Positions 1 through 64,000 of a DNA stretch of 64,000 bases are shown here, one piece after another. A program made the translations under genes and the position numbers. How positions within the stretch are numbered: the first letter of the stretch is position 1; each line of letters begins with the position of its first letter. The notes below the pieces were generated by a model. It did not search any database, was not told the origin of the DNA, and saw only the letters and a list, made by a program, of their open reading frames with translations. The stretch lies in NCBI GenBank assembly GCA_025057975.1, contig JANWUV010000006.1, forward strand, positions 62,001 to 126,000. Direction: 5' to 3'. The DNA comes from Chloracidobacterium sp. (GTDB lineage Bacteria > Acidobacteriota > Blastocatellia > Chloracidobacteriales > Chloracidobacteriaceae).

Positions 1-458
1 CATATGCGCCAGTGTATCTGGCGACGCACGGCCGCGTTGCCGGCGATGAGGACTTTCACTGGCTGCTGGCGGATGTCGAGCCAGCGGAACGCGAGCGTCG
101 CCGCGCCGCTATGCGGGCCAACCTCGAAGCCTTTGGCGGGGACGAGTACAAAGCGCACACAGATTTTCACTCCATGTCGTGCCGATTGCTGCACCCACTC
201 GTCCGCGAGCGCTTTGAGAGCTTTATGCGTAACTTGCCGCCCGAAATCGTACGCGCCAAAGGTTTCCTCCGCTTTGACGGTGAGGAAGGTTTGTGGGTGA
301 TGATGTATGTCAACGGCGACCTCTACCTTCGCCCTGTCACGCTGTCGCCCTCGCCTGAAGAACACCTTGTTTTCATCGGCGCTCAACTAGATCACGCCCG
401 GTTGGCGCAGGACCTAACCGCCTGCGAAGCGCGGCGACGTGCGCTGGCCGTCCTGTAG
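1..458 (+). CDS. CobW/P47K-family GTP-dependent metal chaperone, C-terminal part (5' end outside window)
   Basis: About 150 residues are visible, read in the frame starting at base 3, with no start codon required inside the window. The sequence around VRAKGFLRF, followed by a strand-rich segment and a histidine/aspartate-containing tail, matches the C-terminal domain of CobW/COG0523 proteins, which follow a P-loop GTPase domain and deliver metals (zinc, cobalt and others) to target enzymes. The GTPase domain and the CxCC metal site should lie to the left of base 1. The metal and client cannot be told from this part. A TPR gene follows about 50 bases downstream on the same strand. Confidence 0.72.
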   Translation, partial: YAPVYLATHGRVAGDEDFHWLLADVEPAERERRRAAMRANLEAFGGDEYKAHTDFHSMSCRLLHPLVRERFESFMRNLPPEIVRAKGFLRFDGEEGLWVMMYVNGDLYLRPVTLSPSPEEHLVFIGAQLDHARLAQDLTACEARRRALAVL

Positions 459-509
459 CCCAACCATTCCGACTTGGATGCCTTGTCTCGGCGCATCCGT
501 CCCACGCTT

Positions 510-1616
510 ATGCCCAGTAAATCACGCAAATCAAAAACATCGCCCAAGTTGGCGACGCCGTCGCTGGAAAAGCTTTTGGAGAAAGGCGACGCCTACTTTG
601 AGGAAGGGGAGTTGGATGAGGCGGAAGCAGCATACGCCAAAGCTCTAGCGCTGGCACCGCAGTCGCCCGAAGTGCTGGTTCGGCTTGGGGCGTTGCTACT
701 CGATACCGAGCGGTACAACGAAGGCGTGGGTTATCTGCGCGAGGTTGAGCGTTTGTCGCCAAACGATGTCCGCCCCCTGCATCTGTTGGGTGCTTTCTAC
801 ATCGAAGAAGGCGAATTCGCACTGGCTGAGGAGTATTTTAAACGCGCGCTCAAACTAGAGCCGAATGAAGCGTTAAGCCACTACAACTACGGCAATTTTC
901 TCTCGGAAGCCGGTCGGTTGTCTGAGGCTGAAGCCGCTTACCGACGCGCCGTTGAGCTTGGTCCGGATGAGCCGTTGCACTACCTTGGGTTGGGCGGCCT
1001 GCTGGCCGACATGGAAAGGTACGACGAAGCGCTCCAGCAGTTTCAGATTGCACTTGAGCTGTCCCCGGACGACCCGCGTGTGCACCTCGACTTGGGCGAC
1101 TTGCTAATGGCGATGGAGCGCGTTGAGGAGGCCATCGCCGCCTACCGCGAGTCCGTCGCGTTAGATCCGCATAATCCACTCGCACGCTATGGTTTGGGCG
1201 CCGCCTTGCTTGCTAGGGGCGAAGCGCGCGCTGCTGCCTGTGAACTGAAGGAGGCGATTGCGGGCGGACTTGAAGTGCCGTTGACCTTTGTCAAGCTAGG
1301 CATTGCGCTCCGTATGGCCGACCAACTTGACGAGTCCCGCGAGGCGTTTCAGCAGGCGTATGAGTTGCTGGAGGAGGAGCGGTCGCAGGGCGGTGATCCA
1401 AGTGATATGTGCTGTGAGGAAATTATTACCTTGCTGGGGCTTGGACGAGTACAGGTAGCGTACGAAGTAGCTGACGGCTTGCAGGGTGAGGAACTTGACC
1501 CGCGCGCCATTGCCGAATTGCGGATGGACCTGAAGGCTATGGCAGCCCTTGGCGTAGAAGGCGCTGCCGAGGTGCTTGACAGACTTGCTTTGCCGCCCGG
1601 AGAGTTGATTCACTAA
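510..1616 (+). CDS. Tetratricopeptide-repeat protein
   Basis: The 368-residue product has a basic, lysine/serine-rich N-terminus and then roughly seven consecutive 34-residue TPR units (for example [20 protein letters not shown] and repeats spaced 34 apart) up to about residue 270, then a helical tail without clear repeats. There is no signal peptide or membrane segment, so it is probably a cytoplasmic scaffold for protein-protein contacts. I chose the ATG at 510; a TTG at 474 is also in frame and neither has a strong ribosome binding site. It sits between a CobW-type gene and rpsR. The partner is unknown. Confidence 0.8.
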
Positions 1617-1661
1617 GCCGGTCGCTCGCCGTGCGAGCACGGTCATACAGCTAGCACCGGC
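1617..1661 (+). promoter_or_regulatory. Structured leader upstream of rpsR
   Basis: Immediately after the TPR stop codon, GCCGGT (1617-1622) can pair with ACCGGC (1656-1661), enclosing a GCTCGC/GCGAGC hairpin with a 3-base loop (1624-1638). The 3' arm contains CACCGG. Known S6:S18 autoregulatory leaders carry a CACCG element, so this could be a control site for bS18. The match is short and the geometry has not been tested; it may equally be a weak attenuator without a T tract. Confidence 0.3.
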
Positions 1662-1692
1662 TCACCCTGAAAGCTTCCTAAAGGAGAAAAAT

Positions 1693-2058
1693 ATGGCTGA
1701 AGTCTCGGAGACAATAGAAAGTGTGGAAACCTCAACAGAGGCCGCACAAGCACAAGAGCACCCTTCACCAGCGCCGGCGGTCGCTGGCGCGGCGCGGCGC
1801 AGCGCTGGCGGAACCACCGGACGCTCCGCTAGCAATCGGCGAGTGGGGCGGCGAAAGAAGCGGTGCCCGCTGCTGGAGGCCAAGATTGACTATATTGACT
1901 ACAAGGACGTAAAGCTGCTGGAACGCTTCATCGGTGAGAACAAACGCATCCTGCCGCGTCGTTTGACGGGCGTGAGCCCGACAATGCAGCGGCGGCTGGC
2001 CCGCGCCATCAAGCGCGCGAAACACCTTGCATTATTGCCCTACGTGCAGTCGGTTTAG
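1693..2058 (+). CDS. rpsR: 30S ribosomal protein bS18
   Basis: The C-terminal 70 residues are typical bS18: a basic [10 protein letters not shown] segment, [40 protein letters not shown] and a final LLPY. bS18 binds the 16S rRNA platform together with bS6. At 121 residues it is about 45 longer than usual because of an N-terminal low-complexity Ala/Thr/Ser/Arg-rich extension. AAGGAG at 1680 lies 7 bases before the ATG, which supports this start. No rpsF or rplI neighbour is present, unlike the usual operon. The stop overlaps the stop of the convergent gene at 2055. Confidence 0.95.
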
Positions 2059-3050
2059 GGCGCAACCGTCGTAGCCAAGGTGACGCGCCGACCGCTCTGG
2101 ACGGCGCGTTCGGCGGCGTCGGCGAAGCGTAGGGTTTCGAGGACATGCTCAAGCGAAACATAGGGGCGTCCGCGCCCGGCGACAGCGTCTAGAAACGCAG
2201 CAATGTCTTGTGCAAACAGCCCCGTGCGCGGTAGGACCGGAAGGGAGGTTGTCGTGCCGTTTGGGTCGGTGTACCAAACTTCCCGGTGCTGTCGTCCCAC
2301 CAGTGCGCCGTGTTCGCCGACGGCTTCGAGTTCAGCTGCCGGCCCAGTTTCTTCCGACTGGGTGAGGATGTCGTGAATTTCACCAACGCCGTTGTCGCCG
2401 AAGCCGAAGCGCACGCGGGTGGCGCGACGGGTGAAGCGCGTACCGTCTTCGCCTGAAAAAGTTTCTTCACCTTCAACCCAAGTCGCCTGTCCGACGCAAG
2501 TTATGATGCGGCTGGGGATGGCGGCCTGCTGAAAAAGAGAGAAGCCGTGAGCGCGGTCGAACGTCCAATCTTCCGGCGCGGCCGGGCGGTGGCTGACGTT
2601 GCGCCAACTGAGACGGTGCAGGCGTCCCAGACGCGGGAGCGCCTTGCAGAAGGCCTCAAACCAAGCCGACAGCAACTCAATATGCTCGACGTGGAGCACG
2701 ACGCCGCGTGCATAGGCCAGTTCTACCAGTTGCTCGGCATCCTTCAGAGACAGCGCCAGCGGATAGTCCACACTGACTGGCTTGCCCGCTTCGATTGCCG
2801 CCCGCGCCATTGACGCATGGCGTGGGTTCGTCGAGCACACCATGACGGCGTCTACGTCCGGACGGGTAATCGCCTTTGCCCAATCGTCAGTGGCGGCGGC
2901 GGCGATGGGAAATGCCAGTTCGTAGGCGCGGTCAAAGTTGTGGGAAGCCACGACCGCTACGCGCGTATCATAGCGTTCATCTAGCTCGCGCAAGCGGGCG
3001 CGCGCAACGCGCCCGCTGCCCAAAATGGCGATCCCGAGAACAGTCGGCAT
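2055..3050 (-). CDS. Gfo/Idh/MocA oxidoreductase, biliverdin-reductase-like
   Basis: The 331-residue protein starts with a Rossmann fold ([15 protein letters not shown]) and has the Gfo/Idh C-terminal substrate domain. The segments VDYPLALS and [10 protein letters not shown], and the late [16 protein letters not shown], resemble remembered cyanobacterial biliverdin reductase (BvdR) sequences, which use NAD(P)H to reduce biliverdin to bilirubin. The gene begins 9 bases after the acsF stop on the same strand, so the two are probably co-transcribed, hinting at a tetrapyrrole substrate. No heme oxygenase is in the window. It could also act on another linear or cyclic tetrapyrrole; substrate assignment is inferred. 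Confidence 0.7.
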
Positions 3051-3059
3051 CCACCTGCG

Positions 3060-4160
3060 CTAGGCCGTGACTAGCCCACTCTTCTGTTTGACTGCGAAGC
3101 CCTTAACGACAGGCGCAACCGGATAGTCCGGGATGGGTGGCGGCGCATCCGTCCGTACCTTCATGGCCAGCAACCGCAGGTAGTCGGCGGCCATCGCGGC
3201 TTGCATCGGCGCCAGCGCCAACTTGCCGGCTCCGGCGGCTTCGCGCTCCATCATCCGCGTGTAGCGTTCGGCCATTCGATCCAGAATGCGGATGAACTTG
3301 GGGTTGTCCACATCAAGCCGGAGACCGAACACGCGCTGCGCATAGGCGTTCGTTTCCCGAATCACTTTCAGGTCGTACGCCCGCCAGTCCAAACCAATGG
3401 AGGCGTAGAAATCCTGCGCCTTGAGGTCGCGCAGCCACATCGTGACGTAAACCGCCAGCGAGAAGAAACGAATCAGCAGGCGATTGAAGCCGCCGTTTAG
3501 ATACAGGTGCTTCTGGGCCTCAAGCTGGAGGCCGATGAAGTCACCATGCTTGAGTTCATCCTGACACCAGCCGCCGAAGTACTTGAAAACCGGGTGGTAG
3601 CGATATTCGGGGTGTGCTTCGAGGTGCGAATAAATGTTGATGTAGCGGAAGTACCCGATGACCTCCGAGAGATAGGTGGTGTAGAGGATGATCTTCGGGT
3701 GCATGCTGACGAATTCCTTTTCGTTCTGAAGCAACTGAAGATCCAGATCAGCGCCAATGTCGCGCAAAGCAAGCCGGATAAAACCACTATGCCGGCCCTC
3801 GTCGCGCGCCATTAGCCGGTAGGTGTCGCTCAGAATCGGGTCCTCAATCCGGTCAGCGATTTCCTTGTAGAGCAACGCGCCGGAAAATTCGCCGATGCAC
3901 CCACGGATGAGAAAGTCCTTGAACGACTTCGGTAGATGTGAGAAGTCCTGATCAAAGTCCGGGTCGTCGTCCCGTTTGAAAAAGTGCTTGTTGGGGTCGT
4001 CGGCGAAGCGCTTGTGCATGGCTTTAAAGGCGTCAGCCATGTGATCAAAGCGCAGAGCGTTCATCTTTTTGTAGTCGGTGACGTAGAAACGCGGGCTAAT
4101 CAAGCTCTTGTCCGCCGCCGCCGCCTTCGTATCCTGAATGACGGATGCTGTAGCAATCAT
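3060..4160 (-). CDS. acsF: Mg-protoporphyrin IX monomethyl ester (oxidative) cyclase, aerobic type
   Basis: This is a 366-residue AcsF protein, the normal length. It forms the isocyclic E ring of (bacterio)chlorophyll using O2 and a di-iron centre. Both ferritin-like iron-binding segments are visible: a Glu in the ...CIGEFSGALLYKEI region with ARDEGRHSGF, and later WCQDELKHGDF. The family-typical FFKRDDDPDFDQDFSHLP and SEVIGYFRYINIYSHLE are intact, so the enzyme should be active. It marks the host as a bacteriochlorophyll maker with at least some oxygen exposure. A GAGG about 9 bases upstream supports the ATG at 4160. A BvdR-like gene follows directly. Confidence 0.97.
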   Translation of the reverse strand: MIATASVIQDTKAAAADKSLISPRFYVTDYKKMNALRFDHMADAFKAMHKRFADDPNKHFFKRDDDPDFDQDFSHLPKSFKDFLIRGCIGEFSGALLYKEIADRIEDPILSDTYRLMARDEGRHSGFIRLALRDIGADLDLQLLQNEKEFVSMHPKIILYTTYLSEVIGYFRYINIYSHLEAHPEYRYHPVFKYFGGWCQDELKHGDFIGLQLEAQKHLYLNGGFNRLLIRFFSLAVYVTMWLRDLKAQDFYASIGLDWRAYDLKVIRETNAYAQRVFGLRLDVDNPKFIRILDRMAERYTRMMEREAAGAGKLALAPMQAAMAADYLRLLAMKVRTDAPPPIPDYPVAPVVKGFAVKQKSGLVTA

Positions 4161-4198
4161 AGGGCGCGACCTCGCAGAGGAAACCTAAAGTCGAAGCC

Positions 4199-4211
4199 GA
4201 AACTTCGTTTC
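4199..4211. promoter_or_regulatory. Small dyad upstream of acsF
   Basis: GAAAC-TTC-GTTTC forms a perfect 5-base dyad with a 3-base centre about 40 bases upstream of the acsF start. It could be a repressor or activator site, or part of a small leader hairpin. No second copy or known consensus was recognised. Confidence 0.2.
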
Positions 4212-4286
4212 CAACCTACTTTGCGGCGGCCCGGATGTGAAACGGAATTTTTGAAGAAGGCACGGCCAAGCTAGCGTCGCAGGCGG

Positions 4287-5129
4287 CTATTTCACCAGCG
4301 CGCCGAGCCGCTTCCAGCGACCCTTGGAGAAAAACGAGCCAAGCCGTTCGCCCAGCGACGCCTGCGGATTGGGGTCAAACGAGGCATAGACGAACAGCGG
4401 CCGTCCGATGACATAATCGCGTGGTACCGGCCCCCAGTACCGGCTGTCCAGACTGTTGTCGCGGTTGTCACCCATGGTGAAGTAACAGCCTTCGGGAATC
4501 TTGAACGGCCGCCCAATGCCGTAGTGCGGCTCATTTTTGTAGTCGCGGTAACGTCCGCTCGGCAACGGTGTCTCCGCCAACGGTTCGTCCTCACGACCTT
4601 CATACTCAAAATCCGAGCCGGGACGGTAATAGACTTTCCACTGCGCGCCTTCCACCGGATACTCCTCTAAAACATTGAGCCGCCCGCCGTCTTCGAGGTC
4701 GTTTTCGGCGATGATGCGTGTTTCGGGCAGTTCCTTGCCGTTGATGTAAACCCGCTGCCCGCGAATCTCGATGGTTTCGCCGGGCAGGCCGATGACGCGC
4801 TTGACGTAGTTCTGGTCTTCGCTTTGCGGGAACTTGAACACAATGATGTCGCCGCGCCGAATCGGTCGGTGGGGCGTCCAGCCGTCCAGCGGGACGCCGC
4901 CCTCATAGCCGAAGATGAATTTGTTAACGAGCAAAAAGTCGCCAGAGTAAATCGCGTTGTTCATCGAGCCGGTCGGAACGTTCACCGACCGAACAACAAA
5001 GGTAATTCCAAACAGGGCCATAATGAGCGTCGTGATGATCATCTCAATGAACTCACGCAGCTCGGAGCGTTTGGGCTTCGTAGTTTCAGCCGTGTCATCC
5101 TGCTTAGGATGGATTGCGTCGTCGGCCAT
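4287..5129 (-). CDS. lepB: Signal peptidase I
   Basis: The 280-residue protein has a charged N-terminus, a membrane segment (about residues 26-46, IEMIITTLIMALFGITFVV), the catalytic serine in VPTGSMNNAIYSGD, the general-base lysine region in ENYVKR-like DQNYVKRVIGLPGE, and the C-terminal box GDNRDNSLDSRYWGPV. It cleaves signal peptides from exported proteins at the cytoplasmic membrane. A longer reading frame to 5234 exists, but the ATG at 5129 (MADDAIHPKQ) avoids overlap with the upstream GTPase gene. An insertion of about 60 residues between boxes D and E is common in this family. Confidence 0.95.
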   Translation of the reverse strand: MADDAIHPKQDDTAETTKPKRSELREFIEMIITTLIMALFGITFVVRSVNVPTGSMNNAIYSGDFLLVNKFIFGYEGGVPLDGWTPHRPIRRGDIIVFKFPQSEDQNYVKRVIGLPGETIEIRGQRVYINGKELPETRIIAENDLEDGGRLNVLEEYPVEGAQWKVYYRPGSDFEYEGREDEPLAETPLPSGRYRDYKNEPHYGIGRPFKIPEGCYFTMGDNRDNSLDSRYWGPVPRDYVIGRPLFVYASFDPNPQASLGERLGSFFSKGRWKRLGALVK

Positions 5130-5146
5130 CGTAGAAACGTCAAACC

Positions 5147-6205
5147 TCACACATGGAAGCGGAAGTGAATAATGTCGCCGTCTTGGACGACATAGTCCTT
5201 GCCTTCCAGCCGCAGCTTGCCGGCCTCCTTGCACTTGGCTTCGGAACCGAAGGTGATGAAGTCGGCGTAGGCGATGACTTCGGCGCGAATGAAGCCGCGT
5301 TCAATGTCGGAGTGAATCTTGCCAGCTGCGCGTTGGGCCTTTGTCCCCCGTTGGATCGGCCAAGCGCGACATTCGTCTTCACCGGCGGTCAGAAAGCTGA
5401 TGAGGTTGAGCAAACCGTACGCGGCCACAATAAAACGGTCGCGCGCCGGGGCCGTCAAACCTAGATCGCGCAGGAAATCCCCCTGTTCTTCCGGTGCCAT
5501 TTGCGCGATATCCATTTCGACTGGCCCGCACATGGTTGTCACTGTCGGTATGGCGCGCGTGTGAGCAGCGTCAAGAACGGCAGCCGGAATCCCGGCGGCG
5601 ATGTCGGCTTCGGCGACATTGAGCAGAACCATCTGCGGCTTGAGCGACAGAAAACGGAAGCCGGCCATCAAGCGCTGTTCTTCGTCGTCGAAATCTAGCG
5701 CCCGCAGCGGCTGTTCGGCGTCGAGCGCCGCCTTGCACCGTGCGAACAGCTCGCGTTCGCGCGCCGTCGCCCTCTGATCCTTTTTGAGGCGTTCCAGACG
5801 GTTTTCGACTTGGATCAGATCCGACAGGATGAGTTCGGCGTCGAAGGCGGCGATGTCAGCGGCTGGGTCGGTCGGACGCGCGCCAACTGGGTCAAGGAAA
5901 GCTCGGACGACATGCGCCAGCGCGTCCACGTCGCGCATGGCGGCGACGAGCTTGGCGTCTAACCCGCCGGCGCGTGCGCTGTCCGTTGGCCCAGCAACGT
6001 CCACAAACGCCACTTCCGCGTAGGTGCGCTTCTTCGTGCGGTAAATGTCGCCGAGGGTGTCCACACGGGCGTCAGGCACTTTGATGTTGCCTAGGTTCGG
6101 GCGGTCTTTTCCGCCGTAGCTCCCGACTTCGGCGGCCAGGCCCGTCAGGGCGTTGAACACGGTGGTTTTACCGGCACCGGCAAAGCCGACGATGCCCACT
6201 TTCAT
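5147..6205 (-). CDS. YchF/Obg-related GTPase with TGS domain
   Basis: The 352-residue protein has an N-terminal P-loop (GFAGAGKTTVFNAL), a G3-like DVAGPT, a helical insertion typical of YchF (QVENRLERLKKDQ) and a C-terminal TGS domain ending in VQDGDIIHFRFHV. YchF proteins bind ribosomes and hydrolyse ATP or GTP. The P-loop departs from the usual YchF LPNVGKST, and the nucleotide-specificity motif region reads LLNVAEADI where YchF usually has NVxE, so this is a divergent member. It sits 17 bases upstream of lepB in the same direction. Confidence 0.85.
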   Translation of the reverse strand: MKVGIVGFAGAGKTTVFNALTGLAAEVGSYGGKDRPNLGNIKVPDARVDTLGDIYRTKKRTYAEVAFVDVAGPTDSARAGGLDAKLVAAMRDVDALAHVVRAFLDPVGARPTDPAADIAAFDAELILSDLIQVENRLERLKKDQRATARERELFARCKAALDAEQPLRALDFDDEEQRLMAGFRFLSLKPQMVLLNVAEADIAAGIPAAVLDAAHTRAIPTVTTMCGPVEMDIAQMAPEEQGDFLRDLGLTAPARDRFIVAAYGLLNLISFLTAGEDECRAWPIQRGTKAQRAAGKIHSDIERGFIRAEVIAYADFITFGSEAKCKEAGKLRLEGKDYVVQDGDIIHFRFHV

Positions 6206-6272
6206 AAAGCGTCATTCCACAGGGTGGTCATTGGGTTAAGACAGTTTTGAGAGCCGGGTCGGTTGACGGCGC

Positions 6273-6629
6273 TCACTTGGCGAGGGAGCGAACGTACGCC
6301 ACCAGCGCCTCAATGTCCGCCGCCGAGCCTTTGAAGGGGGGCATCGTCCCCTTGCCTTCAGCGATGGCTTTGGCGAAGTCATTGTCGGTGCGCTTGCGCT
6401 GCCAAGCGGCGTCGGTTAGGTCGGGCGCGTCAGGAACACTTGGCTTTCCGTCCACTCCGTGACAGGCGACGCATGCGCCAGCGCCGTTATAGAGCCGCTT
6501 GCCGCGCGCCAGACGCTTGGCGGCGGCGTCATCAGAGGCGGCAGGCCGGGATTCGGCGGCCCAGCCGCCTATGATCAGCGCCGTCAGGACAGCGAATGCC
6601 AACTTGCTTGTCAGACGAATGGAAAGCAT
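6273..6629 (-). CDS. Secreted monoheme cytochrome c
   Basis: The 118-residue protein starts with a signal peptide (MLSIRLTSKLAFAVLTALII) and has one heme site, CVACH, in RLYNGAGACVACHG, with the likely axial methionine in GTMPPFKG near the C-terminus. It should be a periplasmic electron carrier. AAGGAG 9 bases upstream supports the ATG at 6629 over the TTG two codons earlier. The next gene upstream encodes a related lipoprotein cytochrome, so the two look like tandem paralogues. Electron partners (reaction centre, oxidase or other) are not shown by the sequence. Confidence 0.9.
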   Translation of the reverse strand: MLSIRLTSKLAFAVLTALIIGGWAAESRPAASDDAAAKRLARGKRLYNGAGACVACHGVDGKPSVPDAPDLTDAAWQRKRTDNDFAKAIAEGKGTMPPFKGSAADIEALVAYVRSLAK

Positions 6630-6725
6630 TAACAAGGTCTCCTTCGGGATCGCCCCAACGGGACAGCAACCGGACCGGTCGCTGCCGCGCCCGGCCCGAT
6701 TGGTAAGGCGGCGCTTTGGGCGTGA

Positions 6726-7202
6726 CTACTTGCCAGCCGGCTTGCCAAGGAAGCGGATGTAGGCTATCAGCGCCTTGTGCTCTTCGTCTGTGCCGTTGCC
6801 GCCCTTGAACGCTGGCATGCCTTGTGCGGCCTTTGCGCCCTTGAGCGAAGCAATGATTTCTTCGTCCTTCTCCTTCTTTTGCCATTCGGGGTCGGTAAAC
6901 TTCGGCGCATTCGGCAACACGCCCTGTCCCTTGTCGCCATGGCAGCCAGCGCAGGCATTGTTGTTATAAAGTTCGCGGCCCTTGGCAATAAGCGGGTCTT
7001 CCGCGCCTTCGGCCGGCTTGGCCGGCTCAGCTGGCTTCGCGCTCGTTTCCGTCGGAGGCTTGGTCGGCTCTACCGTCTTGACTTGTTCCTGCTTAGGTTT
7101 CATCGGCGGCGGTGGTGGGACGTTGTCTTTCACAACGCAGGCGGCGAAGACGCCAGCCGCCACAACAACGCTGAGGGAAATGGATCGCTTCAGGTTCTGC
7201 AT
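6726..7202 (-). CDS. Lipoprotein monoheme cytochrome c
   Basis: The 158-residue protein has a lipoprotein signal peptide ending in AGVFAAC, a Pro/Glu/Lys-rich flexible linker (about residues 28-75), then a cytochrome c domain with CAGCH and the axial Met in GMPAFKGG. It is probably tethered to the membrane with the linker letting the heme reach partners. CTAAGGAG upstream decides the ATG at 7202, not the longer frame to 7352. The domain aligns with the neighbouring cytochrome (LYN..AC.CHG, PNAPKFTDPEWQ versus PDAPDLTDAAWQ), showing duplication. Confidence 0.9.
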   Translation of the reverse strand: MQNLKRSISLSVVVAAGVFAACVVKDNVPPPPPMKPKQEQVKTVEPTKPPTETSAKPAEPAKPAEGAEDPLIAKGRELYNNNACAGCHGDKGQGVLPNAPKFTDPEWQKKEKDEEIIASLKGAKAAQGMPAFKGGNGTDEEHKALIAYIRFLGKPAGK

Positions 7203-7279
7203 ACAAACACTCCTTAGGGACAAAAAACAGAATGTCGGGACTTCAGCGCCGGACAAGATTTGGGGGACGTGCCGGCGCT

Positions 7280-8728
7280 TCACAGGGTTGGCCCAAGCCG
7301 TTCGGCGAAGAAAGCGCACAGACCGGCGATTGGAACCCGTACTTGTTCCCAAGTGTCGCGGTCGCGTACCGTAACCGTATCCTTAAGGGCCGCCGTTGCG
7401 GTCGAGGAGGTTTCCTGTTCGCCGTCCTTAGCTTTTCCAATGCCCAAGGTGTCGTAATCCACTGTAACGCAAAACGGTGTGCCGATTTCATCCTGTCGGG
7501 CGTACAGCTTACCGATCGCCGCTGTGTCATCGTAAACGGCGCGAATGCCGTGCCGTTGGAGATCGGCCTTGATGGCCTTGGCTTTTTCCACGAGTTCTGA
7601 CTTGTTGCGCGCCAGCGGCAGAACAGCGACCTTGATCGGTGCCAGCGCCGGATGGAGTTTCAACACGACGCGCGGTTCGCCGTCCGCACCCGGCTTCTCG
7701 CTGTAGGCGTCAAGCAAAAACGCCAGTGTCGCCCGGTCGGCTCCAGCCGACGGCTCAATGACATAGGGGATGAACTTCTCGTTCGTGACCGGGTCGCGGT
7801 ACATCAGGCTTTGCGTCGAGTGTTCATTGTGCAGGTTCCACTTGTCTTGCTTGCCCTTGGAATGCACGCTCAGGTCGTAATCGGTGCGGTTGGCGATGCC
7901 TTCAAGTTCATCCCACTGCTTTTCTTCGTCCTCACGTTCAGGGAAGAAGCGGTACTGCAAATCGGTGCAGGCGCGCGCGTAATGGGCCAGTTCCTCCGGC
8001 TTTTGGACATACCGGCGTAGGTTTTCCGGCCGAATGCCGTAGCGGATGTACCAGTTGTGGCGTTCTTCAATCCAGTGCGCGTACCATTCTTCATCCGTCC
8101 CCGGTTTGCAGAAGAACTCAATCTCCATTTGCTCAAACTCGCGGGTGCGGAAGGTGAAGTTGCCCGGCACAATTTCGTTGCGGAACGCCTTGCCAATTTG
8201 GGCGATGCCGAACGGCACTTTACGCCAGCGCGAGTCCACGATGTTTTTGAAGTTGACAAAAATGCTCTGGGCCGTTTCCGGCCGCAGGTAGGCGAGCGCG
8301 GCATCCTCTTCCACAGGGCCGACATAGGTTTTGAACATCAGGTTGAAGGCGCGCGGTTCGGTCAGGTTGGCGCTGCACGCCGCGACCTTGCGTTTGTAGC
8401 GCGGGCAATCCAGTTCTTCGGTTTTGTCAGCGCGAAACCGCCCCTTGCACTCCCGGCAGTCCACAAGCGGATCGCTGAAGGTCGCTTCATGGCCGGAGTA
8501 TTTCCACACGAGGCGGTTCATGAGAATCGCACCGTCCAGTCCTTCGATGTCGTCGCGGTCATAGACGACAGCTTTCCACCAGGCACGCTTGACATTGTTT
8601 TTGAGTTCGACGCCGAGCGGGCCGTAGTCCCACGTTGAGCCTAAACCGCCGTAGATTTCACTGGCCGGAAAAATGAAACCGCGTCGTTTGCACAGGGAAA
8701 CAATCGTGCCGATGTTAGCCGTCGCCAT
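7280..8728 (-). CDS. glyS: Glycyl-tRNA synthetase (single-chain class II)
   Basis: At 482 residues this matches the homodimeric class II glycyl-tRNA synthetase, which charges tRNA-Gly. Visible features are the N-terminal [13 protein letters not shown], motif 1 region [13 protein letters not shown], a Cys-rich insert ([15 protein letters not shown]) that may bind zinc, motif 2 with [21 protein letters not shown]-type sequence, [11 protein letters not shown], motif 3 [13 protein letters not shown], and an anticodon-binding domain (about residues 360-475). The start at 8728 agrees with the conserved N-terminus. Confidence 0.96.
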
Positions 8729-8917
8729 CGTACTGGGCTACCTCTGGGTCAGGTCGGCCTGCTTGCGCTCTTTTGACGCTTTCAAGGGCGTACGGGCGCG
8801 GCGCAAGCGGCAAGTTTAGGGCGCGAGCGTGCAACTATACACGGAAGCCGCCGCCTTGTCGCCCCGTTTTCGCTTGCGTCATCCGCGGCAGGCGACGGCT
8901 GGGGCGTTGCCAACGCC

Positions 8918-9292
8918 TCAGCCAAAATGCCGGATGATGTCAGTAATCGAAACAATGCCGATGATTTTACCGACTTCGACGACCGGCGCGCGCGTCAGCT
9001 TATGCGCCGCCAGTAGGCGCGCCACGGCGCGAATGTCGTGCAGCGGTTCAACGAAAAACATCGGCTTCGTCATGATTTGGTGAACATGCGCCCGGTCGAG
9101 ATTACCGCCAGTAGCGATGACCTTGTAGACGATGTCGCGGTCGGTGATGATGCCGTGCCCATCGTACTCGTCGCGCGGTAGGACAATCAGGCAGTGGACG
9201 CGCCTTCGGTTCATCAGCGCAAGCGCTTCGCGCACTGTCGCTTCGCCGGAGATGAAATCAAAATCGTTCGTCATTAAGTCTTTGGCTCGCAT
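8918..9292 (-). CDS. CBS-domain pair protein
   Basis: The 124-residue protein consists of two CBS domains: MRAKDLMTNDFDFISGEATVREA with CLIVLPRDEYDGHGIITDRDIVY, and VHQIMTKPMFFVEPLHDIRAVARLL with RAPVVEVGKIIGIVSITDIIR. Stand-alone CBS pairs bind adenine nucleotides and act as energy or redox sensors, often on a separate partner. AAGG just before the ATG supports the start. About 190 bases separate it from glyS; that stretch shows no gene. The partner is unknown. Confidence 0.9.
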   Translation of the reverse strand: MRAKDLMTNDFDFISGEATVREALALMNRRRVHCLIVLPRDEYDGHGIITDRDIVYKVIATGGNLDRAHVHQIMTKPMFFVEPLHDIRAVARLLAAHKLTRAPVVEVGKIIGIVSITDIIRHFG

Positions 9293-9331
9293 CCTTGCCT
9301 TTCTGGGAGCGCCACGCTGATCAGGGCAGGG

Positions 9332-9631
9332 CTAACGCTTCTTTTTGAATAATTGCTCGAACGCCTTACGAGCGTCGTCAGCTGCTGTCCGCGCTTTGGA
9401 AGCGCTGGTCAGCGCCACCTTGGTGTTGGGGGCGAAATGTTCGCAGTGGTTGGCCGCCGCCTTGTCGCGCACTGGTTCGGCGATTGGCTCGCGGCACTCG
9501 AACCGCGCACCGGCGTCAAAGAAACGACAGTTGCGGCAGCAATGGAGGTCGGCTCCGCATTCGTGGCAGCGGTCAAGACGGCCAACCCGTCCGAAAAGGC
9601 GCACCTCGCGCCCACAAGCATGGCAGATCAT
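9332..9631 (-). CDS. Small zinc-ribbon-like cysteine-rich protein
   Basis: The 99-residue protein starts CHACGREV, continues CHECGADLHCCRNCRFF and then has FECREP and NHCEHF, giving many paired cysteines that could bind two zinc ions. A basic C-terminal tail ends in KKKR. The ATG at 9631 places the first cysteine pair at the N-terminus; the longer frame to 9742 runs into the FeS protein gene upstream. It probably forms an operon with the NapH-like gene 16 bases upstream. Function unknown. Confidence 0.7.
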   Translation of the reverse strand: MICHACGREVRLFGRVGRLDRCHECGADLHCCRNCRFFDAGARFECREPIAEPVRDKAAANHCEHFAPNTKVALTSASKARTAADDARKAFEQLFKKKR

Positions 9632-9647
9632 AGCGCCAGCTCCGGTC

Positions 9648-10274
9648 TTATGAGGCGTTGTCGGCGCGGGCTTCGCGCTCCGACGTGGCCGGTGCGCGCC
9701 GCCGTCCCAACCGAACAAGTCCCGGTCGGGCGCGCGCCGCATGCATCTTACGACAGCTGTCCACCACTATGCCAAACGGACAAAAGTATCGGCACGCTCC
9801 GCGCTTACCCAAGACGAACACACTCCCCGCCACGAACGCAAGCAGCCCAAGGTGCAGCGCATGCGACCAGAGGTTGTCCGCATCAAAGCCCATTGAGCTG
9901 GTATGCGCCGTCATGGCGTCGCGCCAAAACAGCCACGCCAGCGGTACCCACAAGACGGCGACAACCAACACACCAATTTGTGTGATGCGGGGATTGAAGG
10001 TCACCCGCGCCTTGGCGAAGCGGGCGAAAACGTCTTGGACGCCGCCAAGCCAGCAAATCCAAGCGCACACCCAGCGCCCTGTTCGCGCTGTGAGATAGAC
10101 TAGAACGCCCCAAAAGATCAGCCCGTAGATCGCCCAGGCCAGATTCGGAATCGCTGCGCGGATCAGTAGGACGTGAATCAGCACAAACAACATCTGCGTC
10201 GCCAGCCGGTAGGGTAAAAGATTGCGGCGCGAACGGGCAGATGTCGGCTCGGATGACAGGACTTCAGACGGCAT
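9648..10274 (-). CDS. NapH/NosR-like membrane protein with FeS-type cysteine motifs
   Basis: The 208-residue protein has about four hydrophobic segments (near residues 25-45, 45-60, 98-118 and 140-160). Between them are cysteine motifs CAWICWLGG and CRYFCPFG followed by DSCRK. CxxxCP motifs at membrane borders are seen in NapH/NosR/RdxA-type proteins that move electrons between quinones and periplasmic or cytoplasmic partners. The first motif lacks the proline. No full 2x[4Fe-4S] ferredoxin domain is present. The ATG at 10274 is preferred to the TTG two codons earlier. Confidence 0.65.
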   Translation of the reverse strand: MPSEVLSSEPTSARSRRNLLPYRLATQMLFVLIHVLLIRAAIPNLAWAIYGLIFWGVLVYLTARTGRWVCAWICWLGGVQDVFARFAKARVTFNPRITQIGVLVVAVLWVPLAWLFWRDAMTAHTSSMGFDADNLWSHALHLGLLAFVAGSVFVLGKRGACRYFCPFGIVVDSCRKMHAARARPGLVRLGRRRAPATSEREARADNAS

Positions 10275-10470
10275 GGTCAACGGATACCGACTCTCGTTGA
10301 AATCTTGGCCTGAACGTGAATGACGCCCGCTAGAGGGGGCGACAGCGGGCTTGGTTCCACGCTACATTGCTGTGACAAAGTAGGGAAATCCTTTTTGAAG
10401 GGCGAACAGCGCATCTTGCCATTCGCCTAAACTGGGGCAACCCGCCGACGGCGTACGGTTGATGGCGTCA

Positions 10471-10495
10471 CCGCCGATGTGCCAATCATCGGCGG
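10471..10495 (+). other. Hairpin in the region upstream of the DUF1800 gene
   Basis: CCGCCGATG and CATCGGCGG form a perfect 9-bp stem with a 7-base loop. There is no T tract, so it is not a classic terminator. The divergent gap 10275-10620 otherwise shows no gene; the promoters for both flanking genes must be here. Confidence 0.35.
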
Positions 10496-10620
10496 CGACA
10501 AAATTCAGACTTTTTGGCGCAGGCGACGCTCTAAAACGGCACGCCACCGACTGACCTGACCTCTGTCTCGCGCGCGGCCGCCGGCTGTGTGTGGGACTGC
10601 CGATATGGAGAAAGATTGCT

Positions 10621-12324
10621 ATGACTTCGGCCGCTTCTTCTTCTTTTTCGCGTCGTAGTGTTGCGACGGCGTTCTTCACCGGCGGCGACCGGTTTGAAGA
10701 CACATCTGTACTGTATAGTGACACCTCGCAGGCGGCGGGCGTTCCCGACATACCGCCGCTTGAAGTGATCGCTGCTAATCGCATGGCTTTTGGTCCGCGC
10801 CCCGGCGACCTAGAGCGCATTCGGGCAATGGGCTTTGAAGCCTATGTCGAAGAGCAGCTTCATCCCAACGACGCTGACGACGCGCTGTTTCTGGCTAAGC
10901 GCCAGAGCGCACGGTTACGCATTAGCTATCCGGCCGGCGACGGCTACCCGGCGGTGGACGAGATGCGCCCGCTGACGGCGCTGGACAAGCCGCTCAGTGA
11001 ATTGTGGCCGCTTGGCGACACGAGCGTTTCACTACCGTTCGCTGAGCGCAATCGTCCGCTGGAAGAGGTGCGTGTCGAAACCGTGCTGCGGGCGATGTAC
11101 AGCAAGTGGCAGTTGCGGGAAGTTCTTGTGGGTTTTTGGCATGACCACTTCAATGTGGACGCCCGCTCCAACCCGCGTATTTATGCGACATGGCCGCTCT
11201 ACAACCGCTTGTTTCGGCGGCATGCCCTTGGAAACTTTCGTGTGATGCTCGAAGAAGTCACCAAGAGCATTGCCATGATGTACTACCTCAACCTCGTCAG
11301 CAGCCGGAACACGGCGCCCAACAAAAACTTCGCCCGTGAACTGCTCGAATTGCATACGCTCGGCGCCAACAACTACTTTCCAAACGCCGCCGATGCACCG
11401 GTGTTCCCCAGCGGACAGGTTTCAACCGGCTACACGGAAAATGATGTCAATCAAGTCGCAGCGGCGCTGACGGGTTGGACGATCGCCGCCGGGCAGCGCG
11501 TCGGTAGCACGACCCTACCCAACACCGGGCAGTTTGTCTTTGTGCCGCAGTGGAACGACCCGGCGGCGCGGACGGTGCTCAACGTCCCGTTGCCAGCAGC
11601 GACTTCCGCCGATCCGATGGTGCAGGGGCGCCGCATCTTGGACATTTTGGCGGCGAATCCGAGTACGGCGCGGTTTATTTGTACGAAGCTGTGTCGCCGG
11701 CTGGTGGCCGACAATCCGCCGCCGGAACTTGTCAAGCGCGCCGTCGTCGCGTGGCGGGAAAACCTGACGGCAAACGATCAGATTGCGCGCGTGGTGCGGG
11801 TCATTCTGCGGTCGCCGGAGTTTGCGCAGATTTGGGGGCAAAAGACCAAGCAGCCGTTTGAGCACACCATTTCGTTCCTGCGAGCGATAGACGCCAACTT
11901 GGCCGACAACGGCGGCGGCTATGTGCCGTACTCGCTGGTCGCCGAAGCTGGCCATGCGCTGTTTGCGTGGCCCGCGCCAAACGGTTTTCCCGACGTTAGC
12001 GGCTACTGGCTCAACACCAACACCTTCCGTGCCAGTTGGCGGAACATTACGGTGACGTTGACGAACGGTTACAGCGGCATCCAGCACAATCTGCGCGCGA
12101 GTTTGCCGTCGGGTGTGACAACGACGCGCCAGATTGTGGATTACTTCATCGCGCGCATTATGGGGCGTCCAGTACGCCCGGAGGTCTATACCGAGTTGAT
12201 TGAGTATTTGCGTGGAACAGCTTCCCCTGACGCGCCGCCGTCGGGGACGACCGCCGAAGTCACCAACCGCATCAACCTGATGGTCGCGCGCCTGTGCGTG
12301 TCGCCGGATTTCTGGTGGCGATAG
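10621..12324 (+). CDS. DUF1800 family protein
   Basis: The 567-residue protein matches the DUF1800 family, large proteins common in Acidobacteria and Planctomycetes and nearly always paired with a DUF1501 protein, as here. Recognisable parts are an early HLLNRMAFGP-like stretch (ANRMAFGPRPGDLERI), VETVLRAMYSKWQLREVLVGFWHDHFNV, NFARELLELHTLGA and DVNQVAAALTGWTI, plus a late KLCRRLVADNPP. The biochemical role is unknown. GGAG at 10606 supports the ATG at 10621 rather than the one at 10591. No clear signal peptide is seen at the N-terminus. Confidence 0.9.
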   Translation: MTSAASSSFSRRSVATAFFTGGDRFEDTSVLYSDTSQAAGVPDIPPLEVIAANRMAFGPRPGDLERIRAMGFEAYVEEQLHPNDADDALFLAKRQSARLRISYPAGDGYPAVDEMRPLTALDKPLSELWPLGDTSVSLPFAERNRPLEEVRVETVLRAMYSKWQLREVLVGFWHDHFNVDARSNPRIYATWPLYNRLFRRHALGNFRVMLEEVTKSIAMMYYLNLVSSRNTAPNKNFARELLELHTLGANNYFPNAADAPVFPSGQVSTGYTENDVNQVAAALTGWTIAAGQRVGSTTLPNTGQFVFVPQWNDPAARTVLNVPLPAATSADPMVQGRRILDILAANPSTARFICTKLCRRLVADNPPPELVKRAVVAWRENLTANDQIARVVRVILRSPEFAQIWGQKTKQPFEHTISFLRAIDANLADNGGGYVPYSLVAEAGHALFAWPAPNGFPDVSGYWLNTNTFRASWRNITVTLTNGYSGIQHNLRASLPSGVTTTRQIVDYFIARIMGRPVRPEVYTELIEYLRGTASPDAPPSGTTAEVTNRINLMVARLCVSPDFWWR

Positions 12325-12344
12325 GAGAAAGGAGCTATGGGCTT

Positions 12345-13634
12345 ATGCCACTAACAAGACGCCAATTTGTTGTTGGTTCAAGTCTGGCGGCCGCCTATGC
12401 CGCGACGGGGACAGCCCGCATTGGTGGGTTGGTGTATGGGCAAACCGCCGGGACGAATGAAATTCTAGTCGTGCTATACCTGCGGGGTGGGATTGACGGC
12501 TTGAACTTCGCCGCGCCGGTCAACGAGCCAAACTATGTCGCTTCACGGTCAACACTACGCCTGCGGGAGAGCGGTACCGACGCCGGCCTGCCGCTGGCGA
12601 ATCCCATCGGCAACGGCGTGGACTTTCGGCTCCATCCGAGCGCCCGGCCGCTGCTTGACCTGTATCAGGCTGGGGCGCTGGCGATTGTGCATGCGGTAGG
12701 GTTGACCGTCGCCAACCGGAGTCACTTTGACGCGCAAAGCTTGATGGAAGGCGGCGTGCCGACGGCGCGGCAGCAGACGGGGTGGTTGACCCGGCACATC
12801 ACGAGTTCGGGCGGACAGGGGGGCGTTTTACCTACCGTCGCCGCCTCCAGCAGCTTGCCCGGCGCGTTGATTGGCAGCGGCAGCGCCATCGCCATGCCGA
12901 ACCTTGCCAACTTCGCGCTGCCCGGCGACCCCACAATTTTCCCGGCGATGACGCGGATGTACACCGGCACAACACCGCTCCACATGGCGGGTTTCAACGC
13001 CATTCACGCCATCCAGTCGGTCAACAGCGCGATTGGGCGGCCGCCGACCGGCGGGACGCTGCCGGCCTACACGCCGGAAAACGGTGCAACGTACGCCCAG
13101 CCGGAAACGCAGACCGGCTCCTTGGGCGCAGCGCTTATCACCATCGCTCGGCTCATCAAGCTCGATGTCGGTTTGCGCGTTGCGACGTTGGATGTCGGCG
13201 GCTGGGATACGCACAACAATCAGGGGTTGACAACCGGGACTTACGCCAACAACGTGGATTCGCTCGCGCGCAACCTACTGGCGTTTTACAACGACATGGT
13301 TCGTTACCGGCAGCGCGTCACGCTTGTCGCTATGAGCGAGTTCGGGCGAACGCTGCGCGAAAACCAAAGCGGCGGTACTGACCACGGACGCGCTTCCATC
13401 ATGCTGGTGTTGGGCGGCAGTGTGAATGGTGGGCGGATGTTCGGTCGCTGGCCCGGCCTGTCCAGCAACGCGCTGGACGGCGGCGACTTGGCGGTGACGA
13501 CCGATTATCGGCAGGTCTTGGCGGAGATCTTGGTACGGCGCTTGAGGAACACACAACTCAGTACGGTGTTTCCCGGCCTTGGCGCATACCAGCCGCTGGG
13601 CATCGTACAGGGGAACGATCTGCCAACGACGTAA
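12345..13634 (+). CDS. DUF1501 family protein, Tat-exported
   Basis: The 429-residue protein starts with a Tat-type signal (MPLTRRQFVVGSSLAAAYAATG) and belongs to the DUF1501 family, which is distantly related to sulfatase/alkaline-phosphatase-fold proteins. The family segments LYLRGGIDGLNFAAP, HPSARPLLDLYQAGALAIVHAVG, DVGGWDTHNNQG and MSEFGRTLRENQSGGTDHGRA are all present; the Asp and His residues there suggest metal binding. The gene begins 20 bases after the DUF1800 stop with GGAG before it, so the two form an operon. Substrate unknown. Confidence 0.92.
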   Translation: MPLTRRQFVVGSSLAAAYAATGTARIGGLVYGQTAGTNEILVVLYLRGGIDGLNFAAPVNEPNYVASRSTLRLRESGTDAGLPLANPIGNGVDFRLHPSARPLLDLYQAGALAIVHAVGLTVANRSHFDAQSLMEGGVPTARQQTGWLTRHITSSGGQGGVLPTVAASSSLPGALIGSGSAIAMPNLANFALPGDPTIFPAMTRMYTGTTPLHMAGFNAIHAIQSVNSAIGRPPTGGTLPAYTPENGATYAQPETQTGSLGAALITIARLIKLDVGLRVATLDVGGWDTHNNQGLTTGTYANNVDSLARNLLAFYNDMVRYRQRVTLVAMSEFGRTLRENQSGGTDHGRASIMLVLGGSVNGGRMFGRWPGLSSNALDGGDLAVTTDYRQVLAEILVRRLRNTQLSTVFPGLGAYQPLGIVQGNDLPTT

Positions 13635-13657
13635 CTTTTGTCCAACCGATACATCCG

Positions 13658-13693
13658 ACGCCCGCTTGGCCCAAGCCGGCGGGCGTTGTTTTT
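13658..13693 (+). terminator. Rho-independent terminator after the DUF1800-DUF1501 operon
   Basis: ACGCCCGC (13658-13665) pairs with GCGGGCGT (13679-13686), with an inner CTTGG/CCAAG stem in the loop, followed by TGTTTTT. It lies about 25 bases after the DUF1501 stop codon. Confidence 0.75.
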
Positions 13694-13794
13694 GGGCGCG
13701 ACGCTCCGTTAGATTGACCCAAAAACAGACCGTTGCGCAGACTGGTGACACCCCCTCTTCCGCTCACCCCGACACAGCGTAGGAGGTGTTTGCC

Positions 13795-14451
13795 ATGTAC
13801 CATCCCGTATCCCCCCAGCCGCGAGAAGGGCTTTCAACGCCTGCCGCCGTCGTCGTTTTGTTGGCGATCGGCGCGCTGCTGGTTTCCTCGGTCGGGCTAA
13901 CGCTCTACTTCCTAGTGAGCTTGAAGCGCACGTCGTCGGCTGGAGTGCGGTCGGACCGCAACCGGCAGGCGGCACCGGCGCAACCGGATTCATCCAAACC
14001 GCCGAGCCGGGCGACGAGTCCCGCCGCACCTACCAGTCAAACCCGCAGCGGCGGCGCAACGACCGACGCCAGTTCGTCCACCGTAAATTCGCTTGAAATA
14101 CAGATGGGCGTTGTTTCAGCGTCCGGCGACTTTATACCGCAGTCGTCCTTTCCCAGAGGGATTGGAAAGATTGTCTGTCGCGTTACCGTCCCGAGCGTGT
14201 CAACCAGCGACATCTACAGCACCTACTGGTACGTGGACGACGCCCCCGGCGATCGAACCGGAAGACTCATGTGCGTCATTCACGGCGAGCCATTTACCGA
14301 AGACGATGTGCGGTATGCGCAGCGGTGGGGCGGCATAACGTTCAATCACACGATGAATGTCGGCGGCTACCCTCTTTTGCCGGGCCTTTACCGCGTCCAA
14401 GTGGTAAGAAGCGGACAAAAGTTGCGTTTCGTCCGTTTTCGGGTTGAGTAA
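13795..14451 (+). CDS. Membrane-anchored protein of unknown function (DUF2914-like C-terminus)
   Basis: The 218-residue protein has a short Pro-rich N-terminus, one membrane segment (about residues 14-42, TPAAVVVLLAIGALLVSSVGLTLYFLV in part), a Ser/Thr/Pro/Ala-rich linker to residue 95, and a C-terminal beta-rich domain with two Trp-containing strands (STYWYVDD) and a closing GLYRVQVVRSGQKLRFVRF. The pattern resembles small extracytoplasmic domains that follow a linker, perhaps DUF2914-type, but I do not recognise it firmly. AGGAGG 7 bases upstream fixes the ATG at 13795. Confidence 0.75.
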   Translation: MYHPVSPQPREGLSTPAAVVVLLAIGALLVSSVGLTLYFLVSLKRTSSAGVRSDRNRQAAPAQPDSSKPPSRATSPAAPTSQTRSGGATTDASSSTVNSLEIQMGVVSASGDFIPQSSFPRGIGKIVCRVTVPSVSTSDIYSTYWYVDDAPGDRTGRLMCVIHGEPFTEDDVRYAQRWGGITFNHTMNVGGYPLLPGLYRVQVVRSGQKLRFVRFRVE

Positions 14452-14819
14452 AAACACTTGCGGATTTTGTCCTCGGCAAGGCTGCGTCGGCGTGGCGGAG
14501 TTAGGATGCGGCCTGCTCGGCGTTGTTTGTTGGTGCGACTGAACCCGCGCCGGAGCAGTCGCCGGACAAATGGGGCAAGTCAATCTGCGCCAGCCGGCGG
14601 CGAAAGGGCTGTCGCAGCGGCCGATGGTCGAGGTTGTGTTGAGGGAAATCGTGGATGCGAAGGCGCCGGGAGGCGGTCGGGGCCCAAGCGCTGTTTGCGA
14701 GGCTAGTGGGACCGCGCCGCCACCCATCGGAGTAATCTGGAGTCATGTCCACGCCGACAGGTCGCCGCCGTCATAAATGCTAAGGGCACCGACCGCCGCC
14801 CTGCAGATGTGAAATGGCT
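14452..14819. other. Intergenic region without a recognisable gene
   Basis: 368 bases between convergent genes. Short frames exist on both strands, but their Arg-rich or Pro-rich translations and lack of ribosome binding sites do not look coding. No clear terminator with a T tract, tRNA or repeat was seen. Confidence 0.6.
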
Positions 14820-16379
14820 CTAAAACTGCATGGTCGCCAAGCGCAGCGCCGCGCGGGCCTGTTCGTACTCAGCCTGTACATCAATGAGCTTGTTGCGAGC
14901 TTCGGCTGTAGCGCGTTCGCGTTGGTTGACGAGAAACAGCGAACTATCCCCTAACAAGAATCGCTGGTTTTCGCCGCGCTCCAGGACGATAGCCGCCTCC
15001 AGTTCGCGCTTGGTCGCCAGATACCGCCGCCAGGCGGCGTTGATCGCGGAAGCGGTATCGTTGATTTCCGTGATGATTTGCTGCCGCAGCGCCCGCTCTT
15101 CAAGTTCAAGCTTTTGAAGCTTGAGCTGCGCTTGCGCGATGCGTCCGTCGGCGGTGCGCTGGCGAAGCGGCAACTCAAAAATGAAGCCGGCCTTGAGCGT
15201 TGTCCCGATACCGCCGAGGCCAACATCTCGCCCCGGCGCAAGAGCGAAATCGAGAATCGGACGCCGCTGGTTGCGCGCCAAATCCAAGTCAAGCCGCGTA
15301 ATATCCTTGAGTACGGCGATGGCTTGCAACTCCGGGCGGCGTTGCAGCGCCAGCCGGATCGCGTCCTGGATTTCGGCCTCCGTCACTTCGGTCGGCTCAA
15401 GTTGCAGGCTGACATCCAGCACGCTGCCTTCATCCGGCGGCGGCTGCGCCGTTACGTCGTCCAGCCAGAGCGACAGTGACAACTTGAACTGTGCTTTCTG
15501 GAAATCCCGCTCCGCTTTGGCGAGGGCGGCTTGTCGGCGTTGTACTTCCTGTTCGGCTTCAACGGCGTCAATTGGCGGGAGGTCGCCTGCAATTGTCCGT
15601 TGCCGAATGGCGTCATTGCGGATTTCAGCCAATCTCAGAAGGTCGCGCGCTACATCTAGCCGGCGCTTCGCGGCGACCCAGTCCCAGTAGTCGTCGGCGG
15701 CCTTACGGAAAAGCTCCAAGCGGGTCTGCGTCACGGCGATGTCGGCTTGGGTCTCGCCAAGAAACGCCTGCCGCTCGCCGATGGATTTGGCGTTGACGCG
15801 GAAGTCGCGGAACAGAGGAACCTTCAGCCCAAACAGGTATTCACCAGCGTCGCCCGTGGCGGACAGTGGTGATTTCGTCGCGCCCAAGTTGAGGTTCGAC
15901 GCGACGAAAAACTTAATCCCGGAGCGCGTTAGAAAGTTGACTTCCGTTCCGACGCCGAACGCTTCCGAGACCTTGCCGCGCTTGGACGAACTGTTGTAGC
16001 GCAGATAGTCCGTCGAAATAGACAAAATTGGGTCGAAAGCGCCTTGTTTCTCTATCCGCTTTGCCGTGGCGACCTGCCGCTCAATGACAGAGCCGCGCAG
16101 TTTTGGGTGGCGATCCTCGATGAGGCGGAAAACCTGCTCCAGCAGCAGCGGGGGCTTGGAGCTTCCCGGAGACGAGGCCGGAGCGCTTGGACGGCGGCCC
16201 GATTGCGGCTCAGCCGCCGCATGCGCAACAGCCGCCGCCAGCCGTCGTTCATCGGTGGTTGGGGCGTACACAATCCCCGGCAGGGCGGATTGCGCCGCCG
16301 CTGAACCGGTCAACCAGAGTCCAACGCAGGCTGCTGCAGCCAAACCGCGCTTACTTGTCGCCTTTGTCCGCGTCGTCAT
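14820..16379 (-). CDS. TolC-family outer membrane efflux protein
   Basis: The 519-residue protein begins with a signal peptide (MTTRTKATSKRGLAAAACVG... ending near GSAAA) and shows the TolC layout: two repeats of long coiled-coil helices and short outer membrane strands, with typical late segments such as LELEERALRQQIITEINDTASAINAAWRRY and EYEQARAALRLA. It should form the outer membrane exit duct of the exporter encoded upstream. The ATG at 16379 overlaps the HlyD gene by 29 bases; the longer frame reads through unrelated Arg-rich sequence. The first 100 residues after the signal are low complexity. Confidence 0.88.
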   Translation of the reverse strand: MTTRTKATSKRGLAAAACVGLWLTGSAAAQSALPGIVYAPTTDERRLAAAVAHAAAEPQSGRRPSAPASSPGSSKPPLLLEQVFRLIEDRHPKLRGSVIERQVATAKRIEKQGAFDPILSISTDYLRYNSSSKRGKVSEAFGVGTEVNFLTRSGIKFFVASNLNLGATKSPLSATGDAGEYLFGLKVPLFRDFRVNAKSIGERQAFLGETQADIAVTQTRLELFRKAADDYWDWVAAKRRLDVARDLLRLAEIRNDAIRQRTIAGDLPPIDAVEAEQEVQRRQAALAKAERDFQKAQFKLSLSLWLDDVTAQPPPDEGSVLDVSLQLEPTEVTEAEIQDAIRLALQRRPELQAIAVLKDITRLDLDLARNQRRPILDFALAPGRDVGLGGIGTTLKAGFIFELPLRQRTADGRIAQAQLKLQKLELEERALRQQIITEINDTASAINAAWRRYLATKRELEAAIVLERGENQRFLLGDSSLFLVNQRERATAEARNKLIDVQAEYEQARAALRLATMQF

Positions 16380-17838
16380 CCTTGTCGCCCTTTTCCTTGA
16401 CCTTGGCTTTGTCATCCTTGGGCTTTTTCCTGCGTTCAATCGGGTTGCGGTCGAACATCGGCGGGAAGCCATTGAACTGCCGCCAGAGTTCAAAGCCCAG
16501 CGACACCACGCGCAGCATGACCCAGCCGGTCGCCTGCGTCCCCGGCCGCAGCATGTCAAGGCGCGGCCACGGGTCGTCCTTACCCTTCTCAATGGCTTCG
16601 TAGTCGGGTTTGACTAACAGGCGAAAGCGGTTCATGCCGTCGTCCACAGCGTCAATAGCGACAACCCGACCACCGAACGTCCCGATGGCGACCGACGGCC
16701 AAGCGACAAACTGGACGGCCGGGAAACCCTCGAACTGCAGTCGGACTGGATCGCCGATGCGCACCAGCGGCGCGTCAAAGTCGCTGATGAGCAACTCGAC
16801 GGCTTGCTCCTCTTCCGTCACCCGTGGGACGAGGACGCATAAGACATCGCCCGCCTTGAGCGTTTCGGTTTCCCCGACGGCGCGCAACTGTGTCACCTGT
16901 CCGGCGCGCGGGGCGACGACCTGCCGTTGACTGACGCGCACCCGAAAGTTCTGGATGTCAATGTCGAGCTTCTGAAGACTGTTGCCGAGCGAGGCGATGG
17001 TTTCCTGAGCCGCCGCGTACGCGCTCTGGGCGCTGCTGAGCGACGCCAAGGTGTCGTTTTCGACGCGCTTTGCATCAAGTTCAGCGACTTTGAGGTCTTG
17101 TACGGCTACATTTAGCAACGCTTCAAGTCGCGCCACCTCTGCCCGCGATGTCTCCACCGCCTGCCGTGCCAACTCAAAATCGCGGTCGGAACGCAGACCC
17201 GGCTGAATGATCCAGTTGCCGTCGGCGTCCTTTTTGCCCTTGTTGAGGTCACGAATCCGCTCGAAGTTCAACTCGTTCGCCAACAAGGTTTGCTTCGCCG
17301 CTTCCAGCGATTGTTCAGCGGCACGCAGTCGGTCGGCCGCCTGCCGCACCCGCTCCTTCGCCGCTGGAATGGCTAAGTTGCGCGACTGTTCTAGAGCCGC
17401 GATCTGTTGTTGAAGCGCCGCGGCGCGGTTTTGCGCCGCCTCACGTTGAGCCGTCAGAAATTCACGCTGCCGCTCTAAACGCTCAAGCTGGTTCGGATCG
17501 AGAAACTTCGCGTCAATTTCCGCAATTTCGGCGATGACTGTTCCTGCTTCGACAAAATCACCTTCTTTGACCTTCCAACCCTTGAGACGACCGGGAATCT
17601 GGGCTTGGACGTTTTGCGGGCGTTCGTTGGGTGAGTAGATGATCACTTGCCCGACCCCCGTAATGGACTGCTGCCACGGCACGTAGATCAGCGCCAAGAT
17701 GACCAGGATGAGAAACAACACCAAGAGTAAGGCCAACGGTTGCGCCGGCCGCGGCGATTCTACGAGCCGCAGCGCCTGCGGCGTCGTTGCAGGGGACGGC
17801 AATGGAACAGCCTTGAGCTGACGCGCAGTCTGAGCCAT
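16351..17838 (-). CDS. HlyD-family membrane fusion (periplasmic adaptor) protein
   Basis: The 495-residue protein has a cytoplasmic Pro-rich N-terminus, one membrane segment at about residues 35-57 (LALLLVLFLILVILALIYV), a split lipoyl/barrel-sandwich domain (GRLKGWKVKEGDFVEAGTVIAEI and later VVAPRAGQVTQLRAVGETETLKAGDVL) and a long coiled-coil hairpin between them (about residues 130-320). It bridges the inner membrane ABC transporter and the TolC partner. The C-terminus is Lys/Asp-rich (KDDDADKGDK), which is unusual. It lies 45 bases downstream of the ABC gene. Confidence 0.92.
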   Translation of the reverse strand: MAQTARQLKAVPLPSPATTPQALRLVESPRPAQPLALLLVLFLILVILALIYVPWQQSITGVGQVIIYSPNERPQNVQAQIPGRLKGWKVKEGDFVEAGTVIAEIAEIDAKFLDPNQLERLERQREFLTAQREAAQNRAAALQQQIAALEQSRNLAIPAAKERVRQAADRLRAAEQSLEAAKQTLLANELNFERIRDLNKGKKDADGNWIIQPGLRSDRDFELARQAVETSRAEVARLEALLNVAVQDLKVAELDAKRVENDTLASLSSAQSAYAAAQETIASLGNSLQKLDIDIQNFRVRVSQRQVVAPRAGQVTQLRAVGETETLKAGDVLCVLVPRVTEEEQAVELLISDFDAPLVRIGDPVRLQFEGFPAVQFVAWPSVAIGTFGGRVVAIDAVDDGMNRFRLLVKPDYEAIEKGKDDPWPRLDMLRPGTQATGWVMLRVVSLGFELWRQFNGFPPMFDRNPIERRKKPKDDKAKVKEKGDKDDDADKGDK

Positions 17839-17883
17839 ACGACTTCTCCTTACTCCAATCGAGGCCGAAAGCGCCTCGGCGGC

Positions 17884-19704
17884 TTATCCTTTGCCCGTCG
17901 TCAGCCGCTTCCCGACGAGTTGGCGTGAGACCTCTGGGAAAAGCGACGCAAACGCGCCGCCGCGCCGCCAAGATAACTCTTCGGGCGAGCCGCTTTCGAC
18001 AATCACGCCTTTGTCTAGTACGTGAATGATGGACGACCGGATAACGACTTCAGAATCGTGCGAGATGTCAATAATCGTCCAGCGGTGAGCGCGGTCGTAA
18101 ATGGCGTCGAGAATTTTCAGCTTGGTGCACTCGTCAATGCCCTTAAAAGCTTCATCAAGAATCAGCAGCTTCGGACGCCGCGCAATAGTGCGCGCCAAAA
18201 GCAACCGCTGCACCTGCCCACGGGAGAGGTTGTATCCCCCGCTCACCAACGGGGTTTGCAATCCCTGCGGCAGGTCGGCCAGTTCATCGGTGAGCCGCAC
18301 CATGTCAATCGCCCAGCGCAGGTCCTCCTGGGTCAGCCAGTCCGCCCCGACGCGAATGTTCTCCTCGATCGTCCCTTCAAAAATTTCTTCGCGGTCGCCC
18401 ACCATGCCGACGACCAACCGCAGCGCATCCAGATTGACATCACGTACGTCAATGCCGTTGATCTTAACCGTCCCGTGAGACGGCTCCAGCAGGCCGCAAA
18501 TAAGCGCCATCAGAGTGGATTTGCCGGCGCCGCTCAACCCGACGACGCTGACCCACTCGCCCGGCTTCACGCTTAAATCCACACCGGATAACACCTCTAT
18601 GCCGGGGCGATAGCTGAAGCGCACATTGCGACACACCACCGACGCGCCTTCCTCCGACACCGGAAGGACGACGCCGGTCGTCCGCTCAATGGGCAGGTCT
18701 TCGACGTGGCCCACCTTGTCGAGCGCCGTCAGCAGGTCATAGACGTGCTCAAGCTGGCTGATGACTTTGTCCAATCCAGCCAAGACGGAAACGACGACAA
18801 TCTCGGCCGCCACCAACTGCCCGATAGTCAGTTGCCGGTTGATGACAAGCCAGCCGCCGATGGCCAGAATCCCGGCGCTGGCCAGCGCGTAGAAGAAGTA
18901 GTTCCCCACCGCTTGGCGGAACAGCACGGCGAAGTGCGCGCGGCGCGCTTTGACGTAGGCGACTGAAAGGGCGTCCGTGCGTTCGGCGAGGAAGTCAAGC
19001 GTGCCACTCATTTTGAAACTGACATGGCAGCGCGCCAATTCCTCAAGCCACGCAGCGACTTTGTATTTTTTCTTGGACTCCAGAATGCTTGTTCGCAGAC
19101 CGTTGACGCCAAGCACAAAAATGATGAACAACCCGGCGGCGACTACGGCGATGTCGAAGCCCAGCAGCGTGGTGCTGTAAAACGCCAGCAGCAGCAGCCC
19201 AACGAAAACCTTGAGAACGGCGTCCAGTCCGTCCAACGCCAACTTGGCGAAAGCCTTCTGGATGTTGATGACATCGAAGAAGCGGTTGACCAGTTCCGGG
19301 GCGTACTCGCCGGTGAGTGCGCCAAGTTGCACGCGCGGCAGGCGGTTGCCCAAGTTGATGGAAACACGGACGAAAATCCGCTGCTGCAACCGTTCCAGCA
19401 ACACCAGTTGAAAGAGACGTAGGATGCCGGCCAGGCTGAGGAAAAACAAGACAAGCGAAGACAGCACCACCAGTTGCTGAAGGGATTGCCCTTGGGCGAT
19501 GTTGTTGACGAGCACTTGAGCCGTAATTGGCACGGCGAGAGAAAACAGCCCAGCGACTGTCGTGTAGGCGAGAATCGCCAGCAAATCGCGCGAATCCAGC
19601 GCCAAGAGTCGCCAAAGTCGCTGGGCGGGCGTTGGGTGTGTGTGTTCGCTTTCGCCTGAGACTGAGAAAGCGCCTGTCACGCCATGGATTGTGGCGTCAC
19701 CCAT
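17884..19704 (-). CDS. ABC exporter, fused permease and ATPase (type I secretion/efflux)
   Basis: The 606-residue protein has a six-helix type I exporter domain (about residues 40-330) and a nucleotide-binding domain with Walker A GLSGAGKSTL, Q-loop region, signature LSRGQ, Walker B LLILDEA and the H-loop DISHDSEVV. There is no N-terminal peptidase C39 or C39-like domain, so it does not belong to the bacteriocin-processing group. It is followed by HlyD and TolC genes, giving a complete tripartite exporter. A GAGGAG before the ATG at 19704 sets the start. No obvious RTX or other cargo gene is adjacent, so the substrate is unknown. Confidence 0.92.
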   Translation of the reverse strand: MGDATIHGVTGAFSVSGESEHTHPTPAQRLWRLLALDSRDLLAILAYTTVAGLFSLAVPITAQVLVNNIAQGQSLQQLVVLSSLVLFFLSLAGILRLFQLVLLERLQQRIFVRVSINLGNRLPRVQLGALTGEYAPELVNRFFDVINIQKAFAKLALDGLDAVLKVFVGLLLLAFYSTTLLGFDIAVVAAGLFIIFVLGVNGLRTSILESKKKYKVAAWLEELARCHVSFKMSGTLDFLAERTDALSVAYVKARRAHFAVLFRQAVGNYFFYALASAGILAIGGWLVINRQLTIGQLVAAEIVVVSVLAGLDKVISQLEHVYDLLTALDKVGHVEDLPIERTTGVVLPVSEEGASVVCRNVRFSYRPGIEVLSGVDLSVKPGEWVSVVGLSGAGKSTLMALICGLLEPSHGTVKINGIDVRDVNLDALRLVVGMVGDREEIFEGTIEENIRVGADWLTQEDLRWAIDMVRLTDELADLPQGLQTPLVSGGYNLSRGQVQRLLLARTIARRPKLLILDEAFKGIDECTKLKILDAIYDRAHRWTIIDISHDSEVVIRSSIIHVLDKGVIVESGSPEELSWRRGGAFASLFPEVSRQLVGKRLTTGKG

Positions 19705-19998
19705 GATGACCGTTCTCCTCAAAGCAGTAAGTTCCCCCGCAGGCGATGCCGTTTCCGCTTTGTAGCCGAGCGCGAATAGACGGCAGTGCGAGGTTCCGCA
19801 CGTTTTCTGTTTTCCCTGGAAACGTATGCTACGGCGACTATACACGCACGCAAGGAAATGCCGTTACATGCTTCACGAACGCCAATCCAACCTTGCATCG
19901 CTGTAGGTCGCCGACTAGATTTGTGACCGCCAACCGACGTTTTGCTTTGAAGATGTTTGCTTTTACCACCGGGAACGTGTCTTTGGGGAGGATGCGCC

Positions 19999-21729
19999 AT
20001 GTCGGCGACGATTGAAAGCCTGCTCAAGGATCCGCGCATGGCGGGCGCAGAACAACTTGTTTTGCAGGCCGGAAAGGCGCCAACCGTGTTCAACTCATCC
20101 GGCGCAACGGAGCTGAGTCGCAACCCGATGACGCCGTTTGACATTTACCGGCTCTTGCAGCCCCATATCCCGGATGACAAGAAAACGGCGCTGATGAGCC
20201 AACCGACGACGAATTTTCGACTGAGCGTCAACGGCGCGGGTACGTTCGATGTGTGCATTACCAAGGAAGGCGGAGGGATGAAGGTTTGCTTCGTACCAGT
20301 CGAGACGGTGACGGCGAAGCCGGCCACGCCGAGCGCGCCGATGCCACCGCCGCCCGCCGCCCGTTCGTCCGGCACGTTTACACCTCCGCCGGCCGCCACG
20401 CCCCCGCGTCCGACGCCGCCGATTCCGCCAACACGAACTGTACCCCGTCCGCCGACGCCTTCTTCCGGGACAGCGTTTTCAGGGACTGTGTCGGGGAAAC
20501 AGCCGACGGTAACGCCCCCGCCGACCCCGCCCACGCCACAGCCGTCTGTCGCTCCTGCTGCTGCGCCGTCCCCGGCCGCTGGGCAGGGGCCGGCTGTTCA
20601 CTTGCGCAAGCGTGGACCGCTTGAGATTGACAAGCTTTTTGAGAAGCAACTCGAACTCAAGGCGTCCGACATGCACATTTCCGCGTCCGTTCCGCCGATG
20701 CTCCGGCTGGACGGCGATATGGTGGTCATGCCGGGCTATGAAGAACAGCCGCTGACGGCCGCCGACACTGAACGGATTTTGTGGGAGCTAATGCCCGACA
20801 AAAACCGCGAGGAATTCAACCGGCGGCATGACACCGATTTTGCTTATGAGTTCGGCGACGCCGCCCGTTTCCGGTGCAACATTTTTATGGATCGGAAGGG
20901 CATGGGGGGCGTCTTCCGCGTCATCCCCAGCAAGATTCTGACGGCGGAAATGCTGGGGTTGTCGAAGGAAATTCTCAAGCTGTGCTTCCTGAGCAAAGGG
21001 TTGGTGTTGGTGACGGGCCCGACCGGGAGCGGCAAGTCCACAACGCTGTGCGCCTTGATTGACTTCATCAACCGCCACCGCCGCGACCATATCATTACCA
21101 TTGAGGACCCGATCGAGTTCGTCCACGAAAACAAGAAGTGTCTGATTAACCAGCGTGAGGTTCACACGCACACGGACTCATTCAAGGACGCCCTGCGCGC
21201 CGCCCTCCGTGAAGACCCAGACATCATTCTCGTGGGTGAAATGCGCGACCTTGAAACGATTTCGATTGCGATTGAGACGGCCGAGACCGGACACCTCGTG
21301 TTTGGGACGCTTCATACCTCGACAGCACCTTCGACCGTGGATCGCATCATTGACCAGTTCCCTGCCGACCGCCAGTCGCAGATTCGAGTCATGCTGTCGG
21401 AGTCGCTCAAAGGCGTCATCGCCCAAACACTTTGCAAGAAGATCGGCGGCGGGCGCATCGCGGCGTTAGAAACCCTGATTTGCGATACCGGCATCGCCAA
21501 CCTCATCCGCGAAGGCAAGACCTTCCAGATTCCATCGGCGATGCAAACCGGCAAGGCTAAAGGGAACGTCACGCTCAACGACGCTCTGCTTGATCACGTC
21601 AAAAACAAGCGGGTTGAGCCGCAGGAAGCCTACATCAAAGCGGTGGATAAGGCCGGCTTTGAAAACCTACTCAAACGCCACAACCTTGACGTGAGCTTTC
21701 TGGCGAATTTGGCTAATACCAACGCCTGA
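19999..21729 (+). CDS. PilT/PilU-like type IV pilus ATPase with N-terminal extension
   Basis: The 576-residue protein is about 200 longer than standard PilT. Residues 1-100 form a separate small domain, followed by a Pro/Thr-rich linker (about 105-200) and then the PilT core. The core shows Walker A GPTGSGKSTT (about 340), Asp box HIITIEDPIEFVH, Walker B ILVGEMRDLETI and His box GHLVFGTLHT, all intact. Such ATPases power pilus retraction and twitching. GGGGAGG 7 bases upstream fixes the ATG at 19999. The N-terminal domain may bind another pilus or signalling component; no other pilus gene is in the window. Confidence 0.9.
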   Translation: MSATIESLLKDPRMAGAEQLVLQAGKAPTVFNSSGATELSRNPMTPFDIYRLLQPHIPDDKKTALMSQPTTNFRLSVNGAGTFDVCITKEGGGMKVCFVPVETVTAKPATPSAPMPPPPAARSSGTFTPPPAATPPRPTPPIPPTRTVPRPPTPSSGTAFSGTVSGKQPTVTPPPTPPTPQPSVAPAAAPSPAAGQGPAVHLRKRGPLEIDKLFEKQLELKASDMHISASVPPMLRLDGDMVVMPGYEEQPLTAADTERILWELMPDKNREEFNRRHDTDFAYEFGDAARFRCNIFMDRKGMGGVFRVIPSKILTAEMLGLSKEILKLCFLSKGLVLVTGPTGSGKSTTLCALIDFINRHRRDHIITIEDPIEFVHENKKCLINQREVHTHTDSFKDALRAALREDPDIILVGEMRDLETISIAIETAETGHLVFGTLHTSTAPSTVDRIIDQFPADRQSQIRVMLSESLKGVIAQTLCKKIGGGRIAALETLICDTGIANLIREGKTFQIPSAMQTGKAKGNVTLNDALLDHVKNKRVEPQEAYIKAVDKAGFENLLKRHNLDVSFLANLANTNA

Positions 21730-22212
21730 TTTGAGGAACCACCGTCCGGCGATGTTCCGCCGCAGCCGGTGTGTGTGGTCAGAATAGGTTGACCGGTCGA
21801 AGCAATCCGGGTTAGTTGATCTTCGCCAATCCGGCCCAACAGCGCCCCAACACAACCTGGGCGACGATGGATACGTGCTCTTCGAGAAGGCGTAGTAAGC
21901 AGGATTCGTCAAATCCTCAATGAATGCAGTTCACGCCGGAGGGGTACGACTCCATTCAAGCAAGAATAACTCCAAAGCGAGTGACCGAATTCGATTAGTC
22001 GCCGATGGTCGCTGTCTGCCCCGTGCAGGTTTGAGGTGGACCTATCAGCGCCCACCAGCCAAGCCGGTGCTTCCACATGCAGGCCAAACCACAAGGCGGC
22101 CGTCCGCTCGGCAGGCGGTTTGCATTCCCTCGGCGGAAGTGGTTAGCCTCACTGGTAAGCACCCTCCGGGAGACATATTTGCGCAGGATCCAAGGCGGGA
22201 CGACCTCGACAT
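21730..22212. other. Long gap before dnaE, no gene recognised
   Basis: 483 bases between the PilT-like gene and dnaE. Frames here are short and without ribosome binding sites. No tRNA or strong terminator was seen. It must carry the dnaE promoter unless transcription reads through. Confidence 0.55.
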
Positions 22213-24921
22213 ATGGCGACGCAGGATTTCGTTCACTTGCATTTGCACTCCGACTACAGCTTGCTCGACGGCGCCATCCAGCACGGCGCGCTGGCGGAAC
22301 AAGCCCAACGGATGGGCTTCAAAGCGGTAGCCGTGACCGACCACGGCAATATGTTCGGCGCAATGGGCTTCGCCAACGCCATGAACAAGGTCGGCGTCAA
22401 ACCCATCATTGGCATGGAAGCCTACGTTGCACGCGGGTCGCGCCATGACCGAGGCAAAGCCGACGCGGACGGCGAACGTGGGACGAACCACCTCATCCTG
22501 CTAGCGACGGATGAAACGGGCTACAAGAATCTCGTCCGGCTGGCGTCGCTTGGCTACACCGAGGGGTACTACTACAACCCGCGTATTGACAAGGAAGTGC
22601 TGCACGCGCACCGCGAAGGCTTGGTGGCGCTCTCGGCTTGTATGTCCGGCGTTCCGGCGTCGCTCATCTTGCGCGACAAGCAGGATCGCGCTGAATGCGA
22701 GATCGGCGAGTACAACGAAATCTTTGGGCGTGGGCGCTATTTCCTTGAACTCCAGTGGCATCGCGGCCTTGAAGACGACCAAACCAAGGTCAACCGCGCA
22801 TTGACCGAGATTGCCGCTCGCTTGGACATCCCGCTGGTTGTCACCAATGACGCACACTTTCTCACGGCGGCCGACCACGAAGCCCATCGCGTCTTGTTGT
22901 GCCTGAAAACTGGCAAATCGCTGCGCGAAGCGAGCTTTCATTACTCGCCCGACCACTATGTCAAAAGCCCACAGGAGATGTGGGCCCTGTGGGGCAATGA
23001 AAACCCAGAGGCGCTGCGCAATACGGTGCGTATCGCTGAGATGTGTACGTTTGCGTTCGGTAAAGCTCCGAACTACTTGCCGGTGTTTCCCGTCCCGGAA
23101 GGCTTTACGTTGACCAGTTACTTTGAAAGCGTGACACGGCGTGGTCTGGAAGAACGGCTGCGCCGCATCCAACCGGCCGACCCGGCGAAGTATCAGGCGC
23201 GACTGGAGTACGAAATCAGCGTCATCGAACGCATGGGCTACGAGGGCTATTTTCTCATCGTCTGGGATTTCATCCGGCACGCCCGCGAACGCGGCATTCC
23301 GGTCGGCCCTGGACGAGGCAGCGCGGCTGGGTCGCTGGTCGCCTACGCTTTGCACATTACCGATGTTGACCCCATCGCCCACGATTTGCTCTTTGAGCGC
23401 TTCCTCAACCCGGAGCGCGTCTCGCTGCCCGACATTGACGTGGATTTCTGCATGCGTGGGCGTAGCGCGGTCATTGAGTACGTCAGTCAGTTTTACGGGC
23501 GCGAAAACGTTTCGCAGATTGCGACGTTCGGCACAATGGCTTCGCGGGCGGTCATTAAGGATGTCGGGCGCGTCTTGGAAATGCCCTACCCGGAGGTCGA
23601 GAAGATCGCCAGGCTCATTCCGCCGCCGCAGCGCGGGCGCAATGTCGCCATCGCCGACGCCCTCAAGATGGTCCCGGAACTGAAGGAAGCCTATGACCGG
23701 CGGCCGGAGGTCAAGCGATTGATTGATCTGGCGCGGCGCTTGGAAGGCGGCGCACGGCACTCCTCAATTCACGCCGCCGGAGTGGTGATTTCGCCGCGTC
23801 CCGTACACGAACTCGTGCCGGTCTTCAAAACCAAGACCCGCGACCGCGAACGTGGAGAAGTCGAAGTCACGGCGACGCAGTACAACATGAACGACCTCGA
23901 AAAGGCCGGCATGCTCAAGATGGACTTCCTTGGGCTGACGGCGCTGACCATCATCGAGGACTGTCTGGCCAGCATCGAGAAGGAGACCGGCGTGCGTCCC
24001 GACCTGACGACGATTCCAACCGACGACCCAGCGGCCCTCAAAATGTTCAGCGACGGCGCGACGGACGCCGTGTTTCAGTTTGAAGGCGACGGCATCAGTG
24101 AGATCGCCCGCCGGCTCAAACCGAGCAGCTTAGACGACATCGTCGCACTCAACGCGCTGTACCGGCCCGGGCCGCTAGATTCAGGCATGGTGGACGACTA
24201 CATCGAGCGGCGACACGGACGGCGGCGTGTGACGTACGATTTCAAGGAACTGCAAGACGTTTTGGAGAGCACCTACGGCGTGCCGGTGTTCCAAGAACAG
24301 ATCATGGCGATTTTTCAGCGTCTGGCCGGCTATTCGCTTGGCGAAGCCGACCTTGTGCGCCGCGCCATGGGCAAGAAAAAGCGCGAGGAACTCGACGCCC
24401 ACAAGGCGAAGTTCATTGCCCAAGCCGTCGAGCGCGGGCATGACCGCGCCAAACTTGAAAAACTCTGGCAACAGCTTGAAGGTTTCGCCGACTACGCCTT
24501 CAACAAGTGCGTCACGGGCGACGCGACGGTACGCGACGCCCTAACGGGCGAGTTGCTGACGGTGGCGGCCTTGGCCGAGCGCGATGTGGAGCGCGTCGGT
24601 GAGCCGTTCAAGACCTACAGTTGGGACGGCCGCGCCGTGGTCGTCAACGAGTTGGTGGAGGCGTTTCCGACTGGCGAAAAGGAAGTCGTCGAAGTCGAAC
24701 TGGAGGACGGGCGGACGTTGCGCTGCACGCTTGACCACAGGTTCTATACCCGGTTGCCCGATGGGAGCGACGCCTTCGTGCCCTTGCGGGACATTCTCGA
24801 ACACGGCTTGGCGCTCTATGCCTGCGATGAACTGGCGACCGACCGGGAAGCGAGCGAGACGGCCGTCATCCATGCGGCGGAGGCTGTAGAAGCGTCGCTA
24901 GCGCCAGAAGTTCCTCGGTGA
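22213..24921 (+). CDS. dnaE: DNA polymerase III alpha subunit, N-terminal part fused to an N-intein (split dnaE)
   Basis: The 902-residue product begins with the PHP domain (HLHLHSDYSLLDGAIQ, VTDHGNMFGA) and runs through the C-family polymerase palm, with catalytic aspartates in PDIDVDFC (D407, D409) and family segments GPGRGSAAGSLVAYAL and FGTMASRAVIKDVGRV. It stops being polymerase after FADYAFNK at residue 765; bacterial alpha subunits are about 1,150 residues. From Cys766 it is an intein N-part, and then a stop. The fingers, beta-binding and tau-binding regions are absent, so a second gene elsewhere must supply the rest and join it by trans-splicing. It is the replicative polymerase of the chromosome. 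Confidence 0.93.
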   Translation: MATQDFVHLHLHSDYSLLDGAIQHGALAEQAQRMGFKAVAVTDHGNMFGAMGFANAMNKVGVKPIIGMEAYVARGSRHDRGKADADGERGTNHLILLATDETGYKNLVRLASLGYTEGYYYNPRIDKEVLHAHREGLVALSACMSGVPASLILRDKQDRAECEIGEYNEIFGRGRYFLELQWHRGLEDDQTKVNRALTEIAARLDIPLVVTNDAHFLTAADHEAHRVLLCLKTGKSLREASFHYSPDHYVKSPQEMWALWGNENPEALRNTVRIAEMCTFAFGKAPNYLPVFPVPEGFTLTSYFESVTRRGLEERLRRIQPADPAKYQARLEYEISVIERMGYEGYFLIVWDFIRHARERGIPVGPGRGSAAGSLVAYALHITDVDPIAHDLLFERFLNPERVSLPDIDVDFCMRGRSAVIEYVSQFYGRENVSQIATFGTMASRAVIKDVGRVLEMPYPEVEKIARLIPPPQRGRNVAIADALKMVPELKEAYDRRPEVKRLIDLARRLEGGARHSSIHAAGVVISPRPVHELVPVFKTKTRDRERGEVEVTATQYNMNDLEKAGMLKMDFLGLTALTIIEDCLASIEKETGVRPDLTTIPTDDPAALKMFSDGATDAVFQFEGDGISEIARRLKPSSLDDIVALNALYRPGPLDSGMVDDYIERRHGRRRVTYDFKELQDVLESTYGVPVFQEQIMAIFQRLAGYSLGEADLVRRAMGKKKREELDAHKAKFIAQAVERGHDRAKLEKLWQQLEGFADYAFNKCVTGDATVRDALTGELLTVAALAERDVERVGEPFKTYSWDGRAVVVNELVEAFPTGEKEVVEVELEDGRTLRCTLDHRFYTRLPDGSDAFVPLRDILEHGLALYACDELATDREASETAVIHAAEAVEASLAPEVPR
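24508..24918 (+). other. N-terminal split intein (Int-N) of DnaE
   Basis: Residues 766-902 of the dnaE product. Block A starts CVTGDATVRDALTGELLTV with the nucleophilic Cys1. Block B is LEDGRTLRCTLDHRFYT with the TxxH motif (TLDH), and is followed by VPLRDILEHGLALYACDE, comparable to the DEIF-type segment at the end of cyanobacterial Int-N. The last 30 residues are Glu/Asp/Ala-rich, as in Int-N tails that pair with basic Int-C. No homing endonuclease is present. The C-extein should begin with the Ser of the SHS motif. Confidence 0.9.
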
Positions 24922-24967
24922 GCGGGTAGGCTTCCGAGGCTTGGCGAGAGGAGCGAGCTTGGCGGAG

Positions 24968-25105
24968 ATGGCAACGGGTAAGTCAAACCGGCTCGGTTGC
25001 CTTGAAAGAACCATCGCCGACCTTTTTTCGAAGTCGTTTTCCGAAGATGTGGGCAAAACTGTCGCCGTGCCGCCGGTTTCTCCAGAAGCCGGCCGGGTAG
25101 TTTGA
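24968..25105 (+). CDS. Possible 45-residue open reading frame after the split dnaE
   Basis: A short frame begins ATG at 24968 and stops at 25105; its translation (MATGKSNRLGCLERTIADLF and on) is amphipathic and not obviously intein or polymerase. AGAGGAG lies 13 bases upstream, rather far. I do not recognise it; it may not be a gene. The rest of the 24922-25168 gap shows nothing else. Confidence 0.2.
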   Translation: MATGKSNRLGCLERTIADLFSKSFSEDVGKTVAVPPVSPEAGRVV

Positions 25106-25168
25106 CTTTCCGTGAGAGCCATCGCTGGGAAACGTCATCAGTGGCTTTCTGACGCCGACCAAAAAACG

Positions 25169-26533
25169 ATGCCGACGAAACGCAGCATCCTCATCGTGGA
25201 CGACGAAAAAAATCAGCGCGACATCCTAGACATGATTTTGTCCGCGGAAGGCTATCGGACGGCGACCGCGCCAAGCGCCGAAGCCGCGCTGCGCATGACC
25301 AAAGTCGAACGTTTCGACTTGGTGCTCACTGACTTGAAAATGGGCGGGCAAAGCGGACTCGACCTGCTCCGCGCCCTGATGCAGGCCGATGCTTCGCAAC
25401 TGGTCATCCTCATGACGGCGCACGGCTCGATTGAATCCGTCAAACATGCGCTGCGCCTCGGAGCCGTGGACTACCTTGAAAAACCGCTTGACCGTGAACG
25501 GTTGCTGTCCGTTGTGGCGCAGGCGCTTGCCCGCCTTGATGCCCTGGACGACGCGCTGATAGGCGACAGTGAGCCGATGCAAAAGCTCAAAAAAATCATT
25601 CTCAAGGTGGCGGCTTCCGAAGAAACCGTTCTTGTGCGGGGTGAAAGCGGTACTGGAAAGGAACTTGTCGCCCGCGCCCTGCATCGGCACAGCCCACGCG
25701 CCGACGCGGTGTTTTACGTCGTCAACTGCGCAGCCATCAACGAAAACCTGCTTGAATCGGAGCTTTTCGGTCACGAAAAGGGGGCGTTTACCGGCGCCGT
25801 CGCTGAAAAGAAGGGGCTGTTTGAAGTCGCCGACCGAGGAACGCTGTTTCTGGACGAAATCGGTGAACTCAACGTCACCTTGCAAGCCAAGCTCCTGCGC
25901 GCTCTCCAAGAAGGGGAAGTACAGCGGGTTGGCTCAACCAAAGTCGTCAAGGTAGATGTCCGCGTCATCGCGGCGACGAATCGGCCGCTGGAAGACATGG
26001 TGAAGGCGAAAACCTTCCGCGAAGACCTCTACTACCGCCTCAACGTCATCCCCATTCACCTGCCGCCGCTGCGTGACCGGCGCGACGACATTCCGCTGCT
26101 GGTGGAGCGTTTTCTGGCGCGGCAGTCACGCGGCGCAATGCGCTACGCCATCACGCCTGAGGCGCTGCGTGTACTGCAAGCCTACGACTGGCCTGGCAAC
26201 GTGCGCCAACTGGAATCAGCGCTCAAGCGAGCGGCCCTCTTGTGTGAAGGTGAGACAATCGGCGTAGAAGACCTGCCGGTTGAAATCCGGCAGGCGGCCG
26301 GCCTGCCGGACGCCGCGCCGGCGCAGCCCTTCCAATTTCGGCTTCCACCCGAAGGCATCTCCTTTGAGGAAGTTGAGCGGTCGCTGATTCTGCAGGCAAT
26401 GGAAAAAACCGATTGGAACATCACCCGTGCGGCCAAACTCCTTGGGCTGACCTTCCGCACATTACAGTACCGACTGGAAAAGTTCGGCTTGCGCCGCCCA
26501 AGCGAAGCGTCGTCTTCTTCTGAGTCAGCATAG
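25169..26533 (+). CDS. NtrC-type sigma-54-dependent response regulator
   Basis: The 454-residue protein has a receiver domain with the acidic pair in LIVDDEKNQRD and phospho-acceptor Asp55 in LVLTDLKMG, an AAA+ domain with Walker A GESGTGKE and the sigma-54-contacting GAFTGA loop, Walker B TLFLDEIGEL, and a C-terminal Fis-type helix-turn-helix (NITRAAKLLGLTFRTLQYRL). It should activate RpoN-dependent promoters after phosphorylation. No histidine kinase is adjacent. The ATG at 25169 gives the usual domain start; a frame to 25112 exists. It lies 5 bases before the atpI-like gene, possibly sharing a transcript. Confidence 0.95.
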   Translation: MPTKRSILIVDDEKNQRDILDMILSAEGYRTATAPSAEAALRMTKVERFDLVLTDLKMGGQSGLDLLRALMQADASQLVILMTAHGSIESVKHALRLGAVDYLEKPLDRERLLSVVAQALARLDALDDALIGDSEPMQKLKKIILKVAASEETVLVRGESGTGKELVARALHRHSPRADAVFYVVNCAAINENLLESELFGHEKGAFTGAVAEKKGLFEVADRGTLFLDEIGELNVTLQAKLLRALQEGEVQRVGSTKVVKVDVRVIAATNRPLEDMVKAKTFREDLYYRLNVIPIHLPPLRDRRDDIPLLVERFLARQSRGAMRYAITPEALRVLQAYDWPGNVRQLESALKRAALLCEGETIGVEDLPVEIRQAAGLPDAAPAQPFQFRLPPEGISFEEVERSLILQAMEKTDWNITRAAKLLGLTFRTLQYRLEKFGLRRPSEASSSSESA

Positions 26534-26538
26534 GTTGC

Positions 26539-27033
26539 ATGCCTTTGTCCGAACCGTCGCCTCAAACCAAACTGTCGTCCGAGGCCTTGTTTGCGGAAGA
26601 TGTCCCGCCAGTGGTCAGCCCGCCGATGATTGAGCGCCGAATCCAGTGGGTGACGCTCGCCGTCACGGCCGGAGCAGCGCTGGCTGTAGGGGCAAGGTCC
26701 GGATGGAGCGTCGGCGTTGGCGTGGCGCTCGGCGGCCTGCTTGCTCACCTCAACTTTCTGTGGATGCGCGCCAGCCTGCGCGCCATCGTCGCGGCGACGA
26801 CGGCCGGCGGCGGCAAGCCCTCGCGTTTTCAAATGGCGAAGTTCTTCCTCCGTTGGGTGATCCTCGGCGCGGTCATCTGGCTAGCCATGCAGGTTGCGTC
26901 CGTCGCAGCGGTTGCCATAGTATGCGGACTCTTTGCACTGCCGCTGGCCGTCGTGGTGGAAGCCTGCGTACAACTGTGGTACGGGCGACCGCGCGCCGGC
27001 CGCGTAACTTCGGGACGTGAGCCATCCGTATGA
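26539..27033 (+). CDS. ATP synthase subunit I (AtpI-like)
   Basis: The 164-residue protein has four hydrophobic segments (about residues 39-55, 58-75, 100-118 and 120-140), including VGVGVALGGLLAHLNFLWM. This arrangement, and its position directly before atpB with a 4-base overlap, fits the AtpI/UncI accessory protein, which helps c-ring assembly or Mg2+ supply. The family is poorly conserved, so the identification rests mostly on context and topology. Confidence 0.7.
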   Translation: MPLSEPSPQTKLSSEALFAEDVPPVVSPPMIERRIQWVTLAVTAGAALAVGARSGWSVGVGVALGGLLAHLNFLWMRASLRAIVAATTAGGGKPSRFQMAKFFLRWVILGAVIWLAMQVASVAAVAIVCGLFALPLAVVVEACVQLWYGRPRAGRVTSGREPSV

Positions 27034-27812
27034 CACCGTCCACGACCTGTTTTCCTGTTTTCCTTGCTCTGGCGGATGAAGGCGTGGCGCATCCGCATCC
27101 GTGGCTCGTTGAACAAATCCATCACTTGACGGGCCTGTCCGACAAGGAGCTGCCCGGTCACGTCATTATGCTGCTCATCGCCGCCGTCATTTGCGTGGTC
27201 GGCTGCAAACTGCTGGTCGGCAAGCCTTCCGTGGACAAACCGAGCTTCGGGCAGCAGATCGTTGAAATCATCGTTCTGCAAGTGCGTGACATGGTGGAGC
27301 AGGCTACTGGGACGTACGGCTTCAAGTATCTGAGCTACCTGCTGCCGCTAGCCGCGCTCATTTTGACCTCGAACCTGATGGGACTTTTCCCCTTGTTCGA
27401 GTCGCCGACGGCCAACTTCAACGTCACACTGGCGCTCGGACTGATGACGTTCATCTACTACATGTTTATGGGCTTTGCGCAGCAAGGCCTCAGCTACCTG
27501 AAGCACTTCACGGGCGGGCTAACAGCCGGGCTGATGGCGATCATGGGCGGCATCATTTTCGTCTTTGAAATGTTCAGCAACGCCATTCGCCCGGTGACCC
27601 TCGCCCTGCGCCTCATGATCAACATGTTTGTGGACGAACAACTTGGCGTCGCGTTCGGGACAATCTACAAAATTCTGCTTCCGGTGTTTCCTATGCTGCT
27701 GGGAACGTTCGTCGCCGTGGTGCAGACGTTTATTTTTGTTCAGCTGGCGATCATCTACTTGAGTGAAACCGTGCCGCATGACGGCCATGGTGATGAACAC
27801 GCTCACGCCTGA
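27030..27812 (+). CDS. atpB: F0F1 ATP synthase subunit a
   Basis: The 260-residue polytopic protein is the proton-channel subunit. The essential arginine lies in the conserved helix NAIRPVTLALRLMINMF, and the late helix FVAVVQTFIFVQLAIIYLSE is also typical. Length and helix pattern are normal. It overlaps the atpI-like gene by 4 bases (ATGA-type coupling). The C-terminus is His-rich. Confidence 0.95.
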   Translation: MTPSTTCFPVFLALADEGVAHPHPWLVEQIHHLTGLSDKELPGHVIMLLIAAVICVVGCKLLVGKPSVDKPSFGQQIVEIIVLQVRDMVEQATGTYGFKYLSYLLPLAALILTSNLMGLFPLFESPTANFNVTLALGLMTFIYYMFMGFAQQGLSYLKHFTGGLTAGLMAIMGGIIFVFEMFSNAIRPVTLALRLMINMFVDEQLGVAFGTIYKILLPVFPMLLGTFVAVVQTFIFVQLAIIYLSETVPHDGHGDEHAHA

Positions 27813-28051
27813 CGGTCGCTGGCGGCGCGCCACGCTAAAGGCGTTTTTGATTGCAATGTCATCCGGTCAGGCTTTTTCCTTGGCGCCACGTCTTAGCCCT
27901 CGTGTGCGCATTCGCTTTTTCGCGTGTTGCTGGAACGCTGCGCGCCCAACGTAGCAGGCTGCAATCCCGGACACGCGGCACTCATTGGCGTTAACGAGTG
28001 CGGGCCGGGCGCCGTAACCTCGCCACTTCTCACCTCTCTGGAGACACGCAC
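27813..28051. other. Gap between atpB and atpE with a small hairpin
   Basis: 239 bases without a gene. GCACTC and GAGTGC near 27978-28000 form a short stem-loop. It may slow or separate transcription so that the c subunit, needed in more copies, is expressed differently. No strong promoter was identified. Confidence 0.35.
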
Positions 28052-28357
28052 ATGATGAAAAAACTTTTCCTGAAAACCTTGGCTACGGCGTCGTTCTTGA
28101 TGGCGATGTCATTTCCGGCGCTGGCCGCCGATGGCACAGGCGGCGGCACGTACAAGATCACGCTTGGCGCACTGGCCGTTGGCATCGCCGCCGTCGGCTG
28201 CGGGTTGGGTGACGGTAATGCCATTGCTGCCGCCTGCGAAGGTACGGCACGCAATCCGGGCGCCGGTCAGCGTATCTTTACGACCATGCTCATTGGTATG
28301 GTGCTCATCGAAACACTGGTGCTGTTTACCTTCTTGGCCGCCTTTCTCGGTTTCTAA
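28052..28357 (+). CDS. atpE: F0F1 ATP synthase subunit c
   Basis: The 101-residue proteolipid has the two-helix hairpin: LGALAVGIAAVGCGLGDG with the loop EGTARNPGAGQ, then LIGMVLIETLVLFTFL with the ion-binding Glu. No Gln is present at the first-helix position used by Na+-type rings, so protons are the likely ion. The N-terminus looks like a cleavable signal peptide (KKLFLKTLATASFLMAMSFPALA), making it about 20 residues longer than average. A GGAG lies upstream of the ATG. Subunits b, delta and F1 are not in the window. Confidence 0.95.
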   Translation: MMKKLFLKTLATASFLMAMSFPALAADGTGGGTYKITLGALAVGIAAVGCGLGDGNAIAAACEGTARNPGAGQRIFTTMLIGMVLIETLVLFTFLAAFLGF

Positions 28358-28384
28358 GCCGCAAGGCAATGTCAATCGTTCCGC

Positions 28385-28420
28385 CCGCCGTTGGCCGCCA
28401 ACGGCGGACGGTCTTTTTTT
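28385..28420 (+). terminator. Rho-independent terminator after atpE
   Basis: A perfect 10-bp stem CCGCCGTTGG/CCAACGGCGG (28385-28394, 28398-28407) with a 3-base loop is followed by a run of seven T. It ends the atp transcript and isolates cspA. Confidence 0.93.
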
Positions 28421-28441
28421 GTTTTGCGACTTACAAACGTA

Positions 28442-28470
28442 TTGACGTGTACGTTTTCAACCGTTACCTT
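28442..28470 (+). promoter_or_regulatory. Possible cspA promoter
   Basis: TTGACG (28442-28447), a 17-base spacer, and TACCTT (28465-28470) resemble a sigma-70 promoter. It would give a 5' leader of about 150 bases before the cspA start, in line with long structured leaders known for cold-shock genes. Confidence 0.4.
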
Positions 28471-28629
28471 CAGCCTCACCTCACACACAACCTGCCTGCC
28501 GCTGACTGAATCCGGCCGCCGTCACCCAGTCGTTGAAGCGCGAAGTGCGCCAGCGGCGAGAGTTGTGAGGCGGCGCGAGTTGCTCAACCGCGTATCGTCA
28601 ACTGTATTTCTTTCGGGAGGAAGTCCCCG

Positions 28630-28839
28630 ATGTCGCGTACCACCGGCAGGGTCAAATGGTTCAACAACAGTAAGGGTTATGGATTTATTGAAAATCCAGG
28701 CGGCAATGACGTCTTTGTTCACTACTCGGCCATCAAAGAGGACGGCTACAAGTCGCTCAGCGAGGGCCAGATCGTTGAGTATGAGATTGTGAACGGACCC
28801 AAGGGGCCACAGGCGGAAAACGTCGTCAAGATGACCTAA
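28630..28839 (+). CDS. Cold-shock protein, CspA family
   Basis: The 69-residue protein is a single OB-fold cold-shock domain with RNP1 KGYGFIE and RNP2 DVFVHYSAI, plus [13 protein letters not shown] at the start. It binds single-stranded RNA and DNA and melts secondary structure. GGGAGG upstream fits the ATG. It stands alone between two terminators. Confidence 0.97.
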
Positions 28840-28873
28840 GCTACAAAACCTCCGCGTCCTCCTCAGTTTTGAG

Positions 28874-28904
28874 GCCTTGCAGGGCAATCTGCAAGGCATT
28901 TTTT
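28874..28904 (+). terminator. Rho-independent terminator after cspA
   Basis: GCCTTGCAG/CTGCAAGGC, a perfect 9-bp stem with a 6-base loop (28874-28897), is followed by ATTTTTT about 35 bases after the cspA stop. Confidence 0.93.
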
Positions 28905-28997
28905 CGGCCCTTGCATGCCGGTGCTTTTTGGTTTTGGTGTTCCGTGAAGTCGTGCCAAGATAGCGCCGCGTCGGGCACTTTGTCCCAAGGATGAGCG

Positions 28998-29465
28998 TTG
29001 CGTGTGCGTACTGTGGACGTTCTAGAAGGTCGGGTGACGATTCAGGCGACGCCGGAAGCCATTTTCCCATACCTTGTTGAACCGCACCTGCTGCCGTTGT
29101 GGTCGCCGACGGAGGCGCGCGTTACGCGCATCGGCCGTAAAAAACACGGCGTCGGGGCGAAGCTGCGGGTCGAGTTTGTGGCGCACGGCCTCGACCCAGT
29201 GGAGTACGAGATTATCCATCAGGAAGCGACTCGTCTGGTCAGTCGCTTCGTGGGAGCTATGTCAGGTGAAGACATCTGGACGCTTATCCCGCGCGGCAAG
29301 CGGACGGACGTTCACAACCGAATGGTCTTTTACGAGCCGGATTTTCTGACGCTGGTGGGGTGGAAGGCCGTTGGGCGCTTGATTGCCGAACGCGACGTAC
29401 GAAACAAAATGCCGTTGCTTAAGCAAGCGGTTGAAAAACGGTGGCGGCCGGCGGGAGACGCCTAA
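28998..29465 (+). CDS. SRPBCC-family (START/Bet v1-like) protein
   Basis: The 155-residue protein begins with a strand followed by IQATPEAIFPYLVEPHLLPLW, the usual opening of polyketide-cyclase/SRPBCC ligand-binding domains, and ends in an amphipathic helix RNKMPLLKQAVEKRW. Such proteins bind hydrophobic ligands. Ligand unknown. The probable start is TTG at 28998 with AAGGA 7 bases before it; no ATG fits as well. Confidence 0.75.
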   Translation: MRVRTVDVLEGRVTIQATPEAIFPYLVEPHLLPLWSPTEARVTRIGRKKHGVGAKLRVEFVAHGLDPVEYEIIHQEATRLVSRFVGAMSGEDIWTLIPRGKRTDVHNRMVFYEPDFLTLVGWKAVGRLIAERDVRNKMPLLKQAVEKRWRPAGDA

Positions 29466-29527
29466 GCGTGTGAACGCTTGCTGCACGCTTCGCTTCGCGA
29501 TTTCAGTCGGAAGGGGGCTTTGGTCGT

Positions 29528-30589
29528 ATGGCCGACACGGACGGATCGCTTGAAACACGGGAAACGGTGGCGGCGCCTGCCGGCAAACCCAAACGAGTCC
29601 CGGAGCTGGTGCGTCCGCCGATTCTGCTGGCGCAGACGCAAGCAATTGTCAAACGCATCGAGGCGCAGATTGGCGAGACGTTCTTAGTGTACTGGAACTC
29701 GCCTGGCGGGTCGGTTTGCCAGAATGATGTCGTTGGGTTTTACGAGTTGCTGCGGGGTATTGGCAAGCAGGATCGAGTGACGCTGTTCATCAAGTCGGAC
29801 GGCGGCGACGGTACGGCGTCGCTGCGGATTGTGCATCTTCTGCGTCAGTTTGCCGCGCACGTCACGGTCGCCGTGCCGTTAGCCTGTTTGTCGGCGGCGA
29901 CGATGATTGCGCTGGGCGCGGATGAAATCTTGATGGGGCCGCTGGCGCACCTGTCGGCGGTGGACACGGCGCTGACGCACGATCTGTCGCCCATTGACAA
30001 AGACAACCTGCGCGTGCGCGTCAGCCCCGACGAACTCAACCGCATTCTGACTCTATGGCGACAGGAATCGCGTGGGGAAACAAAGAACCCCTACGAAGAG
30101 ATTTTCAAATACGTCCATCCGCTGGTGATTGGCGCAGTTGACCGAGCCAGTTCGCTTTCCATGCGGTTGTGTACAGAGATTCTGTCGTACCATATGGACG
30201 ACATGGAGAAGGCTAAGGCGATTAGCCATACGCTCAACGCGGAGTATCCATCGCACATTTATCCCATCACCTTGCGCGAAGCACAGCGCATTGGCCTCAA
30301 TGCCCGCGAACTTGATCCCGAACTCAATGATCTGCTTATCGAACTCAACGAGATATATTCCGAAATGGGGCAAAAAGCCATCACCGATTTTGACGAGCAG
30401 AACTACCACGACAACGGCATCCTCAACATTCTCGAATGCCGAACAAGCCAGATTTTTTACCAGAACGACACCGACTGGCATTACATGCTCAACGAGCGCC
30501 GGTGGATTCGGCTCAACGACAACAGTTCGTGGCGCAAAGCTGAGTTGGTCAACGGCGAAGTCGTACAGAGCGTGTTCCACATTCGCTGA
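29528..30589 (+). CDS. ClpP-fold serine protease, serine dehydrogenase proteinase family
   Basis: The 353-residue protein matches the SDH proteinase (SppA/ClpP-like crotonase-fold) family. FLVYWNSPGGSVCQNDVV and LFIKSDGGDGTASLRIVHLLR resemble the oxyanion region, and PLACLSAATMIALGADEILM carries the likely catalytic serine in place of the ClpP GxSxA motif. A C-terminal helical part (about residues 240-353) is specific to this protein. There is no signal peptide, so it is probably cytoplasmic. GGAAGGGGG precedes the ATG. Substrate unknown. Confidence 0.82.
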   Translation: MADTDGSLETRETVAAPAGKPKRVPELVRPPILLAQTQAIVKRIEAQIGETFLVYWNSPGGSVCQNDVVGFYELLRGIGKQDRVTLFIKSDGGDGTASLRIVHLLRQFAAHVTVAVPLACLSAATMIALGADEILMGPLAHLSAVDTALTHDLSPIDKDNLRVRVSPDELNRILTLWRQESRGETKNPYEEIFKYVHPLVIGAVDRASSLSMRLCTEILSYHMDDMEKAKAISHTLNAEYPSHIYPITLREAQRIGLNARELDPELNDLLIELNEIYSEMGQKAITDFDEQNYHDNGILNILECRTSQIFYQNDTDWHYMLNERRWIRLNDNSSWRKAELVNGEVVQSVFHIR

Positions 30590-30838
30590 GCACGCCGCCA
30601 TGGGCGCACAGGTTTTTCCAAGCTAAGTGAGCCGACCCAGACTGCTTTCCCGCTTGGGCGGGCGACGCATCCGCTTAGCGTGAACCGCATCAATGGGTTT
30701 GGGTGGCCGTTACCATTCTGCCGTTACAATGCGCTTCATGCATGCCGGCTTTTCGGGCCATGCGCTGGTGACTTGGGCCATACAGCCGCTGGTCGCCTGC
30801 CCGCCACTGGCAGGGAGGGGCCTATGCTGCCCGCCTGT
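30590..30838. other. Gap between convergent genes, no gene recognised
   Basis: 249 bases. A weak CCCGC/GCGGG hairpin occurs near 30650 without a T tract. No RNA gene seen. Confidence 0.5.
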
Positions 30839-31840
30839 TTAGCCCGGCGTGTGCGCGGCGTTGACAAGCAAAAGCTTGCCGAGGACGCTGCGGCTTTCAA
30901 GCAGCCGGTGCGCCGCCGCCGCTTCCGCCAGCGGAAAGGTGTGCGCGATTGGGACGGTAAACGCGCCTTCCGCCACACGCGCTAGAATCGCCTCAAGGTC
31001 GGCGCGCGCTTCCGGGTAGCGCCCGGCCGCCATCAGGTTGCCCAACTGAAAGCCGTAAATCCGGGCGTTTTTCGGATAAAAATCCCGCACGTTGATGAGT
31101 GACGGCTCTAGCGTCACATTCGCCAAAGCCGCAACGCGCCCGAACGGGGCTAACACCTTGAGGCCATCGGCGAAGGTTTGTCCGCCAACGGTGTCAAGAA
31201 ACGCCGTTACGCCCCGGCCATTGGTGATGTCCCGGACGGCTTCCACAAGGTCAAGTTCGGCGTAGTTGACCGTCACGTTTGCGCCGAGTCGCGCAGCAAA
31301 GGCGAGTTTCTCCGCCGTGCTCGCCGCCGCGATAACCTGCGCGCCGACCTTCCGCGCCAACTGAACCGCCGCCGCGCCGACGCCGCTTGCGGCAGCTGGG
31401 ACGAGCAGCGTGTCGTCGGGACGCAGGTCAATGAGGCGATGCAGGCAGTACCACGCCGTCAGCCAGTTGACCGGCAGCGCGGCGGCGGTTGTTGTGGCGA
31501 CTAATTCAGGGACGGTGGTGACTTCGGATTCATGCACGACGGCTTCAGTGACGTAGAGGCCGGTACGGTTGCCGAAAATGACCACGCGGCTGCCAACTGG
31601 GAATGCCGCCGATTGTGATTCCAGCACGACGCCGGCCGCTTCAAGACCCGGCCGCGCTGGCGGACGTACGCCGTGGTAGGCTCCGGTGCGCAGCAGGATG
31701 TCGGCCCGGTTGACGCCGATGGCTTCCACCGCAACGCGCAGCATACCGGGCGCAAGGCTGGGTGTTTCTTCGGTGACAAGGCGGAGCACATCAGGGCCGC
31801 CAAAGGTTGCAACAAGGATGGCCTGCCGCAGCGAGGACAT
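30839..31840 (-). CDS. Zinc-independent MDR oxidoreductase, quinone-reductase type
   Basis: The 333-residue protein has the MDR fold: an N-terminal catalytic domain with GVNRADILLRTGAY and RPGLEAAGVV, a Rossmann part with AAASGVGAAAVQLARKVGAQVIA and a later FLDTVGGQTF. Cysteine/His zinc ligands of alcohol dehydrogenases are missing, as in NADPH:quinone oxidoreductases. It likely reduces quinones or enones with NADPH. Divergent from the next gene. Confidence 0.88.
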   Translation of the reverse strand: MSSLRQAILVATFGGPDVLRLVTEETPSLAPGMLRVAVEAIGVNRADILLRTGAYHGVRPPARPGLEAAGVVLESQSAAFPVGSRVVIFGNRTGLYVTEAVVHESEVTTVPELVATTTAAALPVNWLTAWYCLHRLIDLRPDDTLLVPAAASGVGAAAVQLARKVGAQVIAAASTAEKLAFAARLGANVTVNYAELDLVEAVRDITNGRGVTAFLDTVGGQTFADGLKVLAPFGRVAALANVTLEPSLINVRDFYPKNARIYGFQLGNLMAAGRYPEARADLEAILARVAEGAFTVPIAHTFPLAEAAAAHRLLESRSVLGKLLLVNAAHTPG

Positions 31841-32074
31841 ACGAACGTCGAGGAGTGCCTTTCGTGAGATGGTGAAGTTGATGCGTCAAGTGTGCGCCGT
31901 CGTACAACCATGCCATTGCTGAGCCGAGCTTGACCACCCAGCGGGCGGCACGGGGCGCTCCTTACCCCGTCCGGTCGGCGTCGGGTAAGCCGAATTGCGC
32001 GGCGACGCCTGACGGGTGAAGATGCGCGTCTCCCTCCTTGCGCCATCCCTGTGCAGCCTTTGCATCACTGTTCT

Positions 32075-33172
32075 ATGACGAACCAAACGGCTTTGTCGGC
32101 GGCGGGGCGCGCCTACCAAGATTTTCGCCTCTGGAGCGGCATCGGCTCGATTGGCTGGAACCTGCTGTTTTTCACCGTCTTCGTATTGGCCGGTCTGCAT
32201 GTCGCCTTGTTTCAGGCGCTGGGTGTTGAAGGCCGTTCGTCGCTGTGGACGGCGGCGTTCGGCTATGGGGTTTTCTACGCCGTTCACGCCGCGTTGAACT
32301 TCCCCTTTGAGTTGCTGACCGGTTGGGCGGCCGAACGCAGCTTCGGTATGACGCGCCGTACGCTACGGCAATGGCTGACAGCGTACCTGATTGGCGTCGG
32401 CGGTCAGGGCATCATGTTTGTTTTGGGACTGACCGCGCTCTGGCGACTGCGTGAATGGCTGCCGACGGATTGGGAGTGGGCGGCGGCCGGCGTCGTTGCG
32501 GTTGGGTCTTTGGCGCTGGCCTTCTTGCAGCCTTTTCTGCTGCCACCTGTCGTCCGTCTCCGTCCCTTCGACGCTTCTGAAGCGCAGCCTATCCTCACCG
32601 CCCTGCCGGCCGCGCTTAGGGCCGCCTTGCCCAAGACGGCCGTTTTTACCGGCGACGATGATGAAGCTGTCAACGGCGGCCTTGTGGGATGGGGGCCGAC
32701 GACACGCCTGTGGCTAAGCCGAACGACGCTTGAGAAGTTGCGGCCGGAACAGACAGCGTGCCTGCTGGCGCGTGAAATCGGACACCTTAGAACCGGTCAC
32801 CGAACGCTGGGCATCGTTGTTTCAAGTCTTTGGTTGGCTGTCGGCTTGGGTTTCGCGGCGGCGCTGACGGATCAAACGGCGACCGGAAGCCCGGCGGATT
32901 TGCTCGTGACGGCGGTCGCCATGACGTGGTGGAGCTTCGCCGGGCTGTTTGTCCTGCCCGCGCTGGGACGCCGCAGCGTGTTGGCGGCGGACAGGTTCTA
33001 CCTCGACAACGGCGGCGACCCGCAGGTGCTGCGTGAAACCCTGATGACGCTGGCGACGATCAATCGCGCCCAGCCGGACATCGTCGGCGTCAAACAGCAG
33101 GTGTTCCATCCGCTTCCTAGCCTCGACGCTCGTTTGGCGCACATTGAAACCTACCTTGCAGGAGGTCGGTAA
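32075..33172 (+). CDS. Ste24/M48-like membrane protein lacking zinc ligands (probable pseudo-protease)
   Basis: The 365-residue protein has several membrane segments before and after a cytosolic region (near residues 19-40, 58-75, 100-120, 135-160, 245-295), as in CAAX prenyl protease Ste24, with FPFELLTGWAAERSFGMTRRTL matching the family. The active-site helix reads LLAREIGHLRTGH: the first His of HExxH is Arg233. The downstream ExxxD zinc ligand helix reads RRSVLAAD, without the Glu. Two of three zinc ligands are gone, so proteolysis is unlikely. ATG at 32075 preferred to GTG at 32051; neither has a clear ribosome binding site. Confidence 0.8.
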   Translation: MTNQTALSAAGRAYQDFRLWSGIGSIGWNLLFFTVFVLAGLHVALFQALGVEGRSSLWTAAFGYGVFYAVHAALNFPFELLTGWAAERSFGMTRRTLRQWLTAYLIGVGGQGIMFVLGLTALWRLREWLPTDWEWAAAGVVAVGSLALAFLQPFLLPPVVRLRPFDASEAQPILTALPAALRAALPKTAVFTGDDDEAVNGGLVGWGPTTRLWLSRTTLEKLRPEQTACLLAREIGHLRTGHRTLGIVVSSLWLAVGLGFAAALTDQTATGSPADLLVTAVAMTWWSFAGLFVLPALGRRSVLAADRFYLDNGGDPQVLRETLMTLATINRAQPDIVGVKQQVFHPLPSLDARLAHIETYLAGGR

Positions 33173-33315
33173 GCCGATGTTGCCGTTGCCACGACTGACG
33201 TTTTGGCTTTCGATGCCGTGGGGCAATCTCATCGCACGGGCGCTGCACTGCCACGTCGGGAAGCCCCATCTGTGGTTTCTCCCGCCGTCTTGGGTATGAC
33301 GTTGGCAGGGCGGTT

Positions 33316-34683
33316 TTACCTGATTTCCGGTCGGCAAGTCGCCCCTTCTGGGCAAACGACGAAGCCGCCGATGTAAAAAACCGCATCCGGCAGTGACGCG
33401 AACCCGGCCGCACCGTACGGAAACAGCTTGTCGCGGTCCTGGAACAGCGCCACGGAAATTTCATCCGGGCTGTCAGCGGGCGTCACGAGGTGGCTGATTT
33501 TGTTGTCACGGGCAATGATGCGGATGCGATTCCATTTTTGCGCCTCAAGCCGCAGTGGTAGGGGGTCGCTCTGTACAGGCGTTCCCAGCACGCCATCTCG
33601 ATAGAGGTACGTGTCAATCCGGCTTGTTGTCGGCGTTGGGGCTTCCAAGATAAACACATACCCGTTGCGTTCGTCGCGTCCGCGCACCACCCACGCCGCC
33701 CGCCGCCCCTGCGCAATCCGCAGGTCGAAGTTGATTTCGCAACCGCGAAAACCGACATCCTTCGGCAATCCAACGGCGAAGGATGGCCCGCTGACGCGGA
33801 GCAACTGCTGTTCCACCGCCCAGCCGGTCGGCGCGTCCCATTTGTAGAGGTTGGCAAAGTTGTCGGCGAACTCAATGATGGCCTCTAGTTTGGCGCGGAG
33901 AACCGTCGGCTGCTCGGTCGTCACAGTCAGGTCAGTTTCGAACGTCCGGTAGCGTTCAGCCTCGATCCGCAGCCGGTGTGTTTCATCAGGGGAAAGTTGT
34001 TCGATGACCAGTGTGCCGTCGGGTGAAATGTCCCCGCAGTAGACGTCGTCGGCGTAAACGCGCGCCGTCGGCAATGACTCGATGCGGAGAATCGCCTTGG
34101 GCGGCTCGGCGATTTCAACTTTGGCGGCAGTGGCTTCCAAGTTGAGGGTGGCGTCATAAACAACCCGCGCGCCCTGCCTGACCTGTACACGGCGTGTTCC
34201 CGGCGGGCTGATACGCGCTTCCAGTCGCCGGCCATCCAGTCGCCACCGTGTTTCGTCTAAAGGTCGTCCATCCACCAGAACCGTCGGTTTGGGCGTCGGC
34301 CGCAGGCGTAGGTTCGGCAGCGATAAGGTGGCGAAGTTCGGTTTGAGTTCAGCAATGATCGCTTCCGACCGCCCGGCGGCAATCGTGACTTCGCGGGTGA
34401 ACGGCAGGTGGTCGGCGGCGCGTACTTCCAGCCGATAACGGCCGGGGCTTAGTCGTTTCGTGAACTTGGCTTCGGTCAATCGTCCGCCAAGTTGGCCGTT
34501 GAGAAATACTTCACCGGTGGGGGTGTTGGTCGCTAGCACCAGCGTACCGACCGAAGGGGGCCGATACGTCGCCGTCTTCACTTTTTTCTCAATAATCACA
34601 CCAGCGTCTTTCTGGGCCGAGGCGCGCCAACCGCCCGCGCCAACAGCGATGACCAACAAAAGCAAGACGGATCGGCGTTTCAT
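33316..34683 (-). CDS. Exported PEGA-domain protein
   Basis: The 455-residue protein has a signal peptide (MKRRSVLLLLVIAVGAGG...ASA), a PEGA-type repeat (LATNTPTGEVFLNGQLGG, then SPGRYRLEVRAADHLPF), a second PEGA-like stretch (RIESLPTARVYADDVYCGD) and a C-terminal jelly-roll/concanavalin-like domain (about residues 270-455, with FDLRIAQGRRAAWVVRGRDERNGYVF). PEGA domains are surface beta modules often found next to bacterial Ser/Thr kinases. Its start overlaps the stop of the kinase gene by 4 bases, so translation is probably coupled. Confidence 0.82.
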   Translation of the reverse strand: MKRRSVLLLLVIAVGAGGWRASAQKDAGVIIEKKVKTATYRPPSVGTLVLATNTPTGEVFLNGQLGGRLTEAKFTKRLSPGRYRLEVRAADHLPFTREVTIAAGRSEAIIAELKPNFATLSLPNLRLRPTPKPTVLVDGRPLDETRWRLDGRRLEARISPPGTRRVQVRQGARVVYDATLNLEATAAKVEIAEPPKAILRIESLPTARVYADDVYCGDISPDGTLVIEQLSPDETHRLRIEAERYRTFETDLTVTTEQPTVLRAKLEAIIEFADNFANLYKWDAPTGWAVEQQLLRVSGPSFAVGLPKDVGFRGCEINFDLRIAQGRRAAWVVRGRDERNGYVFILEAPTPTTSRIDTYLYRDGVLGTPVQSDPLPLRLEAQKWNRIRIIARDNKISHLVTPADSPDEISVALFQDRDKLFPYGAAGFASLPDAVFYIGGFVVCPEGATCRPEIR

Positions 34684-36827
34684 GATTTGGGCGGGGTAGC
34701 TGCAACGCGAAATCCCAAAAACTCGCGGGTAGTGTCAGGCAGTCTCCATTTGCGGCTGGTAGCCTCCGCATCGGACAACGGTGAGGCAAAGTGTCCGCCA
34801 CGGTAGACCTTGCACTCCAAATCGCGTCCGGTAGGGCGGTAATCGCTGCCCGGATAGACAGTAAAATCGGATGCCGTCCACTCGCAGACGTTGCCGCCCA
34901 TACCAAAAACACCGAAGGCGCTTTTGTCGCGGGTATTGTTCGGCTCGACGTTGACCGGCAACAACAGGACCTGAGCCGTGTTGATGGCCTGCCGAGTATT
35001 GGCCATCCCGTCACGCCAGAAGCTGCCCCATGGGAAGATGCGTCCATCCGTACCGCGTGCTGCGTATTCCCACTCCGCTTCTGTCGGTAGGCGAAATGTC
35101 ATGCCGTCCGGGTTGGTTTTGGTCAGCCATTCACAGTAGGCGCGGGCGTCGTTCCATGACACCTCTGTGACGGGAAAATCATCCTGTCCGGGCGGATAGC
35201 TTCCCTGCTTCCAACTGCGCGGAGCCGGATGACCAGTCGCGTCAACAAACCGTTTGTATTCGGCGTTGGTTGTTTCGTACTTGGCCAGATAGAACGCGCC
35301 GACGGAAACCGTGTGGGCCGGGGTTTCATCTAACGGCACGCGCTTATCCGCCGTGAACTCATCGCCGCCCAGATCGCGTCCCATCGAAAACGTCCCCGCT
35401 GGGATGAACACGAAGTTTTCAAGCGACTTTGGAATCGCTGGTTCGGAAGGCCGCGGCGTCGCCGCCGGCGTTGGACGCAGATTCAACCAGCCGGCAAGCT
35501 GGACGCCGCCGATCAGGAAGCTCAGGACGGCGACGCCCGCCACGGCGTATAGCAACCAAGTGGAGCGTTTGGAAACCGCTTCGTCAAGCGGCAGCCCACT
35601 ACCATAAGCCCGCGTCTCTCCCTTGGAGACCGGGGACGCCGCTGGTTTGAGTGTGTCGGCGAGTTCGCTGGGGTTGTCTGGGGGAAGTGTGCGGCCGTCA
35701 GGCAGCACACGCGGCGTGAGATTCGCCGCCGCCAACAATGCCTGTGAAAATTCCTGCGCCGTACGAAAACGGTCACTTGGCGACTTCTCTAGCGCCTTGT
35801 GGATGACAGCCGCCACGGCTTCGGGAATCTCCGGGTTGCGCTCCCGTAGGGGCGGCGGCGGCTCGTTGAGGTGCTTGAGTGCAACGGTAATCGGACTGTC
35901 ACCGTCGAAGGGCGGCTGGCCGGCGCACATCTCATACAGCACGACGCCCATCGAGTAGAGGTCGGCGCGTCCATCAATGGCGCCGCCCCGGCACTGTTCC
36001 GGGGACATATAGCGCGGCGTCCCCATCATCGTCCCTTCAGTCGTCATGTTGGCGACCGTGGAAGTCTGGATTTTAGCGATGCCAAAGTCGAGCACCTTGA
36101 CGACTTCCTCGCCGTTTACCTCAGAGCGCGCCAGAAAGATGTTGTCCGGCTTGAGGTCGCGGTGTGTGATGTTCCGGCGATGCATGAACTCCAGCACCGC
36201 GAAAACCTGTTCAGCGTAGCGGACGAGTGTTTCAAGCGGCAGGCGACCCTTGCGCGCCAGTCGTTCACGCAGCGTTTCGCCCTGCAAAAACTCCATAATC
36301 AGGTAGCAGTCACCCTGTTCCACGCCATAGTCAATGACGCGCACAGCGTTTGGGTGCTGGACGCGCGCCATCGCCTTGGCTTCGCGTTTGAAGCGCTCGA
36401 CCGCTTCGGGGTCGCTTGACAGGGTGCTTGCCATGATCTTGATGGCAACCAGCGTCTCCAGTTCGCAGTGACGCGCTTGATAGACGCGTCCCATCCCACC
36501 GACGCCGAGTAGACGCAGGATTTCGTACTTGCCCTGAAAACGCTGACCCACCGCCAGCCCCTCCACCGGGCGTTGGCGGGGCGGGGAAGTTTCACCGCTG
36601 ACCGGTTGCGTCGGGGGAGCGCCGGCGCGAATAGTGATGTCCGGGACAGACGACTCCGGCATCGCGCCAGTCCCAAAGCGAATCGTCTGCGCCGAAGTCG
36701 CGCCCGGTGTGGCAGTAGCAGAGTGAGCGCCCGCCGCCGAAGCTTCGGTCGGCGCTGGCGGGGCGGCAGATGAGGCAAGCTGTGTCCGATCAGTTGCACG
36801 CGATGCGCCGTCGGGTTGGGCAGCCAT
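34680..36827 (-). CDS. Membrane Ser/Thr protein kinase with extracytoplasmic SUMF1-like domain
   Basis: The 715-residue protein has a Pro/Ala-rich N-terminus (1-95), a complete Hanks-type kinase domain with GVGGMGRVY (109-116), Lys130, HRDLKPDN (222-229), DFG 247-249 and SPEQ, then a juxtamembrane linker, one membrane segment (about 423-447) and an extracytoplasmic FGE-sulfatase/SUMF1-type domain (about 472-712) with PAGTFSMGRD, LPTEAEWEYAARG and GNVCEW. The family-terminal GFRCA reads GFRVA, so the paired Cys of true formylglycine-generating enzymes is missing; it is more likely a sensor module. Kinase motifs are intact. It is followed by a PEGA gene in the same operon. Confidence 0.95.
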   Translation of the reverse strand: MAAQPDGASRATDRTQLASSAAPPAPTEASAAGAHSATATPGATSAQTIRFGTGAMPESSVPDITIRAGAPPTQPVSGETSPPRQRPVEGLAVGQRFQGKYEILRLLGVGGMGRVYQARHCELETLVAIKIMASTLSSDPEAVERFKREAKAMARVQHPNAVRVIDYGVEQGDCYLIMEFLQGETLRERLARKGRLPLETLVRYAEQVFAVLEFMHRRNITHRDLKPDNIFLARSEVNGEEVVKVLDFGIAKIQTSTVANMTTEGTMMGTPRYMSPEQCRGGAIDGRADLYSMGVVLYEMCAGQPPFDGDSPITVALKHLNEPPPPLRERNPEIPEAVAAVIHKALEKSPSDRFRTAQEFSQALLAAANLTPRVLPDGRTLPPDNPSELADTLKPAASPVSKGETRAYGSGLPLDEAVSKRSTWLLYAVAGVAVLSFLIGGVQLAGWLNLRPTPAATPRPSEPAIPKSLENFVFIPAGTFSMGRDLGGDEFTADKRVPLDETPAHTVSVGAFYLAKYETTNAEYKRFVDATGHPAPRSWKQGSYPPGQDDFPVTEVSWNDARAYCEWLTKTNPDGMTFRLPTEAEWEYAARGTDGRIFPWGSFWRDGMANTRQAINTAQVLLLPVNVEPNNTRDKSAFGVFGMGGNVCEWTASDFTVYPGSDYRPTGRDLECKVYRGGHFASPLSDAEATSRKWRLPDTTREFLGFRVAATPPKS

Positions 36828-36854
36828 AGTGGAGCGGTGACGTTGCGTTGAGGG

Positions 36855-37508
36855 TTACTTGGCTTTGAACTTTACCTTGCCGTCCACAATGTCCACAGTG
36901 AAACTGACTTGCGACGTGTTGCGTTCAGCGCAGAGTTTCTGGGCGTTTTGGACGACAATCTGGCGAAACTGCTCATAGGTAGTGGTGTTGGCCTCGCCGA
37001 CCGTCCGCTTAGCGTTTTGCAGGCTTTCGTAGAGCTTGCGGATGTTGGCTTCCTGTTGCTCCTGCGGAGCATTGCGGCTAATCTGCACCGTCGTCGGTTC
37101 AAAGCGCGGCGGAAGTGGATTCCGCAGAAAATCACTAAACACGGCGTCTACATCGAGCTCGTCAATGGCTTCACTGAACGCCTCACGGCGCTTTTCTTCA
37201 CTCTCCCGGAAGTTGGCTAGATATTGAGCGCGGAGGTCGCGACCTTCCTCTCGGTCTTTGATCGTTCGATCCCAGAGCCGCCGGAACGCCACAAAGCGCG
37301 CCGTAATCTGATTGAAGCGGAATCGCTGGTGAAACCGCATCGAGCGATTTTCCTCCAGCTTCTTAATCATCGCTTCCACGCGCCACTTTGTATCGTAGGG
37401 CGGGCGGTCGCGGCCGCCGTTGAAATACACGTCAAACTCGATTTTGAGGCGACGGATTTCCTCTTCGAGTTGCGTCAGCTGCTCGTCGAGTGACTTGGGT
37501 TCGCTCAT
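36855..37508 (-). CDS. Coiled-coil protein resembling the MXAN_5187 C-terminal family
   Basis: The 217-residue protein begins with a coiled-coil helix (LDEQLTQLEEEIRRLKIEFD), continues VYFNGGRDRPPYDTKWRVEAMIKKLEE and has mainly helical charged sequence to its end. The YFNGG and PPYDTKWRVE segments are like a family seen in Myxococcota and Acidobacteriota next to signalling proteins. No enzymatic motif or signal peptide. It lies 27 bases upstream of the kinase gene and may be a cytoplasmic partner or substrate. Assignment by recall only. Confidence 0.6.
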   Translation of the reverse strand: MSEPKSLDEQLTQLEEEIRRLKIEFDVYFNGGRDRPPYDTKWRVEAMIKKLEENRSMRFHQRFRFNQITARFVAFRRLWDRTIKDREEGRDLRAQYLANFRESEEKRREAFSEAIDELDVDAVFSDFLRNPLPPRFEPTTVQISRNAPQEQQEANIRKLYESLQNAKRTVGEANTTTYEQFRQIVVQNAQKLCAERNTSQVSFTVDIVDGKVKFKAK

Positions 37509-37511
37509 GCC

Positions 37512-39449
37512 CTAATCCTCACGGTAATGAGTGTACGGGAAGCCTACACGACCTGCGTGTGGATTGCATGCGGCGGTGTGTAAACCGCCCCAGCCGGGTG
37601 TCGCCGATGCGCGTTGCCGCCGCCCCTGCTGACAGCACTGACAGCCGGCCGTCGCTTGAAACCGGCCTTCCAAGTCACCCTGTTGGTCGGCGCGCGTCGC
37701 CGTCGGCTCTCCTGCAAGTTCCCGAATGAGCCGGTGATCGGGGTCGAAGCGAACAGCCCGCGGCGGCGTCGGCGCTTCGACCGAGAAGGACTGCTCCGCC
37801 TGCGCCTCAATCATCCACCGAAGCCGGCTGACGCCGTTGGCCCACACAATCTCAACATCGGCTGGCGTTCGGAAGAACTCCGCCTGCGGAAAACCGCCCC
37901 GTAGGCCGCGCGCTGGCGACTGTCGAATCGTCACCGTGAGCCGCTTGCGTTTTGGGCTGTACCGGTGGGAGACGGTGAAGACCGGGTGGCCCATCCGATA
38001 TACCCACTGGTCGAAGAACCAATCCAGTCCCATCCCAGAGGCGTCTTCCATGGCGCGACGGAAGTCGTGGGTTTCGACGTTCTGAAACTGGTGGCGGGTT
38101 AGGTAAAGGGCGACGCCGCGCCGCCAAGCTTCATCGCCGACGACATAGCGCAGCATATCCAAGACGAGCGCGCCCCGCGAATAGGCGTAGGCGTCGAACA
38201 ACTCGTCCGGGTGCGTGAAGCGGCGCGTCACAATCGGCCGCTGTCGCCCTTGGTTCCAAGCGGTGTGGTAGGTTGCGTGGTGCTCCTCCATGATCGAGCG
38301 TAATCGTGCTTCGCCGAAGCGTGCGCCCATGTAGAGCGCCTCAAAATACGTGGCGAAGCCTTCGCTAAGCCAAATTTCCGACCAGTCGCGGCAAGTGACA
38401 AGATTGCCAAACCACTGGTGCGCCAACTCATGCGCCTGAAGGGATTCGACGCCATCCAGCGGTTCGTTGCGTCGGGGCAGCATGGCGTCGGAAAGATGCG
38501 TGGTTGTGATGTTTTCCATTCCGCCGCCAAACTCGGCCACCATCGTCTGGGCATACTTGGCGTAGGGGTAGCGCACGCCGGTCTCTTGAGAGAAAAAGGC
38601 CATCATGTGCGGCAGGTTGGCGAAGGCGCGGCGGGCGTCTTCATACCGGTTTGGATACACGTAGGATTGAACAGGGATGCCGTCGTACTCGCCTTCAATG
38701 ACACGGTATTCGCCGACAGCGACCGCGAGGAGGTAACTGGCGTGTGGTTGTTCCATTCGCCAGTGAACGGTGTGCGTGCCGTCACCGTTGTCGGTATCCG
38801 CAACCAGCCGCCCGTTGCTTACCACGATGTATGAGGTTTCAACCGTGGCGCGCAGCTCGGAGGTAAACTTGTCGCTGGGGAAGTCAAAGCATGGAAACCA
38901 GTTGCGGTTGTACTCGGTTTCACCTTGCGACCAGATTTGACGCGGACGGTTTGGGCGTTCCGGCGTCGGCTGGATGAAGGTCAGGCCCGTACCGAAGACG
39001 CCAAACAAGCCGCCTTTGGGGGGTGTCGCTGTCGCTTCATAGGCAATCTCTAGCGTCAGCGGCTCGTCGCGGCGATAGCGACGATCAAGGGTGATGATGA
39101 GCTTTTCAGCCGCTTTGTTGTGGGTGTAGTCAAGCGCGGCGCCGGTTTCGGTTTTGACGGAAAAGACGCGCATCGGTTCTCCGGCGTCCAGGACAAGGCG
39201 GGACAAGTCCGACCGGACGGGCTTGAGCGTCAGCCGCGCTGCACCACCGACTTTCTGCGTCTTCCAATCAAAGTGTAGGTCGAGCGCGACGTGCTGCGTA
39301 TCGAAGTCATTGATGCGTGTCCACTGGACAGGCGGCGCTTCCGGGGTCGCGCGTTGGGCGTGTGAGACCATCCTGGCGGGCCCTAGCAGGGCAAGTCCGA
39401 TGAGGAGAAAAAGTGGCGTGAAATGATGAATGGGGCGGGCAGTGGACAT
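37512..39449 (-). CDS. M1-family zinc metallopeptidase, exported
   Basis: The 645-residue protein has a signal peptide (TARPIHHFTPLFLLIGLALL), then the M1 aminopeptidase fold. The substrate N-terminus motif GGMENIT and zinc site HELAHQWFGN followed 18 residues later by the Glu ligand in LSEGFATYFE are intact. It should trim peptides outside the cytoplasm. The ATG at 39449 places the signal peptide correctly. The last 65 residues after RELAGE are Arg/Gln/Gly-rich and do not look like normal M1 sequence, possibly a shifted C-terminus. Confidence 0.92.
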   Translation of the reverse strand: MSTARPIHHFTPLFLLIGLALLGPARMVSHAQRATPEAPPVQWTRINDFDTQHVALDLHFDWKTQKVGGAARLTLKPVRSDLSRLVLDAGEPMRVFSVKTETGAALDYTHNKAAEKLIITLDRRYRRDEPLTLEIAYEATATPPKGGLFGVFGTGLTFIQPTPERPNRPRQIWSQGETEYNRNWFPCFDFPSDKFTSELRATVETSYIVVSNGRLVADTDNGDGTHTVHWRMEQPHASYLLAVAVGEYRVIEGEYDGIPVQSYVYPNRYEDARRAFANLPHMMAFFSQETGVRYPYAKYAQTMVAEFGGGMENITTTHLSDAMLPRRNEPLDGVESLQAHELAHQWFGNLVTCRDWSEIWLSEGFATYFEALYMGARFGEARLRSIMEEHHATYHTAWNQGRQRPIVTRRFTHPDELFDAYAYSRGALVLDMLRYVVGDEAWRRGVALYLTRHQFQNVETHDFRRAMEDASGMGLDWFFDQWVYRMGHPVFTVSHRYSPKRKRLTVTIRQSPARGLRGGFPQAEFFRTPADVEIVWANGVSRLRWMIEAQAEQSFSVEAPTPPRAVRFDPDHRLIRELAGEPTATRADQQGDLEGRFQATAGCQCCQQGRRQRASATPGWGGLHTAACNPHAGRVGFPYTHYRED

Positions 39450-39582
39450 TGGCGCTTGATTTGTCGGGCAATCGAGGTAATGTGCGTGCGCCTTTACTTT
39501 GTAATCTTCTTTCAATCAGCGGCACAACCGACCGTTTGGCGTTCGGCTGCGGCCGGGCGGACGCGCCCCAAGCGCATTCCCG

Positions 39583-40986
39583 ATGACTGAGGAACCCAAA
39601 CTTCGGCGTGAATTGACGCTGACCGATGCGCTGGCGTTGACCGTCGGTACGATCATCGGCACTGGAGTGTTTTTGAAAACCGCCGTTATGGGACAGAGCC
39701 TTGGCTCACCCTTGGCTGTGCTGGCCGCGTGGGTTGCAGCCGGATTACTGTCGTTGGCCGGGGCGCTCACGTACGCCGAACTGGGGGCGATGCTGCCGCG
39801 CGCCGGCGGGGAGTACGTGTTTTTACGCGCCGCTTACGGCGACCTGCCAGCGTTCCTTTACGGCTGGATGCGGTTCACGGTTGCGGCCGCTGGCTCGATT
39901 GCCATCTATGGCGTCGGCTTTTCCATTTTTCTGGGCGGTCTTGTGGACTACGGCGCAGCGTGGTACGCGCCCACCTTTCATATCTTTGGGGTGGAAGTTT
40001 CGTGGCGGTTCGGCGCGCAGCAGGTCACGGCGATTGGCGCGATTATTGTTTTCTCGATTCTCAACGGTTTGGGCGTCGTGATCGGCGGTCGGGCGCAGTC
40101 ATTCCTAACGGCTGTCAAGGTGGCGGCGATTGTCATGATTGTCGGCGGCGTGTTGTTTGGTTCGCGGACGGGAAACTGGGCGAATCTTTGGGTTTCTGAC
40201 TGTCCAGCGACTATCAGTGCAGCGACCTTTGGAGCGGCAATGTTGGCCGCGCTGTGGGCCTTCGACGGATGGAACAATTTGCCGATGGCGGCAGGCGAAG
40301 TGCGCGACCCCGGACGGAATATACCGCGCGCGCTGATCATCGGGATGGTGATTGTACTGGCGGTGTACGGCTTGGCGAACGTGGCTTACTGCTACGCCCT
40401 GCCGATGAGTGCGATTGTGACGGCCAACTCGACAGCCTATCCTGACGCGCCGCCGGTGGCGACCAAAGCCGTTGAGACGTTTCTCGGCGACGGCGGGTCG
40501 CGGTTGGTGTCGGCGGCGTTTGTGCTGTCGAGTTTGGGCGCGCTCAACGGCTCGATTCTGACCAATGCGCGCGTACCGTACGCCATGGCGCGCGACGGTC
40601 TGTTTTTTGCAAGTTTTGCGCGGCTCAACCGCGCCGCCGTGCCGGCGTGGGCTATGACGGCGCAGGCGTTGTGGGCCTGTATTTTAGCCGTGTCGGGGAC
40701 GTTTGATCAGTTGACCGACTACGTTGTGTTTGCCTCGTGGGTGTTTTACGCACTGGCGACGGCGGGGGTGTTTGTCTTGCGCCGGACGCAGCCGGAAGCG
40801 GAACGCCCCTACCGGACGCTGGGCTATCCATTGGTCCCGCTGGCATTTCTCGCCGTAGCTGGATGGCTCATCATCAATACGCTGCTAACCAGTCCGGTGT
40901 CGTCGGGGATCGGATTAGGCATCATCGCCCTTGGGCTGCCGCTCTACTGGTTCAATCGCCGCCAAACGGCTCGCGCGGCGGTCTGA
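39583..40986 (+). CDS. APC-family amino acid permease
   Basis: The 467-residue protein has about 12 membrane segments and the APC opening LTDALALTVGTIIGTGVF with LTYAELGAMLPRAGGEYVFLRAAYG. A WAFDGWNNL motif and the GVFVLRRTQPEAERPYRTLGYP linker are as in the LAT/serine-threonine exchanger subgroup. It imports or exchanges amino acids across the inner membrane. Substrate cannot be read from sequence. Confidence 0.93.
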   Translation: MTEEPKLRRELTLTDALALTVGTIIGTGVFLKTAVMGQSLGSPLAVLAAWVAAGLLSLAGALTYAELGAMLPRAGGEYVFLRAAYGDLPAFLYGWMRFTVAAAGSIAIYGVGFSIFLGGLVDYGAAWYAPTFHIFGVEVSWRFGAQQVTAIGAIIVFSILNGLGVVIGGRAQSFLTAVKVAAIVMIVGGVLFGSRTGNWANLWVSDCPATISAATFGAAMLAALWAFDGWNNLPMAAGEVRDPGRNIPRALIIGMVIVLAVYGLANVAYCYALPMSAIVTANSTAYPDAPPVATKAVETFLGDGGSRLVSAAFVLSSLGALNGSILTNARVPYAMARDGLFFASFARLNRAAVPAWAMTAQALWACILAVSGTFDQLTDYVVFASWVFYALATAGVFVLRRTQPEAERPYRTLGYPLVPLAFLAVAGWLIINTLLTSPVSSGIGLGIIALGLPLYWFNRRQTARAAV

Positions 40987-41108
40987 GCCGATCAGCCAAG
41001 GCGTCTTCTCCGTCGTATTCGGCTTTGACGGTTCTCCATCGTTGGGAGCGCCGACAAGCCTGCGGTAATTGTCTTCGTCATCACGCAGTGACCCCCTTTG
41101 CTGGCTTC
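40987..41108. other. Gap between permease and glycosyltransferase
   Basis: 122 bases between convergent genes; nothing recognisable. Confidence 0.4.
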
Positions 41109-41870
41109 TTAGTCGCCGGGCAGCCGCGCCTTGGCGTACTTCAAAAACACATAGTGCGCCGCAAACCATGCGATGCACAGACCAGCGAAGCCGTCAAGGC
41201 AACCAAGCTGTATGACGTACGTCTTGAAGAACGTCGCGGGCGGCCAGAGCAGCAGTTTCCACAACGGTATGCGCCGCCCACCCACCCGTAGCTCCTGCGC
41301 CGCCAGATCAGTGTAGCGGTTCGTTTTGGCCTGATGCTCAGCCAGCGAGTTGATGGCTTCGTGCTCAATTTCGCCGTCCAGCCGTCCCGTCGGCCCGGTC
41401 GGCTCGAAAGACTCATGGACAAACTCGCCGCGCCACTGGCCCGCCCCGCGTCGGTAAAGTCGCAACTGTCGGTCGGGATACCAGCCGCCGTACCGAACCC
41501 AGCGCCCAAGATAGCGGTTGCGCCGGCGAACAGTAAACGCGACATATGGCCCTGGCGCAGCGATGGCGCGGCGGACGGCAGCGCCCAGCGTTGGCGTGGC
41601 ACGTTCATCGGCATCCAGGCAAAAGATCCAGTCACAGGTTGTCAGGGTGTCGCCGAAATTTCGCTGTGCAGCGTAGTTAGTAAACGGGTGGCGTACGGCG
41701 CGCGCACCGCAGGCGATGGCGACCTCCTCTGTTGCGTCGGTGGTCGCCGCGTCCACCACGACAATCCGCTCATCCGCCCAAGCGACAGACGCTAAAGCCG
41801 CCGGTAGCCGGGCGGCCTCGTTACGGGCAATCAGGACAGCGGCGACGGAAGGTGTAGGCTGTTGCTTCAC
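41109..41870 (-). CDS. Glycosyltransferase family 2 (WaaE-like)
   Basis: The 253-residue product starts with the GT-A fold opening AAVLIARNEAARLPAALASVAWADERIVVVDAATTDAT, then the DxD-type segment FCLDADERATP. RNRYLGRWVRYGGWYPDRQLRLYRR is characteristic of the WaaE/KdtX group that adds sugars to the inner lipopolysaccharide core, followed by a C-terminal membrane-associated helix. I prefer GTG at 41870; the frame also allows 41954. No other polysaccharide gene is adjacent. Confidence 0.85.
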   Translation of the reverse strand: MKQQPTPSVAAVLIARNEAARLPAALASVAWADERIVVVDAATTDATEEVAIACGARAVRHPFTNYAAQRNFGDTLTTCDWIFCLDADERATPTLGAAVRRAIAAPGPYVAFTVRRRNRYLGRWVRYGGWYPDRQLRLYRRGAGQWRGEFVHESFEPTGPTGRLDGEIEHEAINSLAEHQAKTNRYTDLAAQELRVGGRRIPLWKLLLWPPATFFKTYVIQLGCLDGFAGLCIAWFAAHYVFLKYAKARLPGD

Positions 41871-42031
41871 CGGCGGACAGATAGAACGAAGGCGTTGAAC
41901 CTCGTGGGACTGAAAGGCAGCGGCGTTCTGCGCTGTTGTGTGGCGTTCCGCCACTGAACCGCCTATCGTTGGCGGCCAAATATGCGGTCTTTTTTATCCA
42001 AAGTCCTTTTCGTTCTAAGGAAAAAAGTTCT

Positions 42032-43153
42032 ATGCGGATCATAACGTACTTCGGCAAGGGCGGGGTCGGTAAGACGACGCTCGCGGCGGCGACGGCGCTC
42101 GCGTGCGCCGCACGCGGTTGTAAGACGCTGCTCATGAGCGTCAGCGCCGGACACAATCTTGGCGATATTCTGGGCGTCGCCGTCGGTCACACGCCTACTT
42201 CCGTTGTCCCCAATCTTGATGGGCGTGAAGTTAGCGCACTGGCGGAAATGCGCGCGCAGTGGTCGCAGATTCAGGACTACGTTGCCACCATTTTGCGCGG
42301 CATCGGCACGGGTAAGTCGGCCTATGTCCAAGAGGTCGTTTTGTTTCCGGCTTTAGAAGAGTTGACCGCCATGACAGAAATCTGGCGGGCCATTAGTGAG
42401 GCGCAATACGAGGTCGTTGTTGTGGATACACCGCCCACCGCCGGTATGATGACATTGCTGGCCGGGCCGGAAGGTCTCAAGTGGATTCTTTCCAGCATTG
42501 AGACTTGGTATCGCCGTTTAGCGCTGCTGGCGACGCCAGTCATGCAGGCGTTGTTTCCCAACCGTAACCCGATGGACATGCTTCCTGAAATCAGCAGGCG
42601 CGTTGGTGAAATGCGCGCGGCGCTAACCAACCCAGAAATCACTTCCCATCGCTTGGTGACGCGGCCGGAACAAATCGCCGTCAAAGATGGGTTGCGGCTG
42701 GTGACATATCATTACTTGTATGAGTGTCCCGTTGAGAGCGTGTTTGTCAATCGTGTTCGGGGCGCGGCGGAGGAACGAGCGGCGCTTGAGTTTCTCCGTT
42801 CCAAGGTGAACGGATTGCCGGTTGTGGAGATTCCAAACCAGTTGGCGGAGCCAATTGGGATCACGGCGCTGACGGCGTTGGCGGAGCAAGTCTTCAAAAC
42901 CCATGACCCTCTAGCGCAAGCAACGCCGTCTCCGCTGATGACACTAGAGAGCGCCGCTGACGGGCAATACGCCCTGAAGTTGAAACTGCCCAATCTGGAA
43001 CTTGACCGGCTTGATCTGGTGACACGGGCCGGCGAGCTTGTTCTCGAAATCGGCCACTTCAAGCGGAATGTGCTACTGCCGGCCGAAGTGCGGAGTAAGG
43101 AGGCTGTTGGTGCGGATTACAGCGGCGATACGCTAACGATTACCTTTGCCTGA
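42032..43153 (+). CDS. ArsA-like ATPase (GET3/ArsA family)
   Basis: The 373-residue protein begins with a deviant Walker A FGKGGVGKTT, includes a switch region VVVDTPPTAGMM and the family-typical NRNPMDML loop, and ends with a small beta domain (about residues 300-373, LKLKLPNLELDRLDLV...) similar to the alpha-crystallin-like tail found on ArsA homologues. No arsenite-binding Cys triad is seen, so tail-anchored protein or other hydrophobic-client handling is likelier than arsenite export. AAGGA precedes ATG 42032. The stop lies 10 bases before the proposed start of the cation-efflux gene. Confidence 0.87.
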   Translation: MRIITYFGKGGVGKTTLAAATALACAARGCKTLLMSVSAGHNLGDILGVAVGHTPTSVVPNLDGREVSALAEMRAQWSQIQDYVATILRGIGTGKSAYVQEVVLFPALEELTAMTEIWRAISEAQYEVVVVDTPPTAGMMTLLAGPEGLKWILSSIETWYRRLALLATPVMQALFPNRNPMDMLPEISRRVGEMRAALTNPEITSHRLVTRPEQIAVKDGLRLVTYHYLYECPVESVFVNRVRGAAEERAALEFLRSKVNGLPVVEIPNQLAEPIGITALTALAEQVFKTHDPLAQATPSPLMTLESAADGQYALKLKLPNLELDRLDLVTRAGELVLEIGHFKRNVLLPAEVRSKEAVGADYSGDTLTITFA

Positions 43154-43163
43154 GTTTGCCCAA

Positions 43164-43781
43164 ATGGGTGTGTATTGCGAGCATGATTGCGCTTCGGAAG
43201 CGCTGTATGGACGTCAGCGCCGGACGCTGCAAATTGCCTTGACCATCAACACTGTCATGTTTGGGGTGATAGTCGGTGCGGCGCTCTATGGTCGCTCGAC
43301 GGCGCTGCTGGCTGAAGGTCTCGACAACCTAGGCGACGCCTTGACCTACGGCCTGAGCCTCTACGTTGTGTCGCGCGACCGTGCCGCCAAAGCGCGCGTC
43401 GCCTTGTTCAAGGGCGGTCTTATCTTCTTGGCGGCGACGGTTGTGGCAGGGCGGATCGTTCACCATTTGCTCAACCCAAACGCGCCACTGTTTGAAGTCA
43501 TGAGTGTGTTTGCGCTGCTTGGCTTGGCGGCAAATGGAACCTGCTTGTGGTTGCTATGGCGGCACAGGAGGGAAGACATCAACATGAGTTCCGTGTGGGA
43601 ATGTTCGCGCAACGATGTGACGGCGAACATATCTGTGCTGGCGGCGGCCGGCTTGGTGTGGCTGACCGAATCGGCTTGGCCAGACCTCATCACGGCGACG
43701 GGTTTGGTGTTGCTGTTGCTGCGCTCATCGGCGCGGGTGCTTGGTTCGGCGTTAAGTGAGCTGCGCGCCGCGACAAGTTAA
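43164..43781 (+). CDS. Cation diffusion facilitator-type transporter
   Basis: The 205-residue protein has a short His/Cys N-terminus (MGVYCEHDCAS) and six membrane segments with metal-site residues LAEGLDNLGDALTYG (DxxxD) in helix 2 and ECSRNDVTANISVL in helix 5, as in zinc/cobalt CDF efflux proteins. It lacks the cytosolic C-terminal domain of standard CDF proteins, as short CDF members do. The start at 43164 is chosen since 43146 overlaps the ArsA gene. Metal unknown. Confidence 0.87.
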   Translation: MGVYCEHDCASEALYGRQRRTLQIALTINTVMFGVIVGAALYGRSTALLAEGLDNLGDALTYGLSLYVVSRDRAAKARVALFKGGLIFLAATVVAGRIVHHLLNPNAPLFEVMSVFALLGLAANGTCLWLLWRHRREDINMSSVWECSRNDVTANISVLAAAGLVWLTESAWPDLITATGLVLLLLRSSARVLGSALSELRAATS

Positions 43782-43820
43782 CCCGCAACGCACCCAACGA
43801 TGTATCGAATGGGTTTGCGC

Positions 43821-44729
43821 CTACTTCTGGCTAGTCGTGACGCCGATTGTGAAATAGTCCCGCGCTAGGAGGCGGTCGCCATCCCGCACCTCGACAACAT
43901 ACACTCCTGCCGGCAACGGTTTACCATCCTGCCAGTAAAGCAGTCGGATGATCGGTTGGTTTTCGCTAGCGGACTGAATGGCTTGCGCCATCAGCGGCGC
44001 CGGTGATTCAGCCCGCCGCCAAATAACCTGATAATCGCTTGTTTGGCCGTCGCCAGCTTTTTGCAGCTTACCCCTAATGCGCACAGCGATCAGGCGAACG
44101 CCCGCCGGAAAGGCTTTAGCGATGGTTTGCGAATCGAAAGGGTTCAGTTCACTGGGCAGCGTCTGAAAGCCGCACAGCTCAATGCTTTTGATGGAAGCGT
44201 CAAGAATCTCCGTCTCAGTGCGCACGGTTTGCGGCGCTGGTGATGTTGCGTCGGAAGATGGCGAGTGGAGATTGGGTTTCTCGCCAAAAACATACACGGC
44301 AAGGAACATCGCCAACCCGGCAAGAAACCCCAGAACGGCCAAGGCCAGCATCGCGTAGACAAAACGATTGCCGCTGCTGTCGTCGGTTGTTTCAACCTGT
44401 TCCCCAGCCGGCGGCGTCGCAACAGTCGGCGGCGTTCCGAAAAACGGAGCGGTCGTTTCAGGAGCAGTGGGACTAACAACCGTCTTGAATGCCTCTGGCG
44501 GCGCTAGGGGCGTCACTGCTTGCTCCACAACGGTTTTGAAGGCTTCCGGCGGCTTGAGCGGCGAAACCAAGGAAGCGACGACATGCTCACCTGCCGAGAA
44601 AGACGGCGATGCCGCGTCGCCGACCATCCCAACAGCAGCCGGCGGTGTCGTATCCGGCAGTTGCTCGCCACAGTTCCGGCAAAACTTAGCGCCCGGCGCA
44701 GCTTCGGTCTGGCATTCAGGGCAAAGCAT
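43821..44729 (-). CDS. Zinc-ribbon membrane protein with repeats
   Basis: The 302-residue protein begins with a zinc ribbon (MLCPECQTEAAPGAKFCRNCGEQL), followed by a Pro/Ala/Thr-rich linker with a near-duplicate PPEAFKTVV segment, one membrane helix (about residues 122-145) and a C-terminal extracytoplasmic domain with a beta pattern ending in AGVYVVEVRDGDRLLARDYF. Architecture resembles other Acidobacteria zinc-ribbon proteins that may signal across the membrane. ATG 44729 puts the ribbon at the N-terminus. Confidence 0.78.
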   Translation of the reverse strand: MLCPECQTEAAPGAKFCRNCGEQLPDTTPPAAVGMVGDAASPSFSAGEHVVASLVSPLKPPEAFKTVVEQAVTPLAPPEAFKTVVSPTAPETTAPFFGTPPTVATPPAGEQVETTDDSSGNRFVYAMLALAVLGFLAGLAMFLAVYVFGEKPNLHSPSSDATSPAPQTVRTETEILDASIKSIELCGFQTLPSELNPFDSQTIAKAFPAGVRLIAVRIRGKLQKAGDGQTSDYQVIWRRAESPAPLMAQAIQSASENQPIIRLLYWQDGKPLPAGVYVVEVRDGDRLLARDYFTIGVTTSQK

Positions 44730-44890
44730 TACAACATGAATCCCTTCGATCAGGCGACATAAGGGCGTAGACGCCACTGTAGCTATTATGGCCCATGAGG
44801 GCAAAACAACCGCCGCCGCATCGCCAAAAGGTGGCACGGGGCTTTGTAGGGGCGGAAGCAGTGCAGTCGGAAAATCCTTGCGCGCGCTTT

Positions 44891-44919
44891 TTGCATTTAG
44901 CGCTTGTTGAGACTATAAT
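44891..44919 (+). promoter_or_regulatory. Sigma-70-type promoter for the TPR/retropepsin gene
   Basis: TTGCAT (44891-44896), exactly 17 bases, then TATAAT (44914-44919). The start codon at 45144 is about 215 bases beyond, giving a long leader. The consensus -10 box makes this the best promoter in the window. Confidence 0.7.
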
Positions 44920-45143
44920 CGGCGGCACGCAAACAACATAGCCAAAAAAAGTCAACGTGGTCGTCTCTTTTGCTTTTTTCCGGCGTGCGTAGCGCGCTTC
45001 GTGCCGAATCGGCCGTACGTTTAACGGTCTTTGGCGCTGACGTTGATCGCCGCTCACCAAGCGGGCCAAGAACAAACACAGCGCCTGTCTTGTGCCTGAC
45101 GGTGATTGATTTCTGTCTCAGATTGACTACGGGGGATGAGGTC

Positions 45144-46835
45144 ATGGCGGGCTTGTTGTACGTGGTTCGGTGGCTTGGACGGACGTGGTTTGAAAAGACG
45201 ACGTACCGACACGCGGTGCTGTGGCTGGCGATTTGTTTAGTGGGCGGCGGCGCGCTAGCGTTCGGCGCTCCTGTAGCGGTGGGTGGTGATGAGGCGTCTG
45301 AAGCGCGTCGTCAAGTTTCCAATCTCGTCAAGCAGGGGCGCAAGCTGCTGCGCAATGGTGAGTTGGACGCCGCCGAACAAGCCTACCGTCAGGCGCTCGC
45401 ATTAGACGCCAACGCGACGCAGGCGCGGTGCGGTTTGGCGATGACGCTTCTCAAGAGCCGTCGTCACGCCGAGGCCTATCAAGAGCTTCGTCCACTGCTT
45501 GAGTCGCCTGCAAAACATGACGAGGCGCTGGCCCTGTCGGGTGTGGCCCTTATCCGCGCCGGGTTGTTCCGGGACGGTTTCGACGCTCTCAAGGCGGCTT
45601 TGGCGCTCAAGCGCAACAACCCTGTCGCTCTTGCAGGAATCGCCGAACTGGCTTGCTATGAAAACCAGCTTCAGTTGGCGGCGCAGTTGATTGAAGCGGC
45701 GATCAACGAGAACCCGGAAGAGGCGGATTACTACCTGCTGGCCGCCCGCATCGCTTCGCGGTTGGAAAACTTCCACCTCGCCGCCGAATCGCTGCGCAAT
45801 TTTCTACGCTTGGCTCCCAGAACCGACACGGAGCGTCGTGAGCGGATTGAGGGCGTCATTCGTTTCTACAGCTATCTGGGCACGTCGCGGATCAATGTCG
45901 TCCATGCCCACGCCGATGTAGCGCTCCCTTTTGAACTCCGAGGTCGGCGGCCGCATCTCAGCGTGCGTATCAACGGGAAGGGGCCGTTCAACTTCGTCCT
46001 CGATACCGGGGCTAGCGCCTGTGTGATTTCCAATGAAACGGCGGAGAAAATCGGCGTCCGGCCGGTGGCGGCCGGCGGATATGCCCGCGCTGTGGGCGGT
46101 AGTGGGATGTTCCCGATTGTGTACGGCGTGCTTAAGTCGCTTGAAATTGGCCCAATCAAGCTTGGCACTGTGCCGGTTTATCTGCGCGACATTCAGAGCC
46201 TGACGGAGAACGGCGCCAAAGTGGATGGTTTTCTGGGGCTTTCGACGCTGGCCGATTTCAACCTGACGCTTGACTACCCGCAACGTACCTTGGGGTTGCG
46301 CTATGCGCCGCGCGATGCGTCGCCCAAGGAAGTCACTGACATGACCGCCGACCAAGGCACTACCCGCTTGCCGTTTCGCCTGACGGAAAGTGGCCTTATC
46401 AGCCTTGAAACACAACTTGACGACGGGCAAATCCTCAACTTTATCTTTGATTCGGGGGCGAGCGCCTCGGTCATTGACCGATCCGTCGTTGAGCGGCATG
46501 ACTGGCAGTCTAAAATCCTGCCGAATCAGAGCGTTCGCATTGTCGGTGCGGCCGGCGCAGCAGAGCAAGTGCCTATCCTACGGGTCAATACCCTGCGCGT
46601 CTATGATCTTGTTCAGCAGGACGTGCGGCTGCCGGTCATTGATATGCGACGCTTGAATGAGTCTTCTGGTTTTGAACAGAGCGGAATCCTAGGCGGCGAT
46701 TTCCTCGCGCACTGCCGGATTGAGATAGATTTTCGTCGCCAGCGCATTGCGTTTACCCCGACGCCGAATGGGGTCGTCAAGCGCCGGGCTGAAGCAGCGC
46801 CCTCGACCGCCAGCAGCGGCATAGCGCGGCCTTAG
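45144..46835 (+). CDS. TPR protein with two retropepsin-like aspartic protease domains
   Basis: The 563-residue protein has a membrane segment or signal near residues 29-50, a TPR region (about 55-230) and two aspartyl protease-type domains. Active-site motifs are DTGA at 287-290 (FVLDTGASACVIS) and DSGA at 436-439 (FIFDSGASASVID), each followed by a flap-like Gly-rich loop and an ILGGD/FLGLS segment. One chain with two half-sites could form an intramolecular pepsin-like pair. Location outside the cytoplasm is likely. GGGGGATGAGG before the ATG supports 45144. Substrate unknown. Confidence 0.87.
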   Translation: MAGLLYVVRWLGRTWFEKTTYRHAVLWLAICLVGGGALAFGAPVAVGGDEASEARRQVSNLVKQGRKLLRNGELDAAEQAYRQALALDANATQARCGLAMTLLKSRRHAEAYQELRPLLESPAKHDEALALSGVALIRAGLFRDGFDALKAALALKRNNPVALAGIAELACYENQLQLAAQLIEAAINENPEEADYYLLAARIASRLENFHLAAESLRNFLRLAPRTDTERRERIEGVIRFYSYLGTSRINVVHAHADVALPFELRGRRPHLSVRINGKGPFNFVLDTGASACVISNETAEKIGVRPVAAGGYARAVGGSGMFPIVYGVLKSLEIGPIKLGTVPVYLRDIQSLTENGAKVDGFLGLSTLADFNLTLDYPQRTLGLRYAPRDASPKEVTDMTADQGTTRLPFRLTESGLISLETQLDDGQILNFIFDSGASASVIDRSVVERHDWQSKILPNQSVRIVGAAGAAEQVPILRVNTLRVYDLVQQDVRLPVIDMRRLNESSGFEQSGILGGDFLAHCRIEIDFRRQRIAFTPTPNGVVKRRAEAAPSTASSGIARP

Positions 46836-47030
46836 CATTCCCGAAAATTGCATGTTTTTTCGAGCGGCGTCGCCACTTGGCGCGCCGCTTTTCTTTTGCC
46901 TGCCGCGAGGCTTTTCAGCAAAATGCGGCTCTGCGCTTTGGATGCCGAAGGGGCAGCGTTTTTTTCAGCCAAAGCGCTACAAGAGAAACACGCCTGTCTA
47001 GGTTCTGCTCGTCTTACGGGGTGCTTGCCA

Positions 47031-50000
47031 ATGAATCGTGTGCGTTACGTGCAGCCGGTGGGATGGCTGCTTGCTTGTGTGGCGTGTGTTGGCCTTGTCG
47101 CCGGACTCGCCATGACCCTGACCACCCCGCCTTGGTGGGTGAACACTCAGGCTCGATCCCAGCCGCCGGCTCGAAAAACAACGCCCGCCGCGCCTAAGAA
47201 GCCGACGCCGGCGACAACCGACGCCAATCGGGCGACGCCGCAGGAACTGCGCGACGCTCTCTACGTCACGGAAACCTTTTTGGGCGCGCCGACGCTCGTA
47301 CCCCGCCCCTTCGCTGAAGCCGAAGCCGCCGTCGCCGCCCTGCAAGCAAAGTACCCGGCCGATGTGCGGCTTCTACGCTACGGCGCACGGCTGAATGAAT
47401 ATCTGGGAAACATACCCAAAGCCGTGCAGTTGATGATCCGGTACGCAAATCTACAGCCGGAAGGCGCAGACGGTTTACGGCGGCTAGCGGCGTTTTACCA
47501 CGGACGCGGCCTCTACGCCGATGAGGTGCGCACGTTGCAACGGCTCGCCCTCCTGACCCCCTCCGCCGCTGAGCGCACCGCCGTCGCCGACCGCATCGCC
47601 GAACTGGTTCAGAAACGCGGGCTGACCAACGTGGATGTCGCCGGCTTGTACCGCCGACTGATCGAGCAGCGGCCGCAGGATGTGGTCTTTTTGAAACATT
47701 ACCTTGAGCGACTGGTCGCCGACGGCAAACTCGATGACGCACTCCGGGCGCTTGATGAATGGCAGCCCAAATATCCGGAGGAAGCGCGCCACTTTCTCAA
47801 ACTGCGGGCTGAGGTGTACGACAAGCGCGGCCAACGCGACGCCGCTGGGGCTGTTTATGACCAAGCCTTTGATCCGTGCTGGCCGCGCGCCATCGTACGG
47901 GACTGGTATGACCTCCTGCGCCGCTACGGCCGTTACCGAACCTACCGCCGTCAGCTCCAAGAACGCTTCCGTAAGGGCGCAACGGATTTTGCTACGGCGG
48001 CGCGGTTGTTCAACGTCCTCGCGTACGAGGGCAACCTGACAGCGGCCGAGCAAACCTTGATCGAACTTGAAAAGCGCCGCGAAAAAACCGGCTGGTCGCG
48101 CGACGAACTCGACCGCGCCGCCGTGATGTGTATGAACATCGGACAGTACGACCTTGGTGCGCGGTTTCTCTACTCGCTGCATGTGACAGGCGGGAACGCG
48201 CCCGGTTCGCCGGAGCGCGAAGCGACGTTGGCGAAACTCGTTACGGCGTTGCTCGAAGCGGGTGAGCGTGAGGCGGGTACGACGCTCGGCGCCGGCGACC
48301 TATCCCTTTACGCCGACATTGCCCAAGTTGACCGCGGCGCGGGCTTTCTCAACGGCATCCTGTCGCTCATTCTGGCCGGCAACAACATCCCCCGCGAATA
48401 TGCCCAGGCGAATCGGTCGGCGGCGGCCTATTTCAATCGGGCGCTGGCCTATCGCTTTTTCGTCGCGCTTCAGACGGAGTATCCCCGCTCGGCGCGACTG
48501 CCAGCGCTTCATGTGGAACTGCTCAAAGCTTTCGCCGCCATGAACGAGTTTGAAACCGTAATTCGGCTGGGGGACGAGTTTTTGCGCGCCTTCCCTGAGT
48601 CGCCCGACTACGCGGCCGTTGCTGTACAAGTCGCTGAAGCGGAGGCGCGTCTCGGACGCCGTGACGCCGAACGGCGGCGTCTGACAGCGCTCTTGGATTG
48701 GTTAGCCGCCCATAAGCCAGCTGGGACGCCATTGCTGCCGGTTTCATCCCGGCGCTGGGTATTCACGCCCGACATGCCGACGCCGGACGGCGCAACTAGG
48801 CAAGGCAGGTTGCGCCCCGCTTACCAAGTCTATGACCCAACTGATCCCGACGCCGACGATGAAGAAGACGCCTTTCAGGATTACGACTATCCGACCAACT
48901 ATCTGGGCGACAGGGTGGAGCCAAAAGCGGCTGTGACCTACGCTTCGGTACTGGAGCGCGTCATCGCCAGCTTCGCTGCTGAGACAAAGACAACGGCCGA
49001 CAAAGCGACCCCGACCGGGCCAAATCCAACGCTAGCTTTTCTCTACGGTGAAATCAAAAAGCACCCCCGCGAGGAAGGTTTGTACGAGCGGTTGTTGCGT
49101 TGGCTTGGGCAGCAAAGCCTCGTGGATGAACAGCTCAAAGCGTACCGGCAGGCAGTGCAGCGTTTTGGCGACAACACGTGGCGGCATCGGCTGGCGCGGT
49201 GGTTTGTCCGCAATGACCGCCGGGCGGCGTTCGCCGAGTACTCGCGTCAACTGGCGGCCACCCTGGATGATGAGGACTTACAAGCCTACTTGGAGGCTTT
49301 TTTCGCGGACGTTCAGCTTAGCGACAACGACAACGACGCCCGCCTGTACCTGCAACTCTTCCGTTTTGCGCATGATCGCTTTCCGACCAACCTGTTTTTC
49401 GTGCGCGGGATGCTCAACGCCTACCGCGCGACGAACCGGATGGCGGAGTGGGCGCGGCTCGCCGGTCGGTACTACTTCGCCGATCCGTCTCTGCGCAGTG
49501 AATACTTGGCGTATCTCTCCGAGAACAACCGGCTGGCGGCAAGCTATGCGGCGGCCAAGTCGCAGGCCGGCGTCGCCCATCGGCAGTTCGCCGCCGACGC
49601 CGCACTCTGGCTGTCCCGGCACGAAGAGGCGGTTGAGGCGTATCGGGAACTGGCCGCGATGTATCCCGGCGAGACGTACTACGCCGAACGGCTGGCGACG
49701 CTGCTGCGCTCACTGTCCTCCGTGCAGCCCACCGCGCGTGACGAAGCCGCGCAGTTGTGGGCGAAGTTGGCGGCCGTCCATCCGACGGAAAATCGCTTTC
49801 TGACGCTGGCTGGCGAGATTCGGGCTGAAAGTGGGGACTGGGACGGCGCGAAGACCTACTGGGAGCAGATTGTCCGCCGCGCGCCCGGCGACCCGGAGGC
49901 GTACCTCGAACTGGCGACGCTCTACTGGGACTACTACCGCTATGACGACGCCGTACGAACACTGCGGGCGCTGCGTGAACGGTCGGGCGACGACACGCTC

Positions 50001-53000
50001 TACGCCTACCAGCTTGGCGCACTGTATGAGGAGCGTCAGCAGCGCGACTTGGCGTTGGCCGAGTACATGGCGGCGTTGGCCGTCGCCGGCCCCGAACGCG
50101 CCAAGGTGATTGAACGGCTCGCCGTACTGTCCCGGCGCAAAGGCTTTCCGGGACGCATCGAAGCGGCGTTCCGAGCGCGGTTGGCCAAACAAAGCACGCC
50201 GGCGCTCATCCTTGGCTACGCCGACTTTTTGAAGGCGGCCGAGCGGCAGGACGCCGCCTTTGCGTTGCTGGCGCGCGAAGCCGCCCAACGGGACGACATC
50301 CCGTTTCTCGAAGCCGTTCGGGACGAGTTTCGCGCCGCCGGCCGCGCCGGAGATGAACGTCAAGTGTTGGAGCGGATGGTTGCGTTGGCGCGCGACGAAC
50401 GCGAAAACATCAAGTATCGGCTGCAACTGGCGGCCTTTTTTGAGACCCGCAACCAGCGCGACGACGCCTTGCAAACGCTTGACGCCATAGCGCGTGACCA
50501 CCCTACCAACCTTGGCGTCGTTCAGGAAGTCGAGCGTTTCTATGGCCGTTTGGGGGCGATTGACAAAGCCGTAATGCTGGCGCGCCAATCGCGCGACATC
50601 GCCGTCGGCGACTACCGTCGGACGCTGACGCTTCAGCTGGCGAAGCGGCAGCGCGAGGCCGGCCGGACGGCTGAGGCGGAACAAACGCTGCGTGAGTGGT
50701 ACGCCGCCAACCCAACTGACACTGAGGCGTTTACGCAGTTGGCCAATCTGCTGGGAGAAACCGGTCGCAACGAGGACTTGGCGGCGCTGTACAAGCAAGG
50801 TCTCGCCGCCTTGGCTGCCGGCGCGAATGAGTTTGAATTCCGCAAGGGCTATATCCAAGTTCTGACAAGCCTTGGCCGGCACGAAGAAGCCATTGACCAG
50901 TACATTGAACTCATCAACCGTGAGCCGGAGGATGACGCGCGGCTGCGCTTGGCGCTGCGGTACGCCGAGCAATACAACCTTTTGGAGCGCCTGACGCGCT
51001 ACTACGTGGACTTGGCGACCAAAGCCGACCGCAACTACCGCTGGAACGTCGTACTAGCAGAGGTGTATCGGTTTCAAGGGAACATCGGCGGCGCGGCGGA
51101 GCAGTACGCCAAGGCGATTGTCAATGAACCGCAGCGCGGTGATTTCAGGGAACGGCTCGCCGCTCTTTACCGTCAGGCCGGACGTTATGATGACGCGCTC
51201 GCCGTACTGAAGCGAGCGGCGGAACTCGACCCGCAAAATCCGAACTGGGCGGCGGCGACGGCGGAGGTGTATCTCGATCAAGGAAAGCCGGAGCAAGCCG
51301 TCGCCGCGTTGCGCGAGTCATTTTTGAAGCGCAAGCGACTGTCGGCGGAGGTTTATTTTTCGGCCGGTGAAACCTTGCTGGAAGCGGGTTTTGTCGCCGA
51401 AGCCGGCGGTTTTTACGATGAGGGCTTTGCGCGCGTCATGGCCTCGCCTGCGACGGAAGCTTTTGATGAAGGCATCGTCGCCGGTTGGTTGCGTACGGTG
51501 ATTTACCGTGAATCGGCGGTCGCTGCGTTGAGTAAGCTCGAAATGTTGGAAACGGCGCTGGCCAAAGCCCCGCAAAACGGCGTCCTATCGAACAGGCGAT
51601 ATGAACTGGATTACAAGGTGCGTCGGGAGCTGTTCCCCAAGGTGCTGCGCGATTATGCGACGGCGGCTCAACTGGCGCAGTTAGATGACGCCGTGACGCA
51701 GCGTTTGACGCGGGCGGAGGTTAATTCGGCCGACTTCCAGCGGTTGACCAGTCTTGCCGCCAACGCGGGTCTGTACCGAGCCTGTGAAACATCGCTGATC
51801 CGCGCCAAGGATGCCGCATATGCGGCGCGGCGGTCGGCTGACGATCAAGCCTACATCGGCGCGTTGCGGTCGCTGTTGGCTTTCTATGAAGCGCGTCTCG
51901 ATACGCCCGCCGCGCTCAGGTTGTTGGCGGCTGAAGAAGCACGCGACCGTTTTCCCGGAACGTTTGATTTTACAGCCGCGCGGGCTGATTTCTGCCGCAA
52001 CGTGGGGGATGTAGTAGCTGAGCGGACGGCGCTGGAGCAGTATTATTGGCGGCGCACTGGAGCGTTGGCGACTGACGAAGACCCGCTGGTGGGGCGTTTC
52101 CTACAGTTGCTTTATCGGCAGGGCGACCGCGCTGCGCTTCAGAAGTTGGCCGCCGCGTATTCACCGTACCAACTTCAGCTCATCAACTTCCTTGTGTCCG
52201 TCCGTGAGCAGGCGTTGGCGCAAACGGCGATTGAAAACGCTGGACAGTCGGGCGCGTGGCAAAAGGCACGTCTGGCGCAGCTTGAGCTGTACTTCCGCAA
52301 CCAGTCGCCGGAAGTCGAAGCCTTGTACCGGCAGGCGCTGGGCATTCGTCCAATCGGCGAACAAGCCAACCGGAAACCAGACCCGGCGGCAGAAGTCGTT
52401 GGTGAAGACTGGTTTCGTACGGCGCGCAACTACGGGATTTGGCTCACGCTGGATGACGCACGGGCCGCTGATGCTTTGCGCTTCTTGACGGCCGAAACCG
52501 AAGCCGCGCCGCGCTCGGCGACGGCGCAAACGGCGTTGTCGAACTTCCTGCGGGCGCGCAAGCGTTACCCGGAGGCGTTGGAGCATGCACGGCTGGCGCG
52601 CGAACTAGCCCCGGAAGACCCGGAAGCTCTCGCCGCTGAAGGCGCGGCGCTGTACGAAATGGGCGATCGCACGGCTGCGTTGGGCGTCTGGCGGCGGATG
52701 CTGGAAGGGAAGCGCGATGCGCTGAAGCCATATCTGACCTTTTTATCGGTGCTTGCCGACTATGGCCTGCTGAACGAGGCGCTGCCGCCGGTTGAAACGT
52801 ACCTTGTTCGTAAGCTGCGCGAGCGCGCCCGCCCGGAGGCATACGAGTCTTTGGTCGCTCTGCTGGCGGCGCTGTCCCGCCGCGACGCCGCTTCCGAGGC
52901 GGCGATGGTCGCGTTGTTGACGCGCGTCACAGCGGCGGTCCCAGAGGCTTTCACCTTGGGTCTGCAACTAACGTTGACGGAGATGCTGCCGGTTCGCGCC

Positions 53001-54626
53001 CGGTTGCCCTTGTACCGGCTGGTGAGTGAGCAACTCGCCCAGCAAATCCTGAATGCGTACTCGCGCGGGGAGTATGACCTCTATGATGAGGGCATCCCCG
53101 AAGACCTTGCCGACGGCGGTACGTTGGCGGACGCGCTGTCTAAAGTGCAGCAGGCTTGGGCGGAGCAGCTTGTGGCTTCAAAGGCCTATACGGAAGCGGA
53201 ACGCGAACTGCAGGCGATGGCGGCGCTCCGGCAAACGCTTTTCGGCCGCATGCGTGAAGACGCGCCGCCGGATACGTATATCGCTAACCCAGAGGCGTTC
53301 ATGATTGAGCCGGAATGGTTGGTCATGGCGCAAGCGGCGGTGGAACTGCGCACCGGCCGCGTTGCGGCGGCCGTGGAACGATTACGGCGCTTTGTCGCCG
53401 CGCCGGCCCCGCCGTCGAATAATTCGGAATCTGATTCGGAATCCGACCGTGACGCCAAAGCCCCGGACGCCAGTCAACGGGCGCAGCATGCCTACCACCT
53501 GCTCCTCAATGAAGGCCGGACGGAGGAGGCTGTCGCCTTTTTGGAAACTTACTACCGGCTGCGCATTCTGCAGGATGACAGCCCGGCGACGGTGCTGGGA
53601 CAGATTGAAGCGCAGTTCATGCGTCGGCAAACGGAAGCGGCGCTGGGGCGGCTCAAACAGTTTGTCGAGCGTGAAGGAACGCTGCAGGCGCTGTCCGATG
53701 CGGCGACGTTGGCCGCGAAGTACGGCGCTTATGAGCAAGCTCTCATATGGCGTCGTCGTCTCCACCAGCGTACGCCGGGCGACGCTGAAAATCGGGTTGA
53801 AATGGCTCGCATCAGCGCGCGTCTGGGCGACCTCGGAGCCGCCGCCAAGCAGCTTTATGAGCTGGCGCTGGATCGGCGGCTGACCTTGGAAGCGCGCCTG
53901 TTTGGCCTCAAGCAGCTTGCTGACATTGTACGCCGGCAGGGTGCGGCGGACATACCGGTGAGCGGCGCGGCGGGAGAGGACGCGGAAACGCTGACCATCA
54001 TAGCGGCGCTTCAAGACGCCGCCGGACGAACAACCGAAGCGCAAAAGACCTTTGAACGGGCGGCGCTGATGCCCTACGCCACAGTGGCCCGTCTGGCTTA
54101 CGGCCGATTTCTGGAACAAACCAATCGTCCCGAACAGGCTATGCAAATGTACATGCAGGCCGTTCGAGAAGGTCAGTCCTCCGACCGCGCAGATGTCATT
54201 CGCGCGGCGCTGGCCGCCAACCGCGTGGGGACGGCGACGGCGTTGGCGCGCAATCTACAGGCGGCAAAAGGCAGCGGGCTGTCCAGTCTCCCCAGCGTGG
54301 TTTATCAGCAGCCGGTCGTACCCCTGCCGGCGGCGCTGTATGTGTCAGCGCAGCACGAGCAACGTACGGCGCGGCTGACGGAACAGCGCCAAACGTTGGC
54401 GCGTTTGACGGCGGCGGCGCTGGCGCAGCGGGATGAGGAACTGGCGCTTCGCTTCGCTCAGGCTTTGCGTGATTTGGCTGACACGAGGCCGACCGTAGAA
54501 GAAGCCGAACGTCTGCTTGCAGAAGTTCGGCGGAGTTTGGAAGGGCGGCCGGTGTTGCGAACCTTGTTCAGCTTGCCGCCGACCAGCGATTTGAGTTTTT
54601 CCGATATGCTCGGTGAGCTTCGGTAA
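47031..54626 (+). CDS. Giant TPR protein (2,531 residues)
   Basis: The protein begins with one hydrophobic segment (about residues 7-28, VGWLLACVACVGLVAGLAM), then a Pro/Thr-rich linker, and then several dozen TPR or TPR-like helical hairpins spread over about 2,400 residues (for example RYDDALAVLKRAAELDPQNP and similar). The membrane or signal segment suggests an anchored or exported scaffold. A low-complexity acidic stretch of Ser/Asp/Glu repeats (SNNSESDSESDRD) occurs near residue 2130. It starts about 195 bases after the retropepsin gene. No enzyme domain is seen. Confidence 0.9.
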   Translation: MNRVRYVQPVGWLLACVACVGLVAGLAMTLTTPPWWVNTQARSQPPARKTTPAAPKKPTPATTDANRATPQELRDALYVTETFLGAPTLVPRPFAEAEAAVAALQAKYPADVRLLRYGARLNEYLGNIPKAVQLMIRYANLQPEGADGLRRLAAFYHGRGLYADEVRTLQRLALLTPSAAERTAVADRIAELVQKRGLTNVDVAGLYRRLIEQRPQDVVFLKHYLERLVADGKLDDALRALDEWQPKYPEEARHFLKLRAEVYDKRGQRDAAGAVYDQAFDPCWPRAIVRDWYDLLRRYGRYRTYRRQLQERFRKGATDFATAARLFNVLAYEGNLTAAEQTLIELEKRREKTGWSRDELDRAAVMCMNIGQYDLGARFLYSLHVTGGNAPGSPEREATLAKLVTALLEAGEREAGTTLGAGDLSLYADIAQVDRGAGFLNGILSLILAGNNIPREYAQANRSAAAYFNRALAYRFFVALQTEYPRSARLPALHVELLKAFAAMNEFETVIRLGDEFLRAFPESPDYAAVAVQVAEAEARLGRRDAERRRLTALLDWLAAHKPAGTPLLPVSSRRWVFTPDMPTPDGATRQGRLRPAYQVYDPTDPDADDEEDAFQDYDYPTNYLGDRVEPKAAVTYASVLERVIASFAAETKTTADKATPTGPNPTLAFLYGEIKKHPREEGLYERLLRWLGQQSLVDEQLKAYRQAVQRFGDNTWRHRLARWFVRNDRRAAFAEYSRQLAATLDDEDLQAYLEAFFADVQLSDNDNDARLYLQLFRFAHDRFPTNLFFVRGMLNAYRATNRMAEWARLAGRYYFADPSLRSEYLAYLSENNRLAASYAAAKSQAGVAHRQFAADAALWLSRHEEAVEAYRELAAMYPGETYYAERLATLLRSLSSVQPTARDEAAQLWAKLAAVHPTENRFLTLAGEIRAESGDWDGAKTYWEQIVRRAPGDPEAYLELATLYWDYYRYDDAVRTLRALRERSGDDTLYAYQLGALYEERQQRDLALAEYMAALAVAGPERAKVIERLAVLSRRKGFPGRIEAAFRARLAKQSTPALILGYADFLKAAERQDAAFALLAREAAQRDDIPFLEAVRDEFRAAGRAGDERQVLERMVALARDERENIKYRLQLAAFFETRNQRDDALQTLDAIARDHPTNLGVVQEVERFYGRLGAIDKAVMLARQSRDIAVGDYRRTLTLQLAKRQREAGRTAEAEQTLREWYAANPTDTEAFTQLANLLGETGRNEDLAALYKQGLAALAAGANEFEFRKGYIQVLTSLGRHEEAIDQYIELINREPEDDARLRLALRYAEQYNLLERLTRYYVDLATKADRNYRWNVVLAEVYRFQGNIGGAAEQYAKAIVNEPQRGDFRERLAALYRQAGRYDDALAVLKRAAELDPQNPNWAAATAEVYLDQGKPEQAVAALRESFLKRKRLSAEVYFSAGETLLEAGFVAEAGGFYDEGFARVMASPATEAFDEGIVAGWLRTVIYRESAVAALSKLEMLETALAKAPQNGVLSNRRYELDYKVRRELFPKVLRDYATAAQLAQLDDAVTQRLTRAEVNSADFQRLTSLAANAGLYRACETSLIRAKDAAYAARRSADDQAYIGALRSLLAFYEARLDTPAALRLLAAEEARDRFPGTFDFTAARADFCRNVGDVVAERTALEQYYWRRTGALATDEDPLVGRFLQLLYRQGDRAALQKLAAAYSPYQLQLINFLVSVREQALAQTAIENAGQSGAWQKARLAQLELYFRNQSPEVEALYRQALGIRPIGEQANRKPDPAAEVVGEDWFRTARNYGIWLTLDDARAADALRFLTAETEAAPRSATAQTALSNFLRARKRYPEALEHARLARELAPEDPEALAAEGAALYEMGDRTAALGVWRRMLEGKRDALKPYLTFLSVLADYGLLNEALPPVETYLVRKLRERARPEAYESLVALLAALSRRDAASEAAMVALLTRVTAAVPEAFTLGLQLTLTEMLPVRARLPLYRLVSEQLAQQILNAYSRGEYDLYDEGIPEDLADGGTLADALSKVQQAWAEQLVASKAYTEAERELQAMAALRQTLFGRMREDAPPDTYIANPEAFMIEPEWLVMAQAAVELRTGRVAAAVERLRRFVAAPAPPSNNSESDSESDRDAKAPDASQRAQHAYHLLLNEGRTEEAVAFLETYYRLRILQDDSPATVLGQIEAQFMRRQTEAALGRLKQFVEREGTLQALSDAATLAAKYGAYEQALIWRRRLHQRTPGDAENRVEMARISARLGDLGAAAKQLYELALDRRLTLEARLFGLKQLADIVRRQGAADIPVSGAAGEDAETLTIIAALQDAAGRTTEAQKTFERAALMPYATVARLAYGRFLEQTNRPEQAMQMYMQAVREGQSSDRADVIRAALAANRVGTATALARNLQAAKGSGLSSLPSVVYQQPVVPLPAALYVSAQHEQRTARLTEQRQTLARLTAAALAQRDEELALRFAQALRDLADTRPTVEEAERLLAEVRRSLEGRPVLRTLFSLPPTSDLSFSDMLGELR

Positions 54627-54695
54627 GGGAAGCGACATGACGAGGGCGGTTGCTCAAGATGTGGCGTGACGTTCTGACGAGCGGAAGGGGTAGCC

Positions 54696-55478
54696 ATGAC
54701 GCACACGCCGGCGGCTTCGACAGCTGAACGTCGGATGACGTTTGAAGAGTACCTGCGTTATGACGACGGAACGGATATGCGCTACGAGTTGGTGCGCGGG
54801 CTTTTGGTACCGATGGCGAATCCGCCTGCGGAACACGAGTTGGTGGTGAGCTATGCGGCTGGAGTGTTGTTGCGGCATGTGGCGCGACATGGGCTGCCGT
54901 ATGTAGTGCGAGTTAACGCCGGGGTGCAGACGGAGGTGGACACATCGCGGTTGCCGGATATTGCGGTGTACGACGCGGTAGTTTGGGAGTGGTTGTTGCG
55001 GGAGGGCGGGGCGGCGGTGCTGCGGCTTGGAGAGCCAATGCGGTTGGTGGTGGAGGTGACGAGCGAGAACTGGCGAGAGGACTACGACGAGAAGCGCGCC
55101 GAGTATGAGTGGTGCGGGATACCGGAGTACTGGGTGATAGATCGGCGGCGGCAGATGAGGGCATTGGCGTTTGGGCAGGATGGGAAGTATGTCGAAGAGG
55201 TGTTGCGGCCTGGGGGAACGTTGCGCTCGCGGGTGTTGGAAGGGTTTGTGACGCCGGTGGAAAGCCTATTGTCGCCGCCGTCACCGGAGGAGGTGGTGCA
55301 GGAGGAGTTGGCGCGCTTGGCGCAGGCGCAGGAGGAAGCGTTGGAGGCGCGGCGGTTGTTGGAAGTGGAACGACAGCGTGCGAACGCTGAGCGGCGGCGC
55401 GCGGAGGCGGCGGAAGCGCAGGCGCGTCGGTTGGCGGAGCGGCTGCGCGCGCTTGGGCTGGAGACGGATGACCTGTAG
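54696..55478 (+). CDS. Uma2-family nuclease with C-terminal coiled coil
   Basis: The 260-residue protein has the DUF820/Uma2 PD-(D/E)XK-type fold: MTFEEYLRY, ELVRGLLVPM, RLPDIAVYD, then VVEVTSENWREDYDEKRAEYEWCGIPEYWVID with the likely catalytic residues, and a coiled-coil tail rich in Arg/Glu/Ala (about residues 200-250). Such genes are numerous and mobile in cyanobacteria and Acidobacteria. The coding strand is strikingly G-rich compared with neighbours, a sign of transfer or a different mutational history. GGAAGGGG precedes the ATG. Confidence 0.88.
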   Translation: MTHTPAASTAERRMTFEEYLRYDDGTDMRYELVRGLLVPMANPPAEHELVVSYAAGVLLRHVARHGLPYVVRVNAGVQTEVDTSRLPDIAVYDAVVWEWLLREGGAAVLRLGEPMRLVVEVTSENWREDYDEKRAEYEWCGIPEYWVIDRRRQMRALAFGQDGKYVEEVLRPGGTLRSRVLEGFVTPVESLLSPPSPEEVVQEELARLAQAQEEALEARRLLEVERQRANAERRRAEAAEAQARRLAERLRALGLETDDL

Positions 55479-55535
55479 GGCGACGTTCTAGGCGCAACCC
55501 TTAACCATTAGCAAGAAAGGAAGTGTTTTCCCGTC

Positions 55536-56495
55536 ATGACCCTATCCGTGCAGGAAGTCGCCGACTTCATCCGGCGGCAACTGCATCTCGTCGTCGTCGG
55601 TCAGGACGCCGTCATTGACCAAATCCTCATTGGGCTATTTGCTGAAGGCCATGTCCTGCTCGAAGGTCCGCCCGGTACGGCCAAAACCCTCATGGTCAAA
55701 ACGCTGGCGCGCGTCATCGGTGCGGACTTCAATCGAATCCAGTTCACGCCCGACCTGATGCCGGCGGATGTGACCGGAACCAACGTGTACAACACGGCAA
55801 CCGGCTTGTTTACCTTCCGGCCCGGCCCCGTTTTTACGGATTTGCTGCTTGCCGATGAAATCAACCGGACGCCGCCCAAGACGCAATCCGCCCTGCTGGA
55901 AGCCATGGAAGAGCGGCAGGTGACGGTGGACGGTGAAACCCATCGCATGTCGCCGTTGTTTATGGTGCTGGCGACGCAGAATCCGATTGAGTACGAGGGC
56001 ACATACCCGCTTCCCGAAGCCCAACTGGATCGCTTTCTGCTGAAGATTCTGGTGGACTACCCCACGCTGGAGGAAGAGTTGCAGGTCGTCGCCAACTGGA
56101 ACACCGGCTTCAATGTCCGTCGGCTCGACGCCGTACCGCTGGAAAGTCTGCCGGATGTCAGCGTGATTCTTCAGTGTCGGGCAACGGTTCGGGATGTCGC
56201 TACCGAGGAAGGCGTCCGACGTTACATCGTGGACATCATTCGCAATACGCGCCCACCCGCCGCGCCGAACTTGACGTGGGGAGCGAGTCCGCGTGCGGCC
56301 GTGGCGCTTCTTCTGACGGCGAAGGCGCACGCCGCTATGGACGGCCGGTCGTTTGTGACACCGGATGATGTCAAGGCGGTCGCCGCCCCAGCGTTGCGTC
56401 ATCGGATCGTGTTGCGTTCGGAGGCCGAAATTGACGGCGTAACCCCGGATGAGATCATTGCCGCTATTGTTCGGCGCGTCGCCGTACCGCGTTAG
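55536..56495 (+). CDS. MoxR-family AAA+ ATPase
   Basis: The 319-residue protein has the MoxR/RavA AAA+ core: Walker [26 protein letters not shown], Walker [24 protein letters not shown] and [23 protein letters not shown]. These are chaperones that insert cofactors or assemble complexes, typically with a DUF58/VWA partner, none of which is next to it here. AAGGAAG precedes the ATG. Confidence 0.94.
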
Positions 56496-56595
56496 AGCTG
56501 TTTCCGCTTGCGTGGAGCGACTCGCGGCATGAACTGCGATCTAGACGGGCTACGCCATACGTCGTTGGAAGATTCACCAGCCTGCGCTTTGGGGT

Positions 56596-57426
56596 TTAGT
56601 GCGGCGGAATGTTGCCGGTTGTGTTGGCTTGCGCCAGCCGCTGCTTGATGGCAGGCAGCATTTCATTCTGCGGTGCAAGTTGTTCCAGCTTGGCCACTAA
56701 CGGCTTAGCTTCCTCAATCCGGTTGGCGTCAAGCAGCGCCACTGCGTAGTTCTGAATAGTCAGTATGTGATTTGGGTCAATACTTAGCGACTGCTTGAAA
56801 TACGCCATCGCCTTGTCCAGTTGCTGCGGCCGGCGGAAGTAGTAGGTCAAGCCTAAGTCTGTGATGACATTGACATCCTTAGGCGTCAACGTTAGCGCCT
56901 TCTCATACCACTTCTGGGCGTCTTCGTAACGTTTGGCGTCAAAGAGAGCATTGGCTAGCCCGACGACAATCTGAGCATTGTTGGGTTGGAGTTTGTAAGC
57001 AGCCTCAAAGCGCGCTACGGCTTCCGAGTACTTCGCTTCAGCCGCTAGGAGGCGACCCAGTATGGCTAGCGCCTGCCAGTCGTCGGGACGGAGCTTGACC
57101 GCCGCTTCAAAGCATTCACGCGCTTCGGCGATCCGGCCGTTTTCAGCCAGAAAGACGCCAAGCCGCGTCTGCGTCTCAAAGTCGTTGCGTTTGGCGGCGG
57201 CTTCCGCGATAGCGGTCTCAACGTTGGGGTTGCGATGAATGGCGTCGTTTGGCGCCGCTCCGCCGGGGCCGCCGGCCGAGGCGTTGTTTGCCGCAAAGGC
57301 TTCGGCGCGGGCTTTTTCCGTCTGCTCGCGGATGAATTCCCGATTGCGACTATTGGTATAGGCGAACCCAATAAAGAAGCCAATAACAAGGCAGGTCACG
57401 CCAACGACCAGTGTGGATTGTTTCAT
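56596..57426 (-). CDS. Membrane-anchored TPR protein
   Basis: The 276-residue protein has an N-terminal membrane segment (about 6-24, LVVGVTCLVIGFFIGFAYT), a short linker and then at least five TPR repeats (for example ARECFEAAVKLRPDDWQALAILGRLL). It is anchored to the inner membrane. Function unknown. About 90 bases downstream of CdsA in the same direction. Confidence 0.86.
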   Translation of the reverse strand: MKQSTLVVGVTCLVIGFFIGFAYTNSRNREFIREQTEKARAEAFAANNASAGGPGGAAPNDAIHRNPNVETAIAEAAAKRNDFETQTRLGVFLAENGRIAEARECFEAAVKLRPDDWQALAILGRLLAAEAKYSEAVARFEAAYKLQPNNAQIVVGLANALFDAKRYEDAQKWYEKALTLTPKDVNVITDLGLTYYFRRPQQLDKAMAYFKQSLSIDPNHILTIQNYAVALLDANRIEEAKPLVAKLEQLAPQNEMLPAIKQRLAQANTTGNIPPH

Positions 57427-57514
57427 GCGTGTTCCATCATTGGGACACAGCGTAACGCTTACGTCGCCGTCGTCGGAATTTGGTGTGTCCTACCGTCGGC
57501 GTGTTGGGGAGTGT

Positions 57515-58336
57515 TCAATCTGACGGCAGTCCGTACCTTGCGTAGTAATAAAGCACCGGTGCATTGAAGAGCAAACTGTCTAATCGGTCGAGCAAACCGC
57601 CGTGGCCCGGAAGGACGGCGGCGGCGTCTTTCGCGCCGGCGCCGCGTTTGAGGAGCGACTCATACAGGTCGCCGAGCTGACCGATGATGTTCATGCCCAG
57701 CGCCAAAGCGACGGCGTGCGTCAGCGGCAGCGCAGGGAAAAACCAGTAGTGCACCGCCACGGCCGCTATCAGGCTGCCGAAGACGTTCCCGGCTGCGCCC
57801 TCAATGGTTTTCCCCGGACTGACAAGCGGTGCTAGTTTGTGCCGGCCAAAGGCGCGGCCGACAAAGTACGCCGTGATGTCGCCCGCCATGATGACCACAA
57901 AGAAAAACGTCAGGAAGCGGCTGCCGAGTTCGACGGGTTCGAGTCGTTTGAGTCCGATGAGAAACCCGCACAAAACGCCGACATAAACAACGCCGTGTAG
58001 GGTGGCGGCATGAGAGGGTAGGGATTTCTTGAAGTCACGCTCCGTCAGGACGCCCTGCACCATCGTCGCGCCCAGCAAGACGCCCAACCAAGCCGGTAGC
58101 AGTTCAATCGCGCGCACGTAGAAGAGCAAATGAACGCCCAGAACGCCGCAGACGCCAATCGCCGTAAAAGGCGCGAAGCCAAGTTTCTCGGCAAGGCGGA
58201 AGTACTCAACCAAGCCAAGCAGCGTGGCGACGACGACCAGCCCGACAAAGAGCAGCGGCGTGGACAGCCATACGCTCCAGAACAACAACGGGAGTGCGAG
58301 AAGCGCCGTGATGACGCGCCAAACAAGATTGGACAT
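57515..58336 (-). CDS. cdsA: Phosphatidate cytidylyltransferase
   Basis: The 273-residue polytopic protein ends with the CDP-alcohol synthesis signature SPGKTIEGAAGNVFGSL followed by KRGAGAKDAAAVLPGHGGLLDRLDSL, which is CdsA. It makes CDP-diacylglycerol from phosphatidate and CTP, the precursor of all phospholipids. About eight membrane segments. Length is normal. Confidence 0.95.
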   Translation of the reverse strand: MSNLVWRVITALLALPLLFWSVWLSTPLLFVGLVVVATLLGLVEYFRLAEKLGFAPFTAIGVCGVLGVHLLFYVRAIELLPAWLGVLLGATMVQGVLTERDFKKSLPSHAATLHGVVYVGVLCGFLIGLKRLEPVELGSRFLTFFFVVIMAGDITAYFVGRAFGRHKLAPLVSPGKTIEGAAGNVFGSLIAAVAVHYWFFPALPLTHAVALALGMNIIGQLGDLYESLLKRGAGAKDAAAVLPGHGGLLDRLDSLLFNAPVLYYYARYGLPSD

Positions 58337-58383
58337 GGGCGCGGCGGCTGCGTCAAATGGATGCGCCTTAGAAGGAGTGGTCG

Positions 58384-59250
58384 TCAGAAGGCATCGTCAT
58401 CGCCCAGCTTTGGTTCGGGGAGCTGCCGGGCCATTTCCGGGTCAAGCGCCGCCAGCCGCTGGTAAGCCTGCTGTCCAAGCAGCGCCACGCTCCGCGATTT
58501 GGCCGCAATCGCATATTCTTTGGCGGCGGCGGCGGTGTCCTGCTTGCTTTCGTAGAGCTTCCCAAGCGCAAAAGCAATGACTTCCGGTGAGACGACGGCG
58601 TTTGCCCCGGCCTGGTCACGTTTTTCGCGCAGTCGTTTGTACTGCTCAATGGCTTCATCTACATTCCCTTCGGCCGCCAGAGCATCGGCCAACGCCAACG
58701 TGGCCAGTTGGCCGACCGCGCCCGGCGTTACAGAAAGGTCACGTAATTCCTTGATGCCTTGGGCGGGATCAAGCTTGAGCCGGCTCAGCGCCGCGTAGTA
58801 ACGACTGATGAAGCTCTGTGAAGCGTAGGCGGCCGCCCGGTCAAAAGCCGCCGCCGCTTCGGTGTACTTGGTCTTTTCGTCCGTAAAAGTCTTCTTGCCC
58901 GGAATCGGTGGGTCTTCTTCCTTGGGAGCTTCGCCTTCCTTGGGCGGCTCTTTGACTTCGGCGTTGTAGATCGCTAGCGCTTCTGCGAAAGCCTGCTCAC
59001 CCTTTGCCCGGTTGTAACTGTAAAACCAGTAGGCGCCGCCGGAAATCGTCGCCACAATCAGTACGGCCAGACCAATCTTGACGAGTGGGAGGTCAGTGTC
59101 TTCAATGGCTTGGCGTATCCGTTGGAGAAAAAGATCAAAAGCCAGCGGACGAAGAAGTTCCTCCCGCTCTGGCGTCATTGGAGCCGCAGCGGCTTTCGCT
59201 TCAGCCTTTTTCTTGTTGCGAGTCGTTGTGAGCTTTACGCCAATGGCCAT
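58384..59250 (-). CDS. Membrane-anchored TPR-like protein (YfgM-like)
   Basis: The 288-residue protein has a basic N-terminus, one membrane segment (about 56-78, LVKIGLAVLIVATISGGAYWFY), a Pro/Glu/Lys insert and then TPR-like helices to its end. The architecture resembles YfgM/YtxH-like tetratricopeptide proteins of the inner membrane. No function can be assigned. It precedes cdsA on the same strand with a 47-base gap. Confidence 0.82.
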   Translation of the reverse strand: MAIGVKLTTTRNKKKAEAKAAAAPMTPEREELLRPLAFDLFLQRIRQAIEDTDLPLVKIGLAVLIVATISGGAYWFYSYNRAKGEQAFAEALAIYNAEVKEPPKEGEAPKEEDPPIPGKKTFTDEKTKYTEAAAAFDRAAAYASQSFISRYYAALSRLKLDPAQGIKELRDLSVTPGAVGQLATLALADALAAEGNVDEAIEQYKRLREKRDQAGANAVVSPEVIAFALGKLYESKQDTAAAAKEYAIAAKSRSVALLGQQAYQRLAALDPEMARQLPEPKLGDDDAF

Positions 59251-59429
59251 AGAGAAAAATCTTTTGCTCCCGTAAAGGTCAAGTCGCCGAACATAGACGC
59301 CTCACCATAGCCTGTCAAGCAATGGTTTTTGCGCGGTGCGCGGCTTGCCTTCTGAGGAGGCTGGCAGGCGGACTGGCTGCGCTGCTCCAATCCGGCCATT
59401 CTGCGCCAAACCAAGCCTTCCGCCGCAGC

Positions 59430-61001
59430 CTAGAACGTGCGCTGGTACTCGTTGAGGTTCAGCTTCCAGACCCGGACACCGCAAAAACGTTCGCCTTCGG
59501 GGCAAATTGGACGCGCCCCAGCCACGGCGCGCTGCGCGCACGGCGGTGCCAGCCAGCGCCCGATGCGCGGATTGACGGCGCGAATCTGCTGCGCCTCCTC
59601 GACCGAAGCCCGCCAGATTTCCTCCTGCGCCAAGTAGCACAGGCGCATCCGGTGCTTATGGTGCAGGTTGAGCAAATCCGCCGACTCGGTAAAGCGAATC
59701 GAGACGGCGTTCGGCAACAGATACGCCGCGTCCGACGCCGCGACGCCCAGCGCCTTCAAACGCCCGACAGCCTCCCATACGCGCGCCATCGTCTCGCCGT
59801 AAAACCGTTCCGCCCGCTCATCCAGTCGAATGAGCGCCGGCGTTTCGTAGTCTGGTTCCACATCCAAATGCCCAGTCAGCAGCGGACGCGAGGCAGGCGT
59901 CATCCGGTGGCGCTGATCCTGCGAATCCGCCGTGTGGCTGAGTTTCTTGCGGAAGGTGTAATGCGCATGCACGAGCGCGCGCGTCACCTTCCCGTGCGTC
60001 GTCAAGTTCAAGCTTTCTCCTAGCAGCCGGTTGCGCGCCGGGTCGAGCGCCAGCGCGATGGCCTCGTCGTCGGTCAGCGCCGACGGCGGCAAACCCAAGA
60101 CTTCGCGGACGGTCGCCGCCACGACTTCTTCATTGTGCGCCTTCCAGTCCACCAGACGCGACACCCGCCCCTCCAACGAGGCGTCAAACGCCTCCCGAAA
60201 CGCCCGCCGCGCGCCGTCATCTGCGCCCCAGCCCGCAAAAACAAACTCCTGATGCGCCTCTGGCGGCAACGGCTCCTCCAGCACCGTCTGGTAGAGGGGG
60301 TCGTGCGCCAGCAGCGCCGCAACCATCGCGCCCACTACCGCGCGTGTCTCCTCCGGCGCGTCATACTGGTTGCACAGCCGCCAGTACCGCAGCAACGTCA
60401 CGCCGGACACTGTGTGGTACAGGTATGCAAACGTCGCTACCGGCAACACGTAGCGGGCGACTTCCATGGCGCGCTTGGTGATTTTGCTCCGCACCTTGGG
60501 ATGCGCCGGGTCATGCTTCGAGAATAACTTCAGGTACTCCGCCGTCACGACTGGGCGCAGCATGTCCGTCAACTGCTCGTAAGCGGCAAATTGCCGCGCC
60601 ACTGTCGTCTCATAGACGGTCAGCGCCTCGCCTGTGAGTGCTGGAATAAAGTACGTTCCGGGCTTGACCGGCACATACCGCTGGCTTACTTGCTCCGAGT
60701 TGTAGAACGGATGCGCGTGCAGGAAGCTCCAGATGAACTGCCGCGACACGTTTGCCAGTGCGAACTGAAAGTGCGCGTGCTGGTAGGTCGTATGGTGGCC
60801 GGCGGCGTAGATGCTGCGCGCCAACGGCTCAAAGCCTTCCCGAATGTCCTCGTCGCGGACAATCCCGCGCGCCGAATAACAGGTCTTCGCCGTGGCGACG
60901 ACGTTCTTGAACGGCGTCGGAAAAGCTTTCGTTAGGCTGACCAGCGGGGGCGCCGAGCGAAACGAAACGGATGGACAAGCAACGGCCATAGATATCTTCA
61001 C
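59430..61001 (-). CDS. Double-length ThyX-like protein (tandem degenerate halves)
   Basis: The 523-residue protein is about twice the usual ThyX length of 220-250. The first half shows HTTYQHAHFQFALANVSRQF and NSEQVSQRY (101-109, like the NExSxRY motif) but LHAH in place of RHR. The second half has the RHR (364-366) in SHTADSQDQRHRMTPASRP but no NExSxRY. ThyX makes dTMP from dUMP with flavin; whether this divergent fold still does is unknown. It overlaps the E1-alpha gene by 4 bases. The C-terminal 30 residues have several cysteines. Confidence 0.8.
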   Translation of the reverse strand: MKISMAVACPSVSFRSAPPLVSLTKAFPTPFKNVVATAKTCYSARGIVRDEDIREGFEPLARSIYAAGHHTTYQHAHFQFALANVSRQFIWSFLHAHPFYNSEQVSQRYVPVKPGTYFIPALTGEALTVYETTVARQFAAYEQLTDMLRPVVTAEYLKLFSKHDPAHPKVRSKITKRAMEVARYVLPVATFAYLYHTVSGVTLLRYWRLCNQYDAPEETRAVVGAMVAALLAHDPLYQTVLEEPLPPEAHQEFVFAGWGADDGARRAFREAFDASLEGRVSRLVDWKAHNEEVVAATVREVLGLPPSALTDDEAIALALDPARNRLLGESLNLTTHGKVTRALVHAHYTFRKKLSHTADSQDQRHRMTPASRPLLTGHLDVEPDYETPALIRLDERAERFYGETMARVWEAVGRLKALGVAASDAAYLLPNAVSIRFTESADLLNLHHKHRMRLCYLAQEEIWRASVEEAQQIRAVNPRIGRWLAPPCAQRAVAGARPICPEGERFCGVRVWKLNLNEYQRTF

Positions 61002-62029
61002 CCGCCTTGGGCGGCGTCGGAAGCATAAACGTCCAGCAGCGCCGAGCTTGGCTCCGGCATCGGGTTGGCTTCGGCGAAGGCGACATCCTCATCGAGTTGG
61101 CGGGCAATCCGGCTCGTGATGGCGTCCAAATCCGCCGGCGTCGCTAGTCCGTTGTCAAGCAAATAGCGTTCATAGCGCGCCAGCGGGTCTTTGGCGGCCC
61201 AAGCTTCAAGCAGTTCCTTTGGAACATACCTTTGATCGTCGTGCTCCGCGTGACCTTTCATCCGAAACGTCACCGCCTCAATAAGCGTCGGGCCGCCGCC
61301 TTCGCGGGCCTGTTCCACAGCGCGGCGCGTTACCTCGTACACCGCCAATACGTCATTGCCGTCCACGCGCTCGCCGCGCACGCCGAAGCCGACGGCTTTA
61401 TCCACCAGACGCTCGACCGCCGTTTGCTTGCTTGTCGGCGTCGAGTAGGCGTAGCCGTTGTTTTCCAAGATGACGACGACCGGCAGGCGCTGGACGGCGG
61501 CGAAGTTCATCCCTTCCGCGAACGCGCCAGTTGAGGATGCGCCGTCGCCTATGTACACAAGGCAGACGCGCGGCTCACGCCGGAGACGCGACGCCAGCGC
61601 GACGCCGCACATTACCGGCAGCATGTCGCCCAAGTGCGAAATCGGGCCGATAAAGCCGCGCCGTAAGTCGGCGTAGTGAATCTGTAGGTCGCGTCCGCGG
61701 GTCGGGCTGTCGCGCTTAGCCATGTACTGCAAGAGCAACTCGCGCGGCGTCGCGCCCATGACCAGCATCGCGCCAAGGTCGCGGATGAGCGGCGCAATCA
61801 TGTCGTTTTTCGACTTGTCAAGCGCGTAGGCGCTGCCGACGGCCGTCGCTTCCTGTCCCAGCGAACGGTACAGCCCACCGACGACTTTGGTTTGCCGGTA
61901 GAGATTGACCAGACGCTCTTCGAGCAGGCGCGTCAGCTTCAGGTAATGGTAGATTTCGTGGAGTTGTTCCGTGGAAAGCGGCGGGTGCGCGGCCGCCGCT
62001 GGCGGCGAGTCCAAGATTTCAAGCGACAT
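60998..62029 (-). CDS. Thiamine-pyrophosphate-dependent dehydrogenase E1 component, alpha subunit
   Basis: The 343-residue protein has the TPP motif GDGASSTGAFAEGMNFAAVQRL...ENN, with VCLVYIGDG before it and HAEHDDQRYVP later. It belongs to E1-alpha of pyruvate, branched-chain or acetoin dehydrogenase complexes. Most such genes are followed by E1-beta; here a ThyX-like gene follows instead. The true substrate cannot be told. Start ATG at 62029 fits the family N-terminus. Confidence 0.92.
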   Translation of the reverse strand: MSLEILDSPPAAAAHPPLSTEQLHEIYHYLKLTRLLEERLVNLYRQTKVVGGLYRSLGQEATAVGSAYALDKSKNDMIAPLIRDLGAMLVMGATPRELLLQYMAKRDSPTRGRDLQIHYADLRRGFIGPISHLGDMLPVMCGVALASRLRREPRVCLVYIGDGASSTGAFAEGMNFAAVQRLPVVVILENNGYAYSTPTSKQTAVERLVDKAVGFGVRGERVDGNDVLAVYEVTRRAVEQAREGGGPTLIEAVTFRMKGHAEHDDQRYVPKELLEAWAAKDPLARYERYLLDNGLATPADLDAITSRIARQLDEDVAFAEANPMPEPSSALLDVYASDAAQGG

Positions 62030-62049
62030 CGTTGAATTCTGGTGAATCC

Positions 62050-62778
62050 TTATGCAGAACTTGCCCGCCGACTATAGCGCAACTGGCCGGCTGGCGACAC
62101 GCGCTCGCCTTCACAAGCGTGCCGCGCAGTAGAGTTGCTCATAAAATTTCCGCGATGCCCAAGGTTGCACCGAAAGATGCGATTACCGCGCGGCCACAGT
62201 GGTTGTAACGCCATTTGGATTGTGGCGGAACGCCGCCACAATCCAAATGGCGTTACCCGTTCCTCCGCCGCCATCCCGATTTTCGCCATCAGGGCGCTCG
62301 CTACCGGATTTGGACGGTTGACAAAGTCGCGCCAGTTGAGGCGATTCAACTGTACGACCAGAAAGGTGTATTTGAGCGGCGTCCGCTCACCGAACTGAAA
62401 CGTGAAGGTGTCGGGTTCAAGGCTGCGCGGCGCGTCGCACGACAGCACCGCCACCGGATAAATCGGCAGGCGGTGTTTTTCATAGAGCCGCGCGCCATAT
62501 AGAAACATTCGCTCGGCGAAGTCCGCACGGCGTGTCGCCTGTGTCTCGACGTGAATAAGAAAGAAGGCGTCCCGTCCGCGAAACCTTCCTTTCACAACCA
62601 AATCCACCTCGCGGCGCTCACCCCTCACAACATCAAGAAACAGCTCTTTGTCCAGAAATTCGAGCGAACCTCGATCCACCAGCGCAGCGACATCGGGGGC
62701 GAAGAGTTCAAGAAACTCGATGAAAAAGACGCTCAGAAGTTCCTTAAACAGCCGGTCGTGATCAATCGCCTCAGACAC
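62050..62778 (-). pseudogene. Rpn-family PD-(D/E)XK nuclease gene, broken at its 3' part by a hairpin
   Basis: The first part is a normal Rpn-family (transposase-like nuclease) protein: DHDRLFKELLSVFFIEFLELF, LDVVRGERREVDLVVKGRFRG, FLIHVETQATRRADFAERMF, with PD-(D/E)XK residues. After MAKIGMAAEERV the sequence leaves the family pattern and runs into a 24-bp perfect inverted repeat (62205-62256) and then unrelated Arg-rich residues to the stop. The tail probably arose by inverted duplication or insertion. GTG at 62778 is a likely start. It may still produce a shortened protein. Confidence 0.72.
62205..62256. repeat. Perfect 24-bp inverted repeat with a 4-base loop
   Basis: Positions 62205-62228 and 62233-62256 are exact reverse complements, separated by AACG. 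There is no T tract. It interrupts the Rpn reading frame at the point where the family homology ends. This could be a small inverted duplication or the footprint of a mobile hairpin. Confidence 0.95.
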
Positions 62779-62828
62779 AAAGCTAGACCAAGCCTTCCGT
62801 GAAGTTGCGGCGCATATCAAATCACATT

Positions 62829-64000
62829 TCAGACACGCTCCAGACGCACCGGTACGCCGCTCAGCGCCGCGTTGCCGCTGGCTTCGTCCACTAGTTGTTC
62901 ATCCGTCACATCGTTGATGCTGACGCCCGCGTAGCGCCGTGCTACGTCCAGCCGAATGCCCGGACGGTCATGTCCCCACCCATGCGGCAGGCTCACTACA
63001 CCGGGCATAACTTCATCGGAAACCTCGACCGGCGCGACAATCGCACCGACGCGCGACGTTACCCTAACCATCTCGCCTGACTTGACGCCGTACCGCTGCG
63101 CGTCTCTGGGATGAACCAGTAGGGTACAGCGGTTTTTGCCGCGTACTAGTCGCTCACTGTTGTGCATCCATGAATTGTTGCTGCGGAGCTGGCGGCGACC
63201 AATCAGCAGCAAGTCATCAGCAGTCTGCGCTCCGTTGGCTTCAGCAAGACGGTTTCTAACGCGCGGCAGGTCGCGCGTCAGAAGGTCCGGCGCTAGAGCG
63301 ATGCGCTTGTTTTTTGTCCAGAGCCGGCCGGGTAGCGCCGGTTGCAACGGCCCTAAGTCTATGCCGTGAACTGCCGCCTTGACCTTCGCCAACGTCAGTC
63401 CATCACCGAACAGCCCTGTCCCATACGGCCCAAAGCGAAACGCCAAATCGAGCATGCCGTCTATGCCGAGGCCGAGTCGGACGCCGCGCCAAAACTGCGC
63501 CTTGATGGCCTCAAAAGGCGTCCGGCTTGCCAGCCGGGTTTCCAACTCAAGGAAGATTTGCCAGTCGTGGCGCGTGTCTTCGGCAGGCGCAAAAAGCGCT
63601 GGAGAGTACTTGACCGTATTGCGTACGGCCAGATGGTGAAAAATCGCTGCGTAGTTTTCATGCTCCAGCGAGCCTGTCGGCGGCAGGATGATGTGCGCAT
63701 GGCGGGTGGTCTCGTTAATGTAGATGTCCACCGCCGCCATAAACTCCAGCGTCGCCAGCGCTGCATCAAGTCGTCTGCCGTTGGGTGTGGAGAGGACGGG
63801 ATTGCCGGCGATTGTGATCAGCGCGCGCACCTGCCCTTCGCCGGGCGTCAGAATTTCCTCCGCCAACGCCGCCACCGGCAACTCACCGGCGAACTCCGGC
63901 AGCCCTCGGACACGGCTCTTCCACGCGCCTAAGTGTCCGGCGGTGAAGCGTTCCAAGGGGTCGAGCGCCGCTTTAGGAAACATCGCGCCGCCGGGTCGGT
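62829..64000 (-). CDS. Molybdopterin-dependent oxidoreductase, C-terminal part (5' end outside window)
   Basis: 390 residues are visible, with the frame open beyond base 64000 (RPGGAMFPKAALDP at the window edge). Recognisable features are VRALITIAGNPVLSTPNGRRLDAAL, the metal-free middle segment IILPPTGSLEHENY and the C-terminal molydopterin dinucleotide-binding domain (SSGEMVRVTSRVG-type, VMPGVVSLPHGWGHDRPG). Its subfamily (formate, nitrate, thiosulfate, polysulfide or similar) cannot be told from this half. The N-terminal FeS/Mo domain is to the right of the window. Confidence 0.9.
   Translation of the reverse strand, partial: RPGGAMFPKAALDPLERFTAGHLGAWKSRVRGLPEFAGELPVAALAEEILTPGEGQVRALITIAGNPVLSTPNGRRLDAALATLEFMAAVDIYINETTRHAHIILPPTGSLEHENYAAIFHHLAVRNTVKYSPALFAPAEDTRHDWQIFLELETRLASRTPFEAIKAQFWRGVRLGLGIDGMLDLAFRFGPYGTGLFGDGLTLAKVKAAVHGIDLGPLQPALPGRLWTKNKRIALAPDLLTRDLPRVRNRLAEANGAQTADDLLLIGRRQLRSNNSWMHNSERLVRGKNRCTLLVHPRDAQRYGVKSGEMVRVTSRVGAIVAPVEVSDEVMPGVVSLPHGWGHDRPGIRLDVARRYAGVSINDVTDEQLVDEASGNAALSGVPVRLERV

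What the first reader, a model, noticed from the sequence alone, without database searches (positions are those of the whole stretch)
22213..24921. Split dnaE: polymerase ends in the N-half of an intein at a site after FNK
The DnaE frame runs 765 residues to FADYAFNK and then continues as a canonical Int-N (Cys1, block B TxxH, acidic tail) before a stop. No Int-C or DnaE C-terminus is in the window. This implies two chromosomally separate genes whose products trans-splice to make the only replicative polymerase. By recall, cyanobacterial split DnaE joins at AEY|CFN; here the junction is about four residues later (FNK|SHS), so it is either an independent splitting event or a different intein allele, in a lineage (Acidobacteriota) where this is not commonly described. 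The +1 residue should be Ser, not Cys.
Basis: partly seen in the sequence, partly recalled or inferred. Interest (0 to 1): 0.9.

Follow-up and report, generated by a model that had tools for sequence, protein, structure and literature searches.

The report
Split replicative polymerase rejoined by intein
In Chloracidobacterium and some related bacteria, the gene for the only chromosome-copying polymerase is broken into two pieces that almost certainly rejoin as proteins by a self-splicing intein; relatives preserve intermediate steps, including a mobile-type nuclease gene wedged in the break, which show how such a split can arise.

Summary
Window 22213-24921 encodes DnaE residues 1-765 ending FADYAFNK, then a Cys1 class-1 Int-N and a stop, in the interior of a contig. 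The predicted partner exists elsewhere in the genome (contig C1): a 438-aa ORF that starts with a 40-aa Int-C (...HHNYFVNGVLTAN) followed by SHS and the rest of DnaE. The halves tile one complete DnaE (1163 aa spliced), and no other C-family polymerase was found. All seven genomes of the genus have the same two genes, 0.7-1.4 Mb apart in the near-complete ones. The site (FNK|SHS, +1 Ser) is four residues downstream of the cyanobacterial split. The intein is about 31% identical to Npu DnaE, and 15 of 162 genomes of the class carry it. Relatives show other stages: Int-N / free-standing LAGLIDADG endonuclease / Int-C as three overlapping ORFs; the same with the endonuclease deleted to a 22-codon remnant; a foreign Uma2 ORF in the gap; an in-frame contiguous mini-intein; and dispersed halves (the window). 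Intein and host-gene trees disagree, which suggests lateral spread of the cassette. Best reading: an obligate trans-spliced DnaE, separate from the cyanobacterial one, with its route of origin partly preserved. Splicing itself is inferred, not shown.

The parts
22213..24507 (+). N-extein: DnaE residues 1-765 (PHP domain, NTPase/palm with PDIDVDF at 23428-23448 and MLKMDFLGL at 23911-23937, fingers), ending FADYAFNK
   Evidence: Pfam PF02811, PF07733, PF17657; PRK05673 positions 2-752; motif positions
24508..24918 (+). Int-N, 137 aa, Cys1 at 24508-24510; conserved core to about 24819, variable acidic tail after it
   Evidence: TIGR01445 E=6e-11; alignment with 10 relatives; Foldseek top hits Npu DnaE split intein, from a low-confidence model
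24727..24738 (+). Block B TxxH motif (TLDH)
   Evidence: invariant T and H in alignments A1 and A4; position
24919..24921 (+). Stop codon that ends the N-half gene; contig continues
25169..26533 (+). NtrC-type response regulator directly downstream; a similar gene lies directly downstream of UNSPLIT dnaE in the sister family f2, so the N-half probably kept the ancestral position
   Evidence: synteny by blastp, 38-40% identity; start codon read

Best explanation
The gene is the N-half of an obligately trans-spliced replicative DNA polymerase. DnaE-N-IntN (window) and IntC-DnaE-C (contig C1, 356980-358293) are translated separately. The acidic Int-N and basic Int-C associate into one HINT fold. 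Cys1 attacks the Lys765-Cys766 bond, the N-extein is transferred to Ser+1 of SHS, the C-terminal Asn cyclises, and an 1163-aa DnaE with FADYAFNK-SHSVCYG restored is released. Neither half could replace the whole: the catalytic aspartates are in the N-half, and the HhH/OB domains and a QVSLF clamp-binding-type motif are in the C-half (motif functions from knowledge of E. coli DnaE). Origin (inferred): a DnaE intein at FNK|SHS became 'fractured' around a free-standing LAGLIDADG endonuclease gene. The cassette moved between Blastocatellia dnaE genes, the endonuclease was lost in some lineages, and in Chloracidobacterium the C-half then moved to a distant locus (beside pdxS). Shown: both genes, their fit, conservation, uniqueness and intermediates. 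Inferred: association, splicing, mobility and order of events.
For: Partner gene with Int-C + SHS + DnaE-C. Halves tile PRK05673 2-752 and 752-1139. P0002 aligns from its Int-C onward with PRK07373, a 449-aa DnaE-C model. Only one PF07733 in a 99.9%-complete genome. Both halves in 7/7 genus genomes, no full-length copy in any. Both intein parts under purifying selection, dN/dS about 0.1-0.25 in most pairs. Cys1, TxxH, terminal Asn and +1 Ser invariant. Closest solved structure is the Npu DnaE split intein, E=3e-14. Charges -16 and +3. Intermediates: three overlapping ORFs with LAGLIDADG_3 in G025, G033, G149, G152, G153; 22-codon endonuclease remnant in G014; contiguous intein in G009; dispersed halves in the genus. 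Inteins of f4 and G033 are 73-76% identical although their DnaE N-exteins are 59% identical, and exteins reject their grouping.
Against: No biochemical or proteomic evidence that splicing occurs. Penultimate residue of the intein is Ala, not His, though cyanobacterial DnaE inteins also have Ser or Ala there (PMC5874633). The AF2 model of Int-N alone is low confidence (pLDDT 64). Intein-tree support for lateral transfer is moderate (92/91; f3 monophyly p-AU 0.06). The order of fracture, endonuclease loss and G009 fusion is not uniquely determined.
Confidence: 0.93

Rival explanations
1. The split DnaE was inherited from cyanobacteria by horizontal transfer of the split genes (Chloracidobacterium shares hot-spring mats with cyanobacteria).
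For: Nearest solved intein is cyanobacterial Npu DnaE; same host gene, nearly the same site, no penultimate His in either.
Against: Insertion site is four residues away (FNK|SHS against |CFNK). Intein identity to Npu is only 27-35%. The DnaE exteins fall in their Blastocatellia families. Intermediates with a free-standing endonuclease occur in other families of the same class.
Confidence: 0.03
2. The two halves assemble without covalent splicing and work as a two-chain polymerase; the intein is only a docking device.
For: Splicing not measured; split inteins associate tightly in general (established knowledge).
Against: The splicing residues are invariant in the aligned carriers and both intein parts are under purifying selection. 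An unspliced product would keep about 180 extra residues inside the conserved FNKSHS segment.
Confidence: 0.03
3. Artefact or pseudogene: assembly break, frameshift or redundant copy.
For: The window genome is a draft in 86 contigs.
Against: The N-half is interior to a 233-kb contig; the same arrangement is found in seven genomes, three of them in two contigs; no other polymerase; purifying selection.
Confidence: 0.01
4. Alternative origin (same function): a contiguous mini-intein, as in G009, was ancestral; it was split first and endonuclease genes invaded the gap later, so the overlapping-ORF form is derived.
For: G009 has a contiguous intein. Foreign ORFs do enter the gap (Uma2 in G007). 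The endonuclease belongs to a free-standing phage-type family (phrog_4645).
Against: G014 keeps both ends of the endonuclease ORF, so there loss followed presence. The G009 linker DNA resembles the region where Int-N overlaps the endonuclease start in G014 (codon-shuffle p 0.0005) but hardly in G025 (0.03) and not in G033 or G149, so the case is weak. The mutual overlaps fit a co-adapted cassette.
Confidence: 0.3

Closest known systems
Cyanobacterial split DnaE intein (Ssp/Npu DnaE; Wu et al. 1998, Caspi et al. 2003)
   Same: Same host gene, two separate genes, N-half plus Int-N and short Int-C plus C-half, split between blocks B and F, acidic Int-N and basic Int-C, no penultimate His
   Different: Insertion four residues downstream (FNK|SHS); +1 nucleophile Ser instead of Cys; 27-35% intein identity; phylum Acidobacteriota; relatives retain a free-standing LAGLIDADG gene and adjacent or fused forms
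'Fractured genes' (Dassa et al. 2009; known here by citation and recall, the paper is not held)
   Same: Split intein whose halves lie side by side with an endonuclease gene in the gap
   Different: Endonuclease is LAGLIDADG_3/phrog_4645 with ORFs overlapping both intein halves; host gene is the chromosomal replicative polymerase; gradation to dispersed halves
Free-standing phage LAGLIDADG endonucleases (phrog_4645)
   Same: 270-aa endonuclease, 26-35% identical to phage proteins over most of its length
   Different: Lies inside an intein gap in bacterial dnaE rather than free in a phage genome

Membership tests
Class 1 intein | Nucleophilic Cys/Ser at position 1 | tested here: met
   Cys766, and Cys at the same place in all carriers read
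Class 1 intein | Block B TxxH | tested here: met
   TLDH at 24727-24738; T and H invariant
Class 1 intein | C-terminal Asn and +1 Cys/Ser/Thr | tested here: met
   LTAN|SHS in partner P0002; TAN or SAN before SHS in all relatives
Class 1 intein | Penultimate His in block G (usual, not universal) | tested here: not met
   Ala in all; cyanobacterial DnaE inteins also lack it, so not disqualifying
Class 1 intein | Performs splicing | not testable with these tools
   needs co-expression or mass spectrometry
Naturally split DnaE intein | Two separate genes, IntN after DnaE-N and IntC before DnaE-C, no full-length dnaE | tested here: met
Cyanobacterial dnaE allele | Insertion between Y and CFNK | tested here: not met
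   insertion at FNK|SHS; cyanobacterial junction CFNK from PMC2664965
Fractured-gene arrangement (relatives, not the window) | Endonuclease ORF between the halves | tested here: met
   G025, G033, G149, G152, G153: LAGLIDADG ORF overlapping the Int-N end and touching the Int-C start
Fractured-gene arrangement | Endonuclease gene between the halves in the window's own genome | tested here: not met
   halves on different contigs; no match to the endonuclease in the genus

The most novel reading that the evidence does not exclude
A split intein and an overlapping free-standing endonuclease gene form a mobile cassette that homes into dnaE at FNK|SHS, so that each transfer at once fractures the recipient's essential polymerase gene and supplies the trans-splicing that rescues it; after endonuclease loss the halves can drift apart, which explains how cells come to depend on trans-splicing.
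Probability: 0.5. Interest if true: 0.82.

Novelty: new variant of a known kind. Interest (0 to 1): 0.74.

Why it matters
In the literature that could be searched here, naturally split DnaE inteins are described only for cyanobacteria, and they underlie much of protein-ligation technology. This is a second case in a different phylum, at a different site, with Ser at +1. It offers a split intein from a lineage with thermophiles and, more importantly, living intermediates (three-ORF cassette, deletion remnant, contiguous form, dispersed halves) that make the origin of split inteins directly testable.

Tried and rejected
The viral-contig scan for Int-N relatives found none. Weak matches in the class search were other inteins in RadA- or DnaB-like genes. 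G162 was an intein in a DnaE2-like gene at the equivalent site. AF2 of Int-N alone gave pLDDT 64 and TM below 0.5, kept only as weak support. Homology of the G007 gap to the endonuclease was tested and not found. No sigma-70-like promoter match near the gene. No paper in the library combines inteins with Blastocatellia, or split inteins with Acidobacteriota; the two that mention Chloracidobacterium and inteins concern other subjects by title and abstract and were not read. Dassa 2009 and Caspi 2003 are not held.

Full report
Observation. The ORF at 22213-24921 encodes 902 residues. Residues 1-765 are DnaE (PHP, NTPase/palm and fingers). At Cys766 the frame passes into an intein N-terminal region (TIGR01445, above its cut-off) with a TLDH block B, and ends after 137 residues. 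The gene lies inside a 233-kb contig.

Partner. The genome (3.52 Mb, 99.9% complete) has a single DNA_pol3_alpha match, this gene, and a single HHH_6 match, on another contig. The latter belongs to a 438-aa ORF that begins MSLRELKIVRVTPVGAAPTYNLTMRAPHHNYFVNGVLTAN and continues SHSVCYG... to the DnaE C-terminus. The halves map to positions 2-752 and 752-1139 of the 1146-position DnaE model, so nothing is missing: 765 + 398 = 1163 residues after splicing. The window's genome has no other intein N-terminal match.

Conservation. All seven genomes of the genus carry both genes and no full-length dnaE. In three two-contig genomes the halves lie 0.7-1.4 Mb apart on the same large contig. The genus is Chloracidobacterium by the titles of matching records. 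Int-N and Int-C evolve under purifying selection within the genus. Cys1, TxxH, the terminal Asn and +1 Ser are invariant. The penultimate residue is Ala; in cyanobacterial DnaE inteins it is Ser or Ala (PMC5874633).

Relation to the cyanobacterial split. The cyanobacterial junction is ...|CFNK (PMC2664965); here it is AFNK|SHS, four residues later, with Ser as acceptor. The best solved match is Npu DnaE (E=3e-14), at 27-35% identity across the group. Same kind of system, different allele.

Distribution and intermediates. A profile of Int-N finds the intein in 15 of 162 genomes of the class, and in no genome outside the class at comparable strength among 396 sampled across the phylum. Arrangements differ. 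In G149, G152, G153 (family f4), G025 and G033 (f3), Int-N, a LAGLIDADG endonuclease ORF of about 270 aa, and Int-C are three overlapping or abutting ORFs: the endonuclease ATG lies inside the last codons of Int-N in another frame and, in G033, G025 and G149, its TGA overlaps the ATG of Int-C. In G014 the endonuclease has shrunk to a 22-codon ORF, MPRTAWNKRLTPEIEERITRYL, which keeps both of its ends: a clear fossil of loss. In G007 a Uma2 ORF occupies the gap. In G009 the intein is contiguous; its linker DNA resembles the endonuclease-overlap region of G014 but barely or not that of the others, so secondary fusion is possible but not shown. In the window's genus the halves are dispersed and no endonuclease match remains.

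Movement. DnaE exteins place the carriers in their own families, among non-carriers. They reject a clade of G033 with the f4 carriers, whereas the inteins group them (92/91) and are 73-76% identical against 59% for the exteins. Lateral spread of the cassette is the simplest reading; support is moderate. In sister family f2 unsplit dnaE is followed directly by an NtrC-type regulator, as the N-half is in the window's genus, so the C-half is probably the part that moved. Because NtrC-type regulators are a large family, this synteny is suggestive only.

Mechanism. The best-supported account is trans-splicing as in cyanobacterial DnaE: association of an acidic Int-N (-16) with a basic Int-C (+3), N-to-S shift at Cys1, transfer to Ser+1, Asn cyclisation, and a native peptide bond in the conserved FNKSHS segment. 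Splicing is inferred from conserved chemistry and from the absence of any alternative polymerase; it was not measured.

Verdict. A real, almost certainly obligate split replicative polymerase, a new variant of the split-DnaE kind, whose relatives record plausible steps of its origin. Limits: the genome-wide scan across all prokaryotes was truncated, so carriers outside the Acidobacteriota may exist, and subscription papers were not searchable, so an earlier mention cannot be excluded.

Noticed in passing
L065, L066, L067 (G007, G009, G033), DnaE at G[VI]|C[TV]YQEQ: A second DnaE intein, contiguous and with a LAGLIDADG domain (region shortened in G009), so these polymerases need two splicing events.
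   Followed up: partly
L065:7725-8465: A Uma2-family putative nuclease ORF sits in the gap between Int-N and Int-C of G007, where other genomes have the LAGLIDADG ORF.
   Followed up: partly
L118 (G162): A DnaE2-like gene in another family of the phylum has a contiguous intein with an endonuclease-sized insert at the site equivalent to FNK|SHS (GFPE|C...HN|SHA).
   Followed up: no
L009 (G006): Int-N of one Chloracidobacterium genome carries a 15-residue insertion before the TYSWDG motif.
   Followed up: no
L124 (G106:C65:1830-2408): A distant relative of the cassette endonuclease (32% identity) in a genome where the DnaE intein was not found.
   Followed up: no

Follow-up and report, generated by a model that had tools for sequence, protein, structure and literature searches.

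The window analysed here is a stretch of 64,000 nucleotides from Chloracidobacterium sp. (contig JANWUV010000006.1). The frame at 22213–24921 of its forward strand is the N half of dnaE ending in the N-terminal part of an intein (Int-N). The dnaE portion (N-extein, 22213–24507, + strand) contains the PHP, NTPase and finger domains of DNA polymerase III alpha (PF02811, PF07733, PF17657), covers positions 1–750 of the 1022 of profile TIGR00594 and ends in ...FADYAFNK, so that dnaE is broken in mid-DnaE, directly past the finger domain. Int-N comprises 137 residues, from 24508 to the stop codon at 24919–24921. The TIGR01445 match, the alignment of relatives and the charges delimit in it a core of 108 residues (24508–24831, + strand), running from Cys1 to ...ALYACDE, with TLDH as block B and a net charge of -12. 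The core is followed by a tail of 29 residues plus the stop codon (24832–24921, + strand), which is poorly conserved in the genus. The N-intein proposed at 24508–24921 by an earlier, sequence-only reading was borne out: the core matched the intein_Nterm profile TIGR01445 with an E value of 5.9e-11 in a profile search, and Cys1 comes right after FADYAFNK (FADYAFNK↓CVTGD, the arrow marking the junction). In a sequence search against solved structures, the best-scoring ones for this Int-N were DnaE inteins, with E values of 7e-6 at best. Behind Int-N, a promoter/terminator scan gave two terminator-like sites where 0.7 would be expected; the two lie on the minus strand.

That reading had also asked for an Int-C partner of basic character. 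The partner exists. It is an ORF of 438 aa on another contig of the same genome, outside the window (G000:C1:356980-358296, corresponding to L003 1384-2700), and it starts with MSLRELKIVRVTPVGAAPTYNLTMRAPHHNYFVNGVLTAN↓SHSVCYG, i.e., Int-C followed by the C half of dnaE. This start defines an Int-C of 40 residues, ended by Asn and with Ser at position +1; its net charge is +3. The predicted spliced junction is FADYAFNK↓SHSVCYG. A search of the window's genome with TIGR00594 yielded two matches only, the N half and, on contig C1, positions 749–1022; the C-half domain HHH_6 is encoded at a single place in the genome, the partner ORF, and PF07733 is also single, so that no spare DnaE was found. 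No clear Shine-Dalgarno sequence was seen by eye before the Int-C start in this genome. Four hallmarks of an intein are present: Cys as the first residue, the TxxH motif of block B, a C-terminal Asn and a nucleophile at +1. The residues C1, T74 and H77 are invariant in the Int-N alignment (12 rows), as are N40 and S+1 in the Int-C alignment (11 rows). In all 15 carriers of this intein (described below), Int-C has Ala and not His in the penultimate position. A penultimate His is not required, because cyanobacterial DnaE inteins with Ser or Ala in that place still splice, according to the available part of PMC5874633.

Concerning the genus, TIGR00594 identifies a single N half and a single C half in each of its seven genomes, with Int-N and Int-C present and encoded in separate precursor genes, as in a split intein. 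The C half adjoins or follows pdxS (SOR_SNZ) in the six other members (L048 and five more), which indicates that the dispersal of the halves was probably a single event in their ancestor. Codon positions were compared for six of the seven genus members, with G005 left out for its closeness to G001. Over the Int-N core and Int-C, the second positions were 82–98% identical between the window's genome and five congeners, and the third positions 47–75%, a difference that points to purifying selection on both parts. With respect to gene order around dnaE in the genus versus other families, one weak match was seen beyond dnaE itself; it is an ORF at 12231–13631 of the window, 27–35% identical in L054 and L094. 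The chlorosome protein family PF02043 is present in the seven genomes of the genus, in line with its most likely identity as Chloracidobacterium, phototrophs probably of hot springs; G008, which belongs to a different genus within the family, has it too.

The intein is not confined to this genus. In a survey with Acidobacteriota as its scope, the Int-N profile matched 15 of the 162 genomes of the class Blastocatellia with E < 1e-40, in three families (f1, f3 and f4), the next best match being at 3.7e-9. In a sample of 396 genomes from across the phylum, no carriers were found outside the class, since the 8 matched at 1e-12 were all known class members. The insertion site is common to the 15 carriers, FN(K/R)↓C...AN↓SHS, and it is occupied in five different manners. 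In five genomes (G025 and G033 of f3; G140, G143 and G144 of f4) the two halves flank an ORF of 268–270 codons for an endonuclease of the LAGLIDADG_3 family (PF14528), in which both LAGLIDADG motifs were recognized by eye. At these five loci the Int-N frame contains, at its 3′ end, the ATG of the endonuclease, with overlaps of 38 bases in G025, 44 in G033 and 23 in each of G143, G144 and G140, and the endonuclease TGA overlaps the Int-C ATG. The last Int-N codons and stop thus lie within endonuclease coding sequence in all five cases. In G014 the Int-N stop is shortly followed by Int-C, and the endonuclease frame is reduced to a remnant of 22 codons plus stop, MPRTAWNKRLTPEIEERITRYL, in which the endonuclease start, MPRTAWNKRLTPEIE, is joined to its last residues (RYL) and the overlap with Int-N is kept. 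In G007 the halves are separated by a Uma2 gene (PF05685), from a family with many copies in these genomes and 15 matches in G007. The frame of G009 is contiguous, 1702 aa long, and carries a mini-intein at this site plus another intein upstream. In the remaining seven genomes, all of the window's genus, the halves are dispersed.

The PF14528 endonuclease is restricted within the class. A search at 1e-8 found its family in 6 of 162 genomes, namely the five carriers and a weak match in G077; the distant relative in G077 lies in an ORF of 486 aa. The same search found no endonuclease of this family in the seven dispersed genomes, so that the window's genome lacks the arrangement in which neighbouring halves flank an endonuclease gene, and inspection of the window's Int-N tail by eye for an endonuclease remnant gave nothing convincing. 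The five endonucleases all matched PHROG 4645, 'endonuclease'. Their relatives in phages amounted to 135 records, 88 of which covered at least 80% of the query, all below 60% identity and with 35% as the best value (26–35% among the 12 records listed). One of these relatives is located between two annotated DNA polymerase pieces in Alicyclobacillus phage MMB025, and another is annotated as intron-encoded in Staphylococcus phage StAP1. No relatives were obtained among solved structures at E 0.1, none were confirmed in viral contigs, and no contiguous intein with the PF14528 endonuclease in frame was found in the Acidobacteriota survey. The free-standing or intron-type character of the phage relatives fits an inserted endonuclease gene rather than an ordinary intein domain. 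The sequences are compatible with an endonuclease that came as a free-standing or intron-type gene, but perhaps also with one that was formerly in frame. A group I intron at these loci was considered and rejected: there was no Rfam match at the gathering threshold (7 sources, three of the five loci), and the overlapping frames leave no space for one. A viral origin of the intein itself was likewise discarded, as the 12 loci given by a viral scan with the Int-N profile were all short or 37–60% identical, and a phage collection contributed 3 records at 35–38% identity.

The following course of events is proposed. A phage- or intron-type LAGLIDADG gene would have lodged at the usual endonuclease position of a dnaE intein, overlapping it and being separately translated. 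The insertion would have split the intein between two proteins without separating the three genes, which would then have moved laterally between families as a unit. Later, the endonuclease would have been lost (G014) or replaced by the Uma2 gene (G007), and in the window's genus the two halves would have been carried apart. This order is read from living relatives. The converse order would be that an endonuclease-free mini-intein broke, a route found in the available part of PMC7765530, and that the endonuclease moved in afterwards. It would agree with the contiguous mini-intein that G009 has at the same site, and with the split state of the genus and of its relative G007, where no endonuclease remnant is visible. 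It does not account easily for the end and stop of Int-N being placed inside endonuclease coding sequence at five of five loci, nor for the overlap that persists in the G014 remnant. Moreover, the G009 linker DNA, compared in register with the endonuclease start, coincided in 15 of 24 bases with G014 and with G025 (shuffle p values of about 0.0005 and 0.001) and in 12–13 of 24 bases with the other four endonuclease starts. Over 30 bases, the register scored 16 versus G014, although one other register tried reached 14. This likeness is suggestive of a re-fusion in G009; its contiguous intein could instead be the ancestral state. Taking both sides into account, prior breakage of a mini-intein seems unlikely, and insertion of the endonuclease is preferred as the cause of the split.

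The lateral movement included in the insertion account was approached by comparing intein identities with extein identities (the C-extein together with the final 75 residues of the N-extein; 11 of the 15 carriers tabulated) and by phylogeny. G033, of f3, was 75, 74 and 72% identical in the intein to G143, G144 and G140 of f4, versus 45, 44 and 45% in the extein. Besides the 15 carriers, the extein tree took in 23 of 27 further relatives, leaving out the fragmentary G008, G013 and G032 and the matchless G030; in it, the f4 carriers fell among other genomes of f4, and G033 among f3 genomes that lack the intein. In the intein tree, the f4 inteins grouped with that of G033 (support 91/93, not among the well-supported branches, which were 3 of 12 inner ones). 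So, the two trees disagree in the sense that favours transfer. Within f1 and f3, 13 pairs were compared, and in most of them the intein did not exceed the extein in conservation (for instance, 67 vs 77% in G007–G009 and 78 vs 78% in G014–G025), the exceptions with intein above extein being G000–G003 (+8 points) and G014–G033 (+4 points). Within f4, the intein was again ahead, 88 vs 67% for G140–G143 and 89 vs 65% for G140–G144 (about +20 and +24 points). This, together with the long branches of the f4 exteins, means that fast exteins may explain part of the excess. Lateral movement of the intein unit between families is nevertheless the better reading that these comparisons suggest.

Concerning charge, the sequence-only reading had taken the end of Int-N as an acidic tail and as a sign of electrostatic pairing with Int-C. 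Both ideas held in part. The asymmetry between the partners is clear: Int-N has 29 Asp/Glu versus 13 Lys/Arg (net -16), and Int-C 1 acidic versus 4 basic residues. Opposite charges on Int-N and Int-C are a published pattern, and in Npu DnaE the acidic part is in the N2 lobe and the opposite charge in Int-C, both according to the available part of PMC11923092. In the present case, the N2 (second) lobe of the Int-N core has a charge of -4 to -9, and the last 38 residues of Int-C one of +2 to +5, in every one of the 15 carriers; at the sequence level this is the combination that corresponds to electrostatic capture-and-collapse. The tail is thus the wrong place to look for the pairing, since the acidity that is kept is that of the N2 lobe. 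The tail itself, the 29 residues past ...ALYACDE, contains 6 Asp/Glu, 2 Lys/Arg and 1 His. Its net charge of -4 is modest, as 46 of the 737 windows of 29 residues in the DnaE part of the same protein are at least as acidic, and it takes values of -4, -1, -4, -1, -2, 0 and +2 in the seven members of the genus.

It is therefore quite improbable that selection for rapid association of the halves has made the tail a dedicated arm for electrostatic docking. In favour of such an arm, the tail is at -4 both in the window and in G002, and Int-C was basic in all 12 carriers scored in the first charge table (G140, G143 and G144 were added later; the tail was computed for 8 of the 12). Against it, besides the spread of charge and the acidity of extein segments of equal length, the tails of five congeners are 23–38% identical to the window's (16–26 of 29 residues alignable), while identities reach 71–89% in the Int-N core and 80–88% in Int-C. 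The charge spread and the low identity rule out a conserved acidic arm. In the tail codons of these congeners, the first plus second positions were 44–61% identical and the third ones 25–48%, a weak difference that a protein-guided alignment would itself produce. Finally, the asymmetry is borne by the N2 lobe, and the contiguous G009 shows it just as strongly (-15/+6, the analyst having placed the boundary between Int-N and Int-C parts), as do four locally split relatives (-13 to -16 for Int-N and +3 to +5 for Int-C). The charge pattern is thus not tied to being split and does not look like an adaptation to splitting. As far as these sequences go, the data favour an asymmetry that existed beforehand and may have made splitting tolerable, rather than one that resulted from it.

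Taken as a whole, the best explanation for the locus, to which we assign a probability of about 0.8, is that the frame of the window is part of a naturally split, single-copy dnaE whose intein parts would form a trans-splicing pair that originated by endonuclease insertion. Most likely, the two halves of this dnaE are joined as proteins by the split intein. The two precursors would be made separately and would associate, aided by the acidic N2 lobe and the basic Int-C; Cys1 and Ser+1 would act as nucleophiles, Asn40 of Int-C would cyclise, and the product would be an uninterrupted DNA polymerase III alpha. Both halves, their reading frames and junction residues, the single DnaE and its conservation are direct observations, and splicing is deduced from them. 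Given that splicing is a deduction from sequence, the halves could in principle work as a two-piece polymerase with the intein fragments as inactive leftovers. This is hardly credible in view of the invariant catalytic residues, the purifying selection on both fragments within the genus, and the position of the break in mid-DnaE right behind the finger domain. An assembly or sequencing-error artefact, conceivable for a draft of 86 contigs with several fragmented relatives, can practically be dismissed, because the layout is the same in seven of seven genus members, three of which (G001, G005 and G006, of two contigs each) have both halves 0.7–1.4 Mb apart on one contig, C1, and because the same overlaps occur at five loci of two other families.

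The split DnaE inteins of cyanobacteria (Ssp, Npu) share several features with the one described here: the same host gene, a split at the usual endonuclease position, a short Int-C, an acidic Int-N with a basic Int-C, a penultimate residue other than His, and halves that are far apart. The differences are the Acidobacteriota host, the weak similarity mentioned above, the existence of relatives with an endonuclease between the halves, and the site, as the window's junction is FNK↓S with Ser+1, four residues downstream of the Ssp DnaE junction, ↓CFNK with Cys+1. The window's intein is thus not the cyanobacterial allele, inserted before CFNK and with Cys+1. Dassa et al. in 2009 reportedly described fractured genes in which split inteins go together with free-standing homing endonucleases, the latter said to be of a new, EDxHD/Vsr-like family. 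The five relatives with endonuclease resemble them in having a conserved gene broken and split-intein halves flanking a free-standing endonuclease gene, and differ in that the endonuclease is of the LAGLIDADG_3 type (PF14528, five of five), in the location on bacterial chromosomes, and in the loss and dispersal seen in relatives. The phage LAGLIDADG endonucleases (PHROG 4645; MMB025, StAP1) are similar over most of the gene, with both motifs; there is no intein annotated beside them in MMB025 and StAP1, and no Rfam intron at the gathering threshold. The Ssp DnaE intein is inserted before CFNK, according to the available part of PMC2664965, so that the window's intein, located after FNK and followed by Ser+1, occupies a different insertion site. 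Another non-cyanobacterial case, the DnaE intein of Desulfonema ishimotonii, also concerns a dnaE in two adjacent ORFs, but in the available part of PMC6390638 the authors exclude a division by split intein, the intein being inside one of the ORFs.

A protein of Chloracidobacterium thermophilum is included in a table on intein transfer in PMC4071816, a paper that does not mention DnaE; so, inteins of C. thermophilum seem to be already published. Among the literature matches listed, there was no title or abstract start announcing a split DnaE in Acidobacteriota, nor any series linking the fractured and dispersed states of split inteins. The available parts of two reviews, PMC5874633 and PMC7765530, state the origin of naturally split inteins tentatively. 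The history of the site, and not the tail, is the main interest of the locus. Whether one site in one class keeps the whole history of a split intein (break by an endonuclease, lateral spread, loss or replacement of the endonuclease, re-fusion, and dispersal of the halves) is, in our estimation, an evenly balanced matter. The living states found at this site lend themselves to a direct comparison of splicing: the intein may be contiguous, split around an endonuclease gene, a deletion remnant or another gene, or dispersed. The pair differs, in its site and in Ser+1, from the cyanobacterial DnaE split inteins in wide use, and the system serves to test whether charge asymmetry results from splitting or precedes it. 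If the history is true, split inteins dispersed in the genome can descend from fractured genes, not only from broken mini-inteins, and the window's genus would represent a route to dispersal independent of cyanobacteria.

In the relative G007, the Int-N and Int-C halves of the DnaE intein are separated by a gene of the Uma2 family (PF05685; positions 2227–3270 of its locus L051), which occupies the place held in relatives by the gene of the LAGLIDADG endonuclease. This Uma2 gene may be another nuclease gene that was substituted for the LAGLIDADG one. Uma2 is a many-copy family across these genomes, and a Uma2-family stretch in the window (54741–55259) is one of 15 in the genome to which the window belongs. 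Separately, the LAGLIDADG endonuclease has a distant relative in a 486-aa open reading frame of locus L114 (genome G077).

The DnaE of G007, G009 and G033 (loci L051, L052 and L055, respectively) contains an additional intein, located upstream, at about position 676 of the polymerase profile TIGR00594. In G033, NTLGI precedes this intein and CVYQEQ follows it. Each polymerase of these three relatives would thus require two splicing events.

Concerning G008, which belongs to the same family but lies outside the window's genus, its dnaE is fragmentary and may or may not be split. Its 5.1 Mb genome carries a chlorosome CsmA-like gene (PF02043), which hints at a second phototrophic genus.
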